DNA of 64,000 nt, taken from an uncultured Pseudomonadota bacterium. GTDB lineage: Bacteria > Myxococcota_A > UBA796 > GCA-2862545. The stretch spans positions 62,001-126,000 of the forward strand of contig CAJXTB010000008.1 in assembly GCA_913061235.1 (NCBI GenBank), read 5' to 3'. Made by a program: the position numbers and the translations under genes. Shown piece by piece: positions 1-64,000 of the stretch. Under the pieces are notes generated by a model. That model was not told where the DNA came from, did no database searches, and worked only from the letters and a program-made list of their open reading frames with translations. Numbering within the stretch: the first letter of the stretch is position 1; each line of letters opens with the position of its first letter.

Positions 1-734
1 GGTTCTTCCTCTTCTGCGAAGTTGATGAAGATCTGGAGTTGTTCCTTGAGAATCTTGGCCGAATAGGCCAACGAATCTTCCGGGGTCACTGAACCATCAG
101 TCCAGATTTCCAGGGCCAACCGGTCGTAGTCAGTACGGTTGCCAACGCGAGCGTTGGTGACCATGTAGCGAACACGCTTGATTGGGGAGAAGATAGCATC
201 AACCGGGATTGTGCCGATTGGATGTTCTTCCGCACTGTTCTTCGGAGCCGGAACGTAGCCCTTGCCCATCTCGATAGTGAATTCCGCTTGGAATTCGCCA
301 TCTTCAGTCAAGGTGCACAGCGCGTGGTCAGGATTGAGAACCTGGCAGTCAGCGTCAAACGTAAGGTCGGCCGCAGTAACGACGATGGTCTTACCGGGCT
401 CACCCTTGCGAGAAACGGATGCATGAACAGCGTCAACCGAAGAGGTCTTCAGCAGAATGCCCTTCACATTGAGTACGATGTCCGTGACGTCTTCAACAAC
501 GCCAGGAATGCTTGAGAACTCGTGGAGAACGCCCTCAATCTTCACAGAGGTAACCGAAGCTCCCTGAAGTGAAGAAAGCAAGATGCGACGAATCGCATTG
601 CCGATGGTTGTTCCAAACCCACGCTCTAGCGGCCGGACGACAAACTTGCCGTAAGTGCCCGACGACTTGACGTCGCGTTCGATACGGCGTGGACGGATGA
701 GATTCCGCCAGTTGCCGTAAGTGACTTCTTCCAT
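1..734 (-). CDS. rpoA: RNA polymerase alpha subunit, partial (C-terminus beyond the window edge)
   Basis: Alpha subunit, the assembly platform of RNA polymerase. The reading frame starts at ATG 734 with MEEVTYGNWRNLIRP and runs off the left edge after about 244 residues. The conserved PLERGFGTTIGNAIRRILLS assembly segment is present, followed by the alpha-NTD strands; the C-terminal DNA-binding domain is not in the window. It lies directly after rpsK with a 126-base spacer. In most bacteria rpsD would sit between them, and it is not here. The family is certain; only its C-terminal length is unknown. Confidence 0.97.
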   Translation of the reverse strand, partial: MEEVTYGNWRNLIRPRRIERDVKSSGTYGKFVVRPLERGFGTTIGNAIRRILLSSLQGASVTSVKIEGVLHEFSSIPGVVEDVTDIVLNVKGILLKTSSVDAVHASVSRKGEPGKTIVVTAADLTFDADCQVLNPDHALCTLTEDGEFQAEFTIEMGKGYVPAPKNSAEEHPIGTIPVDAIFSPIKRVRYMVTNARVGNRTDYDRLALEIWTDGSVTPEDSLAYSAKILKEQLQIFINFAEEEE

Positions 735-860
735 GATAACTCCATGTACGCTTCAGTCCGTGGTGTCACCCACTACTCTACGCGTACGCAGAAACGGGGC
801 CTAAGCCCCGCGATGATTCCCAGTATTGGGAACGGTAGTTTGACAAACCACCGTGTAAAA
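735..860 (-). other. rpsK-rpoA spacer with two perfect tetraloop stem-loops
   Basis: This 126-base spacer contains two back-to-back perfect 6-bp hairpins with 4-base loops: cggggc/gccccg at 795-810 and ttccca/tgggaa at 817-832. Neither is followed by a T-run on the minus strand, so a classical intrinsic terminator is unlikely. It occupies the place where rpsD normally lies. A role in mRNA processing or translational control is inference only. Confidence 0.6.
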
Positions 861-1250
861 CTAGACGCGACGCTTCTTAGGCGGACGGCATCCGTTGTGC
901 GGAATCGGCGTCACATCTTTGATGTGCGTGATCTTCAAGCCGGAGTTCGCGATGGCGCGAAGCGCCGACTCACGACCGGTTCCTGGACCCTTCACAAACA
1001 CGCCCACAGCCTTCATGCCGTGGTCCATGGCCTTGCGAGCTGCATCTTCAGCAACCAACTGGGCTGCGAAAGGAGTGCTCTTGCGAGACCCCTTGAAGCG
1101 CAAAACGCCCGCAGAACTCCACGACACGGCGTTTCCAGCCGGGTCGGTGATTGTAACGATGGTGTTGTTGAACGTCGCCTGAATGTGGGCGACGCCCATC
1201 GGGATGTTCTTCTTGACGCGACGCTTTTGCGTCTTCTTTGGCGCTGCCAT
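861..1250 (-). CDS. rpsK: 30S ribosomal protein S11
   Basis: S11 binds 16S rRNA in the platform of the small subunit, near the Shine-Dalgarno helix. The 129-residue product has the family's [18 protein letters not shown] core and the C-terminal [15 protein letters not shown] tail, and its length is normal. It follows rpsM by 15 bases, so the two are almost certainly co-translated. The next gene downstream is rpoA rather than the usual rpsD. Confidence 0.98.
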
Positions 1251-1265
1251 GATGAGTCTCCGTCC

Positions 1266-1634
1266 TTACTTGCGCTTGCCAGCGATGGCGCGACGCGGTC
1301 CCTTGCGGGTACGAGCATTGGTGTGTGTGCGTTGCCCACGAACAGGCAGGCCGCGACGGTGCCGCAGGCCCCGGTAGACTCCCAAGTCCGTAAGGCGCTT
1401 GATGTTCATTGCGACTTCCTTGCGGAGGTCACCTTCAACCCGGTACTGCTTCTGGATGACTTCGCGAATCCGAGCGGATTCGTGGTCGGTCAGCTGGAAG
1501 ACGCGGGTAGCACCCTCGACACCTGCACTTACACAGATATCGCGAGCAGTCTTTTGACCGATGCCGTAGATGTACGTCAACGCAATCCAAACCGGCTTGT
1601 TTCGGGGGAGGTCAACACCTTCGATGCGAGCCAT
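1266..1634 (-). CDS. rpsM: 30S ribosomal protein S13
   Basis: S13 sits in the head of the small subunit, contacting the B1 intersubunit bridge and the P-site tRNA. The 122-residue product begins [20 protein letters not shown] and has the basic tail [20 protein letters not shown] typical of the family. ATG at 1634. It follows map by 24 bases. infA and rpmJ, which commonly separate map from rpsM, are absent here. Confidence 0.98.
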
Positions 1635-1658
1635 CAGTTACCGTCCTTTCTAAAGTCT

Positions 1659-2462
1659 CTAAGCGCCGACAAATGCTGATGCATAGTCTGGCACGGTGCC
1701 CGGTAGGGCTGTGAGTATCTCGGGTCCGCGCGGCGTAACCGCAACGGTATGTTCAAAGTGGGCTGCGAGGCTACGGTCCCGAGTAACGACAGTCCATCCG
1801 TCATCCAGTACCTCCGTCTTCGCAGAACCGATGGTAATCATCGGCTCAATTGCAATCACCCACCCCGGCTTGATCAAGAGACCTTTGCGGGGTTTTCCGT
1901 AGTTCGGCACAGATGGCGGCTCGTGGAGGAGCCTTCCAATTCCATGACCAACATACTCGCGGACGATTCCAAACTTGTGCGGTTTAACGAAGGACTGGAC
2001 AGCGTGACCAATGTCACCGATCCGATTGCCAGGCTTAGCCTGAGCCACGCCCAAGTATAGACTTCGCTCCGTTACGTCAAGGAGGCGTTGAACGTCCTCT
2101 GAAACGTCACCCACAGCCAGGGTGAAAGCGCAGTCCGAGTGGTAGCCGCCATAGACCAACCCCATGTCGATCGAGATGACGTCGCCGTCCCGAAGTGGGG
2201 TTTCGCTGGGAAAACCGTGGACGACCTGTTCATTGACAGACGCGCAAATGGTAAAGGGGAACGGCCCAGCAGAACCAACAACGTAGCCCTTGAAAGACGG
2301 CACCCCGCCCCGATCGCGAATAGCCTTCTCGGCAATCGCATCAAGCTCCATAGTGCTGACACCGACACGAACGGCTTCCCGCAGCACAGCGGACACTTCC
2401 GCAAGCCGCTGACCGCTCTGCCGCATGACGGCGAGCTCCCACCCTTCTTTGATAAGAGCCAT
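1659..2462 (-). CDS. map: Methionine aminopeptidase, type I
   Basis: Removes the initiator methionine from nascent proteins; a cytosolic dinuclear metalloenzyme. The motifs carrying the metal ligands are visible in order: SIDMGLVYGGYHSDCAFT (two Asp), GHGIGRLLHEPP (His), IAIEPM (Glu) and the last Glu in FEHTVAVT. I place the start at ATG 2462, giving 267 residues with the usual N-terminus MALIKEGWELAVMRQSG. The frame is open upstream to 2534, but that would run into secY. Its start lies 4 bases after the secY stop, where adk would usually sit, so translation is probably coupled. Confidence 0.96.
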   Translation of the reverse strand: MALIKEGWELAVMRQSGQRLAEVSAVLREAVRVGVSTMELDAIAEKAIRDRGGVPSFKGYVVGSAGPFPFTICASVNEQVVHGFPSETPLRDGDVISIDMGLVYGGYHSDCAFTLAVGDVSEDVQRLLDVTERSLYLGVAQAKPGNRIGDIGHAVQSFVKPHKFGIVREYVGHGIGRLLHEPPSVPNYGKPRKGLLIKPGWVIAIEPMITIGSAKTEVLDDGWTVVTRDRSLAAHFEHTVAVTPRGPEILTALPGTVPDYASAFVGA

Positions 2463-2466
2463 TGTA

Positions 2467-3792
2467 CTAGAAGCTGCTTTCGCCAAGCCGACGACGGCGC
2501 GAACGCCCACCACCGGCTGGTCCCGTTGCACCATCGTAGTGTCGGGTCATCAGATGGGACTCAATCTGGGCCACCGTATCGAGAGTGACGGCAACGAGAA
2601 TGAGCAAACCAGTTCCACCAAAGTTGAACGGCATCGCCGAGTTCAACAGCATGGGGAGCAGACAGATACCAGCCAGATAGATGGAGCCACCTGCTGTTAG
2701 CCGAGTGAGCAGCCGGTCGATGTACTCGGCCGTCTCGGCCCCAGGGCGCACACGTGGAATGTACCCCCCCTGCTTCTTGAGGTTCTCCGCAACATCTACG
2801 GGGTTAAACGTGACCGCCGTGTAGAAGAAGGAGAAGAAAATGACCATGACCAGGAACACAAGGTTGTAGAGCCAAGCCCCCGGAGCCAACGCACCAGTCA
2901 GCCAGTCAAAAATCTGGTTGTCCCAGAGCGTTCCAATCGTCGCCGGCGCCATCAGGACTGACGATGCAAAGATGGGAGGGATGACACCAGCCGTATTGAC
3001 CTTCAGTGGAAGGTGCGTGCTCGCCCCCTCGTACACCTGTCGGCCAAGTACTCGCTTGGCGTATTGTATCGGCACCCTACGCTGACCGCGTTCGATGAAC
3101 ACAATCGCTGCCATGACAGCGAACATGAAGACCATCATCAACGAAGCCTGAAGCAGGTTGATCTCATTGAGCATGATCAAGTCGACCAGCTGTTTGGCAG
3201 CCGCCGGGATGCTCGCAACGATTCCAGCGGTGATGATAATGGAAGCTCCATTACCAATACCGCGGTCCGTCATCTGCTCACCGAGCCACATGACGAAGCA
3301 TGAGCCACCAGTCATCGTCAAGACCGTCATCAGCCGGAAAGTCCAGCCGGGGTCAATAACGATACTGCCCGTTCCCACCTTCATCTGTTCCATTCCCATT
3401 GCCATGCCGAAAGACTGGGCAATAGCAATAGCTATGGTCAGATAGCGAGTGTACTGGGTGATACGATTTTGGCCCTGCTGACCTTCCTTACGGATTCGGT
3501 CCAGGGCGGGCACCATGACTGCAGCAAGCTGCATGATAATGGATGCCGTGATGTATGGCATGATTCCGAGTACGAAGACACTGAATTGCTCCAGTGCCCC
3601 ACCCGTAAACATGTCGTACAAGCCAAACAGGGTATTGTTTTGACTGTTGAAGAATTCCTTCAACAATGCGCCATCAATACCCGGGGCAGCAATAAAGATG
3701 CCAAGCCGGTAGATACCGAGCATACCCAAGGTGAACAGGACTCGCTTTCGCAAGTCCTGCATCTCCCAAATCTGAGTGAAGACGTTCGCCAC
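2467..3792 (-). CDS. secY: Protein translocase subunit SecY
   Basis: Channel-forming subunit of the Sec translocon in the inner membrane, partnering SecE (26924-27319 in this same cluster). The product is 441 residues with about ten hydrophobic segments and the family signatures LGIMPYITASIIMQLA and IDRLLTRLTAGGSIYLA. It starts at a GTG codon (MANVFTQIWEMQDLRKRVLFT). The C-terminus carries a Gly/Arg-rich tail (GGGRSRRRRLGESSF) longer than the E. coli tail. It follows rplO and is immediately followed by map. Confidence 0.97.
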   Translation of the reverse strand: MANVFTQIWEMQDLRKRVLFTLGMLGIYRLGIFIAAPGIDGALLKEFFNSQNNTLFGLYDMFTGGALEQFSVFVLGIMPYITASIIMQLAAVMVPALDRIRKEGQQGQNRITQYTRYLTIAIAIAQSFGMAMGMEQMKVGTGSIVIDPGWTFRLMTVLTMTGGSCFVMWLGEQMTDRGIGNGASIIITAGIVASIPAAAKQLVDLIMLNEINLLQASLMMVFMFAVMAAIVFIERGQRRVPIQYAKRVLGRQVYEGASTHLPLKVNTAGVIPPIFASSVLMAPATIGTLWDNQIFDWLTGALAPGAWLYNLVFLVMVIFFSFFYTAVTFNPVDVAENLKKQGGYIPRVRPGAETAEYIDRLLTRLTAGGSIYLAGICLLPMLLNSAMPFNFGGTGLLILVAVTLDTVAQIESHLMTRHYDGATGPAGGGRSRRRRLGESSF

Positions 3793-3834
3793 GGTGCTCT
3801 ACCTTTTCTGGGGGGTCCCGCGAGGCCGAAAAGC

Positions 3835-4284
3835 CTACGCGTCTTCGACCGTTCCGCCGGCCGCAACCACTTTGGCCGCGGCGCTGCCCGTCAACTTGGC
3901 CACGCGGACATTCAACGCAACCCCAATATCGCCATTCCCAAGCACTTTGACACCATGCTTGCGAATTCGGCTGATGATTCCACGCTCAAGCAGCAGCTCC
4001 GCAGTCACCGTAGTGCCTGTTTCGAACACGGAAAGACGCTCGAGAGCGACCTCTGTGAACTGCTTAGCGAAGATATTTGTAAAACCCTTCTTAGGAAGAC
4101 GACGATGCAAAGGCATTTGACCGCCCTCGAATCCACCGCGGTTCGAGTAACCAGAGCGAGCTTGTTGCCCCTTGGTTCCCTTACCTGCGGTCTTACCGGT
4201 TCCCGAACCCTCACCACGACCCAGACGCTTGCGCTTGCGGCGCTCGCCAGGAAGTGGACTCAAGTTTGAAAGCTCATTGGACAT
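3835..4284 (-). CDS. rplO: 50S ribosomal protein L15
   Basis: Late-assembly large-subunit protein that binds 23S rRNA. 149 residues, beginning [20 protein letters not shown] and continuing with the characteristic basic, glycine-rich stretch and [12 protein letters not shown]. Length is standard. It lies between rpmD and secY, the normal spc-operon order. Confidence 0.97.
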
Positions 4285-4305
4285 AAGAACTCCAACGCCG
4301 ACCCG

Positions 4306-4491
4306 TTAGTCAGCGATTTCCTCGACCTGCACAAGGTGCAAGACTTTTTTGACCATGCCACGCACAGCTGGGGTATTTTCCAAGATGCGGCTCCGACCGA
4401 GCTTACGCAATCCTAGACCCTTGATGGTAGCAACTTGCTTGGCCGGACGACCGATAGCACTGTGCTTCAAGGTGACCTTGAGTTTAGACAT
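4306..4491 (-). CDS. rpmD: 50S ribosomal protein L30
   Basis: Small large-subunit protein of 61 residues. [20 protein letters not shown] followed by [26 protein letters not shown] is the standard L30 fold sequence. rpmD is missing in some bacteria but retained here. It sits 23 bases after rpsE and 21 before rplO. Confidence 0.97.
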
Positions 4492-4514
4492 TGTAATCCT
4501 CCTGCACTGTGCGA

Positions 4515-5060
4515 CTAAGCGCCGGTGACGGCCTGCACGGTGTAGTTGGGAAGAATTTCATCGACTGGGCGTCCCAAGCGGTGAGCGTACTGCTCGGCCG
4601 ACTCGAGTTGACCCAATGCGTCAAACACTGCGCGAACGCAGTTGTGCGGATTCGACGAGCCCAAGGACTTCGTCAGAACGTTGTGCACACCGAGCGCTTC
4701 CATGATGGCGCGCACGTTGGCACCAGCGATAACGCCAGTACCAGGTGATGCTGGCTTCAACAGAACCCGACCGGCTCCGAAGTGTCCAAGCACCTCATGC
4801 GAAATTGTGCCAGTGACGAGCGGGTAGCTCTTCATCTGACCCTTCGCCTTTTCCATTCCCTTACGAATCGCTTCGGGAACTTCGTTGGCCTTACCAAATC
4901 CGACGCCAACCTTGCCTTCACCATCACCGACCACAACAATGGCGGAGAAGCTAAAACGACGGCCGCCCTTGACGACCTTGGCAACGCGGTTGATGTAAAT
5001 AACCTTTTCAATAAGGTTAGATGCATCATCATCTTGGCGACGTCTGTTCATCCTGCTCAT
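4515..5060 (-). CDS. rpsE: 30S ribosomal protein S5
   Basis: S5 acts in decoding accuracy and lines the mRNA entry channel. 181 residues with the N-terminal double-stranded RNA-binding fold ([20 protein letters not shown]) and the S5 C-terminal domain ([20 protein letters not shown]). The N-terminus [14 protein letters not shown] is slightly extended relative to E. coli. Standard location between rplR and rpmD. Confidence 0.98.
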
Positions 5061-5090
5061 AATACTTCCTCTAGCCGACGCATCGGCCTA

Positions 5091-5444
5091 TCAGAACTGA
5101 AGGCCGCCTTCGCGGGCTGCGTCAGCCAACGCAGCGATGCGTCCGTGGTACAAGAATCCATTGCGGTCAAACACGACTTCGGTGACATTGGCAGCCTTGG
5201 CGCGTTCCGCAACCAACTTACCGACCACTGTCGCACCATCGCGATTGCCGCCGCTAACCGAACCACCGAGGCTCGATGCAGACGCAATGGTCTGCCCCGA
5301 ATCGTCGTCGATTAACTGGGCGTAGATGTGCTTCGCACTGCGAAACACGGAGAGACGCGGACGAGCCGCAGTCCCAGAAATTGACTTGCGAATGTGCTTC
5401 TTACGACGGTGACGTGCTTCGTCACGAGTCTTGATGCCTGCCAT
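5091..5444 (-). CDS. rplR: 50S ribosomal protein L18
   Basis: Binds 5S rRNA together with L5 and anchors the central protuberance. 117 residues: basic N-terminus [20 protein letters not shown], then [20 protein letters not shown] and the ending [17 protein letters not shown], all typical. Standard position between rplF and rpsE. Confidence 0.98.
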
Positions 5445-5465
5445 TTTACACTCCCAAAGAGCCGC

Positions 5466-5999
5466 TTAAGCGGACTTACCGGCCTTAATGCGGATGTACT
5501 CATCAGCGTAGCGAACGCCCTTACCCTTGTAGTGGTCAGGCTTGCGATACGCACGCAACTCAGCAGCAACCTGCCCAACGACCTGCTTATCAATACCACT
5601 GATAGTGACATTGTTCTGCTTGTCAACCTCAATCGAAATGCCGCTAGGAATAGCGTAATCAATTGGGTGGGAGTAGCCAAGTTGCATCACGAGCTGTGAA
5701 CCACGGACGTCTGCCCGGTATCCAATGCCAATGATCTGAAGCTTCTTTTGAAAGCCGGTCGAAACACCCTCAACCATATTGGCGATGAGCGAACGCATCA
5801 GTCCATGGTTGGCGCGAGCGACACGGTTTTCGGAAGCACGGCTTACGACGATGGTGTCGCCGTCGAGCGCAACAGATACGTGAGCAACCAGGTTCATGCC
5901 AAGCGAACCCTTAGGCCCCTTCACAGTCACTGCGCCTTCGCTCTGCTTGAACTCGACACCGGCCGGAACCGAAATCGGTTGATTTCCAATACGAGACAT
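5466..5999 (-). CDS. rplF: 50S ribosomal protein L6
   Basis: L6 lies near the sarcin-ricin loop and the factor-binding stalk. 177 residues starting MSRIGNQPISVPAGVEF, with two tandem L6 repeats and the C-terminal signature PDHYKGKGVRYADEYIRIKA. Length and position (rpsH before, rplR after) are normal. Confidence 0.98.
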   Translation of the reverse strand: MSRIGNQPISVPAGVEFKQSEGAVTVKGPKGSLGMNLVAHVSVALDGDTIVVSRASENRVARANHGLMRSLIANMVEGVSTGFQKKLQIIGIGYRADVRGSQLVMQLGYSHPIDYAIPSGISIEVDKQNNVTISGIDKQVVGQVAAELRAYRKPDHYKGKGVRYADEYIRIKAGKSA

Positions 6000-6008
6000 T
6001 AGTACTCC

Positions 6009-6407
6009 CTACCAGACGTGGCAGAGGACTTCACCGCCGACACCAGCGTCACGCGCCTGTCGATCAGTGAGTACGCCGCGAGGGGTCGTGAGAATGGCAA
6101 CGCCAAGACCATTCCGAACACGCGGAATGTCGGCTTTACCAACGTAGAAACGGCGACCAGGCTTACTAATGCGCTTGATGCCGCGGATGATACCGGCTTG
6201 AGACTCGTCGTACTTCAAAAAGACCTTAATGGTCCCACGAACGCGGTCAGCCTTTTCAACGTAGCCTTCCACAAATCCCTCGAACTTGAGAATCTTTACG
6301 ACATCAAGCTTAATCTTGGAATGTGGAATGACCACGGAAGCGTGCTGTGCTTTCTGCGCATTACGAATGCGAGTCAGCAAGTCGGCAATTGGATCGGATA
6401 CTGGCAT
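6009..6407 (-). CDS. rpsH: 30S ribosomal protein S8
   Basis: Primary 16S rRNA binding protein and, in E. coli, the translational repressor of the spc operon. I choose ATG 6407 (132 residues, MPVSDPIADLLTRIRNAQKA); the frame is open a further 12 codons upstream without family similarity. The ending TDRQARDAGVGGEVLCHVW matches the family C-terminus. rpsN normally separates rplE from rpsH and is absent; the spacer is only 56 bases. Confidence 0.97.
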   Translation of the reverse strand: MPVSDPIADLLTRIRNAQKAQHASVVIPHSKIKLDVVKILKFEGFVEGYVEKADRVRGTIKVFLKYDESQAGIIRGIKRISKPGRRFYVGKADIPRVRNGLGVAILTTPRGVLTDRQARDAGVGGEVLCHVW

Positions 6408-6463
6408 GGAGGCTCCCCCATGGGGTTGCGGCGGAAGGGTCACAGTTGGACCCGACCAGAAAA

Positions 6464-7018
6464 TCAGCGAGCGAAAGGCATTCCGAGGTGACGTAGCAAA
6501 GCCCGTCCTTCCTCATCGGTCTTGGCACTCGTTACGAAGGCGATGTTCATTCCGTAAATACGGTTGACCTTATCGTACTCAAGCTCGGGGAAAATGATCT
6601 GCTCGGTCATGCCAAGCGAATAGTTTCCACGACCATCGAATGCTTTAGGGTTCACACCGCGGAAATCACGGATGCGGGGCATGGCAGTCGTCACAAGACG
6701 GTCCATAAACTCCCACATTTGAGCACCACGAAGGGTGACGCGTGCGCCAATAGGCATGCCTTCGCGCAACTTGAAGTTCGCAATGGACCGACGTGCATGT
6801 GTAATCACAGCACGCTGACCAGCGATGAGCGTTAGCTCCTCCGCAGCTGCCTCAAGCACCTTGATGTTTTGCGTTCCATCTTTCAGAGACGTGTTGAGCA
6901 CGATTTTCTGAAGACGGGGCACCATCATGGCGTTGTCGTATGCAAATTCCTCACGGAGTTTACCAGCGACAGTCTCGTTATACTTGGTCTTCAGCCGAGG
7001 CTGGTAGGTGTCAGACAT
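6464..7018 (-). CDS. rplE: 50S ribosomal protein L5
   Basis: 5S rRNA-binding protein of the central protuberance. About 184 residues with [27 protein letters not shown] and [20 protein letters not shown], all diagnostic. I prefer ATG 7018, which has GAGG at good spacing, over the GTG two codons upstream. It is separated from rplX by 8 bases. Confidence 0.97.
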
Positions 7019-7026
7019 ATTCACCC

Positions 7027-7350
7027 TCAGTCAATCGTGGCGCCGGTCTTACGATCGGTGCGCACTTTGTTGCCGTCGGCGTCCACCGTGTACGCAACGC
7101 GCACTGGACGACTGTCTTCTGTGTTCCAGAGCTGCACGTTAGAAACGTGAATTGCAGCTTCCTTTTGAACAATCCCGCCTGGCTTGTCGCCAACGGGCTT
7201 CTGATGACGCTTGACGAGGGCAGCACCCTCAACCACGACACGGTCTGTATCCTTGATGATGCGAATCACTCGGCCGATGTGACCTTTGTCACGACCAGCA
7301 ACCAAGCGAACGGTGTCATCAGTCTTGATACGGAACTTCTTTGCAGACAT
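7027..7350 (-). CDS. rplX: 50S ribosomal protein L24
   Basis: Early assembly protein near the polypeptide exit. 107 residues with an N-terminal KOW motif ([20 protein letters not shown]) and the conserved VKRHQKP segment. It lies between rplN and rplE, as in the standard spc operon. Confidence 0.97.
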
Positions 7351-7359
7351 GCGAAACTC

Positions 7360-7728
7360 CTAGAGAACTTCGGGTGCGAGCGACACGATCTTCATAAACT
7401 GCTTTGCACGCAATTCGCGAGCTACAGGGCCGAAGATGCGGCTTCCCAGAGGTTCATTGTCTTTGTTCAGCAACACTGCGCTGTTGTTATCAAATCGGAT
7501 GTATGTGCCATCGCGACGCCGGATTTCTTTCCGGGTGCGGACGATGACAGCCTTTGCGACCTGGCCTTTCTTGACCTTGCCATTCGGGGCGGCATCCTTG
7601 ACACTAACGACGATTACATCGCCAATGGAAGCGTACTTACGCTTGCTTCCACCTAGGACCTTGAGACAACGAACACGCTTAGCGCCCGAGTTGTCTGCAA
7701 CATCCAATACTGATTCCATTTGAATCAT
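7360..7728 (-). CDS. rplN: 50S ribosomal protein L14
   Basis: 122 residues with the near-invariant N-terminus [20 protein letters not shown] and the ending [21 protein letters not shown]14 contacts L19 and the 30S subunit at intersubunit bridges and is one of the most conserved ribosomal proteins. It follows rpsQ and precedes rplX, the expected S10-to-spc junction. Confidence 0.98.
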
Positions 7729-7756
7729 AGCTGACCTCTAAAACGGAAGTGTTTGG

Positions 7757-8020
7757 CTACTCAGCCGCGGCTTGGTCGAGAACGACCCAGCGCTTCAGGC
7801 GAGATAGCGGGCGAGACTCTTCAATCGAAACGACATCGCCCACGTTGTACTTGTTGTCTTCGTCGTGTGCCTTGTAGGTCTTACGACGACGGACGTACTT
7901 ACGAACACGAGTGTCCTTGACGGTACGGGTGACTTCGACAGTTACAGTCTTGTCCATCTTGTTGGACACGACCTTGCCGCGGAGAACCCGGCGGGAAGTA
8001 GTCTTTGCTTCTTCAGACAT
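7757..8020 (-). CDS. rpsQ: 30S ribosomal protein S17
   Basis: Primary 16S rRNA binder with an OB fold. I start at ATG 8020 (87 residues, MSEEAKTTSRRVLRGKVVSN); the frame stays open 26 codons upstream but without family-like sequence. KMDKTVTVEV and YKAHDEDNKYNVGDVVSIEE are diagnostic. A 135-base spacer containing two small hairpins separates it from rpmC, unusually long for this junction. Confidence 0.96.
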   Translation of the reverse strand: MSEEAKTTSRRVLRGKVVSNKMDKTVTVEVTRTVKDTRVRKYVRRRKTYKAHDEDNKYNVGDVVSIEESRPLSRLKRWVVLDQAAAE

Positions 8021-8155
8021 AAACGCCTCTCTGCCGACATCTGACGGCACAACAGGTGTGAGTTGCTTGGTCCGAAGGTCTCCCAAGATGGGACTCAACG
8101 AACACTGGACGGGAAACCCGCCGCGGGGCGTGCAGCCCCTTCAAGGACTCGCCGA
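8021..8155 (-). other. rpmC-rpsQ spacer with two small hairpins
   Basis: A 135-base gap in an otherwise tight operon. It contains cggg-aaa-cccg at 8110-8120 and ggggc-gtgca-gcccc at 8125-8139, both perfectly paired. No T-run follows on the minus strand and no conserved ORF is seen. Confidence 0.5.
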
Positions 8156-8476
8156 CTAATCGTCGGACGAGAGCTTGTCAACAACGTTGGAAAGGAACCC
8201 GCCCTTCTCAGCTGACGCCGAAGCACCAGCCTCATGCGAGAACGAGCCTCGGTACTGACGAGTCAGCGTATTCGGGCCAACACCAGTCGCGATTTCACGA
8301 GCACGAAGCTCCGTGCGAACACGCGCAATGCTGCGGCGAACGTCGCGTAGACTGGAGGTGTTCTCCAGCCGGTTCAAGCTATGCTTGAAACGGCGGTCCA
8401 CAAGTTCACGTTCCTGACTCAACAGGAAGTGCACAAGCTCTTGGTCAGCAAATTCTCGAACATCAGTCGTTGCCAT
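8156..8476 (-). CDS. rpmC: 50S ribosomal protein L29 with an extra C-terminal tail
   Basis: L29 sits at the polypeptide exit, where the signal recognition particle and trigger factor dock. The first ~62 residues match L29 (VREFADQELVHFLLSQEREL, RRSIARVRTELRAREIA). The protein is 106 residues, whereas the family is usually about 60-75. The extra ~44 residues (from VGPNTLTRQYRG to the end) are Ser/Ala/Gly-rich and end acidic (KLSSDD). The start codon overlaps the rplP stop codon region (8476), so the two genes are coupled. Confidence 0.93.
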   Translation of the reverse strand: MATTDVREFADQELVHFLLSQERELVDRRFKHSLNRLENTSSLRDVRRSIARVRTELRAREIATGVGPNTLTRQYRGSFSHEAGASASAEKGGFLSNVVDKLSSDD

Positions 8477-8895
8477 TAGAGCACCTCTGCGTCACGTGAC
8501 ACGAACCGAGTGCCAACGGACAGCTTGTGCCCAGCAAGACGGAACGCCTCACGGGCGACGTCCTCTGGAACACCATCAAGTTCATACAGGACGCGACCGG
8601 GCTTGATCACTGCTACCCAGTGGTCTGGTCCCGATTTACCTTTACCCATCCGAGTTTCTGCGGGCTTCTTGGAAATTGGCTTGTCCGGGAAGACCCGAAT
8701 CCAAACCTTTCCACCACGCTTCACATAGCGAGTCATAGCAATACGACCAGCTTCGATTTGCCGGGCCGTCAAACGTCCGCGGGTAGTCGCCTGTAGTCCA
8801 AAGTCTCCAAAAGAGACCTCCGAACCACGGTATGCGAAACCGCGATTTTTACCTTTTTGCACCTTGCGGTGGCGTACACGCTTTGGAGAAAGCAT
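8476..8895 (-). CDS. rplP: 50S ribosomal protein L16
   Basis: L16 helps organise the A-site and peptidyl-transferase region. 139 residues starting [20 protein letters not shown] and containing [20 protein letters not shown] and [19 protein letters not shown], all diagnostic. Length normal; it lies between rpsC and rpmC and touches the latter. Confidence 0.98.
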
Positions 8896-8910
8896 AATTC
8901 AACTCCTAGG

Positions 8911-9558
8911 CTAGTTGGCCTGGCTTTCGCCGCCAGGCAACAACTCACCCTTGAAAATCCATACCTTGATGCCAATGATACCGTAGGTAGTCTTGGCCTC
9001 GGCGAACCCGTAGTGAATGTCTGCGCGGAGCGTGTGCAATGGCACCCGACCCTCGTGGTACCATTCGCGACGAGACATCTCAGCACCGCCGAGACGACCG
9101 GCACACATGACCTTAATGCCCTTTGCACCAGCGCGCTGGGCCTGCTGGATTGACTTCTTCATGGCGCGACGAAAGCTCACACGCTTGACAAGCTGGGCAG
9201 CAATATTTTCTGCCACGAGCTGTGCGTCCGTCTCTACCTTACGCACTTCGATGATGTTGACGAAGACTTCAGTCTCCGAGAACTTCTGAAGCTCATTGCG
9301 CAATGAATCAAGCCCTGTGGCTCGCTTGCCAAGGATGATGCCAGGCTTCGCAGCATGGATGAACACCTTTGCCTTGTTGGCAGCGCGCTCAATGATGATC
9401 TTCGACACGCCAGCAGAAGCAAGCTTCTTCTGGGCGTGAGCCCGGATCTTGATGTCCTCAGCCAGCAGACGACCGTAGTCCTTGCCTGCGTACCAAGTGG
9501 ACTCCCAGGGCTGGGTGATGCCAACACGGAAACCGGTCGGATTTACTTTTTGGCCCAT
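8911..9558 (-). CDS. rpsC: 30S ribosomal protein S3
   Basis: S3 forms part of the mRNA entry tunnel and helicase. 215 residues: [20 protein letters not shown], a KH type-2 domain ([20 protein letters not shown]) and the C-terminal domain ([20 protein letters not shown]). Normal length. It follows rplV by 9 bases. Confidence 0.98.
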
Positions 9559-9567
9559 TTTTGGCTC

Positions 9568-9900
9568 CTACCGGTTCGCAAGGATGACGGTGATGTGACT
9601 GGTCTTCTTCTCAATCTTTGTCGCTCGCCCTTGAGCTCTTGGACGCCAGCGACGCAGCTTTGGACCCGCATCGACAAACAGTGTCTCAATGTAAGCCTCA
9701 TCAGGGTCAAAGCTATCACTCCCCTGCTCCGCGTTGGCGACAGCAGATTCGATGAGCTTTTTGAGAATTGGAGCTGTCTTCTTATTCGTGAAAGACAGAA
9801 TCTCAATAGCCTCAGGGACGTCACGACCGCGGACTAGGTTCGCGACTAGGCGAGCCTTTTGCGGGGTGACACGGACATTACGCAACTTTGCGGTGCTCAT
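9568..9900 (-). CDS. rplV: 50S ribosomal protein L22
   Basis: L22 lines the nascent-peptide exit tunnel. 110 residues, with TPQKARLVANLVRGRDVPEA and the beta-hairpin segment PKLRRWRPRAQGRATKIEKK that reaches into the tunnel. No deletion is seen in the hairpin loop where macrolide-resistance changes are known. It follows rpsS by 3 bases. Confidence 0.98.
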   Translation of the reverse strand: MSTAKLRNVRVTPQKARLVANLVRGRDVPEAIEILSFTNKKTAPILKKLIESAVANAEQGSDSFDPDEAYIETLFVDAGPKLRRWRPRAQGRATKIEKKTSHITVILANR

Positions 9901-9903
9901 ATC

Positions 9904-10182
9904 CTACCTAACCTTGCCCTTCCGGTCGGCCGCATGGCCCCGGAAGGTACGTGTGGGGGAAAACTCCCCGAGCTTGTGACCGATCATCTGTTCTGTCACG
10001 TAGACAGGAATGAACTGACGACCATTGTGAACCGCAAGTGTGAGACCAATCATCTCTGGAACAATCGTTGAACGACGACTCCAAGTCTTGATCACACGGT
10101 TGCTTCCACCCTCACGGGCGGCGTGAACCTTATCACGCAGGTGACCGTCGAGAAACGGGCCTTTCTTTACTGAACGTGCCAA
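9904..10182 (-). CDS. rpsS: 30S ribosomal protein S19
   Basis: Head protein of the small subunit, partner of S13. 92 residues with [18 protein letters not shown], the [20 protein letters not shown] core and the tail [13 protein letters not shown]. The start codon is TTG at 10182; no ATG fits the family N-terminus. Standard place between rplB and rplV. Confidence 0.97.
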
Positions 10183-10194
10183 TTTATACCTCGG

Positions 10195-11022
10195 TTACCG
10201 GCTATTGCGGCGCTTAACGATGAACTTAGATGAGCCCTTCTTTGGAGCCCTAGTGCGGAAGCCCTTAGTCGGCTTGCCCCACGGAGTAACGGGATGACGT
10301 CCCTTAGAACGCCCCTCACCACCACCATGCGGATGGTCGACTGGGTTCATCGCAGTGCCACGAACCTTCGGACGCTTGCCCATCCAGCGGCTACGACCAG
10401 CTTTACCAATCACCATGTTCTCATGGGTCAAGTTTCCGACCTGGCCGATAGTTGCGCGGTTACGACCGAGAACCTGTCGGAGCTCACTTGATGGCAAACG
10501 AAGCAGCACGTAAGCGCCGTCCTTAGCCATGACTTGAGCGTAGGTGCCTGCCGAACGACACATCTGGCCACCGCGGCCGTACGAGAGTTCAATGTTGTGA
10601 ACCCACGTACCTAGCGGAATAGCTGCAAGAGTCATGCAGTTGCCAGGCGTAATGTCAGCTGTGTCAGACGTGATGACGGTATCACCAACACTCAGGCCCT
10701 TAGGCTGGAGAATGTACCGTTTTTCGCCATCAGCGAAGAAGATCAGCGCAATGCGAGCAGACCGATTTGGGTCGTACTCTACCGTTGCGACCTTGCCCGG
10801 AATGCCATCCTTGTCACGACGAAAGTCAATGACACGGTAGCGACGCTTATGTCCACCACCACGACGACGAACGGTAATGCGTCCACGGTTATTACGACCA
10901 GCACTCTTCGAGCTACCTGTGGTCAGGCCTTTGGCAGGACGAGCGGCGGTGACTTCAGCGAAGTCTGCACCCGACATGTCGCGCCGACCAGCAGAGGTCG
11001 GCTTAAATTTCTTAATGCCCAT
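10195..11022 (-). CDS. rplB: 50S ribosomal protein L2
   Basis: L2 is needed for subunit association and peptidyl transfer. 275 residues, starting [20 protein letters not shown]. The functionally important C-terminal segment with the conserved histidine ([20 protein letters not shown]) is intact, followed by [20 protein letters not shown]. Normal length; lies between rplW and rpsS. Confidence 0.98.
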
Positions 11023-11030
11023 GGTACTTC

Positions 11031-11315
11031 CTAGGCCTCGTAGAGAGGAATAGAGTGGCCATCCGCAAGCGTGACGTAAGCCTTCTTCCAGTTGGAGCGC
11101 TTACCGAAGTAGCGTCCGAAGCGCTTTGTCTTCCCGCGAACAATAGAGGTGCGAACAGCAGCTACTTCTACGCCGTAGAAGCTAGCAATTGCCTTAGCAA
11201 TTTGGCCCTTGTTGGCGGTCAAACCGACTTCAAAGGCGTATGTTTGATCGCTACCGAGGTTGGTAGTCGTCTTCTCAGTGATGAGAGGGCGAACCAAGAT
11301 GTCTTTCAGTTCCAT
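11031..11315 (-). CDS. rplW: 50S ribosomal protein L23
   Basis: Exit-site protein that docks trigger factor and SRP. 94 residues: [20 protein letters not shown], then [18 protein letters not shown] and [20 protein letters not shown]. It follows rplD by 2 bases and precedes rplB by 8, typical tight S10-operon spacing. Confidence 0.97.
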
Positions 11316-11317
11316 CT

Positions 11318-11941
11318 CTAGCTCCCGAGACGCGCGTCGATGGCCACAGCTGCGGCCTTCGTCATCACGATTGCTTTACGGTTTAGAATATCGTAAACGT
11401 TCAAGCCTTCCGGAGGAACTACGGTCACTCCTGGAAGGTTGCGCGCGGAACGACGCCCAGCCTCGTTGTCACTCTCGAGCACGATCAACGCGTCCGTGAG
11501 GTCAAGTCGACTAAGCAGGGCAGCAACCTGCGCGGTCTTGGCGCCCGGTACGTCGAACGCGTCCAAGACGAAAACGGCTGATTCTTGGCTGCGACGAGAA
11601 AGTGCCGAGCGCAAAGCTGCGGCGCGGACCTTTTTGTTCAGCTTGAAGCCGTGGTCGCGAGTAACGGGTCCGAAGACCACGCCACCACCGCGCCAATGTG
11701 GTGCACGGGTAGTACCGGCACGTGCACGGCCGGTTCCCTTCTGCTTGAAAGGCTTGCGACCACCGCCGCTCACCATAGAGCGACCCTTGACAGCGTGGGT
11801 TCCCTGACGGCGGCGTGCCATCTGGTAGCGTACGACAGAATAGAGAAGGTGATCCTTCACATCCGTACCGAACACCCCGTCACTGAGGTCGACTGTAGAG
11901 ACTTTTTTACAGTCCCAATTGTATACATCGAAAGTGGCCAT
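11318..11941 (-). CDS. rplD: 50S ribosomal protein L4
   Basis: L4 reaches into the exit tunnel; in E. coli it also represses the S10 operon. 207 residues with the tunnel-loop segment KPFKQKGTGRARAGTTRAPH and GPVTRDHGFKLNKKVRAAAL. Its neighbour upstream is rpsJ, only 34 bases away, because rplC, which normally sits between them, is absent. Confidence 0.97.
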   Translation of the reverse strand: MATFDVYNWDCKKVSTVDLSDGVFGTDVKDHLLYSVVRYQMARRRQGTHAVKGRSMVSGGGRKPFKQKGTGRARAGTTRAPHWRGGGVVFGPVTRDHGFKLNKKVRAAALRSALSRRSQESAVFVLDAFDVPGAKTAQVAALLSRLDLTDALIVLESDNEAGRRSARNLPGVTVVPPEGLNVYDILNRKAIVMTKAAAVAIDARLGS

Positions 11942-11975
11942 TTAAATCTCGTCAGTCTGGCGAACGCCAGCAATC
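11942..11975 (-). other. rpsJ-rplD junction lacking rplC, with a small hairpin
   Basis: A 34-base spacer carries the palindrome ctggcgaacgccag at 11957-11970 (5-6 bp stem). rplC (L3) is expected here in almost all S10 operons and there is no room for it and no remnant. Confidence 0.7.
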
Positions 11976-12290
11976 TCAGGTGAGCTTGATCTCGACATGC
12001 ACGCCGGACGAAAGGTCCAACTTCATGAGTGCGTCGACGGTCTGCTGAGTCGGCTCAAGGATATCCAAGAGTCGAAGGTGGGTGCGCCGTTCAAATTGCT
12101 CGCGCGCCTTTTTATCAACGTGCGGTCCGCGAAGTACGGTCCACTTGTTGATGCGTGTTGGTAGGGGGAATGGTCCCCGAACATCGACACCGCTACGACG
12201 GGCAGTTTCGACGATTTCACGAGCTGACTTATCAAGCAGCTTGTGGTCGTACGCCTTGAGGCGGATGCGAATCTTGTTTCCAGTAGCCAT
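11976..12290 (-). CDS. rpsJ: 30S ribosomal protein S10 / NusE
   Basis: S10 is a head protein of the 30S subunit and, as NusE, joins transcription antitermination complexes with NusB and NusG. I start at ATG 12290 (104 residues, [20 protein letters not shown]); the frame is open upstream into tuf but without homology. [20 protein letters not shown] and the C-terminal IKLT are typical. It follows tuf by 22 bases. Confidence 0.97.
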
Positions 12291-12312
12291 TACGTTCTCC
12301 GTCGCGAAGCGA

Positions 12313-13503
12313 CTATTCGATGATCTTAGCGACGACGCCGGCGCCAACAGTACGGCTACCTTCGCGAATAGCGAATCGTAGCTGATCTTCCATAGCAATC
12401 GGCATGATGAGCTCGACTTCGATGGAAACGTTGTCACCAGGCATGACCATGTCCACACCCTCTGGGAGAGTAATGGCGCCAGTCACGTCGGTAGTGCGGA
12501 AGTAGAACTGTGGGCGGTAGCCTGCGAAGAATGGCTTGTGACGACCACCCTCTTCCTTCTTCAGGACGTAGACTTCTGCCGCAAACTTGCTGTGCGGGTT
12601 GACCGACTTGGGCTTGGCCAGGACCTGACCGCGCTCAATGTCTTCACGCTTGACGCCGCGAAGCAGCGCACCAATGTTGTCTCCTGCCCGACCTTCGTCG
12701 AGCAACTTGCGGAACATCTCGACGCCTGTGCAGGTCGTTGTAGTCGTGGGCTTGATGCCAACGATTTCCAAAGACTCGCCAACCTTGACGATTCCACGTT
12801 CGACACGACCAGTTGCAACCGTTCCACGACCAGAGATCGTGAAAACGTCCTCAATGGGCATAAGGAATGGACGGTCAATCAAGCGCTCTGGAGTCGGAAT
12901 GAAAGTATCGACCGCCTCCATGAGCTTCAAGACTGCCTGTGAACCAATCTCAGAAGTATCGCCTTGCAGAGCCTTGAGCGCAGAGCCCTGGATGACCGGT
13001 GTGTCATCTCCAGGGAACTCATACGCGTCCAACAGTTCGCGTACTTCCATCTCGACCAGCTCAAGGAGCTCTGGGTCGTCCAGCATGTCGACCTTGTTCA
13101 GGAACACGACGATGTACGGCACCTGCACCTGACGAGCGAGCAACACGTGCTCACGGGTCTGCGGCATCGGGCCGTCAGCGGCGCTCACGACCAAGATGGC
13201 GCCGTCCATCTGGGCGGCTCCAGTGATCATGTTCTTGATGTAGTCGGCATGTCCGGGGCAATCAACGTGAGCGTAGTGACGGTTCGCCGTCTCATACTCG
13301 ACGTGAGCGGTATTAATCGTAATACCGCGGGCCTTTTCTTCCGGCGCCTTGTCGATGTCAGCGTAGTCTTGGAAGGTACCGCCGTTTGCATCAGCAAGGA
13401 CGCGAGTGATTGCGGCGGTCAAAGTAGTCTTGCCGTGGTCAACATGGCCAATCGTGCCGATGTTTACGTGGGGCTTACTACGGTCAAATTTTTCCTTAGC
13501 CAT
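12313..13503 (-). CDS. tuf: Elongation factor Tu, str/S10-side copy
   Basis: GTPase that delivers aminoacyl-tRNA to the ribosome. 396 residues from ATG 13503, preceded by GGAG. The G1 loop GHVDHGKT, the DCPGHADY switch and NKVDM base-recognition motifs are intact. It is nearly identical in protein to the second copy (27467-28657): I see three differences (Ala/Ser in HSKF-A/S-AEV, and the ends KIIE versus KILD). fusA, which normally precedes this copy, is absent, so tuf follows rpsG directly across a 212-base structured spacer. Confidence 0.98.
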
Positions 13504-13715
13504 GACAGACTCCAGGAACGTTGCGCCGAGAAACGGCAAGATGGGTGCAAGCGACTAGCTTGCCAGGAATGTGTATCGGCCAGTCTCTGGCGGAAGCCAG
13601 ACAGAACCGATGGGCGGCTATGCCCGCCGAGGGCCGCCCGCATATTCGGTCCGTAGGGACCCGTCCACTAGGAGGGTTCGTCGCTCGGGCGTGCGACGAA
13701 CCATGGACGCAACTA
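13504..13715 (-). other. rpsG-tuf spacer with a string of perfect stem-loops
   Basis: A 212-base non-coding spacer where fusA would be expected. Perfect hairpins read in plus coordinates: gcaagc/gcttgc at 13547-13563, tctggc/gccaga at 13586-13601, ggtcc/ggacc at 13648-13661, and a 10-bp stem ggttcgtcgc/gcgacgaacc at 13675-13702, which lies 13 bases beyond the rpsG stop codon. None is followed by a clear T-run. It may be a processed or protective leader for tuf, a weak terminator, or both; function is inference. Confidence 0.6.
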
Positions 13716-14186
13716 CTACCAGCGGTAGTGAGCGAAAGCCTTGTTGGCTTCTGCCATGCGATGAACATCATCGCGCTTCTTGACGCTGCCACCACGGTTG
13801 TGGGAGGCCTCGATCAACTCGTTAGCGAGCTTCTCGGACATAGTCCGACCGCCACGCTTACGAGCGTACTCGATCAGCCAGCGCATCGACAACGCAGTAC
13901 GACGCTCTGGACGCACTTCAATAGGCACCTGGTAGGTCGAACCACCGACGCGTCGAGATTTAACTTCGACCATCGGCTCAGAATTTTCCAGAGCCTTCTG
14001 GAAAACCTGCAGCGGGTCTTCACGTGTACGCTCTGCAACCAGATCGAAAGCGTCGTTCACAATCTTCTCAGCAATGGACTTCTTGCCATCACGCATCAGA
14101 TTGTTTGTGAACTTCGCAACGAGCAAGTCGTTAAAACGGGGGTCCGGCAGAATGTCGCGCTTTTGCACGACGCGGCGGCGAGGCAT
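13716..14186 (-). CDS. rpsG: 30S ribosomal protein S7
   Basis: Primary assembly protein of the 30S head, near the E site. 156 residues: [40 protein letters not shown] and the C-terminal [20 protein letters not shown] are diagnostic. It follows rpsL by 9 bases. The next gene is tuf rather than the usual fusA. Confidence 0.98.
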
Positions 14187-14195
14187 ACTGTCTCC

Positions 14196-14570
14196 CTACT
14201 TCTTCGGGCGCTTAGCGCCGTACTTTGAACGACGTTGACGACGGCCAGAGACCTCGGCACAGTCGAGAGTTCCACGAACAATGTGGTAACGAACACCGGG
14301 CAAGTCCTTCACACGACCGCCGCGAACGAGCACAGAGTTGTGCTCCTGGAGGTTGTGGCCCTCGCCCGGGATGTAAGCCGTGACTTCCATACCGTTCGTC
14401 AAACGAACGCGAGCAACCTTGCGCAGGGCAGAGTTTGGCTTCTTTGGAGTAGTGGCGTACACGCGGGTACAAACGCCGCGCTTTTGCGGGTTGCCCTTGA
14501 GAGCCGGTGCGGTCGACTTACGCCGAACTTGCTTGCGACCCTTTCGGATGAGCTGGTTGATGGTAGGCAT
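14196..14570 (-). CDS. rpsL: 30S ribosomal protein S12
   Basis: Decoding-centre protein. I start at ATG 14570 (124 residues, [19 protein letters not shown]). The streptomycin-contact loops [18 protein letters not shown] and [13 protein letters not shown] carry the wild-type lysines, so no rpsL resistance change is seen. It heads the str segment, 130 bases downstream of rpoC, with a possible promoter in that gap. Confidence 0.98.
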
Positions 14571-14617
14571 GGTGTCCTCTGAATGGTGAGCTGAATCGGA
14601 GTCCAGCGGCCGGGCCG

Positions 14618-14645
14618 GCTTATGGATGCAGGACCCGCTTGTCAA
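14618..14645 (-). promoter_or_regulatory. Possible promoter upstream of rpsL
   Basis: On the minus strand a perfect -35 box TTGACA (14640-14645) is followed after about 15-16 bases by CATAAG/ATAAGC, a weak -10. It lies in the 130-base rpoC-rpsL gap, about 50 bases before the rpsL start. The -10 is poor, so this is tentative. Confidence 0.4.
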
Positions 14646-14700
14646 GCGATGCGGCAGGGTCACAGGCCCTCCCGCTCGGATTTCGTGTCACAATGATCGA

Positions 14701-17700
14701 CTAGGCGACGTCAAAGCCAAGTTCAGACTCGTCACGGAAAGACATGCCCAGCTTGGAGTAGGCTGCGAAGCCCGTTCCGGCAGGGATTAGACGGCCCATG
14801 ATGACGTTCTCCTTGCAACCACGGAGCTGGTCGGTGGAGCCCTTGATGGACGCCTCCGTCAGGACGCGAGTCGTCTCCTGGAACGAAGCAGCAGACAGGA
14901 ACGAATCCGTCGAGAGGCTCGCCTTGGTGATGCCCAACAGTAGGGACTCAGCGCTTGCTGGTAGACCACCCATCGACATTACCTGACGGTTGACCTCATC
15001 AAAACGATGCTTTTCTACGACTTCGTCCACGAGGAAGTCAGTGTCACCAACATTCCGAATGCGAACACGCCGCAACATCTGCCGGACAATCACTTCGATG
15101 TGTTTGTCGTTGATCTTGACGCCCTGAAGTCGGTAGACCTCTTGGATTTCATCGACCATGTAGCGGGCCAAAGCCTCCTCACCCTGAATCTTCAGAATGT
15201 CGTGAGGGTTGGCGGCTCCGTCCATCAGGGATTCACCGGCGCGAACGTAGTCGCCCTCGTTCACGGTGATGTTCTTGCCCTTCGGAATCAGGTATTCCTC
15301 CGTAGTGCCATCTTCGCTCGTAATGACAATCCGACGCTTACCCTTGGTGTCCTTTCCGAATGTGATGGTTCCATCAAGTTCGGCAATAACGGCAACCTCT
15401 TTCGGCTTACGCGCTTCGAAGAGTTCCGCAACCCGTGGCAAACCACCGGTGATGTCCTTCGTTTTCGTAGTTTCCCGAGGAATCTTAGCGAGTACGTCAG
15501 CATCCTGAATGTCTTGACCGTCCTGCACCATAATGTAGGCCGAAGTTGGCAAGAAGTAACGAGCAGCAGTCTTGCCAGACTCATCTCGGAGCACGATGCG
15601 TGGCTTAAGATCGGTGTCCTTGAACTCGACGACAACCATACGGGACAGGCCAGTGACGTCAATTTCTTCCTTCATGGAGCGTCCGTCCTGAAGGTCCTCG
15701 AACTTGGCCGACCCGCGATTCGTCGCGAGAATTGGGAGGTTGAAGGGGTCCCACTGCGCGATGCGCGTCTTAGCCGCTGCCTTCTGACCGTTCGTAACGA
15801 CCAGCTGAGCACCGTACGGAACCGCGTAGCGTTCACGTTCCCGACCCTTAGCGTCAACCACCGTGACCTCGCCATTGCGAGACATCACGATGATGGCGTT
15901 GTCCCGATTGACCGAAGTCATGAGGTTCTCAGAGTACCGGATCACACCGGAAGTACGCAGCTCAAGGTAACTCTGGGCAACCTTCGAGGATGCAGCTCCA
16001 CCAATGTGGAAAGTACGCATGGTGAGCTGAGTTCCAGGCTCGCCAATAGACTGTGCCGCAATGACACCAACGGCCTCGCCGATGTTTACCAAGTTGCCTC
16101 GAGACAAGTCGCGACCGTAGCAACTGGAGCAAACACCCCAGCGCATCTCACAAGTGAGCACCGAGCGAATCTTTACGCTCTCGACGCCGGCCTGTACGAC
16201 CCGCTCGACCTCTTGTTCGCCCAGCAATCCACCGGTCGAGACCAGAATTTCATCACTGTAAGGGTCCAAGATATCTTCTGCAGCAACACGCCCGAGAATA
16301 CGTTCTCCGAGGTGCTCAATGACTTCCCCACCCTCGATGAGGGAGGCCATGTCCATTCCATCAGCGGTACCACAATCGATTGCGGTAATAATGGTGTCTT
16401 GGACAACATCGACCAGACGTCGGGTCAAGTAGCCGGAGTTGGCCGTCTTAAGGGCCGTATCGGCAAGACCCTTTCGGGCACCATGTGTCGACGTAAAGTA
16501 CTCAAGTACCGTCAGCCCCTCTCGGAAGTTCGACGTGATTGGAGTCTCGATGATTTCGCCAGAGGGCTTGGCCATCAGCCCACGCATACCCGCCAGTTGG
16601 CGAATCTGCGTAGCAGAACCACGCGCACCGCTGTCTTGCATCATGTAGATACTGTTGAAACTGGGCTGCTCGGAAGTGGTTCCGTCTAGCGCCACAACAG
16701 TATCGAAACTGATGTTCTTAAGGAGAGCATCCGAGATATCCGACGTCACCTTCGACCAGATGTCGACGACCTTATTGTACTTCTCGCGAGGAGTAATGAG
16801 CCCTTCGTTGTACTGGGACTCCGTCTCACGAACAAGCACCTTGGCAGCATCCAGAATGTCCTGCTTGGACTCTGGAATGGCCATGTCATCAATGCAGATC
16901 GAAATTCCCGACTCGGCTGCCATGCGGAAGCCGAGCTGCATCATGTGGTCGGCGAGCAATACAGTACGCTTTGGTCCACAGACACGGTAACAACGGTCGA
17001 TGAGTTCACCGAGGGCCTTCTTCGACATCGCACGGTCAACCAGCGCGAACGGCAAGGCCGATGGCACGATGTTGTAGAACAACACCCGTCCAACTGTGGT
17101 GTCGATCAGTTCGCTACGAGCCTCAACGACATTCTCGTCGCTATCGCTAGTCCAAACCGGCAGACGACCTTCCCAGCCGAAGAATCCTGCTGGTGCGACC
17201 ACGATACTCAGTGTGTCGCGGTAATCGGCACGCAAGGTCGAAACGATTTCAACCAATTGAGCGATGCGCGTACGCACGTTCAGTCGACGGTCGACTACGA
17301 CGGAACCATTGTCCGTCGGCACAAGCGGCTGAATGGTGGCAACAACTCGGTTAGCACCACGGATTTCCGGCAACTCGTACAAGTAAACCTTGGCGCCGGC
17401 AATCTCGACTTCCGTGACAGCGGAACCAGCAGGAACGGCGCCCATGGCAGATGCCCATCCGTCCACACTCTCGGTCCGGTTGGCGGACAGGAATGCAAGC
17501 TTCTTGCCTTCCCGAATGGCTTCCAGGTCCGAAACCCCGCCATTACGGCCAGCGTAATCTTCGGCCTTCCCACTGGGGTCATCCACACGACCAAGGTCGA
17601 TGAAGACAGCAGCATCGCTATTCAAATCAGGAGTGAACGTGCGGCCCTCATCCGAGAACACCGTGATGGCATCGCCACCAAGCATTGCGAACTCGCCAAG

Positions 17701-19515
17701 GTTCACGCCCTCTTCGGACTCGGCGTAACGTTCGATGTGTCCACGATGAACGTGCCACACCTCGCGTTGGCCAGGATGGTCAACACCGAGGACAAGATGG
17801 GCATCCTGCAGATCTCCGAGGTGCTCAACCAGACGCTCTTCCAGAGGACGGCTCCGCATGCGTACCTTGACGCGAGCATGAAGTTCGACTTCACCAGCAT
17901 CGTACGCACGTTCGACCTCATCCGGGCTGCTGAATACGCGACCTTCGCCACGTGACAGAGCACGTTCGCGGGTCATGTAGTAGGAGCCAAGGACAATATC
18001 CTGTGACGGCTGGATGATCGGACGACCATTAGCCGGGCTCAGGATGTTGTTCGTCGACATCATGAGGACGCGTGCCTCAATCTGCGCTTCGATGGATAGA
18101 GGGACGTGAACGGCCATCTGGTCACCATCGAAGTCGGCGTTAAAAGCCGTACATACGAGGGGGTGCAGACGGATAGCACGACCTTCAATCAAGACTGGTT
18201 CAAAGGCCTGAACCCCCAAGCGGTGGAGGGTGGGAGCACGGTTCAAAAGGACGGGATGTTCCTTGATAACCTCGTCCAGGATGTCCCAGACTTCGTCCCT
18301 TTCCTTCTCGACCATCTTCTTCGCAGCCTTGATGGTCGTGACGAAGCCACGCTCCTCAAGCTTGTTGTAGATGAAGGGCTTGAAGAGCTCCAAGGCCATC
18401 TTCTTGGGCAGACCACATTGGTGAAGTCGCAAGTTGGGACCAACTACAATGACGGAACGCCCGGAGTAGTCAACGCGCTTGCCAAGGAGGTTCTGGCGGA
18501 ATCTACCCTGCTTACCCTTCAGCATGTCTGACAAGGACCGCAGTGGACGCTTGTTCGGGCCTGTAAAGACCTTGCCGCGACGACCATTGTCGAACAACGC
18601 ATCAACCGACTCTTGAAGCATACGCTTCTCGTTGCGGATGATGATTTCAGGAGCATTCAAGTCTTGAAGACGCTTCAAGCGATTGTTGCGGTTGATCACC
18701 CGACGGTAGAGGTCGTTCAAGTCGCTTGTTGCGAATCGACCACCGTCAAGAGGAACCAACGGACGCAAATCCGGAGGAAGAACCGGAACCACTTCAAGCA
18801 TCATATGCTCTGGGCTGTTGCCGGAATCTCGGAAGGCCTCAACAATCTTGAGGCGCTTCGCATAGCGACGACGCTGCGCAGAAGAACTGGTTTCCTTCAT
18901 CTCCGTACGGAGTTGATCGGCCAGTGCAACAACGTCAAGTTCAGCCAACAGGTCGCGCACGACCTCTCCGCCCATACCCACTTCGAAAGAACCGTACCCA
19001 AAGGCACGAATCATCTCTTGGTAGTCCTCTTCGGACAGAATCGAACCACGTTCGAGCGGGGTCTCGCCCGAATCGGTGATGATGTAGCTTTCGCAGTACA
19101 GAACCTTCTCGAGGTTCTTCAGTGAGATGTCCAGGAGGTTTCCGATACGGGACGGAAGACTCTTCAGGAACCAGATGTGGGCGACTGGCGTCGCAAGGTT
19201 GATGTGGCCCATCCGCTCACGACGAACGCGAGCCTGGATGACCTCAACTCCACACTTTTCACAAGTGATGCCGCGGTATTTCATCCGCTTGTACTTTCCG
19301 CACAGACACTCGTAGTCCTTGATGGGTCCAAAAATGCGTGCGCAGAAAAGGCCATCACGTTCCGGCTTAAATGTCCGGTAATTGATGGTTTCGGGCTTCT
19401 TGACCTCGCCGTGTGACCAGCTACGAATCTTCTCTGGGGATGCCAGACTGATTCGGACCGCCACATAGTTGAGCGGGTTCTTCGGCTTTTCGTAGAGGTT
19501 GTAGATCTCCTTCAC
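14701..19515 (-). CDS. rpoC: RNA polymerase beta-prime subunit with a large extra insertion
   Basis: Catalytic subunit of RNA polymerase, 1604 residues (E. coli is about 1400). GTG start at 19515 with AAGGAG in front. Visible in order: zinc-binding domain with Cys70, Cys72, Cys85 and Cys88; the Mg-binding NADFDGD at 459-465; [20 protein letters not shown] near the bridge helix; the second zinc site (DCGTADG, then [16 protein letters not shown]); the trigger loop [19 protein letters not shown] with the Gram-negative insertion after it; and [20 protein letters not shown]. Between LHARVKV (545-551) and DTTVGR (805-810) there are about 250 residues where E. coli has about 20, so roughly 230 residues are extra. 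It follows rpoB. Confidence 0.98.
17104..17859 (-). other. Lineage-specific insertion domain inside RpoC
   Basis: Encodes RpoC residues of about 553-804. The flanks LHARVKV and [19 protein letters not shown] align with E. coli, but the segment between them is about 230 residues longer. It reads as a folded domain with mixed hydrophobic and acidic sequence ([35 protein letters not shown]), not as low complexity. The reading frame is intact. I recognise no family. Confidence 0.85.
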
Positions 19516-19579
19516 GGCGATCTCCTTAAGAAACGGTGTGTTGCCCGAAGGCGGCGCGGGCAGAACCCGACACGAAGCG

Positions 19580-19613
19580 AAAAAACGTTGAAGTGGCCCG
19601 GCTCTCCCGGGCC
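19580..19613 (-). other. Stem-loop after rpoB with a delayed T-run
   Basis: A perfect 7-bp hairpin ggcccgg/ccgggcc (19595-19613) begins 7 bases after the rpoB stop. On the minus strand a run of six T follows only after about 9 bases, so it would be a weak terminator at best. It may mark an RNA processing point between rpoB and rpoC. Confidence 0.45.
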
Positions 19614-19620
19614 TATCGCC

Positions 19621-22600
19621 TTAGCGACGTAGGACTTCCTTGTCCTCGATGAGCTCGACATCCAAGGCGAGCGCCTGCATTTCCTTCACGAGAACGTTGA
19701 AGGACTCAGGCAGTCCAGCTTCAAGGACATTCTCGCCCTTGACGATGGACTCGTACATCCGGGTTCTACCGGCGACATCATCTGATTTGACGGTAAGGAA
19801 CTCTTGGAGGCCATACGCGGCGCCATACGCCTCGAGTGCCCAGACTTCCATCTCGCCCAAACGCTGACCACCAAACTGTGCTTTACCACCCAGCGGCTGC
19901 TGAGTAACGAGCGAGTATGGCCCAATAGAACGAGCATGAATCTTGTCATCAACCAAGTGATGAAGCTTCAACATGTACATGATGCCGACCGTGACGCGTT
20001 GATGAAACGCCTCTCCGGTTCGACCGTCAAACAGAAGAGTCTGACCATCACGGTGAACGCCCGCAAGTTCCAGAGCGTCCTTAATCTCAAACTCGTCAGC
20101 ACCCGAGAACACAGGAGTAGCGACAGTCACGCCTGAGCGGTACTTGTTCGCAAATCGCTTCAGAGCTTCTTCGTCAGCATCCTTGAGGAACTCGACGACG
20201 GAAGCATCACGCTCGAACACCTTGTTCAGGTAGTCACGCAGGGAATCTTCGTTGTAGTGCTCGTCGAGCATACGACCAATTTTGAGCCCCATGCCACGAG
20301 CGGCCCAGCCAAGGTGCGTCTCGAGCACCTGACCGACGTTCATACGTGACGGAACGCCAAGTGGGTTCAGGACGATGTCAACTGGAGTGCCATCTGCCAA
20401 GTATGGCATGTCTTCGACGGCCATGATCTTACTGATGACACCCTTGTTTCCGTGTCGACCAGCCATCTTGTCGCCCACGGAAAGCTTACGCTTAATGGCG
20501 ACGTAGATCTTGACCATCTTGATGACGCCAGGAGGGAGTTCGTCACCCTTCTTCAAGCGTTCGATCTTCGAACGGTAGCGCTCGTGAATCTCATCAATCT
20601 TGGCGCGAATCTGGTCTGTGACCTTCCACACCTCTTCTTCGACGGCATGGTCTTCGACACCAATACGGTCGTACTGGTCAACACCGAGCTTACGAAGCGC
20701 GTCGACAGTGTAGACAGCACCAGCGGCTACAATTTCGTCTCCACTCTCGGAGTCGACAATTGCGGAGCTGGCCGATTGGCCCTTGAGAACACGGGCGAGC
20801 TGACGAAGTGCTGACTCACGGAGAGTCCGTACCTTCTCGTCGCGGTCGCGCTCAATGCGTCGGACCTGCAGAACTTCGATTTCAACCGCGCGAATGTCTT
20901 TTTCGACACCTTCACGACTAAAGACCTGTGCGCCAATCACCGTACCACCGACACCTGGCGGAACACGCAATGAGGTGTCCCGGACGTCGCCAGCCTTCTC
21001 ACCAAAGATAGCGCGCAAGAGCTTCTCTTCTGGAGAGAGCTGCGTTTCACCCTTTGGCGTGATCTTGCCAACGAGAATGTCACCCGGGGCGACTTCAGCA
21101 CCGATGCGAACGATACCAGCTTCGTCAAGATTTCCGAGCGCTTCCTCCCCTACATTGGGGATGTCGCGAGTAATCTCTTCCTTGCCAAGCTTAGTGTCCC
21201 GAGCTGCAACCTCAAACTCTTCAATGTGCACCGTGGTGTACAGGTCTTCCTTGGTGAGACGCTCACTAAGAAGGATGGAGTCTTCGAAGTTGTAGCCACC
21301 CCAAGGCATGAACGCGATGATCATGTTCTGGCCCAAGGCCAACTCACCGGCGTCCGTGGCAGGGCCATCAGCAATGACCTCGCCGGCACGCACTTCATCA
21401 CCCAGCCGCACAACGGGTCGCTGATTGATGCAGGTGTTCTGGTTGCTACGCTGGAACTTGGTCAGATTGTAGATGTCGACGTCAGCGCCGATTTCATCAT
21501 CTCCGCCATCGTCGGTCTTGATAACGATGCGTGAAGCATCCACCGATTCCACAATCCCGCTACGACGAGCGGTGACCGTTACACCGGAGTCCCGAGCGAC
21601 AATGCGCTCAATACCGGTGCCAACTAGCGGTGCTTCGGTGCGGAGAACTGGAACAGCCTGACGCTGCATATTCGCGCCCATTAGGGCACGGTTCGCATCA
21701 TCGTTCTCAAGGAAGGGCACGAGGGATGCTGCAACCGAGACCAACTGGTTCGGCGACACATCCATCAGGCTAATCTCGCTTGGGTCCGCCATGACGAACT
21801 CGCCGCCCTTCCGAGCTGGAACGACATCACCCGTGAACGCGCCAGCGGCCGAGAGAGGTACGCGGGCCTGGGCGATGATGTGATTACCGCCTTCAAGTCC
21901 GATTTCTTCTTCGAGTGCATCGAAGTACTTCAGCTTGGCTTTCTCAACCGAGCCGTTCGTTACTTCAAGGTACGGTGTCTCAATGAAACCGAACTCATTC
22001 ACGCGAGCAAAGGTCGACAGCGAAGCGATAAGGCCAATGTTCGGCCCCTCTGGTGTTTCAATCGGACAAATACGACCGTAGTGAGTCGTATGAACGTCAC
22101 GAACATCAAATCCAGCGCGCTCGCGAGTCAAACCACCCGGTCCTAGGGCCGACAAGCGACGCTTGTGGGTAATCTCGGAGAGGGGGTTGGTTTGGTCCAT
22201 GAATTGCGACAGCTGGCTGCTACCGAAGAACTCTTTGACGACGGCAGATACGGGCTTGCTGTTGATCAAGTCATTGGGAATGAGAGACTCAATTTCGGTC
22301 AGACTCATCCGTTCCTTGATTGCCTTGCCCATGCGGTCAAGTCCAACACGGTATTGGTTCTCAAGAAGCTCTCCAACAGCGCGAACGCGACGGTTCCCCA
22401 AGTGGTCAATGTCGTCGACTTGACCCTTGTTGTTCTTGAGGTCAATCAGGTACTTCACAACCTGCAGAATGTCTTCGCGAGTAAGAGTGGTCTGCTCAAG
22501 CGGAACATCGAGGCCCAGCTTGTGGTTCAGCTTGTGACGGCCGACACGGGACAGGTCATAGCGGTCACCGTTGAAGAACAGATTCTCAAAGTGTTGGAGT

Positions 22601-23811
22601 GCAGTGTCGTAGGTGGGCGGGTCACCGCTCCGTAGACGACGGTAGATCTCAACGACGGCCTCTTCGGTCGACTCAATCTTGTCCACCAAGAGAGTGTCGC
22701 GGAGGAAAGAACCAACCAGCAGATTGTCGATGAACAGGGCTTGAATTTCGTCAATGCCGTGAGCGATAAGAGTCTCGACCGACTCTATGGTAATCGCCTC
22801 ATTACACTCAACGAGAATTCGGCCGGTGTTCATGTCGACGAGGTCGTAAGCACTGACCTTACCAACGAGGTCCTCGTCAGTGATCGGAATGACGCCCATG
22901 TCGACTTCGTGCTCGCGACCTTCGACCACAATGGTCTTGGTCTGGAGCATGCCGTTCTTCTTCATCTTTCGGATGATGTTCTTCAGGAACTTCTTGTCCT
23001 TGCGGCAGATGACAGAACCATCTGGAGCGAGGATGTCGACGGTCGCCTTCTGCTGAAACAGCAAATCGGCGGTGGTTTCCTTGAACCAACCTTCCGGCGT
23101 CCGGAACACACGCTCACTATCGTAGAAGTAGTTGAGCAATGATTCGGTGTCGTAACCAAGCGCACGCAAGAGAACGGTCGCAGGCAGCTTACGACGACGG
23201 TCGATACGGACGTACAGAATGTCCTTTGTATCGAACTCAAAATCGATCCACGAACCGCGATTCGGGATGATTCGAGCAGAGAAGATCTCTTTGCGAGCTC
23301 CAGTCTTGCTCCGCTGGCTATCGAAGAAGATGCCAGGGCTTCGGTGCAGCTGGGACACGATGACGCGTTCAGTGCCGTTGACGATGAACGTACCGTTCTC
23401 CGTCATCAACGGAATCTCGCCGAAGTAAACCGCATGCTGCTTGATGTTCGAGACGCTGCGTGTTCCTGACTCTTCGTCTACGTCCCATACGACTAGACGA
23501 ACGGTCACCTTGATGGGTGCCTGAAAGGTCATGCCGCGTTCACGACACTCTTCGACATCGTACTTCGGCGGCTCAAGTTCGTAGTTCACGAACTGAAGGG
23601 AGGCACGATTCGAGAAGTCCTGAATCGGGAAGACGCCCTTGAATACCGCCTGGAGTCCGTGATCTTCACGGTCATCCGGGGACGTTTCGGGCTGCAGAAA
23701 GACGTCATAAGACGTCTTCTGAATTTCGATGAGGTTCTGGACATCGAGTACCGAGGGCGTCTTGGTGTAAGAGCTACGGTAGCGGTAGTTGTTGGCTAAC
23801 AACTGGGACAT
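19621..23811 (-). CDS. rpoB: RNA polymerase beta subunit
   Basis: Beta subunit, 1396 residues from ATG 23811, which has GAGG at good spacing; the frame is open 18 codons further without homology. The rifampicin region ([20 protein letters not shown] followed by [12 protein letters not shown], about residues 525-550) carries wild-type residues, so no rpoB rifampicin-resistance change is seen. [12 protein letters not shown] and the C-terminal [20 protein letters not shown] clamp segment are intact. It follows rplL across a 230-base hairpin-rich spacer and precedes rpoC. Confidence 0.98.
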
Positions 23812-24041
23812 CGGGCCGCTCCTCATGAGGGCGAAACCAAGCGGTTTGGACGGGGTGATCCCCACACTGCAAACAGTGCTTCCTTACGCATCTTGGCTCT
23901 ATGGATGGGTATCCGGCGAAGCCAGTGTCACCACTGGCAGATTCTCCGGGGCTTCTGCCCCGAAAGCCCGTGCTGCAGTCCGCCGAAGGGAACTACAACC
24001 GGGCTTAAATGGGCCGGCTCAATGAGCCGGCTTGAAGTCGA
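23812..24041 (-). other. rplL-rpoB spacer with five perfect hairpins
   Basis: A 230-base spacer in the position where E. coli has its rplL-rpoB attenuator and RNase III site. Perfect stem-loops in plus coordinates: gggg-tgat-cccc 23852-23863, cactg-caaa-cagtg 23865-23878, gccagtg-tcac-cactggc 23921-23938, cggggc-ttct-gccccg 23947-23962, and gccggctc-aat-gagccggc 24013-24031, the last just 10 bases after the rplL stop. No strong T-run follows. Attenuation or processing that sets the L12 to polymerase ratio is a reasonable inference. Confidence 0.65.
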
Positions 24042-24416
24042 CTACGCGACCTCTACCTCAGCGCCAGCCTCAGAGAGAGTCTTGGCAGCGGCATCGGCGT
24101 CCTCCTTGGAAGCGCCTTCCTTGACCTTAGTCGGTGCTTCTTCAACAAGAGCCTTAGCTTCCTTGAGGCCGAGACCGGTAAGGGCACGGATTGCCTTGAT
24201 GACAGCGATCTTGTTCTGGCCGAAGCTCTTGAGCACGACGTCAAACTCGGTCTGCTCAGCTTCGGCTTCGCCGCCAGCTGGACCGGCTGCCATCATGGCC
24301 ATGGGTGCGGAAGCCTCGACACCAAGCTCGTCTTCGAGCGTAGTGATGAGGTCTTTGACCTCGGAGAGCTTAAGGTTCTTGATGTAGTCAACAACTTGGT
24401 CTTGAGAAACGGACAT
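24042..24416 (-). CDS. rplL: 50S ribosomal protein L7/L12
   Basis: Multicopy stalk protein that recruits translation GTPases. 124 residues: N-terminal dimerisation helices ([20 protein letters not shown]), an Ala/Gly-rich hinge ([20 protein letters not shown]) and the globular C-terminal domain ([40 protein letters not shown]). Lies 58 bases after rplJ. Confidence 0.98.
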
Positions 24417-24474
24417 GTCGTCCTCCGAAAAACTGGAAAATGGAACGTAATTTTAAGCGAAAGAAGCAGACTGT

Positions 24475-24999
24475 CTAGCCTTGCTCCTCCAGCTTGTTGG
24501 CGTAGTTGGAGAGCAGGTAAAGAAGGTCGCGCGCGGGTCCACGGATAACTCCGAGAATCTGGCGAGGGCCTTCCTGCATGGTGCGAAGCAACGACACGAG
24601 CAACTCTTCGCGGCTCGGCAAGTCGGCGACCGCAAGCGTATTCTTCTCGTCGAGCAACACACCCTCGAAGAATCCGGCACGAAGTTCGAGCTTCGGATTG
24701 TCCTTGAGTTGGGCCTTGAGAAGCTTTGCAGCAGCGATGGGGTCTTCACCGGAGATGAACACTCCGATATTGCCCGAGAAGTGCTCATTGAGCGCCTCTA
24801 GGTCTGTCCCATCAACGGCACGCTTGGAGAGCGTATTCTTGACTACGCGGTACTCAACACCGATTGATTCACATGCACGGCGAAGGCCGTCCATCTGAGC
24901 AACGGTAGAGCCCTGGAAGTCAGTCAGCGCCAGAAAAGGAGCTGACTGCAACCGTTCGCGCATGTCTTCGACAATCTGAACCTTGTGTTCACGATTCAT
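24475..24999 (-). CDS. rplJ: 50S ribosomal protein L10
   Basis: Stalk base that carries the L7/L12 dimers. 174 residues with FLALTDFQGSTVAQMDGLRR, YRVVKNTLSKRA and the C-terminal helix binding L12. Its ATG is 3 bases after the rplA stop, so there is no space for the long L10(L12)4 leader operator that precedes rplJ in many bacteria. Confidence 0.97.
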   Translation of the reverse strand: MNREHKVQIVEDMRERLQSAPFLALTDFQGSTVAQMDGLRRACESIGVEYRVVKNTLSKRAVDGTDLEALNEHFSGNIGVFISGEDPIAAAKLLKAQLKDNPKLELRAGFFEGVLLDEKNTLAVADLPSREELLVSLLRTMQEGPRQILGVIRGPARDLLYLLSNYANKLEEQG

Positions 25000-25002
25000 C
25001 GC

Positions 25003-25749
25003 TTACCTCTCGGCCGAAGTGAGACGAGCCACCTCGTTCGGGTCCAGACGAATACCGGGGCCCATCGTGGTGCTAAGCCCGATGGTACGCATGTATTGGC
25101 CCTTTGCTGTCGATGGCTTGAGCTTGATCAGGTGCTCGACGAAGGCAAGCACGTTCTCGCGAAGTGCTTCTTCCGACATCGACGCCTTGCCGACCGGAGC
25201 GTGAACGATGCCAGCACGTTCGACTCGAAAGTCGACGCGACCACCCTTCACTTCCTTGACAACGCGTGCGACATCTTCCGGCCCGACGACCGTTCCGGTC
25301 TTCGGGTTCGGCATCAGCCCACGTGGTCCAAGCACGCGTCCAAGACGACCAACTTTGGCCATCAAAGAACGTACGGACACAGCCTTGTCGAAGTCGGTCC
25401 ATCCGCCGTTGACGCGAGCGATCAAGTCGTCGCCGCCAACCACATCAGCACCAGCTTCTTCTGCAGCTCGAGCAGCTTCACCCTCAGCGAATACGATGAC
25501 GCGGACGTCTTTACCAATGCCGTGAGGCAGGCTTAGAGCGCCACGAATCATCTGATCCGCTTGACGAGGATTTACGCCAAGACGAACAGCGATATCGACG
25601 GATTCGTCGAATTTCGCAGTTCCCGTCTTTTTGACGAGCTGCAGGGCTTCGTCGAGCGCAACGCGCTCACCCTGCTTTGCGAGGCCTCTGGCCTCGCGAT
25701 AACGTTTTCCGTGTCCTGGCACGGTTTCTCCTTCAGCGCCGTACGCCAT
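25003..25749 (-). CDS. rplA: 50S ribosomal protein L1
   Basis: Forms the L1 stalk that guides E-site tRNA; represses its own operon in E. coli. 248 residues from ATG 25749 (a GTG lies one codon upstream). KRYREARGLAKQGERVALDE, RGLMPNPKTGTV and the C-terminal STTMGPGIRLDP are diagnostic. It follows rplK by 80 bases and is nearly fused to rplJ. Confidence 0.97.
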   Translation of the reverse strand: MAYGAEGETVPGHGKRYREARGLAKQGERVALDEALQLVKKTGTAKFDESVDIAVRLGVNPRQADQMIRGALSLPHGIGKDVRVIVFAEGEAARAAEEAGADVVGGDDLIARVNGGWTDFDKAVSVRSLMAKVGRLGRVLGPRGLMPNPKTGTVVGPEDVARVVKEVKGGRVDFRVERAGIVHAPVGKASMSEEALRENVLAFVEHLIKLKPSTAKGQYMRTIGLSTTMGPGIRLDPNEVARLTSAER

Positions 25750-25829
25750 CACTTTCGAGATGAAGTCGGTGCTCTACCTGGCCGGGGTAAACGGGTATCG
25801 GCAACCCTCCCCCAGTTGTCAGGTCGGGG

Positions 25830-26261
25830 TTAAGCCGAAACAACAATGCCCGACGAGCGAGCAGTGCCTTCCACCTGGCGAATTGCCGATTCCAGATTTG
25901 AGCAGTTGAGGTCCGGAAGTTTGATCTTGGCGATTTCTGCAACTTGGTCGGCAGTAACTGTCCCAACCTTGTTGCGGTTCGGTTCGCCAGAACCCTTCTT
26001 GAGACCAGCTGCTTTGAGAAGCAAGCCGGCAACAGGAGGAGTCTTAGTGACGAACGAGAAGGAACGGTCAGCGAAAACGGTGATGACGACCGGAACGACC
26101 ATGCCGTCACCAGCTTGCGCCTTCGTGCGGCCGTTGAACTCATCACAGAACTGCTTGATGTTCACACCGGCCTGGCCGAGTGCGGGTCCAACGGGAGGCG
26201 CGGGGCGCGCCTGTCCAGCTGGAATCTGCAGCTTGATCTGATTGATGACCTTCTTACCCAT
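25830..26261 (-). CDS. rplK: 50S ribosomal protein L11
   Basis: Part of the GTPase-associated centre and needed for RelA activation. 143 residues from ATG 26261 ([20 protein letters not shown]), with GGAG upstream; an earlier in-frame TTG at 26273 is less likely. [20 protein letters not shown] and [15 protein letters not shown] are diagnostic. Follows nusG, with a perfect hairpin in its leader. Confidence 0.97.
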
Positions 26262-26275
26262 GAGATGCTCCAAGC

Positions 26276-26293
26276 TCCCTGCGCAAGCAGGGA
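26276..26293 (-). promoter_or_regulatory. Hairpin in the rplK leader
   Basis: A perfect 7-bp stem tccctgc/gcaggga with a 4-base loop lies 15-32 bases upstream of the rplK start and just before its Shine-Dalgarno sequence. In E. coli L1 represses rplK-rplA through a leader structure at this location; whether this hairpin is that operator cannot be told by reading. Confidence 0.4.
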
Positions 26294-26311
26294 AAATTCA
26301 TATGACCGTCT

Positions 26312-26836
26312 CTAGGACAGTTTCTCGACTTGATGAAAGCCGAGCTCCGTCGGAACTGGACGACCGAAAATATTGATGATGACTCGCAGCTTGCCGCGAG
26401 TCTCGTTGATCTCTTCAATGGTGCCGCGCATAGAAGCGTACCGGCCTTCCGTCAAGCGAACTTCTTCACCAATGTCGAAGTTCATGACTGGACGCGGTTC
26501 TTCTTCGTCGCTCAACATTGCCGTAATCTTGCGAACTTCAGCTGCGGGAACGGGCGGGGGGTTGCGAGAACCACCGACAAAGCCCGTTACCTTCGGAGTG
26601 TTCTTCACAAGGTGCCATGTCTCATTGTCGAGAACCATCTCGACGAGCATGTAGCCCGGGTAGAAGCGACGAGTGATCGTGCGCTTCGTCTTGGCGTCAT
26701 AGACGGTCTCGGACGGCACAAGGACGCGGCCAAAACGGTCATCCAGCTCGTACATCTGTACTCGCTGTCCCAACGCCTTCATTGCGCGATCTTCGGAACC
26801 CGAAAGGGTGTGCACTGCGTACCACTGCATGCTCAT
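26312..26836 (-). CDS. nusG: Transcription termination/antitermination factor NusG
   Basis: Processivity factor that binds the beta-prime clamp and couples to S10 or Rho. 174 residues from ATG 26836 (MSMQWYAVHTLSGSEDRAMK). The NGN domain is followed by a KOW domain (DIGEEVRLTEGRYASMRGTI). Upstream codons in the same frame lack homology. It follows secE, the standard order, across an 87-base spacer that itself holds hairpins at 26869-26886 and 26906-26917. Confidence 0.97.
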   Translation of the reverse strand: MSMQWYAVHTLSGSEDRAMKALGQRVQMYELDDRFGRVLVPSETVYDAKTKRTITRRFYPGYMLVEMVLDNETWHLVKNTPKVTGFVGGSRNPPPVPAAEVRKITAMLSDEEEPRPVMNFDIGEEVRLTEGRYASMRGTIEEINETRGKLRVIINIFGRPVPTELGFHQVEKLS

Positions 26837-26923
26837 CAGTACTTTTCTCCGAGAGGGCAACAAGGGCCGCTCACTAGCACGTGAGCAGCAAAAGGAAAGG
26901 TTTCGGGGCAAATGCCCTGAACG

Positions 26924-27319
26924 CTACAGGATGAACTTGGCGAGATCCTGCCAGAACTGAAGCGCCATGAGGTTGGCCCAGAGGAAGTCGTAGACTCCCA
27001 ACAAAGCGGCCACCAGCAGCGTTGTGACGACCACCGTAGTGGTCGCTCGCAACGTCTCATCCTTCGAAGGCCAGGTGACCTTGCTAAGTTCATCAATGAC
27101 TTCATCAGAGAAGGTCACAGCTCGCTTATTACGAAGCAGGCCAAAAAACGTCACCGCCCCCAGAACCACGGCGATTGCCGTTGTGGAGGTGATTGGTCCC
27201 AACCGTTGGTCAGGCCATGCGAACTGTGCGAACAGCGATGACGAGGCAGCGAGACTCATCCCTCCGACCACCACAGCAGCGCCAACAAAGGCGAGCACAA
27301 TCCAGCGTTGATGACGCAT
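26924..27319 (-). CDS. secE: Protein translocase subunit SecE
   Basis: Essential SecY clamp in the inner membrane. 131 residues with three hydrophobic segments (about 7-25, 45-63 and 92-115). The amphipathic SecE signature VIDELSKVTWPSKDETLRAT precedes the last membrane helix. Two N-terminal helices resemble the longer E. coli form rather than the one-helix form. tuf lies upstream; rpmG, often found between tuf and secE, is absent. Confidence 0.95.
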   Translation of the reverse strand: MRHQRWIVLAFVGAAVVVGGMSLAASSSLFAQFAWPDQRLGPITSTTAIAVVLGAVTFFGLLRNKRAVTFSDEVIDELSKVTWPSKDETLRATTTVVVTTLLVAALLGVYDFLWANLMALQFWQDLAKFIL

Positions 27320-27407
27320 CTAAACCCTCTCGTACTGTGGCCCGAATGTGCACACAGCAAAGCCCATGCCAACTAGCACAAGGCAACTCTTTTCGCAACA
27401 CTACCCA

Positions 27408-27441
27408 CCAACGAAAGAGGCGCGGTTACCCACGCCTCTTA
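27408..27441 (-). terminator. Intrinsic terminator after tuf (tRNA-proximal copy)
   Basis: A perfect 8-bp stem aagaggcg/cgcctctt (27416-27423 and 27434-27441) lies 25 bases beyond the tuf stop, followed on the minus strand by tcgttggt right after the TCTTT end of the stem. The T-tract is short, so partial termination or readthrough into secE is possible. Confidence 0.6.
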
Positions 27442-27466
27442 GATTCGCTGCCCGAAGGCGGTGAGT

Positions 27467-28657
27467 CTAGTCGAGAATCTTGGCAACGACGCCAGCGCCA
27501 ACAGTGCGGCTACCTTCGCGGATCGCGAAGCGAAGCTGATCTTCCATAGCAATCGGCATGATGAGCTCGACTTCGATGGAGACGTTGTCACCTGGCATGA
27601 CCATGTCCACGCCCTCTGGGAGGGTAATGGCGCCAGTCACGTCAGTGGTACGGAAGTAGAACTGCGGGCGGTAGCCTGCGAAGAAAGGCTTGTGACGGCC
27701 TCCCTCTTCTTTCTTCAGGACGTAGACTTCAGCAGAGAACTTGCTGTGCGGGTTGACAGACTTGGGCTTGGCCAAGACTTGGCCACGCTCAATGTCTTCA
27801 CGCTTGACGCCGCGCAACAACGCACCGATGTTGTCGCCTGCACGACCTTCGTCGAGCAGCTTGCGGAACATTTCCACACCTGTACAGGTCGTGGTGGTGG
27901 TCGGCTTGATGCCAACGATCTCGAGTGACTCGCCAACCTTGACGATTCCACGCTCGACGCGGCCCGTCGCAACCGTTCCACGACCAGAGATCGTGAACAC
28001 GTCCTCAATCGGCATAAGGAACGGGCGGTCAATAAGACGCTCTGGAGTGGGGATGAAGGTATCCACTGCTTCCATGAGCTTCAGGACAGCTTGCGAACCA
28101 ATCTCGGAAGTATCACCCTGAAGGGCTTTCAGCGCCGAACCCTGGATGACTGGTGTGTCATCTCCCGGGAACTCGTATGCGTCGAGCAATTCGCGAACTT
28201 CCATCTCGACCAACTCAAGGAGCTCTGGGTCGTCCAGCATGTCGACCTTGTTCAGGAAGACGACGATGTATGGAACCTGGACCTGACGGGCGAGCAGAAC
28301 GTGCTCGCGAGTCTGTGGCATCGGGCCATCTGCCGCGCTTACGACCAAGATAGCGCCGTCCATTTGGGCGGCTCCAGTGATCATGTTCTTGATGTAGTCG
28401 GCATGACCGGGACAGTCCACGTGGGCGTAGTGACGGTTGGCCGTCTCGTACTCGACGTGCGCTGTGTTGATAGTGATGCCGCGAGCCTTCTCTTCCGGTG
28501 CCTTGTCGATGTCGGCGTAGTCCTGGAAGGTTCCACCATTCGCATCGGCGAGGACACGGGTGATTGCGGCGGTCAACGTAGTCTTGCCATGGTCAACGTG
28601 GCCAATGGTGCCGATGTTGACGTGGGGCTTGCTACGGTCGAATTTTTCCTTGGCCAT
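27467..28657 (-). CDS. tuf: Elongation factor Tu, tRNA-linked copy
   Basis: Second EF-Tu gene, 396 residues from ATG 28657. The open frame continues upstream through the tRNA genes but that part is not coding. G motifs are as in the other copy. Although the proteins differ at only three positions, the DNA differs at many silent sites (16 changes in the first 42 codons, all synonymous, counted by eye). It is preceded by four tRNA genes exactly as E. coli tufB is, and followed by a terminator-like hairpin before secE. Confidence 0.98.
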
Positions 28658-28687
28658 GAATGACTCCAGAATCAAGAGAAACAGGAT

Positions 28688-28761
<74 letters not shown>

Positions 28762-28767
28762 GGGGTA

Positions 28768-28843
28768 TGGAGCGGGAAACGAGAATCGAACTCGCAACAT
28801 CCAGCTTGGAAGGCTGGTGCTCTACCAATTGAGCTATTCCCGC
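28768..28843 (-). tRNA. tRNA-Gly (anticodon TCC)
   Basis: Acceptor gcgggaa on the 5' side, D arm gctcaattggtagagc, anticodon stem ccagc/gctgg with loop cttccaa (TCC), T arm with gttcgattc. Encoded CCA. Lies 6 bases from the Thr(GGT) gene. Confidence 0.96.
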
Positions 28844-28878
28844 ATGTCCCGGCAAGCCGGGCTCTAACGATCAAAAAG

Positions 28879-28963
28879 TGGTGGGAGGAGAAGGATTCGA
28901 ACCTTCGTAGACGACGTCGACGGGTTTACAGCCCGTTCCCTTTAACCACTCGGGCATCCTCCC
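28879..28963 (-). tRNA. tRNA-Tyr (anticodon GTA)
   Basis: Class II tRNA of 85 bases with a long variable arm. Acceptor gggagga/tcctccc, anticodon stem acggg/cccgt with loop ctgtaaa (GTA), T loop ggttcgaatcc. CCA encoded. Confidence 0.96.
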
Positions 28964-29000
28964 CAGATCGGTCTCAACAATGTCAAGACCAACAATCGAG

Positions 29001-29073
29001 AGCTGGCGAAGGGACTTGAACCCGCAACCTGCTGATTACAAATCAGCTGCTCTACCAATTGAGCTACGCCAGC
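29001..29073 (-). tRNA. tRNA-Thr (anticodon TGT)
   Basis: First gene of the transcript. Acceptor gctggcg/cgccagc, D arm gctcaattggtagagc, anticodon stem gctga/tcagc with loop tttgtaa (TGT), T loop gttcaagtc. CCA is not encoded, unlike its three neighbours. Confidence 0.95.
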
Positions 29074-29102
29074 ATCACAAATGCCCCTTGCGAGGCGCGC
29101 TG

Positions 29103-29131
29103 CAAATATGTCCTATGGGGCGGCGTGTCAA
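29103..29131 (-). promoter_or_regulatory. Promoter of the tRNA-tuf-secE transcript
   Basis: Minus strand: perfect -35 TTGACA (29126-29131), 17-base spacer, -10 TATTTG (29103-29108), followed by a GC-rich stretch (cagcgcgcc) where transcription should start. A GC-rich discriminator is typical of stringently controlled stable-RNA promoters. About 30 bases before tRNA-Thr(TGT). Confidence 0.75.
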
Positions 29132-29160
29132 GGCTTCTGTGCACGCCTTTCTGCAACGAA

Positions 29161-30195
29161 TCACTCCGGCGACGTAAACCAAGCTTGTTCCATGCGTGGA
29201 TCTAGGTCGAGATCAAGGACTTCAATCTCATCAACCGCTCCCCCTTCACGCGAAACCGTGAGGTGGAATGGGGCTTTAGCGCCCGTGGCGACGTCTCGGT
29301 AGTCATCGTACTCCCGAGCATCAGTCCCAGAGACTACCCGCCTTGTCAGCAAAGTTCCCTCTTCCAAATACAAAGCTAGCGGCGCGCTGACTTGGTCACC
29401 GTCGTATTTCAGGACAAGGCAGCGGGTGCGTCCACTACGGGCTTGGCCATCTGCATACATGTCCTGAAACTCACGCCGCTCCTCTACCGCTTGTCCAAAA
29501 CCAAGAGGGAGTGCGAGGACCCGTTCAGGCAAGAATTGTTCAAGTTGTTCGCGACTCCAAACAACGTCCTGAGATTCGGCTGCCCCCTCCCCCACGGACA
29601 GCCAAGCCTCGTCACCAATAATCCAGGCCCGGCTGCTCTGGCCTTGTCCAGCTTCGATGTCGACCTGGACGTAGAGATTTCCCGCAGACCGCGCGACGGT
29701 GTGCAGGGCAACAAGCCCAGACGGTAGCGTCCTTCGAAAGCGGAAGAGGAGACTCTCGGCTACTCGGACAGGGTGTGCCGTTCCTCCGTGGGCCACTACC
29801 GCTCTCGTGAGGACATCGCCAAGGTCCCCGTCAAAGGCCCCGTGCTCACTCGCGTCGGCGGCAGGCGCATCGACCGTCGGAGTTACCTCTTCGATCCGCG
29901 TTGCTTGGCCCCCGCTTTGTCCGAACACCACCAGAGGACGGCCAACGGAAGTGGCCACTGCGGTCGCAGCCTCTGTTGCTGCACTCTGTTCCTCGAACCC
30001 TTCGACGACCAAGACGAACCGCCAGCCCTCCCCCTGAGCGAATCTCCGCACCACTCTGGATTGATAGCCCAAATCAGTTGCGGCGCGTGACATGTCAGTA
30101 GCTTCCCTGCGGGCATCCACTGCGGGTCCCTCTACATAGAAGTCCGACGCTCCTGCGAAGGCAGTGCTTAGGAACAGCGCTAGTAGCCACGTCAT
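29161..30195 (-). CDS. Secreted protein with SPOR-like N-terminus and LolA-like C-terminal part
   Basis: 344 residues from ATG 30195, preceded by an excellent AAAGGAG. The N-terminus MTWLLALFLSTAFAGASDF is a signal peptide with a likely cut after AFA. Residues of about 20-95 (DFYVEGPAVDARREATDMSR, WRFVLVVEGFEEQ) resemble a SPOR-like repeat. The C-terminal half (AWLSVGEGAAESQ, CLVLKYDGDQVSAPLALYLE, LTRRVVSG) has the alternating strands seen in LolA/outer-membrane lipoprotein-sorting-like proteins of deltaproteobacteria. Both assignments are by pattern only. It is transcribed toward the tRNA promoter and divergent from the RqcH gene. Substrate and role unknown. Confidence 0.75.
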   Translation of the reverse strand: MTWLLALFLSTAFAGASDFYVEGPAVDARREATDMSRAATDLGYQSRVVRRFAQGEGWRFVLVVEGFEEQSAATEAATAVATSVGRPLVVFGQSGGQATRIEEVTPTVDAPAADASEHGAFDGDLGDVLTRAVVAHGGTAHPVRVAESLLFRFRRTLPSGLVALHTVARSAGNLYVQVDIEAGQGQSSRAWIIGDEAWLSVGEGAAESQDVVWSREQLEQFLPERVLALPLGFGQAVEERREFQDMYADGQARSGRTRCLVLKYDGDQVSAPLALYLEEGTLLTRRVVSGTDAREYDDYRDVATGAKAPFHLTVSREGGAVDEIEVLDLDLDPRMEQAWFTSPE

Positions 30196-30260
30196 GATGT
30201 CACTCCTTTGGGGCGCTCCCCGCATATGCCACTAACGGTCAATCCACACCACGAGGCAAC

Positions 30261-31601
30261 ATGTACCTAAGCGAAATGATTCCAGTCGTGGAGGACTTAC
30301 AGGCGCTTGTTGGTTCACCCCTCTCAAACGTCTGGCAGCCAAAGCGGGACCGCTTGGTGATTGGACTCGCGGGCGGACTTCTTTCGCTGGTTCCACGCGG
30401 CCCATACGCTCGGCTCGGCACAGCGAGGAGCAAGCCTAAGAACCCACAGCGGCCGTTCAGCTTTCAGGGTGCATGCCGAAAGCACCTCGCAGGGCGGCTT
30501 GAGTCCATAGAACTGCTCGGCGGCGACCGAGAAGTGCACATGGCCTTTAGTAGGGGCAGTCTTCGGCTGCGCCTTACAGGTCGAGGGGGTGGATTGTGGC
30601 TCTTGAACGGGGACAACGTGATTGCCGCGTATGACGGCCCTGCGGCGGTCCTCCCCGAACTACCAACAGCGACCCCTTCCGAGCGAATGCCAAGGTTCGC
30701 ATCTGAAGCGCTTGGCTGGGCCGCAGCAGCAGAGCGGTACTTCGCTCGGCTGGAAGGCGCTGAACGCAAGCGGTCCCAGCACCAAACATGGATGCGTGCA
30801 CTTCGTGACGAGCATCGGCGATTGTCGCGACTGGAGAAGAACCTACACAGGGACGTGCAGAGCGGAGAAAAGCTGGAGCGAAAGCGACGGCAGGCTGACG
30901 CGCTCGCTGGGGCGCTCTACACAATCGCGTCAGGCAGTAAGAGTGCGACAGTGATAGACCTGGAAGATCCGGACATCGTACATACCATTCAACTCGATAG
31001 TTCGATGTCCCCTGGTGAGAACCTGTCCCGCCTATACGAGAGATTGAAGCGGACCGAGGCGCGAACACTTGCTGCGACGGACCGATTGGTACGAGCCGGG
31101 GCCAAACGCAAGCAGGTAGAGAATGCCCTGACTGAGCTGGAAGGTGGGAACAGTGACCTTGCCGTCCAACTCGTGCGTGAAGCCCCGAAGCGACGACAGG
31201 CTCCAGCTGGGGGAGAGGGCATAGAGCGCTGGTCGGGCCCTGCGGGTCAGCAGTTGTGGGTGGGTAAGAACGCGCTCAACAATCGCAAGCTGACATTCCA
31301 GAAAGCACGTGGACGTGACTGGTGGATGCACGTGCGTGGCCGCCCTGGAGCCCACGTGGTTGTGCCAGTTCGCTCCGGAAAGCCCCCTCACCTAGAATGG
31401 CTGTTGGCGGGGGCCCAGTTGGCGGCCTGGAAGAGCAAGGTCGGAGTCGGAGACTCAGTAGACGTCCAGTACACCCAGGTAAAGAACGTCCGGGCCATTC
31501 CTGGAGATGCACATGGTCGAGTCACCGTGCATAGCGAGAATGTCCTGCACATCGTTCGAGAGGCATGCATGCCGGATGGTTGGCACCAAGACGAGGCATG
31601 A
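30261..31601 (+). CDS. rqcH: RqcH/NEMF-family (NFACT) ribosome quality-control protein
   Basis: RqcH binds 50S subunits stalled with peptidyl-tRNA and adds C-terminal alanine tails as degradation tags. 446 residues: an NFACT-N-like region with FSFQGACRKHLAGRLESIEL and the functionally important Asp-Arg pair at 89-90; a central coiled coil of about 165-330 rich in Arg/Glu; and the NFACT-R domain LWVGKNALNNRKLTFQKARG followed by RDWWMHVRGRPGAHVVV. It is shorter than the ~570 residues usual in Bacillus, mainly in the N-terminal half. GAGG lies before the ATG. Family assignment is firm; the alanine-tailing role is inferred from family knowledge. Confidence 0.88.
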   Translation: MYLSEMIPVVEDLQALVGSPLSNVWQPKRDRLVIGLAGGLLSLVPRGPYARLGTARSKPKNPQRPFSFQGACRKHLAGRLESIELLGGDREVHMAFSRGSLRLRLTGRGGGLWLLNGDNVIAAYDGPAAVLPELPTATPSERMPRFASEALGWAAAAERYFARLEGAERKRSQHQTWMRALRDEHRRLSRLEKNLHRDVQSGEKLERKRRQADALAGALYTIASGSKSATVIDLEDPDIVHTIQLDSSMSPGENLSRLYERLKRTEARTLAATDRLVRAGAKRKQVENALTELEGGNSDLAVQLVREAPKRRQAPAGGEGIERWSGPAGQQLWVGKNALNNRKLTFQKARGRDWWMHVRGRPGAHVVVPVRSGKPPHLEWLLAGAQLAAWKSKVGVGDSVDVQYTQVKNVRAIPGDAHGRVTVHSENVLHIVREACMPDGWHQDEA

Positions 31602-31636
31602 AGCCCATCCTTATCTAGGGTCGACCGTCGTTGATT

Positions 31637-32488
31637 TTAGCCAATCGGAATCGGCATCGCGAACAAGACGAACACCACCCAGCAGGCCCACACAAGACGG
31701 CGCGCACGAGCGCTAGGTACTGCTGACTCATTTCGCACGTCCATCGGCTCGCGACTGCCGAAGAGGTGCAGGGCCACGCACCAGAGTAGCCAGCCCCACC
31801 ACGCTGCTCCCATCACAATGAGTCCGGCCGTGACCGCCCATGTCGCGCGCTTTGCGTATTTGGGGAAGAGGCTCGAAAACAGGTGTCCCCCATCCAGCTG
31901 GCCGAACGGCAGCAAGTTCATGGCCGTGACCAAACAACCAATCCAACATGCAAACCCCACGGGGTCAGCGGTCGAAGGAGCGCCAAGCCTTCCCAGCGAA
32001 GCAAAATTCACTGCATGCCACACGAGAGGCACACCTAGGTCTACCGATGACTCGGGGACCGGCACGCCGGCAATCGCACGCCCCACGAGTGCAATGACTA
32101 CAACAGCGGCGCCTGCCAAGGGCCCACCGGCTGCCATCTCGGTCAGGGAAGACCGATCCCGTGGCGTGTCCAAAGGAACAATCACCGCTCCCATTGTACC
32201 CACCAGCCATGGAAAGGGAACAAACCACGGAACGCTCAAACGCAGACGGTGAAGGCGGGCAACCCACAAATGGCCGAGCTCGTGAGTCACCAGGATGCTC
32301 ATCAGAAGAACCGTAAACACAAAGGAGTGCCACAGCGAATCTGGGGACAGCAGAGGTCCAGCGCCCCACCTTGGTAGGTTTACGATGAACACGCAGACGC
32401 AAGTTGCCGCAAAAGCAAACACGGCCAATCGCGGTTGCCGACCGGAAGAAGTCGGCGCTTGACCTAGCGATGGACCGTCATGTCGCAC
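31637..32488 (-). CDS. M50 family site-2-type membrane metalloprotease
   Basis: Intramembrane zinc protease. Zinc ligands are HELGH within the second hydrophobic region and NLLPFGQLDGGH near the C-terminal third. Six or so hydrophobic segments. I choose GTG 32488 (about 283 residues) with AAGG upstream, since an ATG at 32551 would overlap the divergent J-protein gene by 8 bases; both are possible. It converges with rqcH (35-base gap). Substrate unknown; in this family roles range from sigma-factor release to general membrane proteolysis. Confidence 0.85.
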   Translation of the reverse strand: MRHDGPSLGQAPTSSGRQPRLAVFAFAATCVCVFIVNLPRWGAGPLLSPDSLWHSFVFTVLLMSILVTHELGHLWVARLHRLRLSVPWFVPFPWLVGTMGAVIVPLDTPRDRSSLTEMAAGGPLAGAAVVVIALVGRAIAGVPVPESSVDLGVPLVWHAVNFASLGRLGAPSTADPVGFACWIGCLVTAMNLLPFGQLDGGHLFSSLFPKYAKRATWAVTAGLIVMGAAWWGWLLWCVALHLFGSREPMDVRNESAVPSARARRLVWACWVVFVLFAMPIPIG

Positions 32489-32543
32489 GATGACCCTTGC
32501 TCGTTGGACCGCAGGGCATAGGGTGTACCGCCGCGAGGAGTGG

Positions 32544-33464
32544 ATGGCCAATCCCTACGAAGTGCTCGGTGTGTCACGGAACGCCGACCCAGAGACGATC
32601 AAGCGCGAATACAAGCGCCTGGCGCGTCAGTTCCATCCAGATCGAAATCGATCTCCTGGTGCTGAGCAACAGTTCAAAGAGATCAATGGTGCGTACCACA
32701 TCGTTGGAGACGATGAACGCCGTGCTCTGTATGACGAGTTCGGTGAGGTTGCGTTCAAGCCCGGTTTCGACGCCGAACAGGCTCGGTACTGGTCTAGCGG
32801 TGATGGCGGCCGTCGAGCGGGTAGCAACCCCTACGACTTCGGCCAAGGCTTCTCCATGGACGACATCCTTGGAAGCTTGTTCGGAGACGACGCTCGTGCA
32901 CGAAATGCTGGTCGCAAGGGTGAAGACCAAGTCGTCAATTTGGTAGTCTCTCCCATGGCAGCCATACGGGGCGGAGAGACGACCGTTGATGTTCGCCGTC
33001 CCACTGGGCGCACAGACAGAGTGAGCGTGCGCATCCCACCAGGCGCACGCGACGGAGGGAAGCTTCGATTGAAGGGCCAGGGACTGCCTCCCTCCGGAGG
33101 TGGCCCATGCGGCGACCTCGTGGTCCGTCTTAAGATTCCCCTGCACACCACTCTGCGGCGTGATGAAGACGACCTAGAGATGGACGTCCCAGTCACCATC
33201 CTGGAGGCTATGCGAGGCGCCAAGGTTACGGTCCCAACTCCCACTGGCAACGTCCGAGTGACCGTTCCTGCTGGGTGCAAGCCAGGGCAGCGCCTGCGAC
33301 TTCGCGGTCGGGGGGTCCAAAGACCCGCGCGACCAGGAGACCTGTACCTAGTTCTCACCCCCGTGGTTCCAACCAACCCGGACAGTGACGCGATTCGTGC
33401 TGCCGAAGCACTCGAAGATGCCTACGGAGGCGACGTACGTGCCGGCCTCAATGAGGTCTTCTAG
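32544..33464 (+). CDS. CbpA-type DnaJ-like co-chaperone
   Basis: J-protein that stimulates DnaK ATPase. 306 residues from ATG 32544 with GAGGAG at ideal spacing. The J domain (MANPYEVLGVSRN, RQFHPDRN with the HPD triad, DERRALYDEFG) is followed by a Gly/Ser/Phe linker and two C-terminal substrate domains (VSVRIPPGARDGGKLRLKGQ, VTVPAGCKPGQRLRLRGRGV). There is no CxxCxGxG zinc finger, so it is CbpA-like rather than DnaJ. Divergent from the M50 protease gene; a shared regulatory gap of about 55 bases. Confidence 0.92.
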   Translation: MANPYEVLGVSRNADPETIKREYKRLARQFHPDRNRSPGAEQQFKEINGAYHIVGDDERRALYDEFGEVAFKPGFDAEQARYWSSGDGGRRAGSNPYDFGQGFSMDDILGSLFGDDARARNAGRKGEDQVVNLVVSPMAAIRGGETTVDVRRPTGRTDRVSVRIPPGARDGGKLRLKGQGLPPSGGGPCGDLVVRLKIPLHTTLRRDEDDLEMDVPVTILEAMRGAKVTVPTPTGNVRVTVPAGCKPGQRLRLRGRGVQRPARPGDLYLVLTPVVPTNPDSDAIRAAEALEDAYGGDVRAGLNEVF

Positions 33465-33500
33465 GCGGGCTGTCTAAGTCCGCCCGAAAGGCCGTCACGC

Positions 33501-34244
33501 TCAACGTGTGACTTGCAACTTCATCACGGTCTTCCCACACCCGATGGTGTCCCCATCCTGTAAGCGGACAACCCCGATTCGCCGCCCGTTGTGGTAGGTG
33601 CCATTCGTGCTGCCAAGGTCGCGTAGGAAGATCATATCGCGGCCAAAGACCTCAATGACCGCGTGGTGTCGACTGACTTCGACATCGGACAGCGGAACCT
33701 CACCAATACGACGGCCAACGGTGACGTTACCTCGGGTAAACCGAAACACTTTGCCGACGTCTTCCCCGGCAACAACATCCATCACGGCGTTGAGGCCCGG
33801 CGGCAGACGTAGGTCCTGGCTAATGATGTCTGCAGGGGCACGTGTACGCTCGGAGCTGCCGCGGAGTTCGACCAGTTCCTCATCCAACAGCCAAGCGATG
33901 TCGAGCTGACTCAAAACGGGTCGGTCGCCGACCAAGTCCTCTGGTACATCCTCGCCAATGTAGAGCATCATCCGGCTCGCGCCGATGGTGATTTCCACGC
34001 CGGCGCGGAGTGTTGTCTCTCGAACGAGACGGCCATCCACCATCGTACCGTTGGTGCTGCCTAAGTCCTGTATGACCCATTTTCCGTCGCGAGGGATAAT
34101 CCGACAGTGAGTACTACTGACGAGCGGGTCGTCTAGGATGAAGTCACCCCGCTTTCGGCCTACGACCAAGGGAGCGCTCGTGGTTAGTGGCACGGTCAAG
34201 CCTTGACGTGCACCACTGACAATTTGGAGGAAAGCGTTCGCCAC
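33501..34244 (-). CDS. Protein with two FHA domains
   Basis: Phosphothreonine-binding adaptor, cytosolic. 247 residues from GTG 34244. The N-terminal FHA (about 20-95) shows GRKRGDFILDDPLVSSTHCR and DLGSTNGT; the C-terminal FHA (about 165-245) shows VGRRIGEVPLSDVEVSRHHA and DLGSTNGTYHNGRRIG. A roughly 70-residue linker with acidic residues separates them. Its start is 2 bases after the HMG-CoA lyase stop, so the two form an operon. No kinase gene lies next to it; partners unknown. Confidence 0.9.
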   Translation of the reverse strand: MANAFLQIVSGARQGLTVPLTTSAPLVVGRKRGDFILDDPLVSSTHCRIIPRDGKWVIQDLGSTNGTMVDGRLVRETTLRAGVEITIGASRMMLYIGEDVPEDLVGDRPVLSQLDIAWLLDEELVELRGSSERTRAPADIISQDLRLPPGLNAVMDVVAGEDVGKVFRFTRGNVTVGRRIGEVPLSDVEVSRHHAVIEVFGRDMIFLRDLGSTNGTYHNGRRIGVVRLQDGDTIGCGKTVMKLQVTR

Positions 34245-34246
34245 AG

Positions 34247-35179
34247 TCAGGCGCCCTTCGCCTCTAGCAGAGTGTCTTCTGCTTGCTGGCTGGTCTGCCA
34301 GAACTGATGGTAGCGACTCGGCAGAGGACGGCCCAGATGAGTCTCGACAACTTGACCCGCGTGGCAGGCCCCTTCAAGCGAGACGCCGGTTTCAACACCC
34401 ATCTGTTCAAAGAGATTGACCAGGTCTTCAGACCCGACATTACCGGCAGCCCCAGGTGCATATGGGCACCCGCCGACGCCAGCCACCGCACCATCAAAGA
34501 CGCGAACACCGCACTGCCAAGCCGCTAGGACATTGGCTAGGGCGGTTCCGCGCGTATCGTGGAAGTGCGCGGCAATGACGTCCATTGGAATGCCTTCAGC
34601 TTCTAGGTACCGAAGAACCGATTGTACTTGAAGCGGGTTTGCAACTCCGGTCGTATCCCCGAGAGACAGCTCGGAGGCCCCCGCATCCAGCAATGCCCGC
34701 GCAATGCGCAAGGTGGAGGCCGGGTCAACATCGCCTTCGTAGGGGCAACCGAAGACTGTAGAGATGTACGCTCGTACACGCTGGCCATGCGCCACAGCCG
34801 TACGGGTCACAGCCTCCAGTGAGGCTAGAGACTCCACAATTGTGCGGTTGACGTTCTTTTTGTTGTGAGTCTCGCTCGACGACATGAAGGTGGCAATGTT
34901 CTGCACGCCAGCATCGAGGGAACGTTCCAGCCCAACTTGATTGGGAACCAGGGCCCAGAAACGCACACCTTCGACTTGTGGAAGGGCGGCGACCATTTCC
35001 GACGCATCGGACAGCTGTGGAATCATGCGCGGGCGAACGAAGGAAGTGACCTCGATGTCGCGAAAACCGGCTGCGATCAATGAATCCAGAATCGACCGTT
35101 TTTGAGCGACACTGAGCACCTTCGCCTCATTCTGGAGCCCATCTCGAAGAGCCACCTCATGTAGACGAACGGACTGCAT
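34247..35179 (-). CDS. mvaB: Hydroxymethylglutaryl-CoA lyase
   Basis: Cleaves HMG-CoA to acetyl-CoA and acetoacetate, the last step of leucine breakdown. 310 residues from ATG 35179 with GGAGGTG upstream. ALRDGLQNE (catalytic Arg/Asp), HFHDTRGTALAN (metal His) and the lyase signature GVGGCPYAPGAAGN with its active-site Cys are all present; the last separates it from isopropylmalate and citramalate synthases. First gene of a two-gene unit with the FHA protein. Other leucine-degradation genes are not in the window. Confidence 0.93.
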   Translation of the reverse strand: MQSVRLHEVALRDGLQNEAKVLSVAQKRSILDSLIAAGFRDIEVTSFVRPRMIPQLSDASEMVAALPQVEGVRFWALVPNQVGLERSLDAGVQNIATFMSSSETHNKKNVNRTIVESLASLEAVTRTAVAHGQRVRAYISTVFGCPYEGDVDPASTLRIARALLDAGASELSLGDTTGVANPLQVQSVLRYLEAEGIPMDVIAAHFHDTRGTALANVLAAWQCGVRVFDGAVAGVGGCPYAPGAAGNVGSEDLVNLFEQMGVETGVSLEGACHAGQVVETHLGRPLPSRYHQFWQTSQQAEDTLLEAKGA

Positions 35180-35233
35180 TCACACCTCCACCAACCCCTT
35201 AACGGGACCATACGTTGTTCGACAGATTCGGGG

Positions 35234-36151
35234 TCAAGCTTTCCGTCCGATGGCATGAAGAAAAAGCGCTTTGCTCATGTGGACTCGATTGGCGGCCCAG
35301 TCGACGTGCGCTGCCATGTGTTCGACAGCCAAGTCCTCTTCGATCTCATGCGGAGTTGCTATCGGTCCTTGGTGAAGGATCATTGCGCCTGGCCTTGCGT
35401 TGGCCATCAACGCGCGATTGACCTGAAAGCGCTCAAAATGCGAACGACGTTGCTCCGGGTCGCGCCCTCCCCCCTTCGCCGACCAAGGGTCGATCACGAC
35501 AACGTCCGCGCCGTCGACCGCTTCAGCAGGCTCCTCGGTAATGAGAACCGCTCCCCCGTTCCGCGCAGCGATGTCTCGAGCCATAGTGGTGGTGTCTGGG
35601 TCCGGTGCGAAGCCGCGTGGGTGAGCCAGGGCAACCGTCATGCCCGCAAGCGCACCAGCAAGTAGCGCACCGCTTGCAACGGAAGCACCGTCCCCGACCA
35701 CCGCCAGGCGCTGACCGCGTAGGGTGCCTCGCGAACGGCGGATGGTGTACAACATGGCCAACGCGTCCATTGGACTGTGGTGCCCCGAACAGATGGAGAC
35801 CAAAGGCACGGTAGCAGTTGAAACCATTCGACCAACCCAGTCTACCGGCGCAACAACCGAGATGCAGTGAACGGTTGTCGAGAGAATCCGGCCCAAATCT
35901 TCCGGGGCAGACATCCACCGTTCCCCAACTTGGCCGCCGTCATACAGCTTAATCGTGCCGCCGAGAGCCGTTACGGCAACTTCCGCCGGCATCGACAGGT
36001 GGAACGACTTTCCGTACCCAATGAACGCCACGATTCGCCCGCTACACGCATTGGAGTATGCGGGCGGGTGACGACGAACGGTCTGCGCAGACTCCAGCAG
36101 TTCGTCAAGAACCCCAGGGCTCAGGTCGGCCAGACTCGTCAACGTGAACAT
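35234..36151 (-). CDS. Carbamoyltransferase-fold protein with altered substrate motifs
   Basis: Related to the ornithine/aspartate carbamoyltransferase superfamily. 305 residues from ATG 36151 with GGAG. The N-terminus FTLTSLADLSPGVLDELLES, the central SICSGHHSPMDALAMLYTIR (family HPxQ-DLLT region) and GTLRGQRLAVVGDGASVASG are family-like. However the carbamoyl-phosphate motif STRTR is replaced by a GYGKSFHLS segment, and the HCLP ornithine/aspartate-discriminating loop reads LHQGP. Transcarbamylase activity is therefore doubtful. It overlaps no neighbour; it follows nitroreductase by about 55 bases. Confidence 0.7.
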   Translation of the reverse strand: MFTLTSLADLSPGVLDELLESAQTVRRHPPAYSNACSGRIVAFIGYGKSFHLSMPAEVAVTALGGTIKLYDGGQVGERWMSAPEDLGRILSTTVHCISVVAPVDWVGRMVSTATVPLVSICSGHHSPMDALAMLYTIRRSRGTLRGQRLAVVGDGASVASGALLAGALAGMTVALAHPRGFAPDPDTTTMARDIAARNGGAVLITEEPAEAVDGADVVVIDPWSAKGGGRDPEQRRSHFERFQVNRALMANARPGAMILHQGPIATPHEIEEDLAVEHMAAHVDWAANRVHMSKALFLHAIGRKA

Positions 36152-36204
36152 AAGTACTCCTGCAGCATCATGGCCCGAAACGCCGGCGCAGAACAGTCTT
36201 GCAG

Positions 36205-36861
36205 TCAGTCTTCGTGGAAAACTGCGATTTCCTGCAGAGACTTCCGAGTAATGTCTGGCACCATGCACGGTGATTTAGGCCATCCGACCGGGATCAACAG
36301 GTAGGGTCGTTCAGTCTCTGGACGATCAAGCACTTCCCGAAGAAACCGCATGGGACTCGGCGTGTGGGTCAGAGTCGCCAACCCCGCTTCGTTCAGCGCC
36401 GCCAACAGAATGCCTACAGCAATGCCTACAGACTCGTTGATGTAGTAGGTCTGCCCACCGTCTTCTTCGCGTGTGACCGCGAACACAGCAATAAGCCATG
36501 GAGCATCTTCCAAGAATGACTTGTCGGCGTTCGTTCCGAACGGAATCAAGTCGTCCAACCAGCGCTTCGGAGCTCGTTCGTTGTAGAAACGTCGCTCTTC
36601 TTCTTCGGCAGCCATTCGAATCTTGTGCTTCAGCGTAGGCGAACCTACGCAGATAAAGCGCCATGGCTGCTTATTCGCTCCGCTTGGTGCGCTTCCAGCT
36701 GCTCGCAGAGCGCTTTCAATGAGACTACGGTCAACTGGACGAGTATCGAACTCACGGACAGTACGTCGGAGGACACATCGTTCAGCAAACGCCGCGACGG
36801 CCTCACCGGGTTTCCCCGGGGGCACGTACGGCTGATGGCGACGGAAGACTGGTGATGTCAT
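36205..36861 (-). CDS. Nitroreductase-family flavoprotein
   Basis: FMN-dependent oxidoreductase fold, 218 residues. RRTVREFDTRPVD and SAPSGANKQPWRFICVGS are the usual FMN-phosphate and ribityl contacts; ESVGIAVGILLAALNEAGLA and the C-terminal VPDITRKSLQEIAVFHED resemble iodotyrosine dehalogenase-like members. No signal peptide. It follows tRNA-Glu by 27 bases. Substrate cannot be told from sequence. Confidence 0.88.
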   Translation of the reverse strand: MTSPVFRRHQPYVPPGKPGEAVAAFAERCVLRRTVREFDTRPVDRSLIESALRAAGSAPSGANKQPWRFICVGSPTLKHKIRMAAEEEERRFYNERAPKRWLDDLIPFGTNADKSFLEDAPWLIAVFAVTREEDGGQTYYINESVGIAVGILLAALNEAGLATLTHTPSPMRFLREVLDRPETERPYLLIPVGWPKSPCMVPDITRKSLQEIAVFHED

Positions 36862-36888
36862 TCCGAACTACCTCAGCGAGAAAAAGAG

Positions 36889-36962
36889 TCACTCCTACGG
36901 GATTCGAACCCGTGTTGCCGGGATGAAAACCCGGTGTCCTGACCAGACTAGACGAAGGAGTG
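36889..36962 (-). tRNA. tRNA-Glu (anticodon TTC)
   Basis: Minus strand: acceptor cactcct/aggagtg, D arm gtctagtctggtcaggac, anticodon stem ccggg/cccgg with loop ttttcat (TTC), T arm cggg-ttcgaat-cccg. CCA is not encoded. Confidence 0.95.
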
Positions 36963-36966
36963 AAAG

Positions 36967-37039
<73 letters not shown>

Positions 37040-37065
37040 GAATCCGAGAGTAGCTCGCCGCCGCC

Positions 37066-37092
37066 ATTTAACAGGCTCTCATGGACTGTCAA
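37066..37092 (-). promoter_or_regulatory. Promoter of tRNA-Lys-tRNA-Glu
   Basis: Minus strand: perfect -35 TTGACA (37087-37092), then a -10 of TTAAAT or TAAATG after 15-16 bases. The start would be about 20 bases before tRNA-Lys. The -35 box overlaps the final stop codon of the purA pseudogene. Confidence 0.6.
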
Positions 37093-38326
37093 TAAAGCTG
37101 AAGGCGTCTCTTCATCATTTTTGGACCGATGGCCTCGATTCGGTCGGGTCCTACTGCAATGAGGTCGATTGGCGCACCAGCCAATTGTTCTAAACAATCT
37201 ACGTAGGCCCTGCAGGCTACCGCTGGCCCCTCGCGAGTCCGACCATTTCGAAGGTCTTGCTGCCACCCTGAGAGCCGCTCGTACACAGCCGCTGCGGATG
37301 CATCGTTGGCGACACAGTTCGGAATCTCGGCCAAGCCGGTCAGGACATCGAGTTTCATCAGCGCAAGCGCACCCACACCGTTCAGTTGTACAGCGCGCTT
37401 CAAAGCTGGCCCGTCAAACCAATCGCAAAGACGTTTACGGCCGGTTGTCGCACCAGACTCGGAGCCCACTCACTGCAAAAACACCCCACCTTCTTCAAGT
37501 TCCGCGGTCGGGAACGGCCCAGCGCCAACACGTGTGGTGTAGGCTTTGATAACGCCAACCACATGCCCGATGGCTTTGGCTCCGACGCCAACGCCGGTAC
37601 AGGCTGCACCGACAGTTGTATGGTCGGAGGTGACATACGGCCAAGTCTTGTGGCGAGCGTCAAGCAGTGTCCCTTGTGCTCCCTCAAAGATGACCCGACC
37701 CGTGTTTCCATGCTCGAATGCCAAAGACGCAACGTCCCCTTGGTACTCGGACAGTCGCTGACCAGAATGACTGCAGGCATGTCGCCCGGATGGGTCGGGC
37801 AGGTCCGAACCGAACCACCCAAGTAGCGCCTACGTCTCCAAAAGTAGGGCGTCCGCAGCCGCATGAAAACGGGCCTCGCCATCCAGTCGACCAGACGGTA
37901 TTCCAAGGCGAACCTGAACATCTTCATGGCAGGGTCGGATTCCACAGCCCGCGCGCCCAATCCCCCCCCCACCCGCTGGCGTTCGTGGTCAAGCAAACGG
38001 TGGTGCGGCAGGATGAACGCAGCCAGTGAGTCCACAACAGGTGGCCGGCTGATCTATTTGTGTGCAGAGAGCAACTCGACCTCCCGCAGGAGTACCTCTG
38101 GGTCGATGACTAAATCCGCTCCAATCACCGGTGTGCAGTTCTTCCCACAAACGCCACTGGCCAACAGGTGAACAACGAGCTGCTCACCATCGACAAAAAC
38201 CGGATGTCCCATGTTGTTCCAGCCCTAAAACCGTCCAGCAAAGGTGCAATGCTCGGCCAAGAGTTCGACAACCTTACCCTTGCCTTCATCGCCCCAGCAC
38301 ACCCAAACAATCGCGATTCCAGACAT
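37089..38326 (-). pseudogene. purA: Adenylosuccinate synthetase pseudogene
   Basis: Reading all frames joins up a whole PurA: start ATG 38326, the GTP loop CWGDEGKGKVVELLAEH, then [66 protein letters not shown] and PIDLIAVGPDRIE. It is broken by in-frame stops at 38225-38227 (TAG), 38054-38056 (TAG), 37830-37832 (TAG) and 37470-37472 (TGA), and by one frameshift at the run of nine C at 37962-37970. At least the first stop replaces a Gln codon (CAG to TAG). A functional purA must lie elsewhere if AMP is made de novo. Its ATG overlaps the xerC stop codon as TAATG. Confidence 0.92.
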
Positions 38327-39210
38327 TAATCCTCTTCATTCCGTGCATGTGGATGTGCGTCTCGGTACACCTCTTGCAAAGCATCAAGCGCAACATGGGT
38401 GTACCGCTGGGTGGTCGACAGACTCGAGTGCCCCAACAACTCTTGGATACTCCGCAAATCCGCCCCTCCCTCCAACATGTGTGTGGCAGCTGAGTGACGA
38501 AGCGCGTGTGGGTGTACATGTCCGACTCCAACGGACGTCGAGGCCGTAGCAACCACACGCCGTGCCGTGCGAACCGAGAGCCTCCCCTTCGCACGTCCAG
38601 GAAACAAGGGACCTTCGATCACGCCCGACGCGGCCAACCACTGTCGAACCGCGTCAATAGCCGGAGGGCCGACTGGAACGACACGGTCCTTTCTTCCCTT
38701 TCCCCCTCGCACCCAAACGACTCGTTCATCGAAGGAGACATCCAACACGTTGAGCCCAACGACCTCGCTGATACGAAGTCCCCCACCGTACAGCAGCTCA
38801 ACAATAGCCGTCGTCCGGTCTCCGCGTTCATCGGAGTGCGGTGATGCCTGCATGACACGGTCGGCATCTTCGTGACCCAGGACGGTGGGCAGCCGTCGGC
38901 CGACACGAGGCGGACGCAGTGCCGTAGCAGGTGAATCGGCTCGATGCTCTTCGCGCTGCATCCAGTCAAAGAAGCACCGCAATGCCGCCACATGCCTTGC
39001 GACGGTAGCCGATGAGCGACCCGAGCCAACGGTGAACAGGAAACCTCTAAGGTGCATGGCCGTACACGCTCGTGTGTCCGTCTCCTTTGATGCCAGGTGC
39101 GATTGCAGACGGCGCAGTGTGTGACGGTAGGCACGAACCGTGTGATCAGACCAAGCTAACTCCGCCCGCTTTGCGGCGACGAAGGCCTCTGCCAACTCGG
39201 CGTCCTGCAC
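38326..39210 (-). CDS. xerC: XerC/XerD-type tyrosine recombinase
   Basis: Site-specific recombinase, probably for chromosome dimer resolution at dif. 294 residues from GTG 39210. Catalytic residues in order: Arg in GGGLRISE, Lys in GGKGRKDR, His and Arg in HALRHSAATHML, His in LGHSS, and Tyr in TTQRYTHV. Length fits host Xer proteins rather than phage integrases. It is last in the dprA-smg-like-xer unit and runs into the dead purA. XerC versus XerD cannot be settled here. Confidence 0.9.
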   Translation of the reverse strand: MQDAELAEAFVAAKRAELAWSDHTVRAYRHTLRRLQSHLASKETDTRACTAMHLRGFLFTVGSGRSSATVARHVAALRCFFDWMQREEHRADSPATALRPPRVGRRLPTVLGHEDADRVMQASPHSDERGDRTTAIVELLYGGGLRISEVVGLNVLDVSFDERVVWVRGGKGRKDRVVPVGPPAIDAVRQWLAASGVIEGPLFPGRAKGRLSVRTARRVVATASTSVGVGHVHPHALRHSAATHMLEGGADLRSIQELLGHSSLSTTQRYTHVALDALQEVYRDAHPHARNEED

Positions 39211-39212
39211 GT

Positions 39213-39467
39213 TCAGTGGAACAGTGGGCCCCAGTCTTCCTGGAGGCTGCCGCCGTCCATTGCAGGACTATCTGAGAGCAAGGACGCAACCACTACCCGC
39301 ACTTGTGGCAGGTCAACGACAGTCGCCGCACCTTCCGAGCCATACTGATTGGCGAGTGCCACAAGCACTGAATCTGCCGCGCTTGCATCCATATGCCCAA
39401 AGTCGGTCAGCATCTGTAGCAGTCGTGCAGCACGACCCGTCAAGCGAATCTGTCTAGGTCCAGTCAT
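39213..39467 (-). CDS. Smg-like small protein
   Basis: 84 residues. The segment IRLTGRAARLLQMLTDFGHM followed by DASAADSVLVALAN resembles the C-terminal part of the Smg (DUF494) family, and the position just after dprA matches the smg position in proteobacteria. It is only half the usual length (about 155), so it is a reduced or partial member. Role unknown. The stop codon is 2 bases before the xerC start. Confidence 0.6.
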   Translation of the reverse strand: MTGPRQIRLTGRAARLLQMLTDFGHMDASAADSVLVALANQYGSEGAATVVDLPQVRVVVASLLSDSPAMDGGSLQEDWGPLFH

Positions 39468-39486
39468 TCAACACTCCTGCTTGTGG

Positions 39487-40521
39487 CTAACCCGCCGCGT
39501 CCCCGGCGGTCACGAACCGAGGCCCAGGAGCAAAACGGTGCCCCGGCAGCCGAGTCACCGTTCCGTCGAGCTCCATGACCGACAACTCAGCAAGAAGTAC
39601 CGAAGACGGTCGCCGTGCCATGGTCGAGACATCGTCCAGGGTGGACCCCGCAAACAGTGCGGCCAACCACTGCGCTCTCGGCCTGGGTCGCTCTCCGAGG
39701 ATGTCATAGACGAACTCCTCCACATCCCACAAGACACGAGCACCGTCACGAAGCAATCGCAGGCACCCCACGCTCTGCGGCGCACCAATCTGACCGGGGA
39801 CGACAACCACGTCACGGCCTTGGTCCGCTGCGGCTCGAGCCGTGATTGACGCTCCGCTCCGATGGCCCGCCTCCACAACAACCACACCATCTGACAGCCC
39901 CGAAATCCACGGGTTTCGCTGTGGAAACGTATGAGGACGCGGGTGAAGATCATCAAGGAATCCGGTAACAACCGCGCCACCATTGCGAACAATTTGGCTG
40001 CGCAGTGTTCGGTGGCTGGCCGGCGATGTACTTCCTAAGCCATGCCCAAGCACGGCGATAGTCCGACCGACTGCCATGGCCGCGCGATGAGCGTGTCCGT
40101 CGATGCCTCGCGCCAGTCCACTCACCACGACAGCCCCGCTGGCAGCCAAACGACCAGCCAGGTGTCGGGTGATGGAAGCGCCGTACGCCGTGCAGGCCCG
40201 AGTACCGACCACGGCCCATGCAGGACCTTCGAGACACCTCAGGTCGCCTTCAACAATCAAGACTGGCGGTGCTTCCGTGAGTCCCAACAGCCGCGCAGGA
40301 TATCGTGGATCAGCCATGGTCAGCGGCTCGCCGCTCGTTGTGACGGGCAACGAACGGTCCCAGGCACGGGCAACATCTGGCCGCAGACCAGCCGCAACGA
40401 GGGCATCTTCACCACCGCGCTCCAGCTCACTCACCCCACCGACCTTCTGTGCCAGCTCCCAAACAGACTGACCGCGGCCAAAAGTCATTGCACCCACCCA
40501 GAACCCTGAAATCCAAGCCAT
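39487..40521 (-). CDS. dprA: DNA processing protein DprA
   Basis: Loads RecA onto incoming single-stranded DNA during natural transformation. 344 residues from ATG 40521 with a perfect AAGGAGGT. Rossmann-like DNA-binding core: VVGTRACTAYG, SGLARGIDGHAHRAAM, HTFPQRNPWISGLSDGVVVV and EAGHRSGASITARAAADQGR. A C-terminal winged-helix-like segment follows. First gene of the dprA-smg-like-xer unit. Confidence 0.95.
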   Translation of the reverse strand: MAWISGFWVGAMTFGRGQSVWELAQKVGGVSELERGGEDALVAAGLRPDVARAWDRSLPVTTSGEPLTMADPRYPARLLGLTEAPPVLIVEGDLRCLEGPAWAVVGTRACTAYGASITRHLAGRLAASGAVVVSGLARGIDGHAHRAAMAVGRTIAVLGHGLGSTSPASHRTLRSQIVRNGGAVVTGFLDDLHPRPHTFPQRNPWISGLSDGVVVVEAGHRSGASITARAAADQGRDVVVVPGQIGAPQSVGCLRLLRDGARVLWDVEEFVYDILGERPRPRAQWLAALFAGSTLDDVSTMARRPSSVLLAELSVMELDGTVTRLPGHRFAPGPRFVTAGDAAG

Positions 40522-40607
40522 CCGACCTCCTTGGAGACAGATGTACAGCGGACATGACGGGCCGGTCGGTAGTCTAGGCGGCGCAGTGGCACGTCAACGA
40601 GTAGCTG

Positions 40608-41243
40608 CTATTCGGCACCGCCGTCAATCGTGGCCTCGGTCCCATAGAATTCCCACTCGTAGTCAACGGGAAGGCTACCGCGGGCGCCAACTGCTGCGAG
40701 GCGGCCATCGTCTTCCGTTTCCCACGGCCCGACGCCTACTTCATAAGCGTCGACTCCGTTGGACCGAGTTGTTCGAACCCAAACGGGCAAATCTGACGCG
40801 ACGAGGGTCTCCAAATGCGTTCTCGCGACAGACGCATTCGCCGTTCGAACCACCCGAAAACCAAAGCCATCGACCGGTGGAGTACCAACGCCTGGCAGAG
40901 CGGCAAATGGAGGCGCCTGAACGATGACCCTGCCAGGCAGCGACGGTGCTTCAGGCATGCCCACTTCCGCGGGATGACCCGTAAGTGCGTCTGGGTAGGT
41001 AAGCCGATCGGCACCTCCGCCTGCCGATGATGCCGCCTCAACCCTGGCCAACAGCTCAACCAAGTCTTCGCCGTTAGCTGAACTATCAGCTCCGACAGAT
41101 GGGCTTGTAGACTGCCTACCCACGGCGTTCCCGAGAAGAAACGACAACAAGGCGACCATCAGCACACCGGCTGCTGCTGCCCAGAGGTGGCCACGGGACA
41201 CCCAAAGCTCACGCGAACGACGGCGTCGAGACAGCTCACTCAT
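40608..41243 (-). CDS. Single-pass membrane protein with SPOR-like C-terminus
   Basis: 211 residues from ATG 41243. Basic N-terminus (SELSRRRRSRELWVSRGHLW), one membrane segment (about 18-40, AAAAGVLMVALLSFLLGNAV), a Ser/Ala/Pro-rich periplasmic linker, and a C-terminal domain GFGFRVVRTANASVARTHLE through YEVGVGPWETEDD that resembles a peptidoglycan-binding SPOR domain. Its start overlaps the end of the DUF503 gene by 8 bases, making it the last gene of the nusA-infB unit. Function in division or envelope is inference. Confidence 0.7.
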   Translation of the reverse strand: MSELSRRRRSRELWVSRGHLWAAAAGVLMVALLSFLLGNAVGRQSTSPSVGADSSANGEDLVELLARVEAASSAGGGADRLTYPDALTGHPAEVGMPEAPSLPGRVIVQAPPFAALPGVGTPPVDGFGFRVVRTANASVARTHLETLVASDLPVWVRTTRSNGVDAYEVGVGPWETEDDGRLAAVGARGSLPVDYEWEFYGTEATIDGGAE

Positions 41244-41568
41244 CGTTATTCTCCCATCTGGGTTCGGCAGGATGCCACGGGAAGACATCTACGTCGACCG
41301 CCAGGGGCCAAGCACGACCACTCTGCTCGACAAACGCTCGCACCTTATCGAAGGTCGAGCGAAGTAACTGCGGGTCGCTTGTAGCCGAAGTGCACACGAC
41401 GCGACGGCGGTCATGCTCGCCGTCCAGGTCTTGAACCTCGTTCCACGTGATGTCGAACCGATGCCGGACCCGATCCTGCAGACTCTTGAGCGCCCGACGC
41501 CGGTCCTTAGCGGACCGCGCACCAGGCACTTCGAGCATCATCTGCAAGACACCGACATGGACCGCCAT
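41236..41568 (-). CDS. ylxP: DUF503 (YlxP) family protein
   Basis: 110 residues: MAVHVGVLQMMLEVPGARSA and DRVRHRFDITWNEVQDLDGE followed by VVCTSATSDPQLLRSTFDKV match the DUF503 family. In many bacteria it lies between infB and rbfA. Here it starts on the infB stop codon (TGATG). A role in ribosome maturation is commonly suspected but unproven. Confidence 0.85.
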   Translation of the reverse strand: MAVHVGVLQMMLEVPGARSAKDRRRALKSLQDRVRHRFDITWNEVQDLDGEHDRRRVVCTSATSDPQLLRSTFDKVRAFVEQSGRAWPLAVDVDVFPWHPAEPRWENNDE

Positions 41569-44219
41569 CAGACGCGCTCGATTTCCTCGAGTGCGTAGGC
41601 CTCAACCACGTCGCCTTCCTCAATTCCGAGGAAGCCATCCATGGAGATACCGCACTCGTACCCGGTGCTGACTTCGCGGACGTCGTCCTTGAAGCGCTTC
41701 AGACCGGTAATCTTGCCTTCGTAGATGACTTCACCGTCACGCAGAACCTTGGCTTGGTTGTTGCGAGCGATCTTGCCATCAAGGACGTAGCTACCAGCAA
41801 TCTTACCAATACGGGAGATGGAGAAGACGGTGCGGACTTCGGCTGAACCGCGTCGAACGAGTTCGTACTCGGGAGCCAGCATTCCAGTCAGCAGTGCCGA
41901 GACCCGGTCAATCACGCCGTAGATGACAGAGTAGTACTCCGCCTCAACACCGTTCTGGTCGGCAAGGCTTCGAGCCTTGGCATCCATCTTGATGTTGAAA
42001 CCGATCATCAGGGCTTCACTGGCCATCGCAAGGTTGACGTCCGACTCAGTGAGGTCGCCTACACCAGTGTGCAGCATACGGACTTCAGTGCCGTCGATAA
42101 CGATTCCGTCGAGAGCGCCCTTGAGTGCTTCGAGGGAGCCTTGAACGTCTGCCTTGATGACAAGGTTGAGAACTTCTTTGTTCGCACCCTGCGCCGCTGC
42201 ATACAGATCTTCTGCAGTCTTGCGATGCATACGTGACATCTTCTCACGCTTACGCTGCGTTGCGCGGGTCTCAGCAAGCAGCTTGGCGTTCTTCTCAGTT
42301 TTGACAACCGAGAAGTCATCGCCGGTGCTTGGGAGCTCGGAGAGTCCAAAGATTTCGACAGGCGTGGACGGTGGAGCCTTCTTCAGCTTCTTACCCGTGT
42401 GGTCGAACATGGCCTTGACCTTGCCGTAGGTCGTACCCAACACGACGTAGTCGCCGGCCTTGAGTGTCCCCTTCTGGACCAGGACGGAAGCAACCGCTCC
42501 GCGTCCGCGCTGCATCTTGGCTTCGATAACGACGCCTTCCGCAAAGCGGTCCGAGTTCGCACGGAGTTCCATGACCTCTGTCTGCAGAGCCAAGGTCTCC
42601 AGCAACTCATCAATGCCGTCACCCTTGAGGGCGGAGATCGGCACAAACAAGGTGTCACCACCCCACTCTTCCGGAACCAATCCGTGCTCGGTGAGCTGGG
42701 TCTTGATGTTGTCCGGGTTGACGCCGATCTTGTCCATCTTGTTGATGGCGACCACAATCGGCACACCAGCGGCCTTCGCGTGAACGATAGCCTCTGCAGT
42801 CTGTGGCTGAACACCATCATCGGCCGCGACAACCAGAACGACGATGTCGGTCAGTTGTGCACCACGGGCACGCATGGCACTGAATGCCTGGTGACCGGGG
42901 GTATCAATGAAGGTGATGAGACCTGTGGCCGTCTTGACTTGGTAAGCGCCAATGTGCTGGGTGATGCCGCCGGCCTCACCTTGAGCAACACGAGCTTTCC
43001 GAATGCCATCGAGCAGAGTCGTCTTACCGTGGTCGACGTGACCCATGACGGTGACGACTGGCGGACGAGGCGACAGGTTCGCTTCTTCTTCCGCTTCCTC
43101 GACTTGCTGAAGCAGGAGGTCTTCCTGGTAGCCGACGTTCTCGACCGTGTAGTCGAACTCGTTCGCCACCAGCTCAGCCGTATCAATGTCCAGCATGTCG
43201 TTGACGGTGACCATTTGACCGAGGCCAATGAGCTCCTTCATAACAACGGAGGACTTCTGGCCCATGGCGTGGGCGAGCTCGGCAACCGACACGACGTTGT
43301 CGATACGAATCTTTCGCTTCATGCCCTTCGGAGCCGGAGAGGCAGTCTTCGGACCACTGGACTTCCGGCGGCCCTTGCGACGGCCACCACCAGAGAATCC
43401 TCCGGCACCGACGCGACCGCGCGGTGGAGGTCCACCAGCCGAGCCGCGGTTGTCGACGCGACGCCGACGTGTGCCTGGTGCGGCAGCAGCGGTGGTCTTG
43501 GGGGACGCGGGATTCGGCGTTGCCGGAGTCGCTTGGCGCCGACGCCATGCGTGTGGGTTCGCTGGGTCGTACCCTGGTGGCAGGGCGACGACAGCTGGGC
43601 TCAACCCCATGGCCGCGAAACGTCCACGCTCGTTCGGAGCCGGTGGAGCGGGAGGGGCCGGGACGGGAGCAGCAGCAGGAGTCTTCGACTCCGCAGCGGC
43701 AACAGGCTCTGCAGCAGCAGGAGCACTCTCGACAGCGACCGCAGCCTCCACCGGAGCGGCGGCTGCAGCCGGCTCGGGCGTGACCTCCGCAGGAACGGCA
43801 GCGGCAACAGGAGCCGCCTCGACTACCGGTGCGGCGGGTGTCTCTGGTGCAGCGACGACCGCCTCAACGGGCGCGGCCTCTACAACAGGTGCTGGCGGTG
43901 CCGCAGGCTCTGGCGCCGGCGCCGTAGGCGCGGCTTCGACAGGAGCAACAACAGCTTCTACCACTGGGGCAGTTACTTCCGCGGCTTGCACGACGGGAGC
44001 CTCTGGGGCCTCCACAGTGCGCCGACGAATGATCGTTTTGGGCTGTGCAGCGGCAACAGCGGTGTCGTCCGACACGGGGGCGCGACGACGGCGCACAACC
44101 TTCCGGCTGACGCGCTTCTGGACTACGTCCTCGTCAGCAGTCACCGGCTCAACGCGGCGCGGAGGCGCGCCGTCCGACGGTGATCTGGCGATTCGGTCTA
44201 GCAGGTCCTTTTTCGACAT
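41568..44219 (-). CDS. infB: Translation initiation factor IF-2
   Basis: GTPase that positions initiator tRNA. 883 residues from ATG 44219 with GAAGGG upstream. The N-terminus (MSKKDLLDRIARSPSDGAPP) leads into a very long Ala/Pro/Glu low-complexity stretch (about 65-200), then a Gly/Arg-rich stretch, the IF2_N domain (KRKIRIDNVVSVAELAHAMG), the G domain with [20 protein letters not shown] at about 385-405, DTPGHQAF and NKMDK, and the C-terminal beta-barrel and tRNA-binding domains. It follows the ylxR/L7Ae gene and is coupled to ylxP. Confidence 0.97.
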   Translation of the reverse strand: MSKKDLLDRIARSPSDGAPPRRVEPVTADEDVVQKRVSRKVVRRRRAPVSDDTAVAAAQPKTIIRRRTVEAPEAPVVQAAEVTAPVVEAVVAPVEAAPTAPAPEPAAPPAPVVEAAPVEAVVAAPETPAAPVVEAAPVAAAVPAEVTPEPAAAAAPVEAAVAVESAPAAAEPVAAAESKTPAAAPVPAPPAPPAPNERGRFAAMGLSPAVVALPPGYDPANPHAWRRRQATPATPNPASPKTTAAAAPGTRRRRVDNRGSAGGPPPRGRVGAGGFSGGGRRKGRRKSSGPKTASPAPKGMKRKIRIDNVVSVAELAHAMGQKSSVVMKELIGLGQMVTVNDMLDIDTAELVANEFDYTVENVGYQEDLLLQQVEEAEEEANLSPRPPVVTVMGHVDHGKTTLLDGIRKARVAQGEAGGITQHIGAYQVKTATGLITFIDTPGHQAFSAMRARGAQLTDIVVLVVAADDGVQPQTAEAIVHAKAAGVPIVVAINKMDKIGVNPDNIKTQLTEHGLVPEEWGGDTLFVPISALKGDGIDELLETLALQTEVMELRANSDRFAEGVVIEAKMQRGRGAVASVLVQKGTLKAGDYVVLGTTYGKVKAMFDHTGKKLKKAPPSTPVEIFGLSELPSTGDDFSVVKTEKNAKLLAETRATQRKREKMSRMHRKTAEDLYAAAQGANKEVLNLVIKADVQGSLEALKGALDGIVIDGTEVRMLHTGVGDLTESDVNLAMASEALMIGFNIKMDAKARSLADQNGVEAEYYSVIYGVIDRVSALLTGMLAPEYELVRRGSAEVRTVFSISRIGKIAGSYVLDGKIARNNQAKVLRDGEVIYEGKITGLKRFKDDVREVSTGYECGISMDGFLGIEEGDVVEAYALEEIERV

Positions 44220-44360
44220 CAATTCCCTTCTCCCCGATTACGGGCGAGAGTCACCGCCGCGTGCATCGCGCGGTGAAGGCCACAAGTTGTAGCGCGAAGT
44301 ATTTCGCCGCCACGCTGTAAGTTGCCGCCCACCAAGAGCAACTGCTCTCGGAGCGGGCCA
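44220..44360 (-). other. ylxR-infB spacer
   Basis: 141 bases without a gene. GC-rich with short self-complementary stretches (for example ccgcg/cgcgg around 44253-44270), but no convincing terminator or promoter. Confidence 0.4.
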
Positions 44361-44924
44361 CTAACGCAGTTGGCGCAGCCGGCGCAACTGCTGTCGTAGA
44401 TGGCTGGCAGACCGGGAACTTGTCACCCCCAGGGCAGCACGTGGTCCACGCCCTACGTTGTGGCCCAGAGCGTCCCTGTCGAGTGGCAACACGACAAACG
44501 ATACATCAGGGTCGGCGGCCTCTTTAAGGCTCGCAATCGTCCGATCGGATGCGTCTTCCGCAACAACCACAGCTGCAATACGGTGACATGTCAGCTCGCG
44601 CTCAAGCGCGTCGTGCCCACCAACAAGCGCGCCAGCAGCGGACGCAAGCGACAAGCCATCCATCGCGGCACGTCCAATCGCATCCATGACTTGCTCTCGC
44701 AGCCCATCCGAAGACACCGGTGCCCGTAGAGGTCTGCGCAAGGAATCAGGACGCTTCGTCAACCGAGACAGGCAATCGTTCGTCACATGGAGCCAAGCTC
44801 CACGACCTGGCAGACGACCACGAAGGTCGACGACCACATCTCCACTAGGAGATGCAACCAACCGGATCAGAGAGTCATCGTCACCCTTCTGTCGACATGC
44901 GACACAGGTGCGTTCACGGGCCAT
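44361..44924 (-). CDS. ylxR: YlxR domain fused to an L7Ae-like domain
   Basis: 187 residues from ATG 44924 with AGGAGAGG upstream. The N-terminal YlxR (DUF448) domain has RTCVACRQKGDDDSLIRLVA and GRLPGRGAWLHVTNDCL; the region of about 85-165 (AAGALVGGHDALERELTCHR, IAAVVVAEDASDRTIASLKE) looks like the L7Ae/YlxQ fold, encoded separately in Firmicutes. The C-terminus is basic (SHLRQQLRRLRQLR), as expected of an RNA-binding protein. Lies between nusA and infB, the usual place. Confidence 0.85.
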   Translation of the reverse strand: MARERTCVACRQKGDDDSLIRLVASPSGDVVVDLRGRLPGRGAWLHVTNDCLSRLTKRPDSLRRPLRAPVSSDGLREQVMDAIGRAAMDGLSLASAAGALVGGHDALERELTCHRIAAVVVAEDASDRTIASLKEAADPDVSFVVLPLDRDALGHNVGRGPRAALGVTSSRSASHLRQQLRRLRQLR

Positions 44925-44944
44925 GGGATGCCTCTCCTCTGAAC

Positions 44945-44976
44945 ACAAACAGAAAGGGCCCCGCAAAGCGAGGCCC
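44945..44976 (-). terminator. Terminator or attenuator between nusA and ylxR
   Basis: Minus strand: 9-bp stem GGGCCTCGC/GCGGGGCCC with loop TTT (44956-44976), followed directly by TTTCTGTTTG. It lies only 12 bases after the nusA stop and just upstream of the ylxR ribosome-binding site, so it probably attenuates rather than fully stops transcription into infB. Confidence 0.7.
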
Positions 44977-44988
44977 CAACACTATTAG

Positions 44989-46293
44989 CTACTCGCTGGC
45001 GGGTTGCTCATCATCGGCTGGAGCCTTGCGGCGCTCAGCTTCTTCCATGATCAGTGCTGTGACCACTTCGTCAGCGCCATCAACGATTGCGGTGGCGTCT
45101 TCGAGGGACACACCAAGAATCGCGGCAAGTTCGCCACCTTCAACATCAGCAATCTCTTGAGCGGACTGGAATCCGTTGCGGACCAAGTCATCTACCTGCT
45201 CTTCGGTCACGGATGCGATGCGTCCGATCTCTGCACGGGCAACGTCGAGCATTCCGGAGTGCTTGGTCTCCGAGAAGATGTCGATGCGCCAACCCGTAAG
45301 CTGAGCCGCCAACCGAACGTTCTGTCCACGACGACCAATGGCCTTGGCCAGCTGATCATCAGGAACAATGAGTTCCATGGTGTGGGTGGAATCGTCGATG
45401 TAGACGCGGGAAACGGTGGCCGGAGCAATCGCGTAAACGATGAAACGGGCCGGATCCGGGTGCCAAGGGATGATGTCAATGGCTTCGCCGCGAAGCTCAG
45501 CCACGACCGCTTGGACGCGCGAGCCCTTCAGACCAACGCAGGCACCGACGGGATCGACATCAGGGTCGGTTGATGACACGGCAATTTTGGCACGATGGCC
45601 AGGCTCACGAGCACAGGCTTCGATACGAACGATGCCTTCGTAGATCTCCGGAACCTCGATCTCGAACAGCTTCATGAGAAGGCCGGGATGGGTACGGGTC
45701 AGCACGACTTGGGGCTGGCGGGTAGCGCGGGTGATGTCCAGCACGAACGCCTGGATGCGATCACCGGGGCGGTACGTCTCAAGCTGAACTTGCTCGCGAC
45801 GCGGCAGGATCGCTTCGGCACGATTGAGGTCAACGATGATGTTGCCTTTCTCGAACCGACGAACGATTCCGGTGATGAGCTCGCCCTTGCGATCCTTGAA
45901 CTCGTTGAACGTCAGCTCACGCTCGGCGTCACGGATCTTTTGGATGATGACTTGCTTGGCAGTCTGTGCAGCAATTCGGCCCAGTTCCTGAACGTCTACA
46001 GCCATGCCCAACGAGTCGCCCAGCAGGCAATCGGGGTCTAGGTCCTGCGCTTCTTCGTAGGCGATCTCGATGTCTTCGTCTTCGAGTTCTTCCGCTTCAA
46101 CAACGGTACGGAACTCAAAAAGCTCAACTTCGCCGAGTTCGTCATTGTACTGAGCTTCGATGTCCCGGGTCATTCCGTAGCGCTTGCGGCCAGCGGCAAC
46201 CATGGCGCTCTCGAGAATCTCGATGACCACATCGCGCGGGATGTTCTTTTCACGCTGAAGCGTGTCCACCAGGCGTGCGAGATCACTGATCAT
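44989..46293 (-). CDS. nusA: Transcription factor NusA
   Basis: Pausing, termination and antitermination factor. 434 residues: N-terminal polymerase-binding domain (MISDLARLVDTLQREKNIPR), S1 domain (GELITGIVRRFEKGNIIVDL), KH domains (VGACVGLKGSRVQAVVAELR and LAKAIGRRGQNVRLAAQLTG) and an acidic C-terminal helix-hairpin-like extension (SAQEIADVEGGELAAILGVS). Its ATG overlaps the rimP stop. NusA autoregulates its operon in E. coli through leader terminators, which fits the hairpins on both sides of this gene. Confidence 0.97.
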   Translation of the reverse strand: MISDLARLVDTLQREKNIPRDVVIEILESAMVAAGRKRYGMTRDIEAQYNDELGEVELFEFRTVVEAEELEDEDIEIAYEEAQDLDPDCLLGDSLGMAVDVQELGRIAAQTAKQVIIQKIRDAERELTFNEFKDRKGELITGIVRRFEKGNIIVDLNRAEAILPRREQVQLETYRPGDRIQAFVLDITRATRQPQVVLTRTHPGLLMKLFEIEVPEIYEGIVRIEACAREPGHRAKIAVSSTDPDVDPVGACVGLKGSRVQAVVAELRGEAIDIIPWHPDPARFIVYAIAPATVSRVYIDDSTHTMELIVPDDQLAKAIGRRGQNVRLAAQLTGWRIDIFSETKHSGMLDVARAEIGRIASVTEEQVDDLVRNGFQSAQEIADVEGGELAAILGVSLEDATAIVDGADEVVTALIMEEAERRKAPADDEQPASE

Positions 46294-46802
46294 GGGGTCG
46301 TCTCCTCAGCTTGGGGCAGAGCGGGAACGCTCTTGCCAAGCTGTTCATACTGTTCGAGGTCGAGCACCAAATGGCATTGCTCGATGTTGTCGAGAAAGAG
46401 TCGGTGGGTCTGGCCGTCAACGACGATGAGCAACTCATCTTCGTCCACGCCTGCCAACTCACCTGTAAATCGCCTACGGGGAGCACCAGGTCCGAGCTTC
46501 ACCTTGGCGCGGAAGCCCTGAAAGCGACGGAAGTCGTCTCGGCGCTCAACGGGACGGTCGATGCCGGGGCTGCTCACCTCGAGGGTGTACTTGCCTTCGA
46601 TCGGGTCCGATGCGTCCAACAGCGGCGACACATTCTGGGTCACCACTGCACAATCGTCGCCGTTAATCCCACCGGATTTGTCGACGGACAACCGGAGAAC
46701 GCGGTTCCCGGTCCACTCAACAGCAACAAGATCGAAGCCCAAGCGAGCCACGGTGGGCTCGATGGCTTTGCGAACATCTATACGGAGAGAAAGCAGATCC
46801 AC
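46290..46802 (-). CDS. rimP: Ribosome maturation factor RimP
   Basis: Needed for 30S maturation. The conserved part begins at IDVRKAIEPTVARLGFDLVA, with LEVSSPGIDRPVERRDDFRR (family core) and the C-terminal SH3-like domain. I choose GTG 46802 (170 residues) because an ATG at 46910 would place a T8-run hairpin inside the coding sequence and encode non-family residues. The end overlaps nusA by 4 bases. Confidence 0.88.
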   Translation of the reverse strand: MDLLSLRIDVRKAIEPTVARLGFDLVAVEWTGNRVLRLSVDKSGGINGDDCAVVTQNVSPLLDASDPIEGKYTLEVSSPGIDRPVERRDDFRRFQGFRAKVKLGPGAPRRRFTGELAGVDEDELLIVVDGQTHRLFLDNIEQCHLVLDLEQYEQLGKSVPALPQAEETTP

Positions 46803-46818
46803 GTGTTGTTTCCGAGGC

Positions 46819-46840
46819 AAAAAAAACGGGACCAGCCCGT
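46819..46840 (-). terminator. Intrinsic terminator or attenuator in the rimP leader
   Basis: Minus strand: stem ACGGG/CCCGT with loop CTGGT (46826-46840), followed by eight T (46819-46826). It ends 16 bases before the chosen rimP start codon, leaving no room for a promoter between. It could terminate pal-cpoB transcripts and attenuate rimP-nusA-infB. Confidence 0.7.
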
Positions 46841-46936
46841 AAAGGACCGCTCCCGAAATACCGGTTGCGACTGTGGCGACCGCCTTAGCGCAGAGCTGAC
46901 CGCGCGGCAAGCCAACAACCCACTACCGAAAGGCGC

Positions 46937-47785
46937 CTATTCAAGGAAACCCTGGGCTTCCTGTGCAGCCGCAGTCCGTGGATAGCGCTGAATCACGCCT
47001 TCCCAGAACAACACGGCGTCACTGCGGGCACCACGGCGCTCAAACGCCTCGCCTTGGCGAAGCATGGCCCAGCTGGCCAGTTCGTGACGAGGATACCGGT
47101 CAACGACCTTCTGAAACTCAGTTACCGCCTGAATCCACTGCTCTTCATTGAAGTAGGTCTCAGCAATGCGGTAGGTCGCTTCTGCGCGTCGTTCGTCTTC
47201 TGGAAACTCCCGCAACAGACGTTCCAACACTGCACGTGCTGCGGGTTGCCTGGCCTCAGTCATGTGACCGACCGCCAGCTCCATCAACGCATTCGCATCC
47301 AATGGAGCGGAAGGGACAGCCGATACGTCAACCGGGTCAGCTCCTGTGCCTTCGGGCATGAGCTGCGGACCAATCGGAGCGCCCGCTACAGGCATGGGCG
47401 GAGGCGTCAGCCCCAACGCTTGCTCAAGCTGAGCAGACCGCTGCTCCTGCCAAAGAAGACGGGTGTCCATGTCCAACGCTAAGGCTTCGACAGACTCTTT
47501 CAACGCACGAAGCTCGAACTGAAGGACCTCAATGTCGCCACGCAATGCGCGTACAGAGCCAGAATCCACCGCTTCGCTCCCCTCGGAAGGAGAGCTGACC
47601 GACGCCCGCTGGGCCTCGTCCAAACGACGAACCGTCGCATCAAGGTCCACCTGTGCGGCCTCAATCTGTGCAAGACGGAGCTGTGCGGTATCTACCTGCC
47701 GTGCGTAGTCGGCACTGACACCGCTTCCGGCCCAAGCCACACCCGACAACAGGAACAACGCCGAGAGCGCGCTACTGGCCCACAT
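46937..47785 (-). CDS. cpoB: Cell division coordinator CpoB (YbgF)
   Basis: Periplasmic partner of the Tol-Pal system. 282 residues from ATG 47785. Signal peptide [20 protein letters not shown]; a coiled-coil N-terminal region (about 30-125, rich in Leu/Glu/Gln); a Pro-rich linker; and C-terminal TPR units ([40 protein letters not shown]). Overlaps the pal gene by 14 bases. tolQ, tolR, tolA and tolB are not in the window. Confidence 0.88.
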
Positions 47786-48521
47786 TGATCTGCACCCGGC
47801 GGTTCTTCGACCATGCGGCTTCGGTGTGACCACGGTCAGCCGGACGCTCTTCGCCGTACGACAACGTCTGCAAGCGAGCAGCGGGGACGCCTTCGCTCGT
47901 CATGTAGCGCTTGACCGACTCGGCACGACGCTGACCGAGGGCCAGGTTGTAGTCGGTCGTTCCACGCTCATCTGCGTGGCCTTCAAGGCGCATGGTATCC
48001 GAACGCCCCGTGTAGCACGCCATGTCAGCGTCCAAGGTAGCTTTCGCCGCCGAGGTCAGACCGTCACGGGCAGTGTCGAAGAACACGCTTGTGGTGGAGC
48101 AAGACGGCGCGCTAACAGCGCTGGTCAGGCCGTTTCGGAGGGTAGCGGTGTCGCCATTTGGCAGTCGAACCTGAACGTCGTAGCGACCCTCAGCGAGTGC
48201 GGGCACCGTCATGGACAGTGTGCCAGCATCCGAGACGCGCACGCCGTTCGCAGCGACAGTGCCAATATTGACGGTCGCTCCTTGGACAAAAGCAGAGCCG
48301 TAGACGGTCGCGGAGGTCGCTTGACCCGCTTCAACACGGGACGGATTCACCGAAACAACCTGCAAGGCCACAGCCGGTGCGGCAACAGGGGTCTGAATAA
48401 CTTCGGGTGGAATGTCTACGTCTTTCTTGCACTTACAGCCTTTGCCGTCAGCGCCGACAAGGAGAAACACACCAAAGGCAGCCGGCATATAACGATGCCG
48501 GTAGAGGAACTTAGAGTACAT
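47772..48521 (-). CDS. pal: Pal-like OmpA-family lipoprotein with a TIG/IPT domain
   Basis: Anchors the outer membrane to peptidoglycan. 249 residues from ATG 48521 (ATG 48488 is an alternative). The C-terminal OmpA-like domain is clear: [12 protein letters not shown]-type segment, [20 protein letters not shown] and [10 protein letters not shown]. The middle (about 55-130, [20 protein letters not shown]) looks like an IPT/TIG Ig-like domain, which ordinary Pal lacks. The N-terminus has a hydrophobic stretch then GKGCKCKK; this is not a canonical lipobox, so lipidation is uncertain. Confidence 0.85.
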
Positions 48522-48615
48522 AGGAGACCCCAGGGTAGAGTCGCGGTGGGAAGGAACAATGCGGCCTTAAGGGCCCATCATCCTGCTGTCAACGGCCTTG
48601 GAATCGGCAACATGA

Positions 48616-49893
48616 GTGTCTGATACATCTGTCCCAACATCACGAGTGCCTTGGTTCATTCCCGCACTCGTCGCAATCGTGCTCGCCTTTATGACCAGCG
48701 GATACTTTCACACGTTGACTGACCGCTCGGATGCTGGCAATCTTCCTGTGCTTCTGATCCCGTGGGGCGTTGTTGCACTGCTAACCTTGAGAGGTCGAAT
48801 ACCTCCACTCTGGGGAATTGCGGTGGCCGCCATCCTTGCCCGCTGTGTGTTCATTGGAGCGCCGCCGTGGCTGTCGGACGACGTGTATCGCTACCTTGCC
48901 GAGGGACACGCGCTCAACGCCGGCGAGAATCCCTTCCTGACTCCACCGAGTATGGCGACCTCCCTCTCAGAGTCGCTCCGCCAGCAGGTCAACCATGCGG
49001 AGTTGACGACGTTGTACCCCGCCATCGCGCTGGCGTGGTTTCGCCTCATCGATGTGCTTGGCGGTTCTGTCGCGGTGGCTCAAGCGCTATCGGCGGTGGC
49101 CGATGGCTTCACGGTGGCAGCCATCTACAAACTGGCAGGCCGACGGTGGGCATTGCTCTACGCAGTTCACCCCTTAGGCCCACTTGAAGCCGCAATGGGC
49201 GCACACATCGACACCTTGGCCGTGGCTCTTGTGGCCTGGGCTGCCGTGTTCGTACGCAAACGTCCTTTCTGGGCAGGCGCTCTGTTAGCCATGGGCGCTG
49301 GCGTAAAGCTGCTTCCAGCCGCGTTGATTCCCATCGCAGCAAAGCGCTATGGCTGGCGACCGGTCCTGCTAGGCACCGCGATGGGCACGGCCATCGTCCT
49401 CTTCGCCCTCATTCCCGTCCTCGACGCCGGCTTCGGACTCTTCACGACCCTTCAGACCTACGGTCAATCATGGTCCTTCAACGGCCTGGGCCTCTGGCTA
49501 GTCTCCCCCCTACCCTCAGGGATGATGCGCCCCGTGCTTGGTTTGGTCGGCGTGGGCGCAGTGGCATGGGCCACATGGAAGTCATCAACGCTGCACGGAG
49601 CCTGGCTCATTGTGGGTGCTGCGTTCCTGCTCATCACGCCGACCGCACACCCTTGGTACCTGATGTGGGTCGTGATTCCTTCGCTCTTGACCCGCCAATG
49701 GGCCTGGGTAGCGGCCGCCATACCGCTGATGTGCAGCTACGCTGTTCTGCTCAGCCTGCACAACGGTGGGACGTGGACAGAACAGCCGTGGCTACTCCCA
49801 CTCACCTGGGGCCCGGCCGTCGCGATACTGACTGTCGCTACTTGGCGACGGACACGACAGAGTCACCAGCCGGTGCCTTCGCCTGGGGAGTGA
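48616..49893 (+). CDS. Polytopic GT-C/GT87-like glycosyltransferase
   Basis: 425 residues from GTG 48616, about ten hydrophobic segments. The first loop contains PPWLSDDVYRYLAEGHALNA, the acidic loop expected in lipid-linked mannosyl- or glucosyltransferases of the DUF2029/GT87 type, and TPTAHPWYLMWVVIPSLL near the C-terminus matches the conserved PWY segment. Uses a polyprenyl-phosphate sugar donor by family analogy. Its 3' end overlaps the convergent GT2 gene by 56 bases. Substrate unknown. Confidence 0.75.
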   Translation: MSDTSVPTSRVPWFIPALVAIVLAFMTSGYFHTLTDRSDAGNLPVLLIPWGVVALLTLRGRIPPLWGIAVAAILARCVFIGAPPWLSDDVYRYLAEGHALNAGENPFLTPPSMATSLSESLRQQVNHAELTTLYPAIALAWFRLIDVLGGSVAVAQALSAVADGFTVAAIYKLAGRRWALLYAVHPLGPLEAAMGAHIDTLAVALVAWAAVFVRKRPFWAGALLAMGAGVKLLPAALIPIAAKRYGWRPVLLGTAMGTAIVLFALIPVLDAGFGLFTTLQTYGQSWSFNGLGLWLVSPLPSGMMRPVLGLVGVGAVAWATWKSSTLHGAWLIVGAAFLLITPTAHPWYLMWVVIPSLLTRQWAWVAAAIPLMCSYAVLLSLHNGGTWTEQPWLLPLTWGPAVAILTVATWRRTRQSHQPVPSPGE

Positions 49894-51325
49894 CTCCTTT
49901 TCCAAGCGCGTCACGCAGGGAATGCAGGCCTACCAACGCCCATCCTGTCGCAAACATTGCGAGGAACGGAATCGACGCCAACCAACCAGCCGCTGCCGCC
50001 CCCGCCAATCCAACCCACAGCCATGCTGCAATCGCTAGCTCGCCAATCACACCCCAGTGCACCTTGCTCCGGTAGGTCGTTGCAGCATCGCCCCGCTTGG
50101 GCGTGCGCACAAAGACACCAACCTCGCCAAACAGACCGCTGAACACCGCACGGGTCTGCGACAGCGCAATGCCTAGGCCTAGCGAAAAGACGATGGGTAG
50201 GAACAGTAGACGACGTCCCACATGTCCGGAGCCAGACCGCACAATGGACACGCCATAAAACAGACTGATGCTGCCTATCGACGCCAAGAAAAACACGAGG
50301 TCGATGACCAGCAACGGCGAGGATACCTCAGTGCCGCGTGCCCAAACGGCCAGCGGAAGCATGACTGAGAGCCCAACAACCAGCGGATGTGCCAGGTTGC
50401 CCAGCAGGTGAAACAGCGCCTCGACCTTGTGGCCGAGCGGAAGGTCGGCTCGCATCAACATCATCAGAAGCTTCTTGGCCACCTGAAGAGAGCCCTTGGC
50501 CCAGCGGTGTTGCTGAGTCTTGAAGGCCGCCATGGTGTCGGGGAGCTCGGCGGGAGCCACAACGTCGACCAAGAAGATGAACCGCCACCCGGCGAGCTGG
50601 GACCGGTAGGACAGGTCCATGTCTTCGGTCAGGGTGTCGTGTTGCCAGCCACCGGCATCCATAATCGCTTTCGTACGCCAAATACCAGCGGTACCATTGA
50701 AGTTGAACCAGCGCCCGTTTCGGAAGCGTGCCGAGTGCTCAACCACAAAATGTCCGTCTAGCAGCGTGGCCTGGCACTCGGTGAGCCAAGACTCGCGGGC
50801 ATTGAGATGGCCCCAACGCGCCTGGACCATGCCGACTCCGTCTCGAAAGTGCGGCATCATCGTCTTTAGATAGTTGGTCTCCGGCACGAAGTCCGCGTCG
50901 AACACGGCCACGAAGTCGCCTTTCGCCACCTCAAGGCCAGCTTCGAGGGCCCCCGCCTTGAACCCGGTACGGTCGGTACGGTGCAGCAAGACAATGTCCA
51001 CGCCGGTTGCCGCCAGGCGCTCCACTTCAGACCGCACAATGTCTGTGGTGTCATCCGTGGAATCGTCCAACACCTGAATGTGCAGCCGATCCCTTGGGTA
51101 GTCGAGCGCCGCAGTCGCAACAAGTAGACGCTCCGCGACATACCGCTCGTTGAACAACGGCAGCTGCACGGTGACCATCGGCCAGTCCGCTATATCCATG
51201 GGCTCGCTACGCGCTCGGCCAGTGGCGAACCCGAAGACAAGGTAGCCCCGGTGTAGTCCCCAGATCGCCAACGGCGCCAAGCAGCACAAGTACGCTACGA
51301 GAATGACTGTCTGTAGGCTTGTCAC
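49838..51325 (-). CDS. GT2 processive glycosyltransferase (cellulose synthase/CslA-like)
   Basis: 495 residues from GTG 51325, which has GGAGG at ideal spacing; an in-frame GTG 7 codons upstream is less likely. The catalytic motifs are in order: DDSTDDTTD, DADFVPETNY, TEDMDLSYR and QQHRWAKGSLQ. One N-terminal and several C-terminal membrane segments. The QQHRW form resembles beta-mannan/CslA-like synthases. Makes a beta-linked polysaccharide, exported across the inner membrane, by family analogy. Convergent overlap with the GT87-like gene. Confidence 0.85.
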   Translation of the reverse strand: MTSLQTVILVAYLCCLAPLAIWGLHRGYLVFGFATGRARSEPMDIADWPMVTVQLPLFNERYVAERLLVATAALDYPRDRLHIQVLDDSTDDTTDIVRSEVERLAATGVDIVLLHRTDRTGFKAGALEAGLEVAKGDFVAVFDADFVPETNYLKTMMPHFRDGVGMVQARWGHLNARESWLTECQATLLDGHFVVEHSARFRNGRWFNFNGTAGIWRTKAIMDAGGWQHDTLTEDMDLSYRSQLAGWRFIFLVDVVAPAELPDTMAAFKTQQHRWAKGSLQVAKKLLMMLMRADLPLGHKVEALFHLLGNLAHPLVVGLSVMLPLAVWARGTEVSSPLLVIDLVFFLASIGSISLFYGVSIVRSGSGHVGRRLLFLPIVFSLGLGIALSQTRAVFSGLFGEVGVFVRTPKRGDAATTYRSKVHWGVIGELAIAAWLWVGLAGAAAAGWLASIPFLAMFATGWALVGLHSLRDALGKGVTPQAKAPAGDSVVSVAK

Positions 51326-51378
51326 CGGCAATCCTCCGCAGGCCACTACGGCCGTTCATCGCTTGTAGTCACAAAGAC

Positions 51379-51407
51379 TTGGCGGCCCCTGGTAGCCGCT
51401 GTACACT
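51379..51407 (+). promoter_or_regulatory. Promoter of the candidate 6S RNA
   Basis: Plus strand: TTGGCG (51379-51384), 17-base spacer, TACACT (51402-51407). Transcription would start near 51414. Confidence 0.5.
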
Positions 51408-51413
51408 GATCAT

Positions 51414-51628
51414 GCTGCGCGGTGCGTGGTTGAGAGTCGTCACATGTTCCCCTCTAATTGTTGAATCCGGGATTCAAACCTCGTCGTGGCTGTACATGCC
51501 CTTCTGAAAGGGAAGTCGAAAGCGGCGATACCAGAAACCCACCTGCTGAACTGCAGGGGTTCCGACAAGCTCTCCAACGCCCGATTGGCATCCGGCTCCT
51601 CCGTTAGGGGGAGCCGGTTCTTTGTTTT
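51414..51628 (+). ncRNA. ssrS: Candidate 6S RNA
   Basis: About 215 bases between a promoter-like pair and a strong terminator, with no coding frame. Elements consistent with 6S: a closing stem of aatccggg with cccgatt, an apical hairpin ccctt-ctg-aaggg (51500-51512 region), and a 3'-side hairpin cctgctgaactgcagg within aaccca...ggggtt. The run of acccacctg on the 3' side resembles other proteobacterial 6S RNAs. 6S binds sigma70 holoenzyme. The name is by resemblance only; it may be another structured RNA. Confidence 0.5.
51592..51628 (+). terminator. Intrinsic terminator of the candidate 6S RNA
   Basis: Plus strand: ccggctcc pairs with ggagccgg (51592-51599 / 51610-51617), extended inward by t-g, cc/gg with loop gtta, giving an 11-bp stem, followed by ttctttgtttt. 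It lies 36 bases upstream of the next gene's ATG. Confidence 0.85.
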
Positions 51629-51663
51629 CGGGAACCGCCGCCACGAGTCGAGGTCCACTCCAC

Positions 51664-52599
51664 ATGCTTACACTTCTCTTGGCTCTCGCCTCCGCCCAGA
51701 CCTCCGCCGACGTTCTTGCTGATCAGGCTATTGGCCGCATCGAGACCGGCGACTACGCTGGCGCGCTCATCCTCATAGACACCGCAGCGACGTCCGCCGA
51801 CGCCGACCCAGACCGTCTGTCCTACCTACGCGCGGTGACCATCGAGCTCAACGGCAGCCCAGAGCAGGCCATTCCGCTGTACAACGACGGCCTCGAACGG
51901 TGGCCAGACAGTACCCTGCATGACGACCGCATCTTCCGTCTTGCCGAAGCGACCGCCACGGTAGGCAGACCCAGGCGCGCGCTGCGAATCCTACGGCAGC
52001 TGAACGAAGACAGCTTCGACGGGGACGACCGTGTCAAGCTCGAGTTGGTCCGTGGAATCGCCTGGCTTGAAGCCGGGCGGGAGCGGCGTGGCACGGACAT
52101 TCTGACCCCTACTTTGGAGCAAGCTTCGGCCGAGCAAGTGACCTTCTACCAAGCCAAAGCCCGCATGGCCTGGGCACGTGTTCTCGCGGATCAGGCCCTG
52201 AAGCTAGACATGCGCGGGCGAGAAAAGAAGGTTGTTGCCGAGCTGCAAGCACGAGCTCAGCTGCTGGCGGACGTGGAAGGTCAAGTCACCGCAGCCGCCC
52301 AACTCCAGGAACCCGAGTGGGTGTTGGAGGGACTACTCATTCTTGGGGAAGCGTACGCCGGTATTGGCGCCGCACTGATCGACAGCAGCCGCCCCAAGAG
52401 GCTCACAGACGGGCAGCTCACCGAGTACGACGCCCTGATGGACCAACATGCGATGGTCGTGCTCACGAAGGGCTCGCGAGCATACGGGTCGGGCATTGAT
52501 CTGGCCGCCCGGTTGGGCTGGCAGTCGCGTCGCGTCGAACAGCTGGACGTAGCCAAGGCCAAACTCGACGCACACATCGAAGAGCTAGACGCACAGTAG
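51664..52599 (+). CDS. Secreted TPR-like protein
   Basis: 311 residues from ATG 51664. A signal peptide (MLTLLLALASAQTSADVL) is followed by helical repeats: QAIGRIETGDYAGALILIDT, RAVTIELNGSPEQAIPLYND, LAEATATVGRPRRALRILRQ. The C-terminal half is a long helical stretch without clear motifs. Probably periplasmic, protein-protein interaction. It starts right after the ncRNA terminator and converges with the PAQR gene (3-base gap). Confidence 0.75.
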   Translation: MLTLLLALASAQTSADVLADQAIGRIETGDYAGALILIDTAATSADADPDRLSYLRAVTIELNGSPEQAIPLYNDGLERWPDSTLHDDRIFRLAEATATVGRPRRALRILRQLNEDSFDGDDRVKLELVRGIAWLEAGRERRGTDILTPTLEQASAEQVTFYQAKARMAWARVLADQALKLDMRGREKKVVAELQARAQLLADVEGQVTAAAQLQEPEWVLEGLLILGEAYAGIGAALIDSSRPKRLTDGQLTEYDALMDQHAMVVLTKGSRAYGSGIDLAARLGWQSRRVEQLDVAKAKLDAHIEELDAQ

Positions 52600-52602
52600 C
52601 CG

Positions 52603-53286
52603 CTAGCCAAACGGGGGTGTTGGAACGTCTAGTAGGCATACAACGAAGGCAAAGTGAGCTGCGGCACCACCGAGAACGAACAGGTGCCACACCTCGTGAT
52701 GGCCCATCGTCTCGGGCCACGGATCTGGCCATCGGCGCGCATAGACAATCGCTCCTACCGAATAGATCAGTCCCCCCAGCACGAGCCATACTCCGGCCCA
52801 ATTATTAAGTTGCGGCAGTATGAGCGGCGCTGGAATGAGCACAACCCAGCCAAGCAGTAGGTACGACGACGTGGACAACCAGACCGGCGCGTCCACCCAC
52901 AGAAGCTTGAAGACTGTGCCAATGGTCGCCAAAGTCCCGACCGTTACCAACATTGCGATGCGCCAAGAGCCATCCAGTAGATGCACAAGCATTGGCGTGT
53001 AGCTGCCGGCAATGAGTGCAAAGATTGCGACATGATCGATGCGGCGAAGCCACGCATTGCCGCGTTCACCCGCATCAAAGAAGTGGTAGGTCGCAGATGC
53101 GAGGAAGAGCAGCACCAGGGACATGCCATAGATCCACATGCTGGCCACTTTCGCAGCGCTTCCGTCGCTTCTCCACACCAGGAAGCCAAGGCCTACGAGT
53201 GCTGCACAGAACCCAAGAAAATGGGTCACGGCGCTGATGGGCTCTTTGAAGAGACCGAGGGAAAACCGAGAGTCAGGTGTGGCCAT
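52603..53286 (-). CDS. PAQR/hemolysin III family membrane protein
   Basis: 227 residues with seven hydrophobic segments. SATYHFFDAGERGNAWLRRI after the second segment, and HHEVWHLFVLGGAAAHFAFV at the C-terminus, are the metal-liganding motifs of the family (YqfA/TrhA in bacteria, adiponectin receptors in eukaryotes). Bacterial members are linked to membrane fluidity. The hemolysin name is historical and says nothing about virulence. Confidence 0.9.
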   Translation of the reverse strand: MATPDSRFSLGLFKEPISAVTHFLGFCAALVGLGFLVWRSDGSAAKVASMWIYGMSLVLLFLASATYHFFDAGERGNAWLRRIDHVAIFALIAGSYTPMLVHLLDGSWRIAMLVTVGTLATIGTVFKLLWVDAPVWLSTSSYLLLGWVVLIPAPLILPQLNNWAGVWLVLGGLIYSVGAIVYARRWPDPWPETMGHHEVWHLFVLGGAAAHFAFVVCLLDVPTPPFG

Positions 53287-53306
53287 GTCTTACTAATGAC
53301 CGGCCC

Positions 53307-53995
53307 ATGTCACCAGCCAGTCATCACCGAACGCTCCGGTACGATGACGCCGAGACTCCGGAGTCCTCAACGAATCCACCTGCTGCATCCGTCGACGACA
53401 TCCTCGCGGATGCCTGGACCCAGCTTGAACGTGGTGTCAAGGACCCAAAGCATGGCTTCCATGTGGCAACGGTCAGCACGATTCAACAAGGGCGCCATTC
53501 TGGCCGCACGGTCTATCTGCGTGTAGCAAATAGGAAGACACGCACACTCGCTTTCCATACAGGGGTGAGCACTGAGACTGATGGCAGGAATCGGCGGTAG
53601 GGTGCGTTCAGGGCCGGCGCTGACTGACAACGTTGTAACTGGTTACTACGAGGAGGGAAGCGCCGGAACTGGGCGTGCCATAACGTCGAGTACAACATCA
53701 AGGCCAGTGCGCACCCCTGTAGCGATACGCGCTCATCCAAACAGCGCGCAAACGCTACCTGGCCGAACCGGGCCCGGGTGTCCCCGTCAAGACGTTCACA
53801 AGTGGGTTTTCTGGCGTTCTAGCGGAGGGTCGTATCCCAGACACCGTCGAGACGGAGCCAGCGCGGGACCCGTTCACAGCCCTGTTGACGGAAGTTCAGG
53901 AAATCGATGTGCTGTACAAACGCCCCGATGGCAACCGGCGCGCACGGTTCAACTGGAGCGGCGACCATTGGGAAAGCACCTGGCTAGCGCCCTAA
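53307..53995 (+). pseudogene. Flavin-binding PNPOx-like protein, frameshifted
   Basis: The N-terminal frame from ATG 53307 reads DILADAWTQLERGVKDPKHG, ATVSTIQQGRHSGRTVYLRV, LAFHTG, then stops at about 53600. The C-terminal half appears in another frame: KRYLAEPGPGVPVKT, then IDVLYKRPDGNRRARFNWSG and STWLAP ending at 53995. Together they match the pyridoxamine-phosphate-oxidase-like (Alr4036-type) flavin-binding family. 689 bases is not a multiple of three, so at least one frameshift lies in the middle. It is divergent from the PAQR gene. Confidence 0.75.
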
Positions 53996-54002
53996 GTCGC
54001 CC

Positions 54003-55547
54003 CTACGGAGCGAGCATCAGCGGGCTGTCGGGGCCAATGGGTAGTCCCAACAGATACCAGCCAACGAGCATCAAGACCCAGCCGACCATCAGGAAGGATG
54101 CGTACGGGACCAGGAAGGACAACACGGTTCCAACCTTCGCTTTTTCCCCGTCCACTTCGGCAATCCAGCCGAGCAAGATGGGGAAGAACGGGTAGAGTGG
54201 ACTCACGCAGTTCGTGATGGAGTCGCCGATTCGGTACAACAACTGCGTGAACGCTGGGTGAATGTCGAGCCCCATAAACATGGGCACAAAGATGGGCGCG
54301 AAGATGGCCCACTTTGCACTGGCACTGCCCATAAACAAGTTCGCAACAGCAACAATGATGATGAATGCGATGAAGAACGGAATGGGCATCTCTTGCATAC
54401 CGAGTGCCTTGAGCGCGTCAGCACCGCCGGCCGCGATGAGCTTGTCGAGCTTTGCCCAGGTAAACGCGCGAATGAATTGGCTGATCACCAGAATCAGCAC
54501 GATGTACGGCCCCATTCGACGCATGGCATCGGCCATCCAGCCCACAATGTCGTCTGCTTTGGTGATGGTCCCGGCAACCCGCCCGTAGGCCAAGCCACCC
54601 GCCGCAAACAGCGTGAACAGAATCGGAACCAAGCCCTTGAAGAACGGGGAACGCCAGACCAAGGCCGGATTGGGGTCCGCGTTTCGAAGCAGTCCATCGG
54701 CAGGAACAATGGTCAGCAGCCACAAGGCCGAGACAGCCACAACCGCACCAATAGCAATCAGGAGGGCGCGCTTCTCAATGGGTTGAATGTCCGGAAGGTC
54801 CACGGGCTGGGCATTCCCACCGGTGTCACCTAGGCGCGGCAACGTGTACCGCAGAGTCACCCAGGTACCGACGACAGCGAGGAACACCACGGATACCGAC
54901 ATGAAGTACCAGTTGCTAAACACGTTGACTTCGGGGACTCCGCCGCTCGCTTCATTGGTCAGAGCCATGGCGAGAACGTCTGTTCCCGCAGGCAGGAAGT
55001 TCGCCGTGAATCCAGCGGTAGCACCCACATAGCCAACGATCAATCCCGCAATGGGATTGCGTCCCATCTGCTTGAAGACCGCAGCGGCGAGCGGTGGAAT
55101 GACTACAATTCCAGCATCTGAGCCAATGTTGCCGCAGGCTCCTAGGGCAAAGAGCACTGGAATGATGAGCCAGCGTGGCACTGACAGCGCGGTGAAGCGC
55201 ATGGCGGTCGGAATGAGGCCGCTACCCTCCGCAATCGCAACACCCATCAACATGACAAGGACCAGCCCCAAGGGCTCGAAGTGCGCGAAGTTCTCGACCA
55301 TGTTGAGAACGAACCACTGCAGCCCCTCGGCAGACAGCAAGGAACGGACCGCAATGACCTCCCCTGGCCTGTCGCCAATGGGCAGGGTGGTGACGGAGAC
55401 GCCTAGCTGGGCCAAGACGGCCGACAGCAACACAACGCCAACGAACAGGTAGCAGAACAACCAGAACGGATGCGGAAGCCTGTTTCCGACCCACTCCACA
55501 ACATCGAGGGAGCGCATGGACAGCGTGCGACGCGGTGCTTCACTCAT
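54003..55547 (-). CDS. AbgT-family transporter
   Basis: 514 residues, polytopic. RSLDVVEWVGNRLPHPFWLF, FEPLGLVLVMLMGVAIAEGS, FTANFLPAGTDVLAMALTNE and FMGSASAKWAIFAPIFVPMF are typical of AbgT/MtrF proteins, which move p-aminobenzoyl-glutamate or export sulfonamides. Full length, no broken motifs. Its ATG overlaps the stop codon of the hydrolase gene upstream, so both are co-transcribed. Substrate here is unknown. Confidence 0.92.
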   Translation of the reverse strand: MSEAPRRTLSMRSLDVVEWVGNRLPHPFWLFCYLFVGVVLLSAVLAQLGVSVTTLPIGDRPGEVIAVRSLLSAEGLQWFVLNMVENFAHFEPLGLVLVMLMGVAIAEGSGLIPTAMRFTALSVPRWLIIPVLFALGACGNIGSDAGIVVIPPLAAAVFKQMGRNPIAGLIVGYVGATAGFTANFLPAGTDVLAMALTNEASGGVPEVNVFSNWYFMSVSVVFLAVVGTWVTLRYTLPRLGDTGGNAQPVDLPDIQPIEKRALLIAIGAVVAVSALWLLTIVPADGLLRNADPNPALVWRSPFFKGLVPILFTLFAAGGLAYGRVAGTITKADDIVGWMADAMRRMGPYIVLILVISQFIRAFTWAKLDKLIAAGGADALKALGMQEMPIPFFIAFIIIVAVANLFMGSASAKWAIFAPIFVPMFMGLDIHPAFTQLLYRIGDSITNCVSPLYPFFPILLGWIAEVDGEKAKVGTVLSFLVPYASFLMVGWVLMLVGWYLLGLPIGPDSPLMLAP

Positions 55548-56671
55548 GGCGCTACCGTCACGGTGACGTCAGCCATGTCTTGCCAGAATGAATCGGCGAG
55601 GAACGGTTCGTCGTCCGTAGAATCCAGCATTGTAGACCTCAAGTGTGCCGTGACCAGCGTGTTCGTTGTGAATTGAACCACGCCGGCGTCCATGTAGTTG
55701 GAGTCCTCACCCTGACAGTCGTCGAACACATCCAACAGCTCGCACAGGTCGGTAAACGCCCAATGGCCAGACCGGGCCAACGTCACAAGTGTTGCCCCCG
55801 AACCCAACCGGTCGAAGGCAGGTCGAATCTCGCTATCATAAGGCATGTCACCGTCTCGCTGGCCACCCATCACGAGTGCGTTCTCGAGGGTCAGTAGGCT
55901 ACCTTCGACAAACGTGAAGGCACCTCCGGGGGCGAGAGCTGCACTCGCAACAACGCGCGGATCGGGTGAGGTATCGCCGACTTCCGTGAGGGCGGACAAA
56001 TCTAAGAAGTCGCAGCTCGCTGTCGGTGTGGCCTCGCAGTACGCCGCGGTCGCTTCGAGGTCGACAACTCCCCCACCCACGGCGAGGGTTGTCCACCCAC
56101 CGAAGGAATGCCCGACCATGCCGAACCGGGTCGCGTCCACGAAACCGTCCCACTCGTCACCGGTGGCAGACAGCCGTGCGACTTCATCCACAGCAGAGGA
56201 CACGTCACCTGGCCTAGCCAGAGCCACTTGGTCGGTGATGTCGGAGTCCAAGTCGAACAGGGTGTTGTTGGGATGGTCAGGGGCGACGACAACAAACCCA
56301 TGGCTTGCCAAGTGCTCCGTCAAGAAGGTGGACTGGTAGCGAATGCCGCCAAAACCATGCGAGAAGGCGACGAGTGGGAATGGCTCACTGCGCAGGTCCA
56401 TCGGGGCGTCTCGATAGGCATTGCGCACGATGGAGAGCTGTCCGTAGTCTTCTGGAACCGCTCCGTCCTCCGGAAGCGCCGGGTACCAGAGCTCCACGGT
56501 CATCTCGACTCCCCGAGCATCAACATACTCATGGGTACGAGCACCAACCGCGTAAGGACCAGCGGTATCCGGACCTGACCATGCCTCTGCATCGGGCAAC
56601 GGTGCTGGAGTGGGTTCATCGGGCTCGGCGACACACCCTGTTGCTGCCAAAAGCAGCACGACACAACGCAT
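55544..56671 (-). CDS. Lipoprotein alpha/beta hydrolase (PAF-acetylhydrolase-like)
   Basis: 375 residues from ATG 56671 with GGGAGA. Signal with lipobox: MRCVVLLLAATGC, then a Pro/Glu/Asp linker. The hydrolase core follows: LVAFSHGFGGIRYQSTFLTE (oxyanion region), VVVAPDHPNNTLFDLDSD, and the nucleophile elbow MVGHSFGGWTT; the late HWAF supplies the probable catalytic His. Resembles platelet-activating-factor acetylhydrolase/dienelactone hydrolase-like esterases. Co-transcribed with the AbgT gene. Confidence 0.85.
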   Translation of the reverse strand: MRCVVLLLAATGCVAEPDEPTPAPLPDAEAWSGPDTAGPYAVGARTHEYVDARGVEMTVELWYPALPEDGAVPEDYGQLSIVRNAYRDAPMDLRSEPFPLVAFSHGFGGIRYQSTFLTEHLASHGFVVVAPDHPNNTLFDLDSDITDQVALARPGDVSSAVDEVARLSATGDEWDGFVDATRFGMVGHSFGGWTTLAVGGGVVDLEATAAYCEATPTASCDFLDLSALTEVGDTSPDPRVVASAALAPGGAFTFVEGSLLTLENALVMGGQRDGDMPYDSEIRPAFDRLGSGATLVTLARSGHWAFTDLCELLDVFDDCQGEDSNYMDAGVVQFTTNTLVTAHLRSTMLDSTDDEPFLADSFWQDMADVTVTVAP

Positions 56672-56860
56672 CTTCTCTCCCTGGGACCCTGGTCGAACAC
56701 CGGACGTATGCCAGCCGGCGCTAGGCGCAATGTGGGTCGGACTGAAGCGTGCTGCCAGGCCCAGTCGCCTCTGCGTTGCGGGTGGTTGGCCCATGTCAGA
56801 CAGGCGTTGGATGCTTCCACTGGGGTGATTGCGTACGTTGTTCCATCATTAGGAGACTCC
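56672..56860. other. Divergent intergenic region
   Basis: 189 bases between the divergent hydrolase and lipoprotein genes. Must hold both promoters; no consensus pair stands out by eye. AGGAG precedes the plus-strand ATG. Confidence 0.4.
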
Positions 56861-58246
56861 ATGCGACCCATTTCACCAGTGTTGACCATACTCATACTCT
56901 CTTCCTTCGTGGCGGCCTGCTCGGGGGACGACGCTTCGGACAGCGACGCCGGAGTCGACACCGACATCAGCGTAGATACCGGCACGGACACAGACACAGA
57001 CACGACCATCGAAGACGACACAGATGCCGACACGGCCCACGTGGCCGACTTGACGGCATGGGGCACAGTCCAGGTCTTCGACAATGCCGACAACACCACC
57101 TTTCGTGACCTCACTGTCGGGGCCGACGGTGAACTAATCCTGGTTGGTGACACCAGCGATTCTGGTGGAACAGCCTCACGGTTGTGGTCCTTTGACGAGG
57201 ACGTTGCCGCAGTGCGAGAGGTCACATTCGTCCACGATGGCGGGCTTGATTACGGGCGTGGCTTCGCAGCCCTCGTCTCGGATGACGGCAGCGTCTACTT
57301 GTCCTCGTCCACCAAGATGGGGTCCAACGAGCAAGTCGCGACCATCCACCGCCTCACCCCTACGGGCATGACGCTCGTTGAGGAGTACTCCATCGAAGAC
57401 GATATTGGCGGCATCGTTGACTACAGCCAGATTCGCCAGATGCGCGAGACCACAGACGGCGACATCATCTACACCGGCTTCGGCGCCTTCGCACAAGCCG
57501 GAGGCCTACAACGAGAGCGCTGGCTGTTCATCCGGCGGCTTGGCATCGACGGGGGTACCAACGGTGGTGGCATCGTCGGTGGCGGAACGGCTCGTGACTA
57601 CATGACCTCGATCGATATTGCCGACAACGGGAACATCTTCGGCGCCGCCTCCACAGTCGCGGGCACGGACGGGCTCGACATGATCCTCTTCAGAGGCACC
57701 ATCGACGGAGACCCAGAGGACGGCATCTCTACGGTCTTGTCGACGTCAGAGGATGACATGGCAGCCCGCGTCATCAGCGATGGCACAGACCTGTATGTGT
57801 CTGGCTCTACACGCGGCGTGCTGTTCGGGGACAGCGGCAATGGGCGAGACGCTTTCCTTACTCGCTACAACGGCGACCTGGAAGAGCAATGGGGGGTGCA
57901 AATCGTGGAACCTGGCGACGCATTCATCGAGTCCATCACCATTGGGCCCGATGGTCACATCTACGTCTCGGGTGCGACCGGCTACACCGGCACCGTATCG
58001 ACGGGATTTGCAGCTTCGTACACCACCGACGGCATTGAGCGCTGGACCACGACCTTCGGCAACGGGTTGAACCTGGTTCGTCCGCAGGCGGCTGTAAACA
58101 CAGCTGGCGACTACGTCATTGCAGGCTGGCTCAGTCCGTCCAGCCACGTTGAAGGGCACGAGTTCCTTGGCGAGCAGGTTGCTTCCACCGCAACAACTGC
58201 CGGCTTCGTCGTTCGGATCGACCCAACCGACGGCTCACTTCGTTAG
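56861..58246 (+). CDS. Lipoprotein with Asp/Thr linker and beta-propeller-like repeats
   Basis: 461 residues from ATG 56861. The lipobox SSFVAAC is followed by an Asp/Thr linker (DTDISVDTGTDTDTDTTIED). The rest has a recurring pattern of about 45-60 residues with G-x-D-G and VSG turns (LTVGADGELILVGDTSDSGG, SDDGSVYLSSSTKMGS, TDGDIIYTGFGA, GPDGHIYVSGATGYTG, GDYVIAGW), as in SBBP/delta-60 beta-propellers of myxobacteria. Surface or outer-membrane-associated. Function unknown. Confidence 0.8.
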   Translation: MRPISPVLTILILSSFVAACSGDDASDSDAGVDTDISVDTGTDTDTDTTIEDDTDADTAHVADLTAWGTVQVFDNADNTTFRDLTVGADGELILVGDTSDSGGTASRLWSFDEDVAAVREVTFVHDGGLDYGRGFAALVSDDGSVYLSSSTKMGSNEQVATIHRLTPTGMTLVEEYSIEDDIGGIVDYSQIRQMRETTDGDIIYTGFGAFAQAGGLQRERWLFIRRLGIDGGTNGGGIVGGGTARDYMTSIDIADNGNIFGAASTVAGTDGLDMILFRGTIDGDPEDGISTVLSTSEDDMAARVISDGTDLYVSGSTRGVLFGDSGNGRDAFLTRYNGDLEEQWGVQIVEPGDAFIESITIGPDGHIYVSGATGYTGTVSTGFAASYTTDGIERWTTTFGNGLNLVRPQAAVNTAGDYVIAGWLSPSSHVEGHEFLGEQVASTATTAGFVVRIDPTDGSLR

Positions 58247-58263
58247 CCTGGCCTCAAACGATT

Positions 58264-58308
58264 GACGGCCGGCAACTCACTCTCCGAAGAGAGTCAGTTA
58301 CCGGCCGT
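58264..58308 (-). terminator. Long stem-loop after ftsZ (UUCG loop)
   Basis: A 20-bp stem with two mismatches: acggccgg/ccggccgt (58265-58272 and 58301-58308) plus an inner arm; on the minus strand the loop is TTCG closed by C-G, the very stable C(UUCG)G. It lies 73 bases past the ftsZ stop in the convergent gap. No long T-run, so it may protect the 3' end instead. Confidence 0.6.
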
Positions 58309-58380
58309 GCTCCTGCGTCTCCCAAAAGGGAGGCCGTCAGCTCGCATCCAACCAGTGGCCGGGCGAGCGACGGTACCTTC

Positions 58381-59499
58381 TCAGTCCGCGCTGCGGAGGA
58401 AGGTCGGGATGTCGTAATCTTCGTACATGCGGTCGATTCCGCTGTGAAGCTCACGTGGCTGACGGGTACGCGGACCCGAGTTGCGTACAACGCGCTCGTT
58501 GACGCGACGCTCAACCGATTGTGGCTGGAGCATCTGACGCGACTGATCGAAGCCAGTAGCGATGACGGTGACGCGTGCTTCGTCTTCCATGGTCTCGTCC
58601 ACGACCCAACCCCAGATGACTTCGCAGTCTTCGTGGGCTTCTTCTTGGATGAGAGTCGATGCTTCGTGCATCTCGTACATGGTCAGGTTGCTGTTGCCGG
58701 TGATGTTGATCATGACCGAAGTGGCGCCAACAATGCTGACGTCATCGAGCAGCGGGCTGCTGATGGCGCGCTGTGCAGCTTCGACAGTCTTGTGCTCACC
58801 CGAAGCTGAGCCAACGCCCATCAGTGCCACACCCTTGTCGCCCATGATGGTGCGAACGTCGGCGAAGTCAACGTTGACGATGCCCTGGTGGTTGATGAGG
58901 TCAGAGACACCCTTCACGGCTTGGAGGAGGACCTCGTCTGCCATGCGGAACGCTTCCTTCATGGTCGTACGTTCACTGGCCATCGTCACCAAGCGCTGGT
59001 TCGGAATGGTGATGAGCGTGTCGACATTGGCGGTCAGTGCTTCGACGCCTTCGTCAGCAAAGCGACGACGCTTGCGGCCTTCGAAGAAGAACGGACGAGT
59101 GACGACTGCGACAGTCAGAGCACCACATTCGCGAGCGACTTGTGCAATCACGGGAGCCGCACCGGTACCGGTACCGCCGCCCATGCCTGCGGTCACGAAG
59201 ACCATGTCAGCACCGACGATGAGTTCTGCGATTCTGTCGCGGTCTTCCAGAGCAGCTTCGCGGCCCATCTCTGGGTCTGCACCAGCGCCGAGGCCCTTGG
59301 TGAGCTGTGTACCAAGCTGGAAACGCTTGGGAGCGAGTGAGCGCTTGAGGTCTTGGCCGTCTGTGTTCATGGCAATGAACTCAACGCCGGTAAGGCCGGA
59401 AGCAATCATAGTGTTGACGGCATTGCCGCCGGCACCACCGACACCAATCACCTTAATTTTGGCGCCGCTAGTGGCTTCTTCTTGAACGAGTTCAATCAT
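58381..59499 (-). CDS. ftsZ: Cell division protein FtsZ
   Basis: Tubulin-like GTPase of the Z-ring. 372 residues from ATG 59499 with GGAGG. GTP-binding: [28 protein letters not shown]7 loop [11 protein letters not shown]. The C-terminal peptide [10 protein letters not shown], which binds FtsA and ZipA-like anchors in other bacteria, is present after a short linker. It follows ftsQ directly; ftsA is absent from its usual spot. Confidence 0.98.
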
Positions 59500-59565
59500 G
59501 GGGGTCCTCCGGAGGGAGCGAGTCGAAGTATTTGAGGGGAAGCGAGGAAGAGTAGCGAGGGCAGG

Positions 59566-60351
59566 TCAGCCCTCACCGAGAGAGGCAATGGGGCGCACGA
59601 TAGCGACGCGAGCGGGTGCAAGGTCGACATAGGTGGCTGTAGAGAGGTCAACGCCCGAGTCCATCAACGTGGACAGGCGGTCAAGCTGGGCATCGTGGCC
59701 AGAGAGGCCAAAGAGCACTTCACTGCCCCGCCGTAGATGGAGTGTGAATCCACGGCTCGGCGTGAACACAACTTCACTGATTGAATCGAGCGACACAAGA
59801 CCGCGCTCATCTGCCAGTTGGAGCAGAGCCACGGAGTCCCGCAAGACGACTTGACTGAGCGACGGGTGCAGAGCGCTAACGTCAGCGTCAAGGCCCGCAA
59901 TGATTGGGTAGTCGAGGTCATCTGAGCGGGCAGGAAGGAAGGCCATGCCGTGCTGGTCGACGTAAAACAGTTCCTCACCCAGCTGCGCAAGCGCCACTGG
60001 CCGGTGCTCGTCAACGACGACGACCAGTCCGTGCCACGTGCGACGGACGAAGGCTTCGCGAACCCAAGGGTGCTGCTCTGCGCCATCTGCTACCGCGTCA
60101 TCGGACACACCCAAGTGCGTGGTTCCGTTTGGAACGTCCACGAGGTGGCGAAGTTCAACAGCAGAAGCCCGCTGATTGCCTTCAAACCGTACTTCCTGGA
60201 CCATGAGAGCCCGAGGACTCGTGAACCACGTTCCGGCCAATGCCAAAGCCAGCAACACCGTAGACGCCGACCACAGTGCAGTAGTCGTCGAGTGGGGTGC
60301 GAGCGCACGCAAGCGCTGGATGACGGAGGTCAACACGGACACGGTGTTCAA
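59566..60351 (-). CDS. ftsQ: Cell division protein FtsQ
   Basis: Bitopic divisome protein. 261 residues, apparently from TTG 60351 (GTG 60342 is an alternative). Membrane segment of about 26-42, a POTRA domain (MVQEVRFEGNQRASAVELRH, HPWVREAFVRRTWHGLVVVV) and a beta domain ending YVDLAPARVAIVRP. It lies upstream of ftsZ with 66 bases between, so ftsA is not there. Confidence 0.92.
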   Translation of the reverse strand: MNTVSVLTSVIQRLRALAPHSTTTALWSASTVLLALALAGTWFTSPRALMVQEVRFEGNQRASAVELRHLVDVPNGTTHLGVSDDAVADGAEQHPWVREAFVRRTWHGLVVVVDEHRPVALAQLGEELFYVDQHGMAFLPARSDDLDYPIIAGLDADVSALHPSLSQVVLRDSVALLQLADERGLVSLDSISEVVFTPSRGFTLHLRRGSEVLFGLSGHDAQLDRLSTLMDSGVDLSTATYVDLAPARVAIVRPIASLGEG

Positions 60352-60595
60352 CGGGGCAGGAAGGGTGGCGGGGTGCCAGAGAAGTCCGAAGCGCAGGGGG
60401 CTCCGGAGGAAGGTGTCCCTTTCTACCGGTTCCGAGGGGGAGTTTCAACCTTTCTGACACATTGTTCGAAAGAACGCCTTTCATCGTTGCACAATCCAAG
60501 ATCAGGGTCGCCCAGAACGGTCCCCTCTGGCGCGCACAGCGGCGTCCTACCCGGAACAACCGCGTGATGTACACTCACTCTTAGGGAGACACCGC
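60352..60595. other. Divergent intergenic region upstream of ftsQ
   Basis: 244 bases between divergent ftsQ and the fibronectin-type lipoprotein gene. Nothing coding is seen; it must contain the ftsQ-ftsZ promoter or promoters, which I cannot assign by eye. Confidence 0.4.
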
Positions 60596-60988
60596 ATGAC
60601 TGTACGAACGTTCTCACTTCTCGCTGTGCTCGCTATTGGGTGCACAGACGCCGCAGATGAGCCCGAGACCGACACCCTCGGCTCTGAGGTCTCGTGCATG
60701 GATGCCGGCCCCAGCGCCCCGAATGAGGTCTCAGCTAGCCAAGATGAGCCGCTGCAGATCAGCCTTTCTTGGGCGGCTCCAACTGGAACCGCTGGCTACA
60801 TCGTGTTCCGTGCGGAGCAGGAGGACGCTGAGCCAGCCGAGATTGGCCGTACTATCAATACCGAGTTCGTCGACACTGGACTGGGCCCAGCCACCACGTT
60901 TTGGTACACCCTCATTGGCGCGAACGCAGACGGCGAGAGCTGCCCGTCAATCCCGGTCATGGGTACGACGTCGGACGCCAGCGAGTAG
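60596..60988 (+). CDS. Small lipoprotein with a fibronectin type III-like domain
   Basis: 130 residues from ATG 60596. Lipobox LAVLAIGC at residues 9-16, an acidic linker, then one Ig-like/FN3 domain: LQISLSWAAPTGTAGYIVFR, then FVDTGLGPATTFWYTLIGAN. FN3 units are common in myxobacterial surface proteins. Its end overlaps the convergent MYXO-CTERM gene by 42 bases. It sits inside the division cluster, on the opposite strand. Role unknown. Confidence 0.8.
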   Translation: MTVRTFSLLAVLAIGCTDAADEPETDTLGSEVSCMDAGPSAPNEVSASQDEPLQISLSWAAPTGTAGYIVFRAEQEDAEPAEIGRTINTEFVDTGLGPATTFWYTLIGANADGESCPSIPVMGTTSDASE

Positions 60989-62665
60989 TCCAACAAGTCC
61001 TACAGCGGCCCACCAGGGTGCGCCCTGCGGCCCAGCCGAACAAGAGCAGCCCGATGGCACAACAGCATTGGTCTGTTCAGGGTCGAACTGGCGTGAGCTG
61101 GTGACGGTTTCGTCCGTGTCAGGGTCACCAGTATCCGTGTCCGAATCGCTCGTATCGGTATCCGGGTCGTCCGTATCCGTGTCCGGGTCAATGTCCTCTG
61201 GAAAGCCGTCGCAGTCGTTGTCGAGGCCATCTTCGAGCTCTGGGGCGCCAGGGTAGGTCGAGGCATCTTGGTCGTTGCAGTCCCCTCCGGGGGTTGCGGA
61301 GCCGTCAGGTTGTTCACAGGCGGACACGGTTGCGTCGTCGTTGCCGAATCCGTCCCCATCTGCATCGACAAACCACGTTCCCAGGTCGATTGGGTCGTTG
61401 TCTGGGATGTCGTCGCAGTCGTTGTCCACGCCGTCACAGACCTCATCCGCGTTTGGCGTACGGGTCGCGTTGAAGTCGTCGCAGTCCCCGTCCAGTATGA
61501 CCGCCCCCACGGGCTGTTGGCATGCCAGGCGGACTTCGCCGGCGCCATAGCCATCGCCATCCTGGTCTGCGTACCACTCGCTCTGATCCAGGGCGTTGTT
61601 GTCTACTGTGCCATCACAGTCATTATCGATCCCGTTGCAGAACTCATCCGCACCCGGGTAGGTCAGAGCGTCGCCTTCCAGACAGTCGGTGCCGACAGCG
61701 CTTAGGCCGGGTGTAACGACGCAGGTCTCAAACGACGCTCCGGAGCCAAAACCATCTCCGTCCGAGTCGTTGTAGACGGTGACGAACTGCCCGCTGTCCT
61801 GGTCGATGATTGCGTTGCAGTTGTCGTCGATGCCGTTGCACAGCTCCGTTGCACCCGGTCTGGTTTCGGAGCTGTCGTCGTCACAGTCGGCGGCGTTGGC
61901 TGCGTAGCCAACGGGCTGGGCGTGGGCCTCAATGACCTGGCCCTCAGCGTCTCCGAACCCGTCACCATCCGAGTCTGGCCACCACAGTCGGGGGTCGCCT
62001 ACGGCTTCGCAGACGAACGGTGCGATTGAGAAACATCCGTTGTCATTCCACTGGCCGGCGCTGTTGTAGTTGATGGTGGCGCAGTCTTCATTGTTGCGGT
62101 TGTTCGGCTCGTTGTTTGCCCAATTCTCGTAGATATCGTCCGCAAACCCGCTGCCATCAGACCACGAAAAGTCTCCTTCATCATCCCGGTCGTTCAGACC
62201 AATCCAGTACTGTAGATTTGGATTAACGGCGCGGACACGGCCCAGGACGTACGCATCTTCCTGGGCGCTTGTGATACTGGCTAAATCGTACGAAATGCCG
62301 AAGTCGTTCGAGACGCTTCTGCAAAAGTCACGGGCGTTCCGCCAGAAAAGTGCCTGGAACGTTCCCACTCCACACACCGCGTACTGATGGTCCTCGAACA
62401 TCCCATACGAACAACCCGAGCATCCCGCATCACCGTCGATGATGCCGTCGCAGTCGTCATCTAGGCCGTTGCACGACTCTTGCTCCGACGGCGAGATGTC
62501 ATCCGAATTGTCATTGCAGTCGGTGTCGGACAGCACATACCCAATCGGCGAGGCGGCTTGGTCGGTGATGATGAAGTCACCACCATCGCCAAAGCCATCG
62601 CCGTCGGCATCTCTGTACCAGGCAACATCCGCACTCAACGCTATCGACGACAGTAGAAGCCACAT
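60947..62665 (-). CDS. MYXO-CTERM surface protein with C-type lectin domain and MopE-like repeats
   Basis: 572 residues. A short signal peptide (MWLLLSSIALSADV) precedes the mature chain. Asp-rich MopE-type units (WYRDADGDGFGDGG, ESCNGLDDDCDGIIDGD) flank a C-type lectin-like domain of about 85-220 (QALFWRNARDFCRSVSNDFG, WIGLNDRDDEGDFSWSDGSG, NNEPNNRNNEDCATINYNSA, CFSIAPFVCEA). Four more D-x-D-G-DGFG/C-NGIDND-CDG units follow, then a Asp/Thr repeat linker and a MYXO-CTERM tail (CSCSAGPQGAPWW, hydrophobic span, RRRTHDRD). Predicted cell-surface protein binding calcium and sugar or protein ligands. Inserted between ddl and ftsQ. Confidence 0.9.
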   Translation of the reverse strand: MWLLLSSIALSADVAWYRDADGDGFGDGGDFIITDQAASPIGYVLSDTDCNDNSDDISPSEQESCNGLDDDCDGIIDGDAGCSGCSYGMFEDHQYAVCGVGTFQALFWRNARDFCRSVSNDFGISYDLASITSAQEDAYVLGRVRAVNPNLQYWIGLNDRDDEGDFSWSDGSGFADDIYENWANNEPNNRNNEDCATINYNSAGQWNDNGCFSIAPFVCEAVGDPRLWWPDSDGDGFGDAEGQVIEAHAQPVGYAANAADCDDDSSETRPGATELCNGIDDNCNAIIDQDSGQFVTVYNDSDGDGFGSGASFETCVVTPGLSAVGTDCLEGDALTYPGADEFCNGIDNDCDGTVDNNALDQSEWYADQDGDGYGAGEVRLACQQPVGAVILDGDCDDFNATRTPNADEVCDGVDNDCDDIPDNDPIDLGTWFVDADGDGFGNDDATVSACEQPDGSATPGGDCNDQDASTYPGAPELEDGLDNDCDGFPEDIDPDTDTDDPDTDTSDSDTDTGDPDTDETVTSSRQFDPEQTNAVVPSGCSCSAGPQGAPWWAAVGLVGLLAGVRRRTHDRD

Positions 62666-62674
62666 GCCAGCACC

Positions 62675-63598
62675 TTACAGCGTGCCCGGCGGCTCCGCTT
62701 GCATACGACGAGCGGTGTTTAGAATACGTTCACACAACTCGCCAAACGACATCCCGGCAGCCCCCACAGACATGGGCACTAGGCTGGTCTCCGTCATGCC
62801 GGGAATGGTGTTGATCTCTAGAAAAATGGGCGTTCCATCCGCACGCACGATGAAGTCGGCACGCGCCACGCCTCGGCACCCCAGCGTCTCATACGCAGCC
62901 ACCGCAGCAACCGACGCCTCAGACAGCGTGCTGGCCGGGAGATCGGCGGGACAGGTGTAGGTGGTTCGGCCCTTCGTGTACTTGGACGCAAAGTCGAAGA
63001 AGCCTTGGTCTGGTTGAATGTGGACAGCGGGAAAGGCCTCACCATCTAGAACGGTGACGGTAATCTCCTCGCCAGCGACGAACTCTTCAACCAACACACG
63101 CGTGTCCAGCTCAAAGGCCGCACCGAGGGCTATCGACAGCTCGCCATGGTCTTTCGCGAGGTGCATGCCGAGAGTTGACCCGCCAACATTGGGCTTGACC
63201 ACCACCGGGAAGACTAAACCTTCGGGCGTCTCCATGCCCTTCTCAATGACGGCATCACCGGCAAGACTGACACGGGAGTCGTGCATCAACGCCCGCTTTG
63301 TCGCCACCTTGTCCATGGCCATTGCAGAGGCCAAGACCCCCGAATGGGTGTACGGAATGCCCATGACTTCGAGCAGTCCTTGAACGCAGCCGTCCTCTCC
63401 AAACCGGCCATGCAGAGCAATCCACGCCACCTGGACGCCACCGGCAAGCAGCTCGCCTGCCAGGTTCTGCCCAACATCAATCTCGACGACATCATGGCCG
63501 CGCTCACGCAGGGCGCGGGCAACCGCGGTCCCCGTCTTCAGAGAAATCGGGCGTTCAGACGACAGCCCTCCCATCAACACACCGACTCGACGCTTCAT
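62675..63598 (-). CDS. ddl: D-alanine--D-alanine ligase
   Basis: ATP-grasp enzyme for D-Ala-D-Ala in peptidoglycan. 307 residues from ATG 63598, overlapping the murB stop. VVVKPNVGGSTLGM, EEFVAGEEITVTVLDG, CRGVARADFIV and EINTIPGMTETSLVP are diagnostic. I see the usual D-Ala enzyme pattern and no obvious D-Ala-D-Lac hallmark, though this was not tested by alignment. Confidence 0.95.
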   Translation of the reverse strand: MKRRVGVLMGGLSSERPISLKTGTAVARALRERGHDVVEIDVGQNLAGELLAGGVQVAWIALHGRFGEDGCVQGLLEVMGIPYTHSGVLASAMAMDKVATKRALMHDSRVSLAGDAVIEKGMETPEGLVFPVVVKPNVGGSTLGMHLAKDHGELSIALGAAFELDTRVLVEEFVAGEEITVTVLDGEAFPAVHIQPDQGFFDFASKYTKGRTTYTCPADLPASTLSEASVAAVAAYETLGCRGVARADFIVRADGTPIFLEINTIPGMTETSLVPMSVGAAGMSFGELCERILNTARRMQAEPPGTL

Positions 63599-64000
63599 TT
63601 GTCGCCTCCGTGACTTCCGGCCCACACCATTCGGGTGGCCAATTCGATGCCGCGCTCGCGACGGACGCGGTCCACGACCATTCGTTCAAAAAACGCTAGT
63701 TCCTTGGCGGTAGCACCACCCAGGTTGACCAGCATGTCAGGGTTTCCCTCGGGAATCATCAACTCACGCACGCGCACACCCGCCAAGTTGGCTCGGACAA
63801 TGCCATTGCGCATGGACCCGCGTGACAGCGGCTTCCACCACAACCCAACGTGGCTCTTTTTCCACGCCGACTCCATGGCCTTGTCAATCGCAGCCGCATC
63901 GCGGTGTTTTAGAGCGAGGGTGACGCCAAGAAACAACGGTGTCTTCAGCTTGCGAGCCTTCTCGATATCACCGGTGCGTACGCCACCACGGGCAAACCAG
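63595..64000 (-). CDS. murB: UDP-N-acetylenolpyruvoylglucosamine reductase, partial (N-terminus beyond the window edge)
   Basis: C-terminal ~135 residues of MurB, which reduces enolpyruvyl-UDP-GlcNAc to UDP-MurNAc. RGSMRNGIVRANLAGVRVRE corresponds to the substrate-binding GS-x-F/M-x-N segment; NPDMLVNLGGATAKELAFFE and VRRERGIELATRMVWAG match the family end. The reading frame continues off the right edge. It overlaps ddl by 4 bases. Confidence 0.85.
   Translation of the reverse strand, partial: WFARGGVRTGDIEKARKLKTPLFLGVTLALKHRDAAAIDKAMESAWKKSHVGLWWKPLSRGSMRNGIVRANLAGVRVRELMIPEGNPDMLVNLGGATAKELAFFERMVVDRVRRERGIELATRMVWAGSHGGDK

Follow-up and report, generated by a model that had tools for sequence, protein, structure and literature searches.

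In the window, which is the whole 64,000-nt stretch of DNA analysed here, fusA is missing from the str operon and rpsG is followed directly by tuf, very probably because two EF-G paralogues encoded elsewhere in the genome carry the two functions of the str-operon EF-G (EFG I). The interval between rpsG and tuf is the usual bacterial site of fusA, the order rpsL-rpsG-fusA-tuf is among the most conserved in bacteria, and EF-G is normally essential. The replacement of EFG I by a pair of paralogues, spdEFG1 and spdEFG2, has already been published and is described for spirochaetes, planctomycetes and delta-proteobacteria (Margus et al. 2011, PMC3150367); what is reported here is a further case, in which the series of states is unusually clear. 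A literature search on the str operon, fusA and EF-G in "Myxococc-" bacteria found no paper.

The rpsG-tuf junction in the window

The minus strand of the window carries, in this order, rpoB, rpoC, rpsL, rpsG, a gap of 212 nt, tuf and rpsJ, the names of rpoB and rpoC being taken from their translations as read. Likewise named by reading the translation were rpsL (S12; 14196-14570, minus strand), the first gene of the str cluster, and rpsJ (S10; 11976-12290, minus strand), which comes next after tuf copy 1; the start of rpsL was set at the methionine of MPTINQL within an open reading frame of 14196-14663. As originally predicted, rpsG and tuf are separated by exactly 212 nt (13504-13715, minus strand), and both flanking genes are intact: rpsG (ribosomal protein S7; 13716-14186, minus strand) matches TIGR01029 with 228 bits and has its stop codon at 13716-13718, and tuf copy 1 (EF-Tu; 12313-13503, minus strand), which adjoins the spacer, matches TIGR00485 with 745 bits. 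A second copy of tuf is located beside tRNA genes (27467-28657, minus strand). The two EF-Tu proteins are identical in 393 of 396 residues, and a 316-base stretch at the 5'-end of the genes is only 88% identical despite the near-equal proteins.

No fusA is present between rpsG and tuf, and the spacer was also correctly described at the outset as free of any EF-G remnant. When the whole genome was searched with TIGR00484, an EF-G model (E up to 1e-3), the spacer gave no match, the matches closest to it being in the two tuf genes, and five EF-G proteins compared by tblastn with the spacer alone (E up to 1) gave none either. EFG I, which is recognised by the position of fusA between rpsG and tuf, is absent from this locus. 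Rfam found six tRNAs only over the window, and a scan of 13400-13800 showed neither a sigma-70-like promoter nor a U-tract terminator.

The spacer is more structured than expected by chance. Its minimum free energy of -93.4 kcal/mol (z -3.33) was not reached by any of 200 dinucleotide shuffles, and refolding against a separate shuffle set resulted in a z of -3.16, with one of 150 shuffles as low. The strongest hairpin is located just past the rpsG stop codon (13675-13702, minus strand); its arms (13675-13687 and 13690-13702) are 92% complementary and contain a perfect 10-bp stem, which 4 of 100 shuffles matched. With the best arms at this value and the remaining stems shorter, the earlier description of a spacer filled with perfect hairpins was too strong.

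EF-G proteins encoded elsewhere in the genome

As a check, it had been proposed to search the genome for EF-G and to inspect its neighbours. Two proteins were found that reach or closely approach the EF-G cut-off (659 bits), one on contig C6 (G000:C6:286964-289015) with 947 bits and one on contig C2 (G000:C2:271564-273618) with 660 bits in the genome search and 656 bits as a protein. Both genes lie inside long contigs, and the neighbouring open reading frames do not read as ribosomal genes. The expectation that EF-G would be encoded elsewhere was correct in this respect, although what was found is most probably not a relocated fusA but spdEFG1 and a second paralogue. Among the weaker matches of the model were RF3, LepA, TypA and the two tuf genes, together with a distant EF-G-like protein that scores 388 bits against NF009381, under the cut-off of 583 of that model.

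The best solved relative of the C6 protein is "Elongation factor G, mitochondrial" with 798 bits, as opposed to 659 bits for the best bacterial EF-G; this grouping with mitochondrial EF-G1 is by score, since the tree described below held no mitochondrial sequences. The protein carries the three-residue KDG insertion in switch I by which spdEFG1 is defined (PMC3150367). Judged by its sequence, it belongs with EF-G1 of the mitochondrial type (spdEFG1) and has kept the translocase tip residues of domain IV. The C2 protein, a member of a group named here clade C, scores 560 with bacterial EF-G (structure 1dar, Thermus EF-G), 401 with mitochondrial "ribosome-releasing factor 2" (EF-G2) and 392 with EF-G1. 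A profile of 30 clade C members gave 760, 564 and 561 for bacterial EF-G, mitochondrial EF-G2 and EF-G1, and a profile of 14 str EF-Gs gave 1053, 669 and 715 for the same targets. With ordinary bacterial EF-G far ahead and mitochondrial EF-G2 barely above EF-G1, these scores do not clearly place clade C in spdEFG2. According to Margus et al., EFG I and spdEFG2 are indistinguishable for some delta-proteobacterial EF-Gs (PMC3150367).

The tree was constructed by a quick method without bootstrap from 86 of the 132 extracted EF-G rows, after reduction of the named loci to 21 and removal of two duplicates. In this tree, clade C (30 rows) and spdEFG1 (17 rows) each form a group with a support of 100 and the str EFG (14 rows) one with a support of 77, and the four diverged str copies form long branches of unsure placement. 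The KDG insertion is present in all 24 spdEFG1 rows with an N-terminus and in none of 15 str EFG, 33 clade C and 4 diverged str rows; the glycine pair in loop 1 of the domain-IV tip is present in 25/25 spdEFG1 and 15/15 str EFG rows and, at the aligned positions, in 0/33 clade C rows, one glycine remaining in two of the first 30 (these counts include nine spdEFG1 or str rows and three clade C rows added after the tree). The clade C protein of the window's genome has two adjacent glycines slightly further along, and the loss of the pair therefore holds by aligned position. One loop-1 glycine is changed in each of the four diverged str copies. The tip histidine, situated in a poorly aligned stretch, is kept in 17/17 spdEFG1, 14/14 str, 2/30 clade C and 1/4 diverged rows, and both tip loops of domain IV are changed in clade C. 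The C2 protein keeps the GTPase motifs, and clade C proteins end before the usual C-terminal helix, the loss of which was judged by length: 6-8 residues follow the FxMEF motif in clade C (27/30 rows), 21 in str EFG (11/14) and 25-28 in spdEFG1 (15/17), with rows without the motif omitted (3/30 clade C, 3/14 str, 2/17 spdEFG1, 4/4 diverged and 60/66 named rows). The two loop-1 glycines are described as serving translocation, and one of them is changed in each of human mitochondrial EF-G2 and Borrelia EF-G2, both recycling-only factors; mitochondrial EF-G2 is also described as having a shorter C-terminal helix, which gives room to RRF (PMC8203779, PMC9067457).

The region downstream of rpsG in related genomes

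The synteny count is based on 36 of the 63 genomes of the order, those with a located rpsG; the other 27 are left out. In 16 genomes fusA follows rpsG, in 4 a strongly diverged fusA does, and 16 have no fusA, with rpsG next to tuf in 10 and next to rpsJ in 6. These are counts of related genomes and not of independent events. In the family of the window (f1), fusA is absent from all 12 genomes, tuf coming next in 7 (3 contigs end inside it) and rpsJ in 5. Family f4 has tuf next in three genomes (two cut inside tuf), rpsJ in one and a diverged fusA in one, and a diverged fusA is found in 3/3 genomes of family f5, where that of G024, a fragmented assembly, reads in two frames. Families f2 (12/12), f3 (2/2) and f6 (2/2) have kept fusA, with contig ends cutting G042 and G031. 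At six loci (L179, L180, L183, L186, L187, L195), rpsG runs straight into rpsJ and tuf is also gone. Diverged EF-G genes still adjoin rpsG at L190, L191, L192 and L197, and in two of the genomes concerned, G024 and G033, rpsG and the diverged EF-G are separated by a hairpin of 16-17 bp with a T-run behind it, an arrangement that resembles an intrinsic terminator.

Clade C was found in 20/20 genomes with a lost or diverged str fusA (as fragments in G010 and G014) and in 4 of the 16 genomes that keep fusA, the other 12 being without it. At an identity of at least 50%, it was found in none of the 22 f2 genomes, whose 12 located str loci keep fusA. Eighteen of the 20 altered genomes contain spdEFG1 with KDG; G014 has an spdEFG1-like fragment that does not include the KDG region, and spdEFG1 was not found in G015 (85% complete). 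Clade C and spdEFG1 thus co-occur where EFG I is absent, the pattern by which membership in spdEFG2 is recognised. In the genomes of f3 and f6, the str fusA occurs together with genes of the spdEFG1 type and of clade C; since these families have clade C and yet keep fusA, clade C by itself does not force the loss of fusA.

Outside the order but within the class, an rpsG match was obtained in 6 of 8 genomes. The context of rpsG was resolved in four of these: EF-G adjoins it in G064 and G069 and lies about 0.5 kb past rpsG in G070, whose rpsG is split into two pieces. In G063, neither fusA nor tuf is found within 1.5 kb past rpsG; this genome encodes two EF-Gs, one of them clade-C-like (47% identical), with a short end and no glycine pair in loop 1, and the other spdEFG1-like, with an insertion that is not KDG. 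The contig scan for relatives covered the best 80 of 591 relatives, and among these 80 named loci fusA follows rpsG in 71, three are cut inside fusA, two are cut too early, and four have no fusA (L039, the same contig as G001; L051; L060; L080). Several of the nearest named S7 loci, among the matches listed, are labelled Myxococcota or Deltaproteobacteria.

Hairpins after rpsG occur in relatives both with and without fusA. Within the first 45 nt past rpsG, a hairpin that no more than 5 of 100 shuffles matched was found in 16 of 31 gaps, including that of the window, irrespective of the presence of fusA, and for this reason the hairpin is probably older than the loss of fusA. However, gaps on the tuf side fold well more often than those on the fusA side, with 8/10 genomes beating the shuffles before tuf (at most 2 of 150 as good) and 7/16 before fusA (at most 2 of 100 as good). 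The gap sequences of the window's family align poorly beyond two genomes of one genus. Because the sequence is not conserved across the genera of the family and significant hairpins are also found in relatives that keep fusA, the spacer is probably not a scar of fusA; the original prediction, according to which only a structured spacer remains, was right about the structure but probably not about what it is a remainder of. The spacer would rather be the downstream region of rpsG, with a hairpin that probably has a role between rpsG and tuf, in attenuation or in forming a 3'-end.

Two conserved elements were found in the gaps of relatives, neither of them in the window. The first, a hairpin found in 14 f2 and f3 genomes, is located in the rpsG-fusA gap (e.g., L131:2057-2136, L142:2051-2131, L035:1912-1993). 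It has 13 double-changed cells in 2 of 9 pairs, a count reached by 0/500 shuffles; neither the number of such pairs nor that of pair types exceeds the shuffles. The model of this hairpin (R1) finds 13 of 235 genomes of the phylum, all among its source genomes, and its matches in a further 37 loci, those of the window's family included, are only at chance level (E 0.8 to 3.6). Three of the loci with this hairpin were scanned with Rfam and showed no match at its position; in eight loci, including the rpsG locus of the window, Rfam gave only tmRNA matches, at one locus and away from the gap. The second element is a 22-base motif, CGWGTGGNYGNGGNNNCCGCRA, present once each in 6 of 71 genomes, all of f4 and f6, and always in the gap after rpsG (L229-L234, near position 1501): in the rpsG-fusA gaps of G029, G034 and G032 and the rpsG-tuf gaps of G036, G057 and G060. 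The reversed pattern, used as a control, was matched four times among these 71 genomes. None of the 21 genomes of the window's family, in 12 of which rpsG was located, has the motif.

A resemblance of two conserved gap elements of relatives to S7-binding parts of 16S rRNA was considered as a candidate mimicry and was dropped. When 26 gaps were aligned locally to the 16S rRNA of G033, only two (G040, G011) gave alignments matched by at most 2 of 100 shuffles. The alignment of G040 covers the S7-binding stretch in question, but not through the gap element; the best alignment of G026 pairs the element with that stretch, but 20 of 100 shuffles score as well. The search for 16S gave a match in 2 of 12 genomes.

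The low folding energy of the spacer, the better-folding gaps before tuf and the occurrence of one motif in both rpsG-fusA and rpsG-tuf gaps would all suit a conserved regulatory RNA that was retained when fusA was deleted; such an RNA is nevertheless rather unlikely, given the poor alignment of the gaps within the window's family, the absence of the 22-base motif from that family and the chance-level matches of R1 in its loci.

Proposed replacement of EFG I and comparison with known systems

In the proposed replacement, the spdEFG1 encoded on C6 would perform translocation, and the clade C protein encoded on C2 would perform ribosome recycling together with RRF. EFG I would be dispensable because these two divide its tasks between them, and would become redundant once both paralogues were present. 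The redundant gene would then have diverged in place in some families and been deleted in others, bringing rpsG beside tuf, and some relatives have also lost the tuf of the str locus. More tentatively, the order may have evolved a recycling-only factor of its own, with clade C being distinct from spdEFG2, changed in its tip loops and devoid of the C-terminal helix; its arrival might have led the str EF-G to lose translocation and then to vanish, with the four diverged str EF-Gs, each changed in one loop-1 glycine, possibly caught midway. The replacement would explain a break in one of the steadiest bacterial gene orders. Within a single order, a gene that is normally essential is found intact, diverged or lost, alongside its candidate replacements, so that the division of EF-G into one factor for translocation and one for recycling, as seen in mitochondria, becomes testable as an evolutionary sequence.

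It would also be conceivable that spdEFG1 alone does both jobs and that clade C has another role, e.g., under stress, as has been speculated for spdEFG2 in Actinobacteria (PMC4342817), and the changes in both domain-IV tip loops of clade C would be compatible with this. However, the literature describes EF-G1 as confined to elongation in both Borrelia and mitochondria (PMC9067457, PMC8203779), and clade C accompanies every lost or diverged str fusA, which leaves this explanation little probability. Even less probable is a simple relocation, by which the str fusA moved and is now the C6 or C2 gene: the C2 protein does score best against ordinary bacterial EF-Gs, but the tree keeps the three EF-G groups apart, and, given the presence of all three kinds side by side in f3 and f6, clade C is not the str fusA moved elsewhere. 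An assembly artefact, in which a fusA in the spacer was lost or collapsed, can practically be dismissed, as the loss is common to 12/12 family genomes with a located rpsG, the junction recurs with a complete tuf in G009, G020 and G011 of the family and G060 of another, as well as in five further genomes whose contigs stop within tuf (G017, G010, G004, G057, G036), and both EF-G genes of the window's genome (G000) lie well within their contigs, away from apparent ribosomal genes.

Compared with the canonical str operon, the order rpsL-rpsG-tuf is kept here, with rpsJ next, whereas fusA is missing, and six relatives have no tuf at this place either. As in the systems with an spdEFG pair, no EFG I was found, an spdEFG1 with KDG is present, and a second EF-G co-occurs with it; unlike in those systems, the second EF-G is not clearly spdEFG2, and intact, diverged and absent str fusA coexist within one order. 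The replacement of EFG I by spdEFG1 and clade C would also resemble the EF-G1/EF-G2 systems of Borrelia burgdorferi and human mitochondria, where a translocation-type EF-G is accompanied by another in which loop 1 is altered. As far as can be read from the proteins, clade C differs from the known EF-G2s, in which one glycine is changed, in that most of its rows have neither loop-1 glycine and the second tip loop is changed, and its shortened C-terminal end resembles that of mitochondrial EF-G2.
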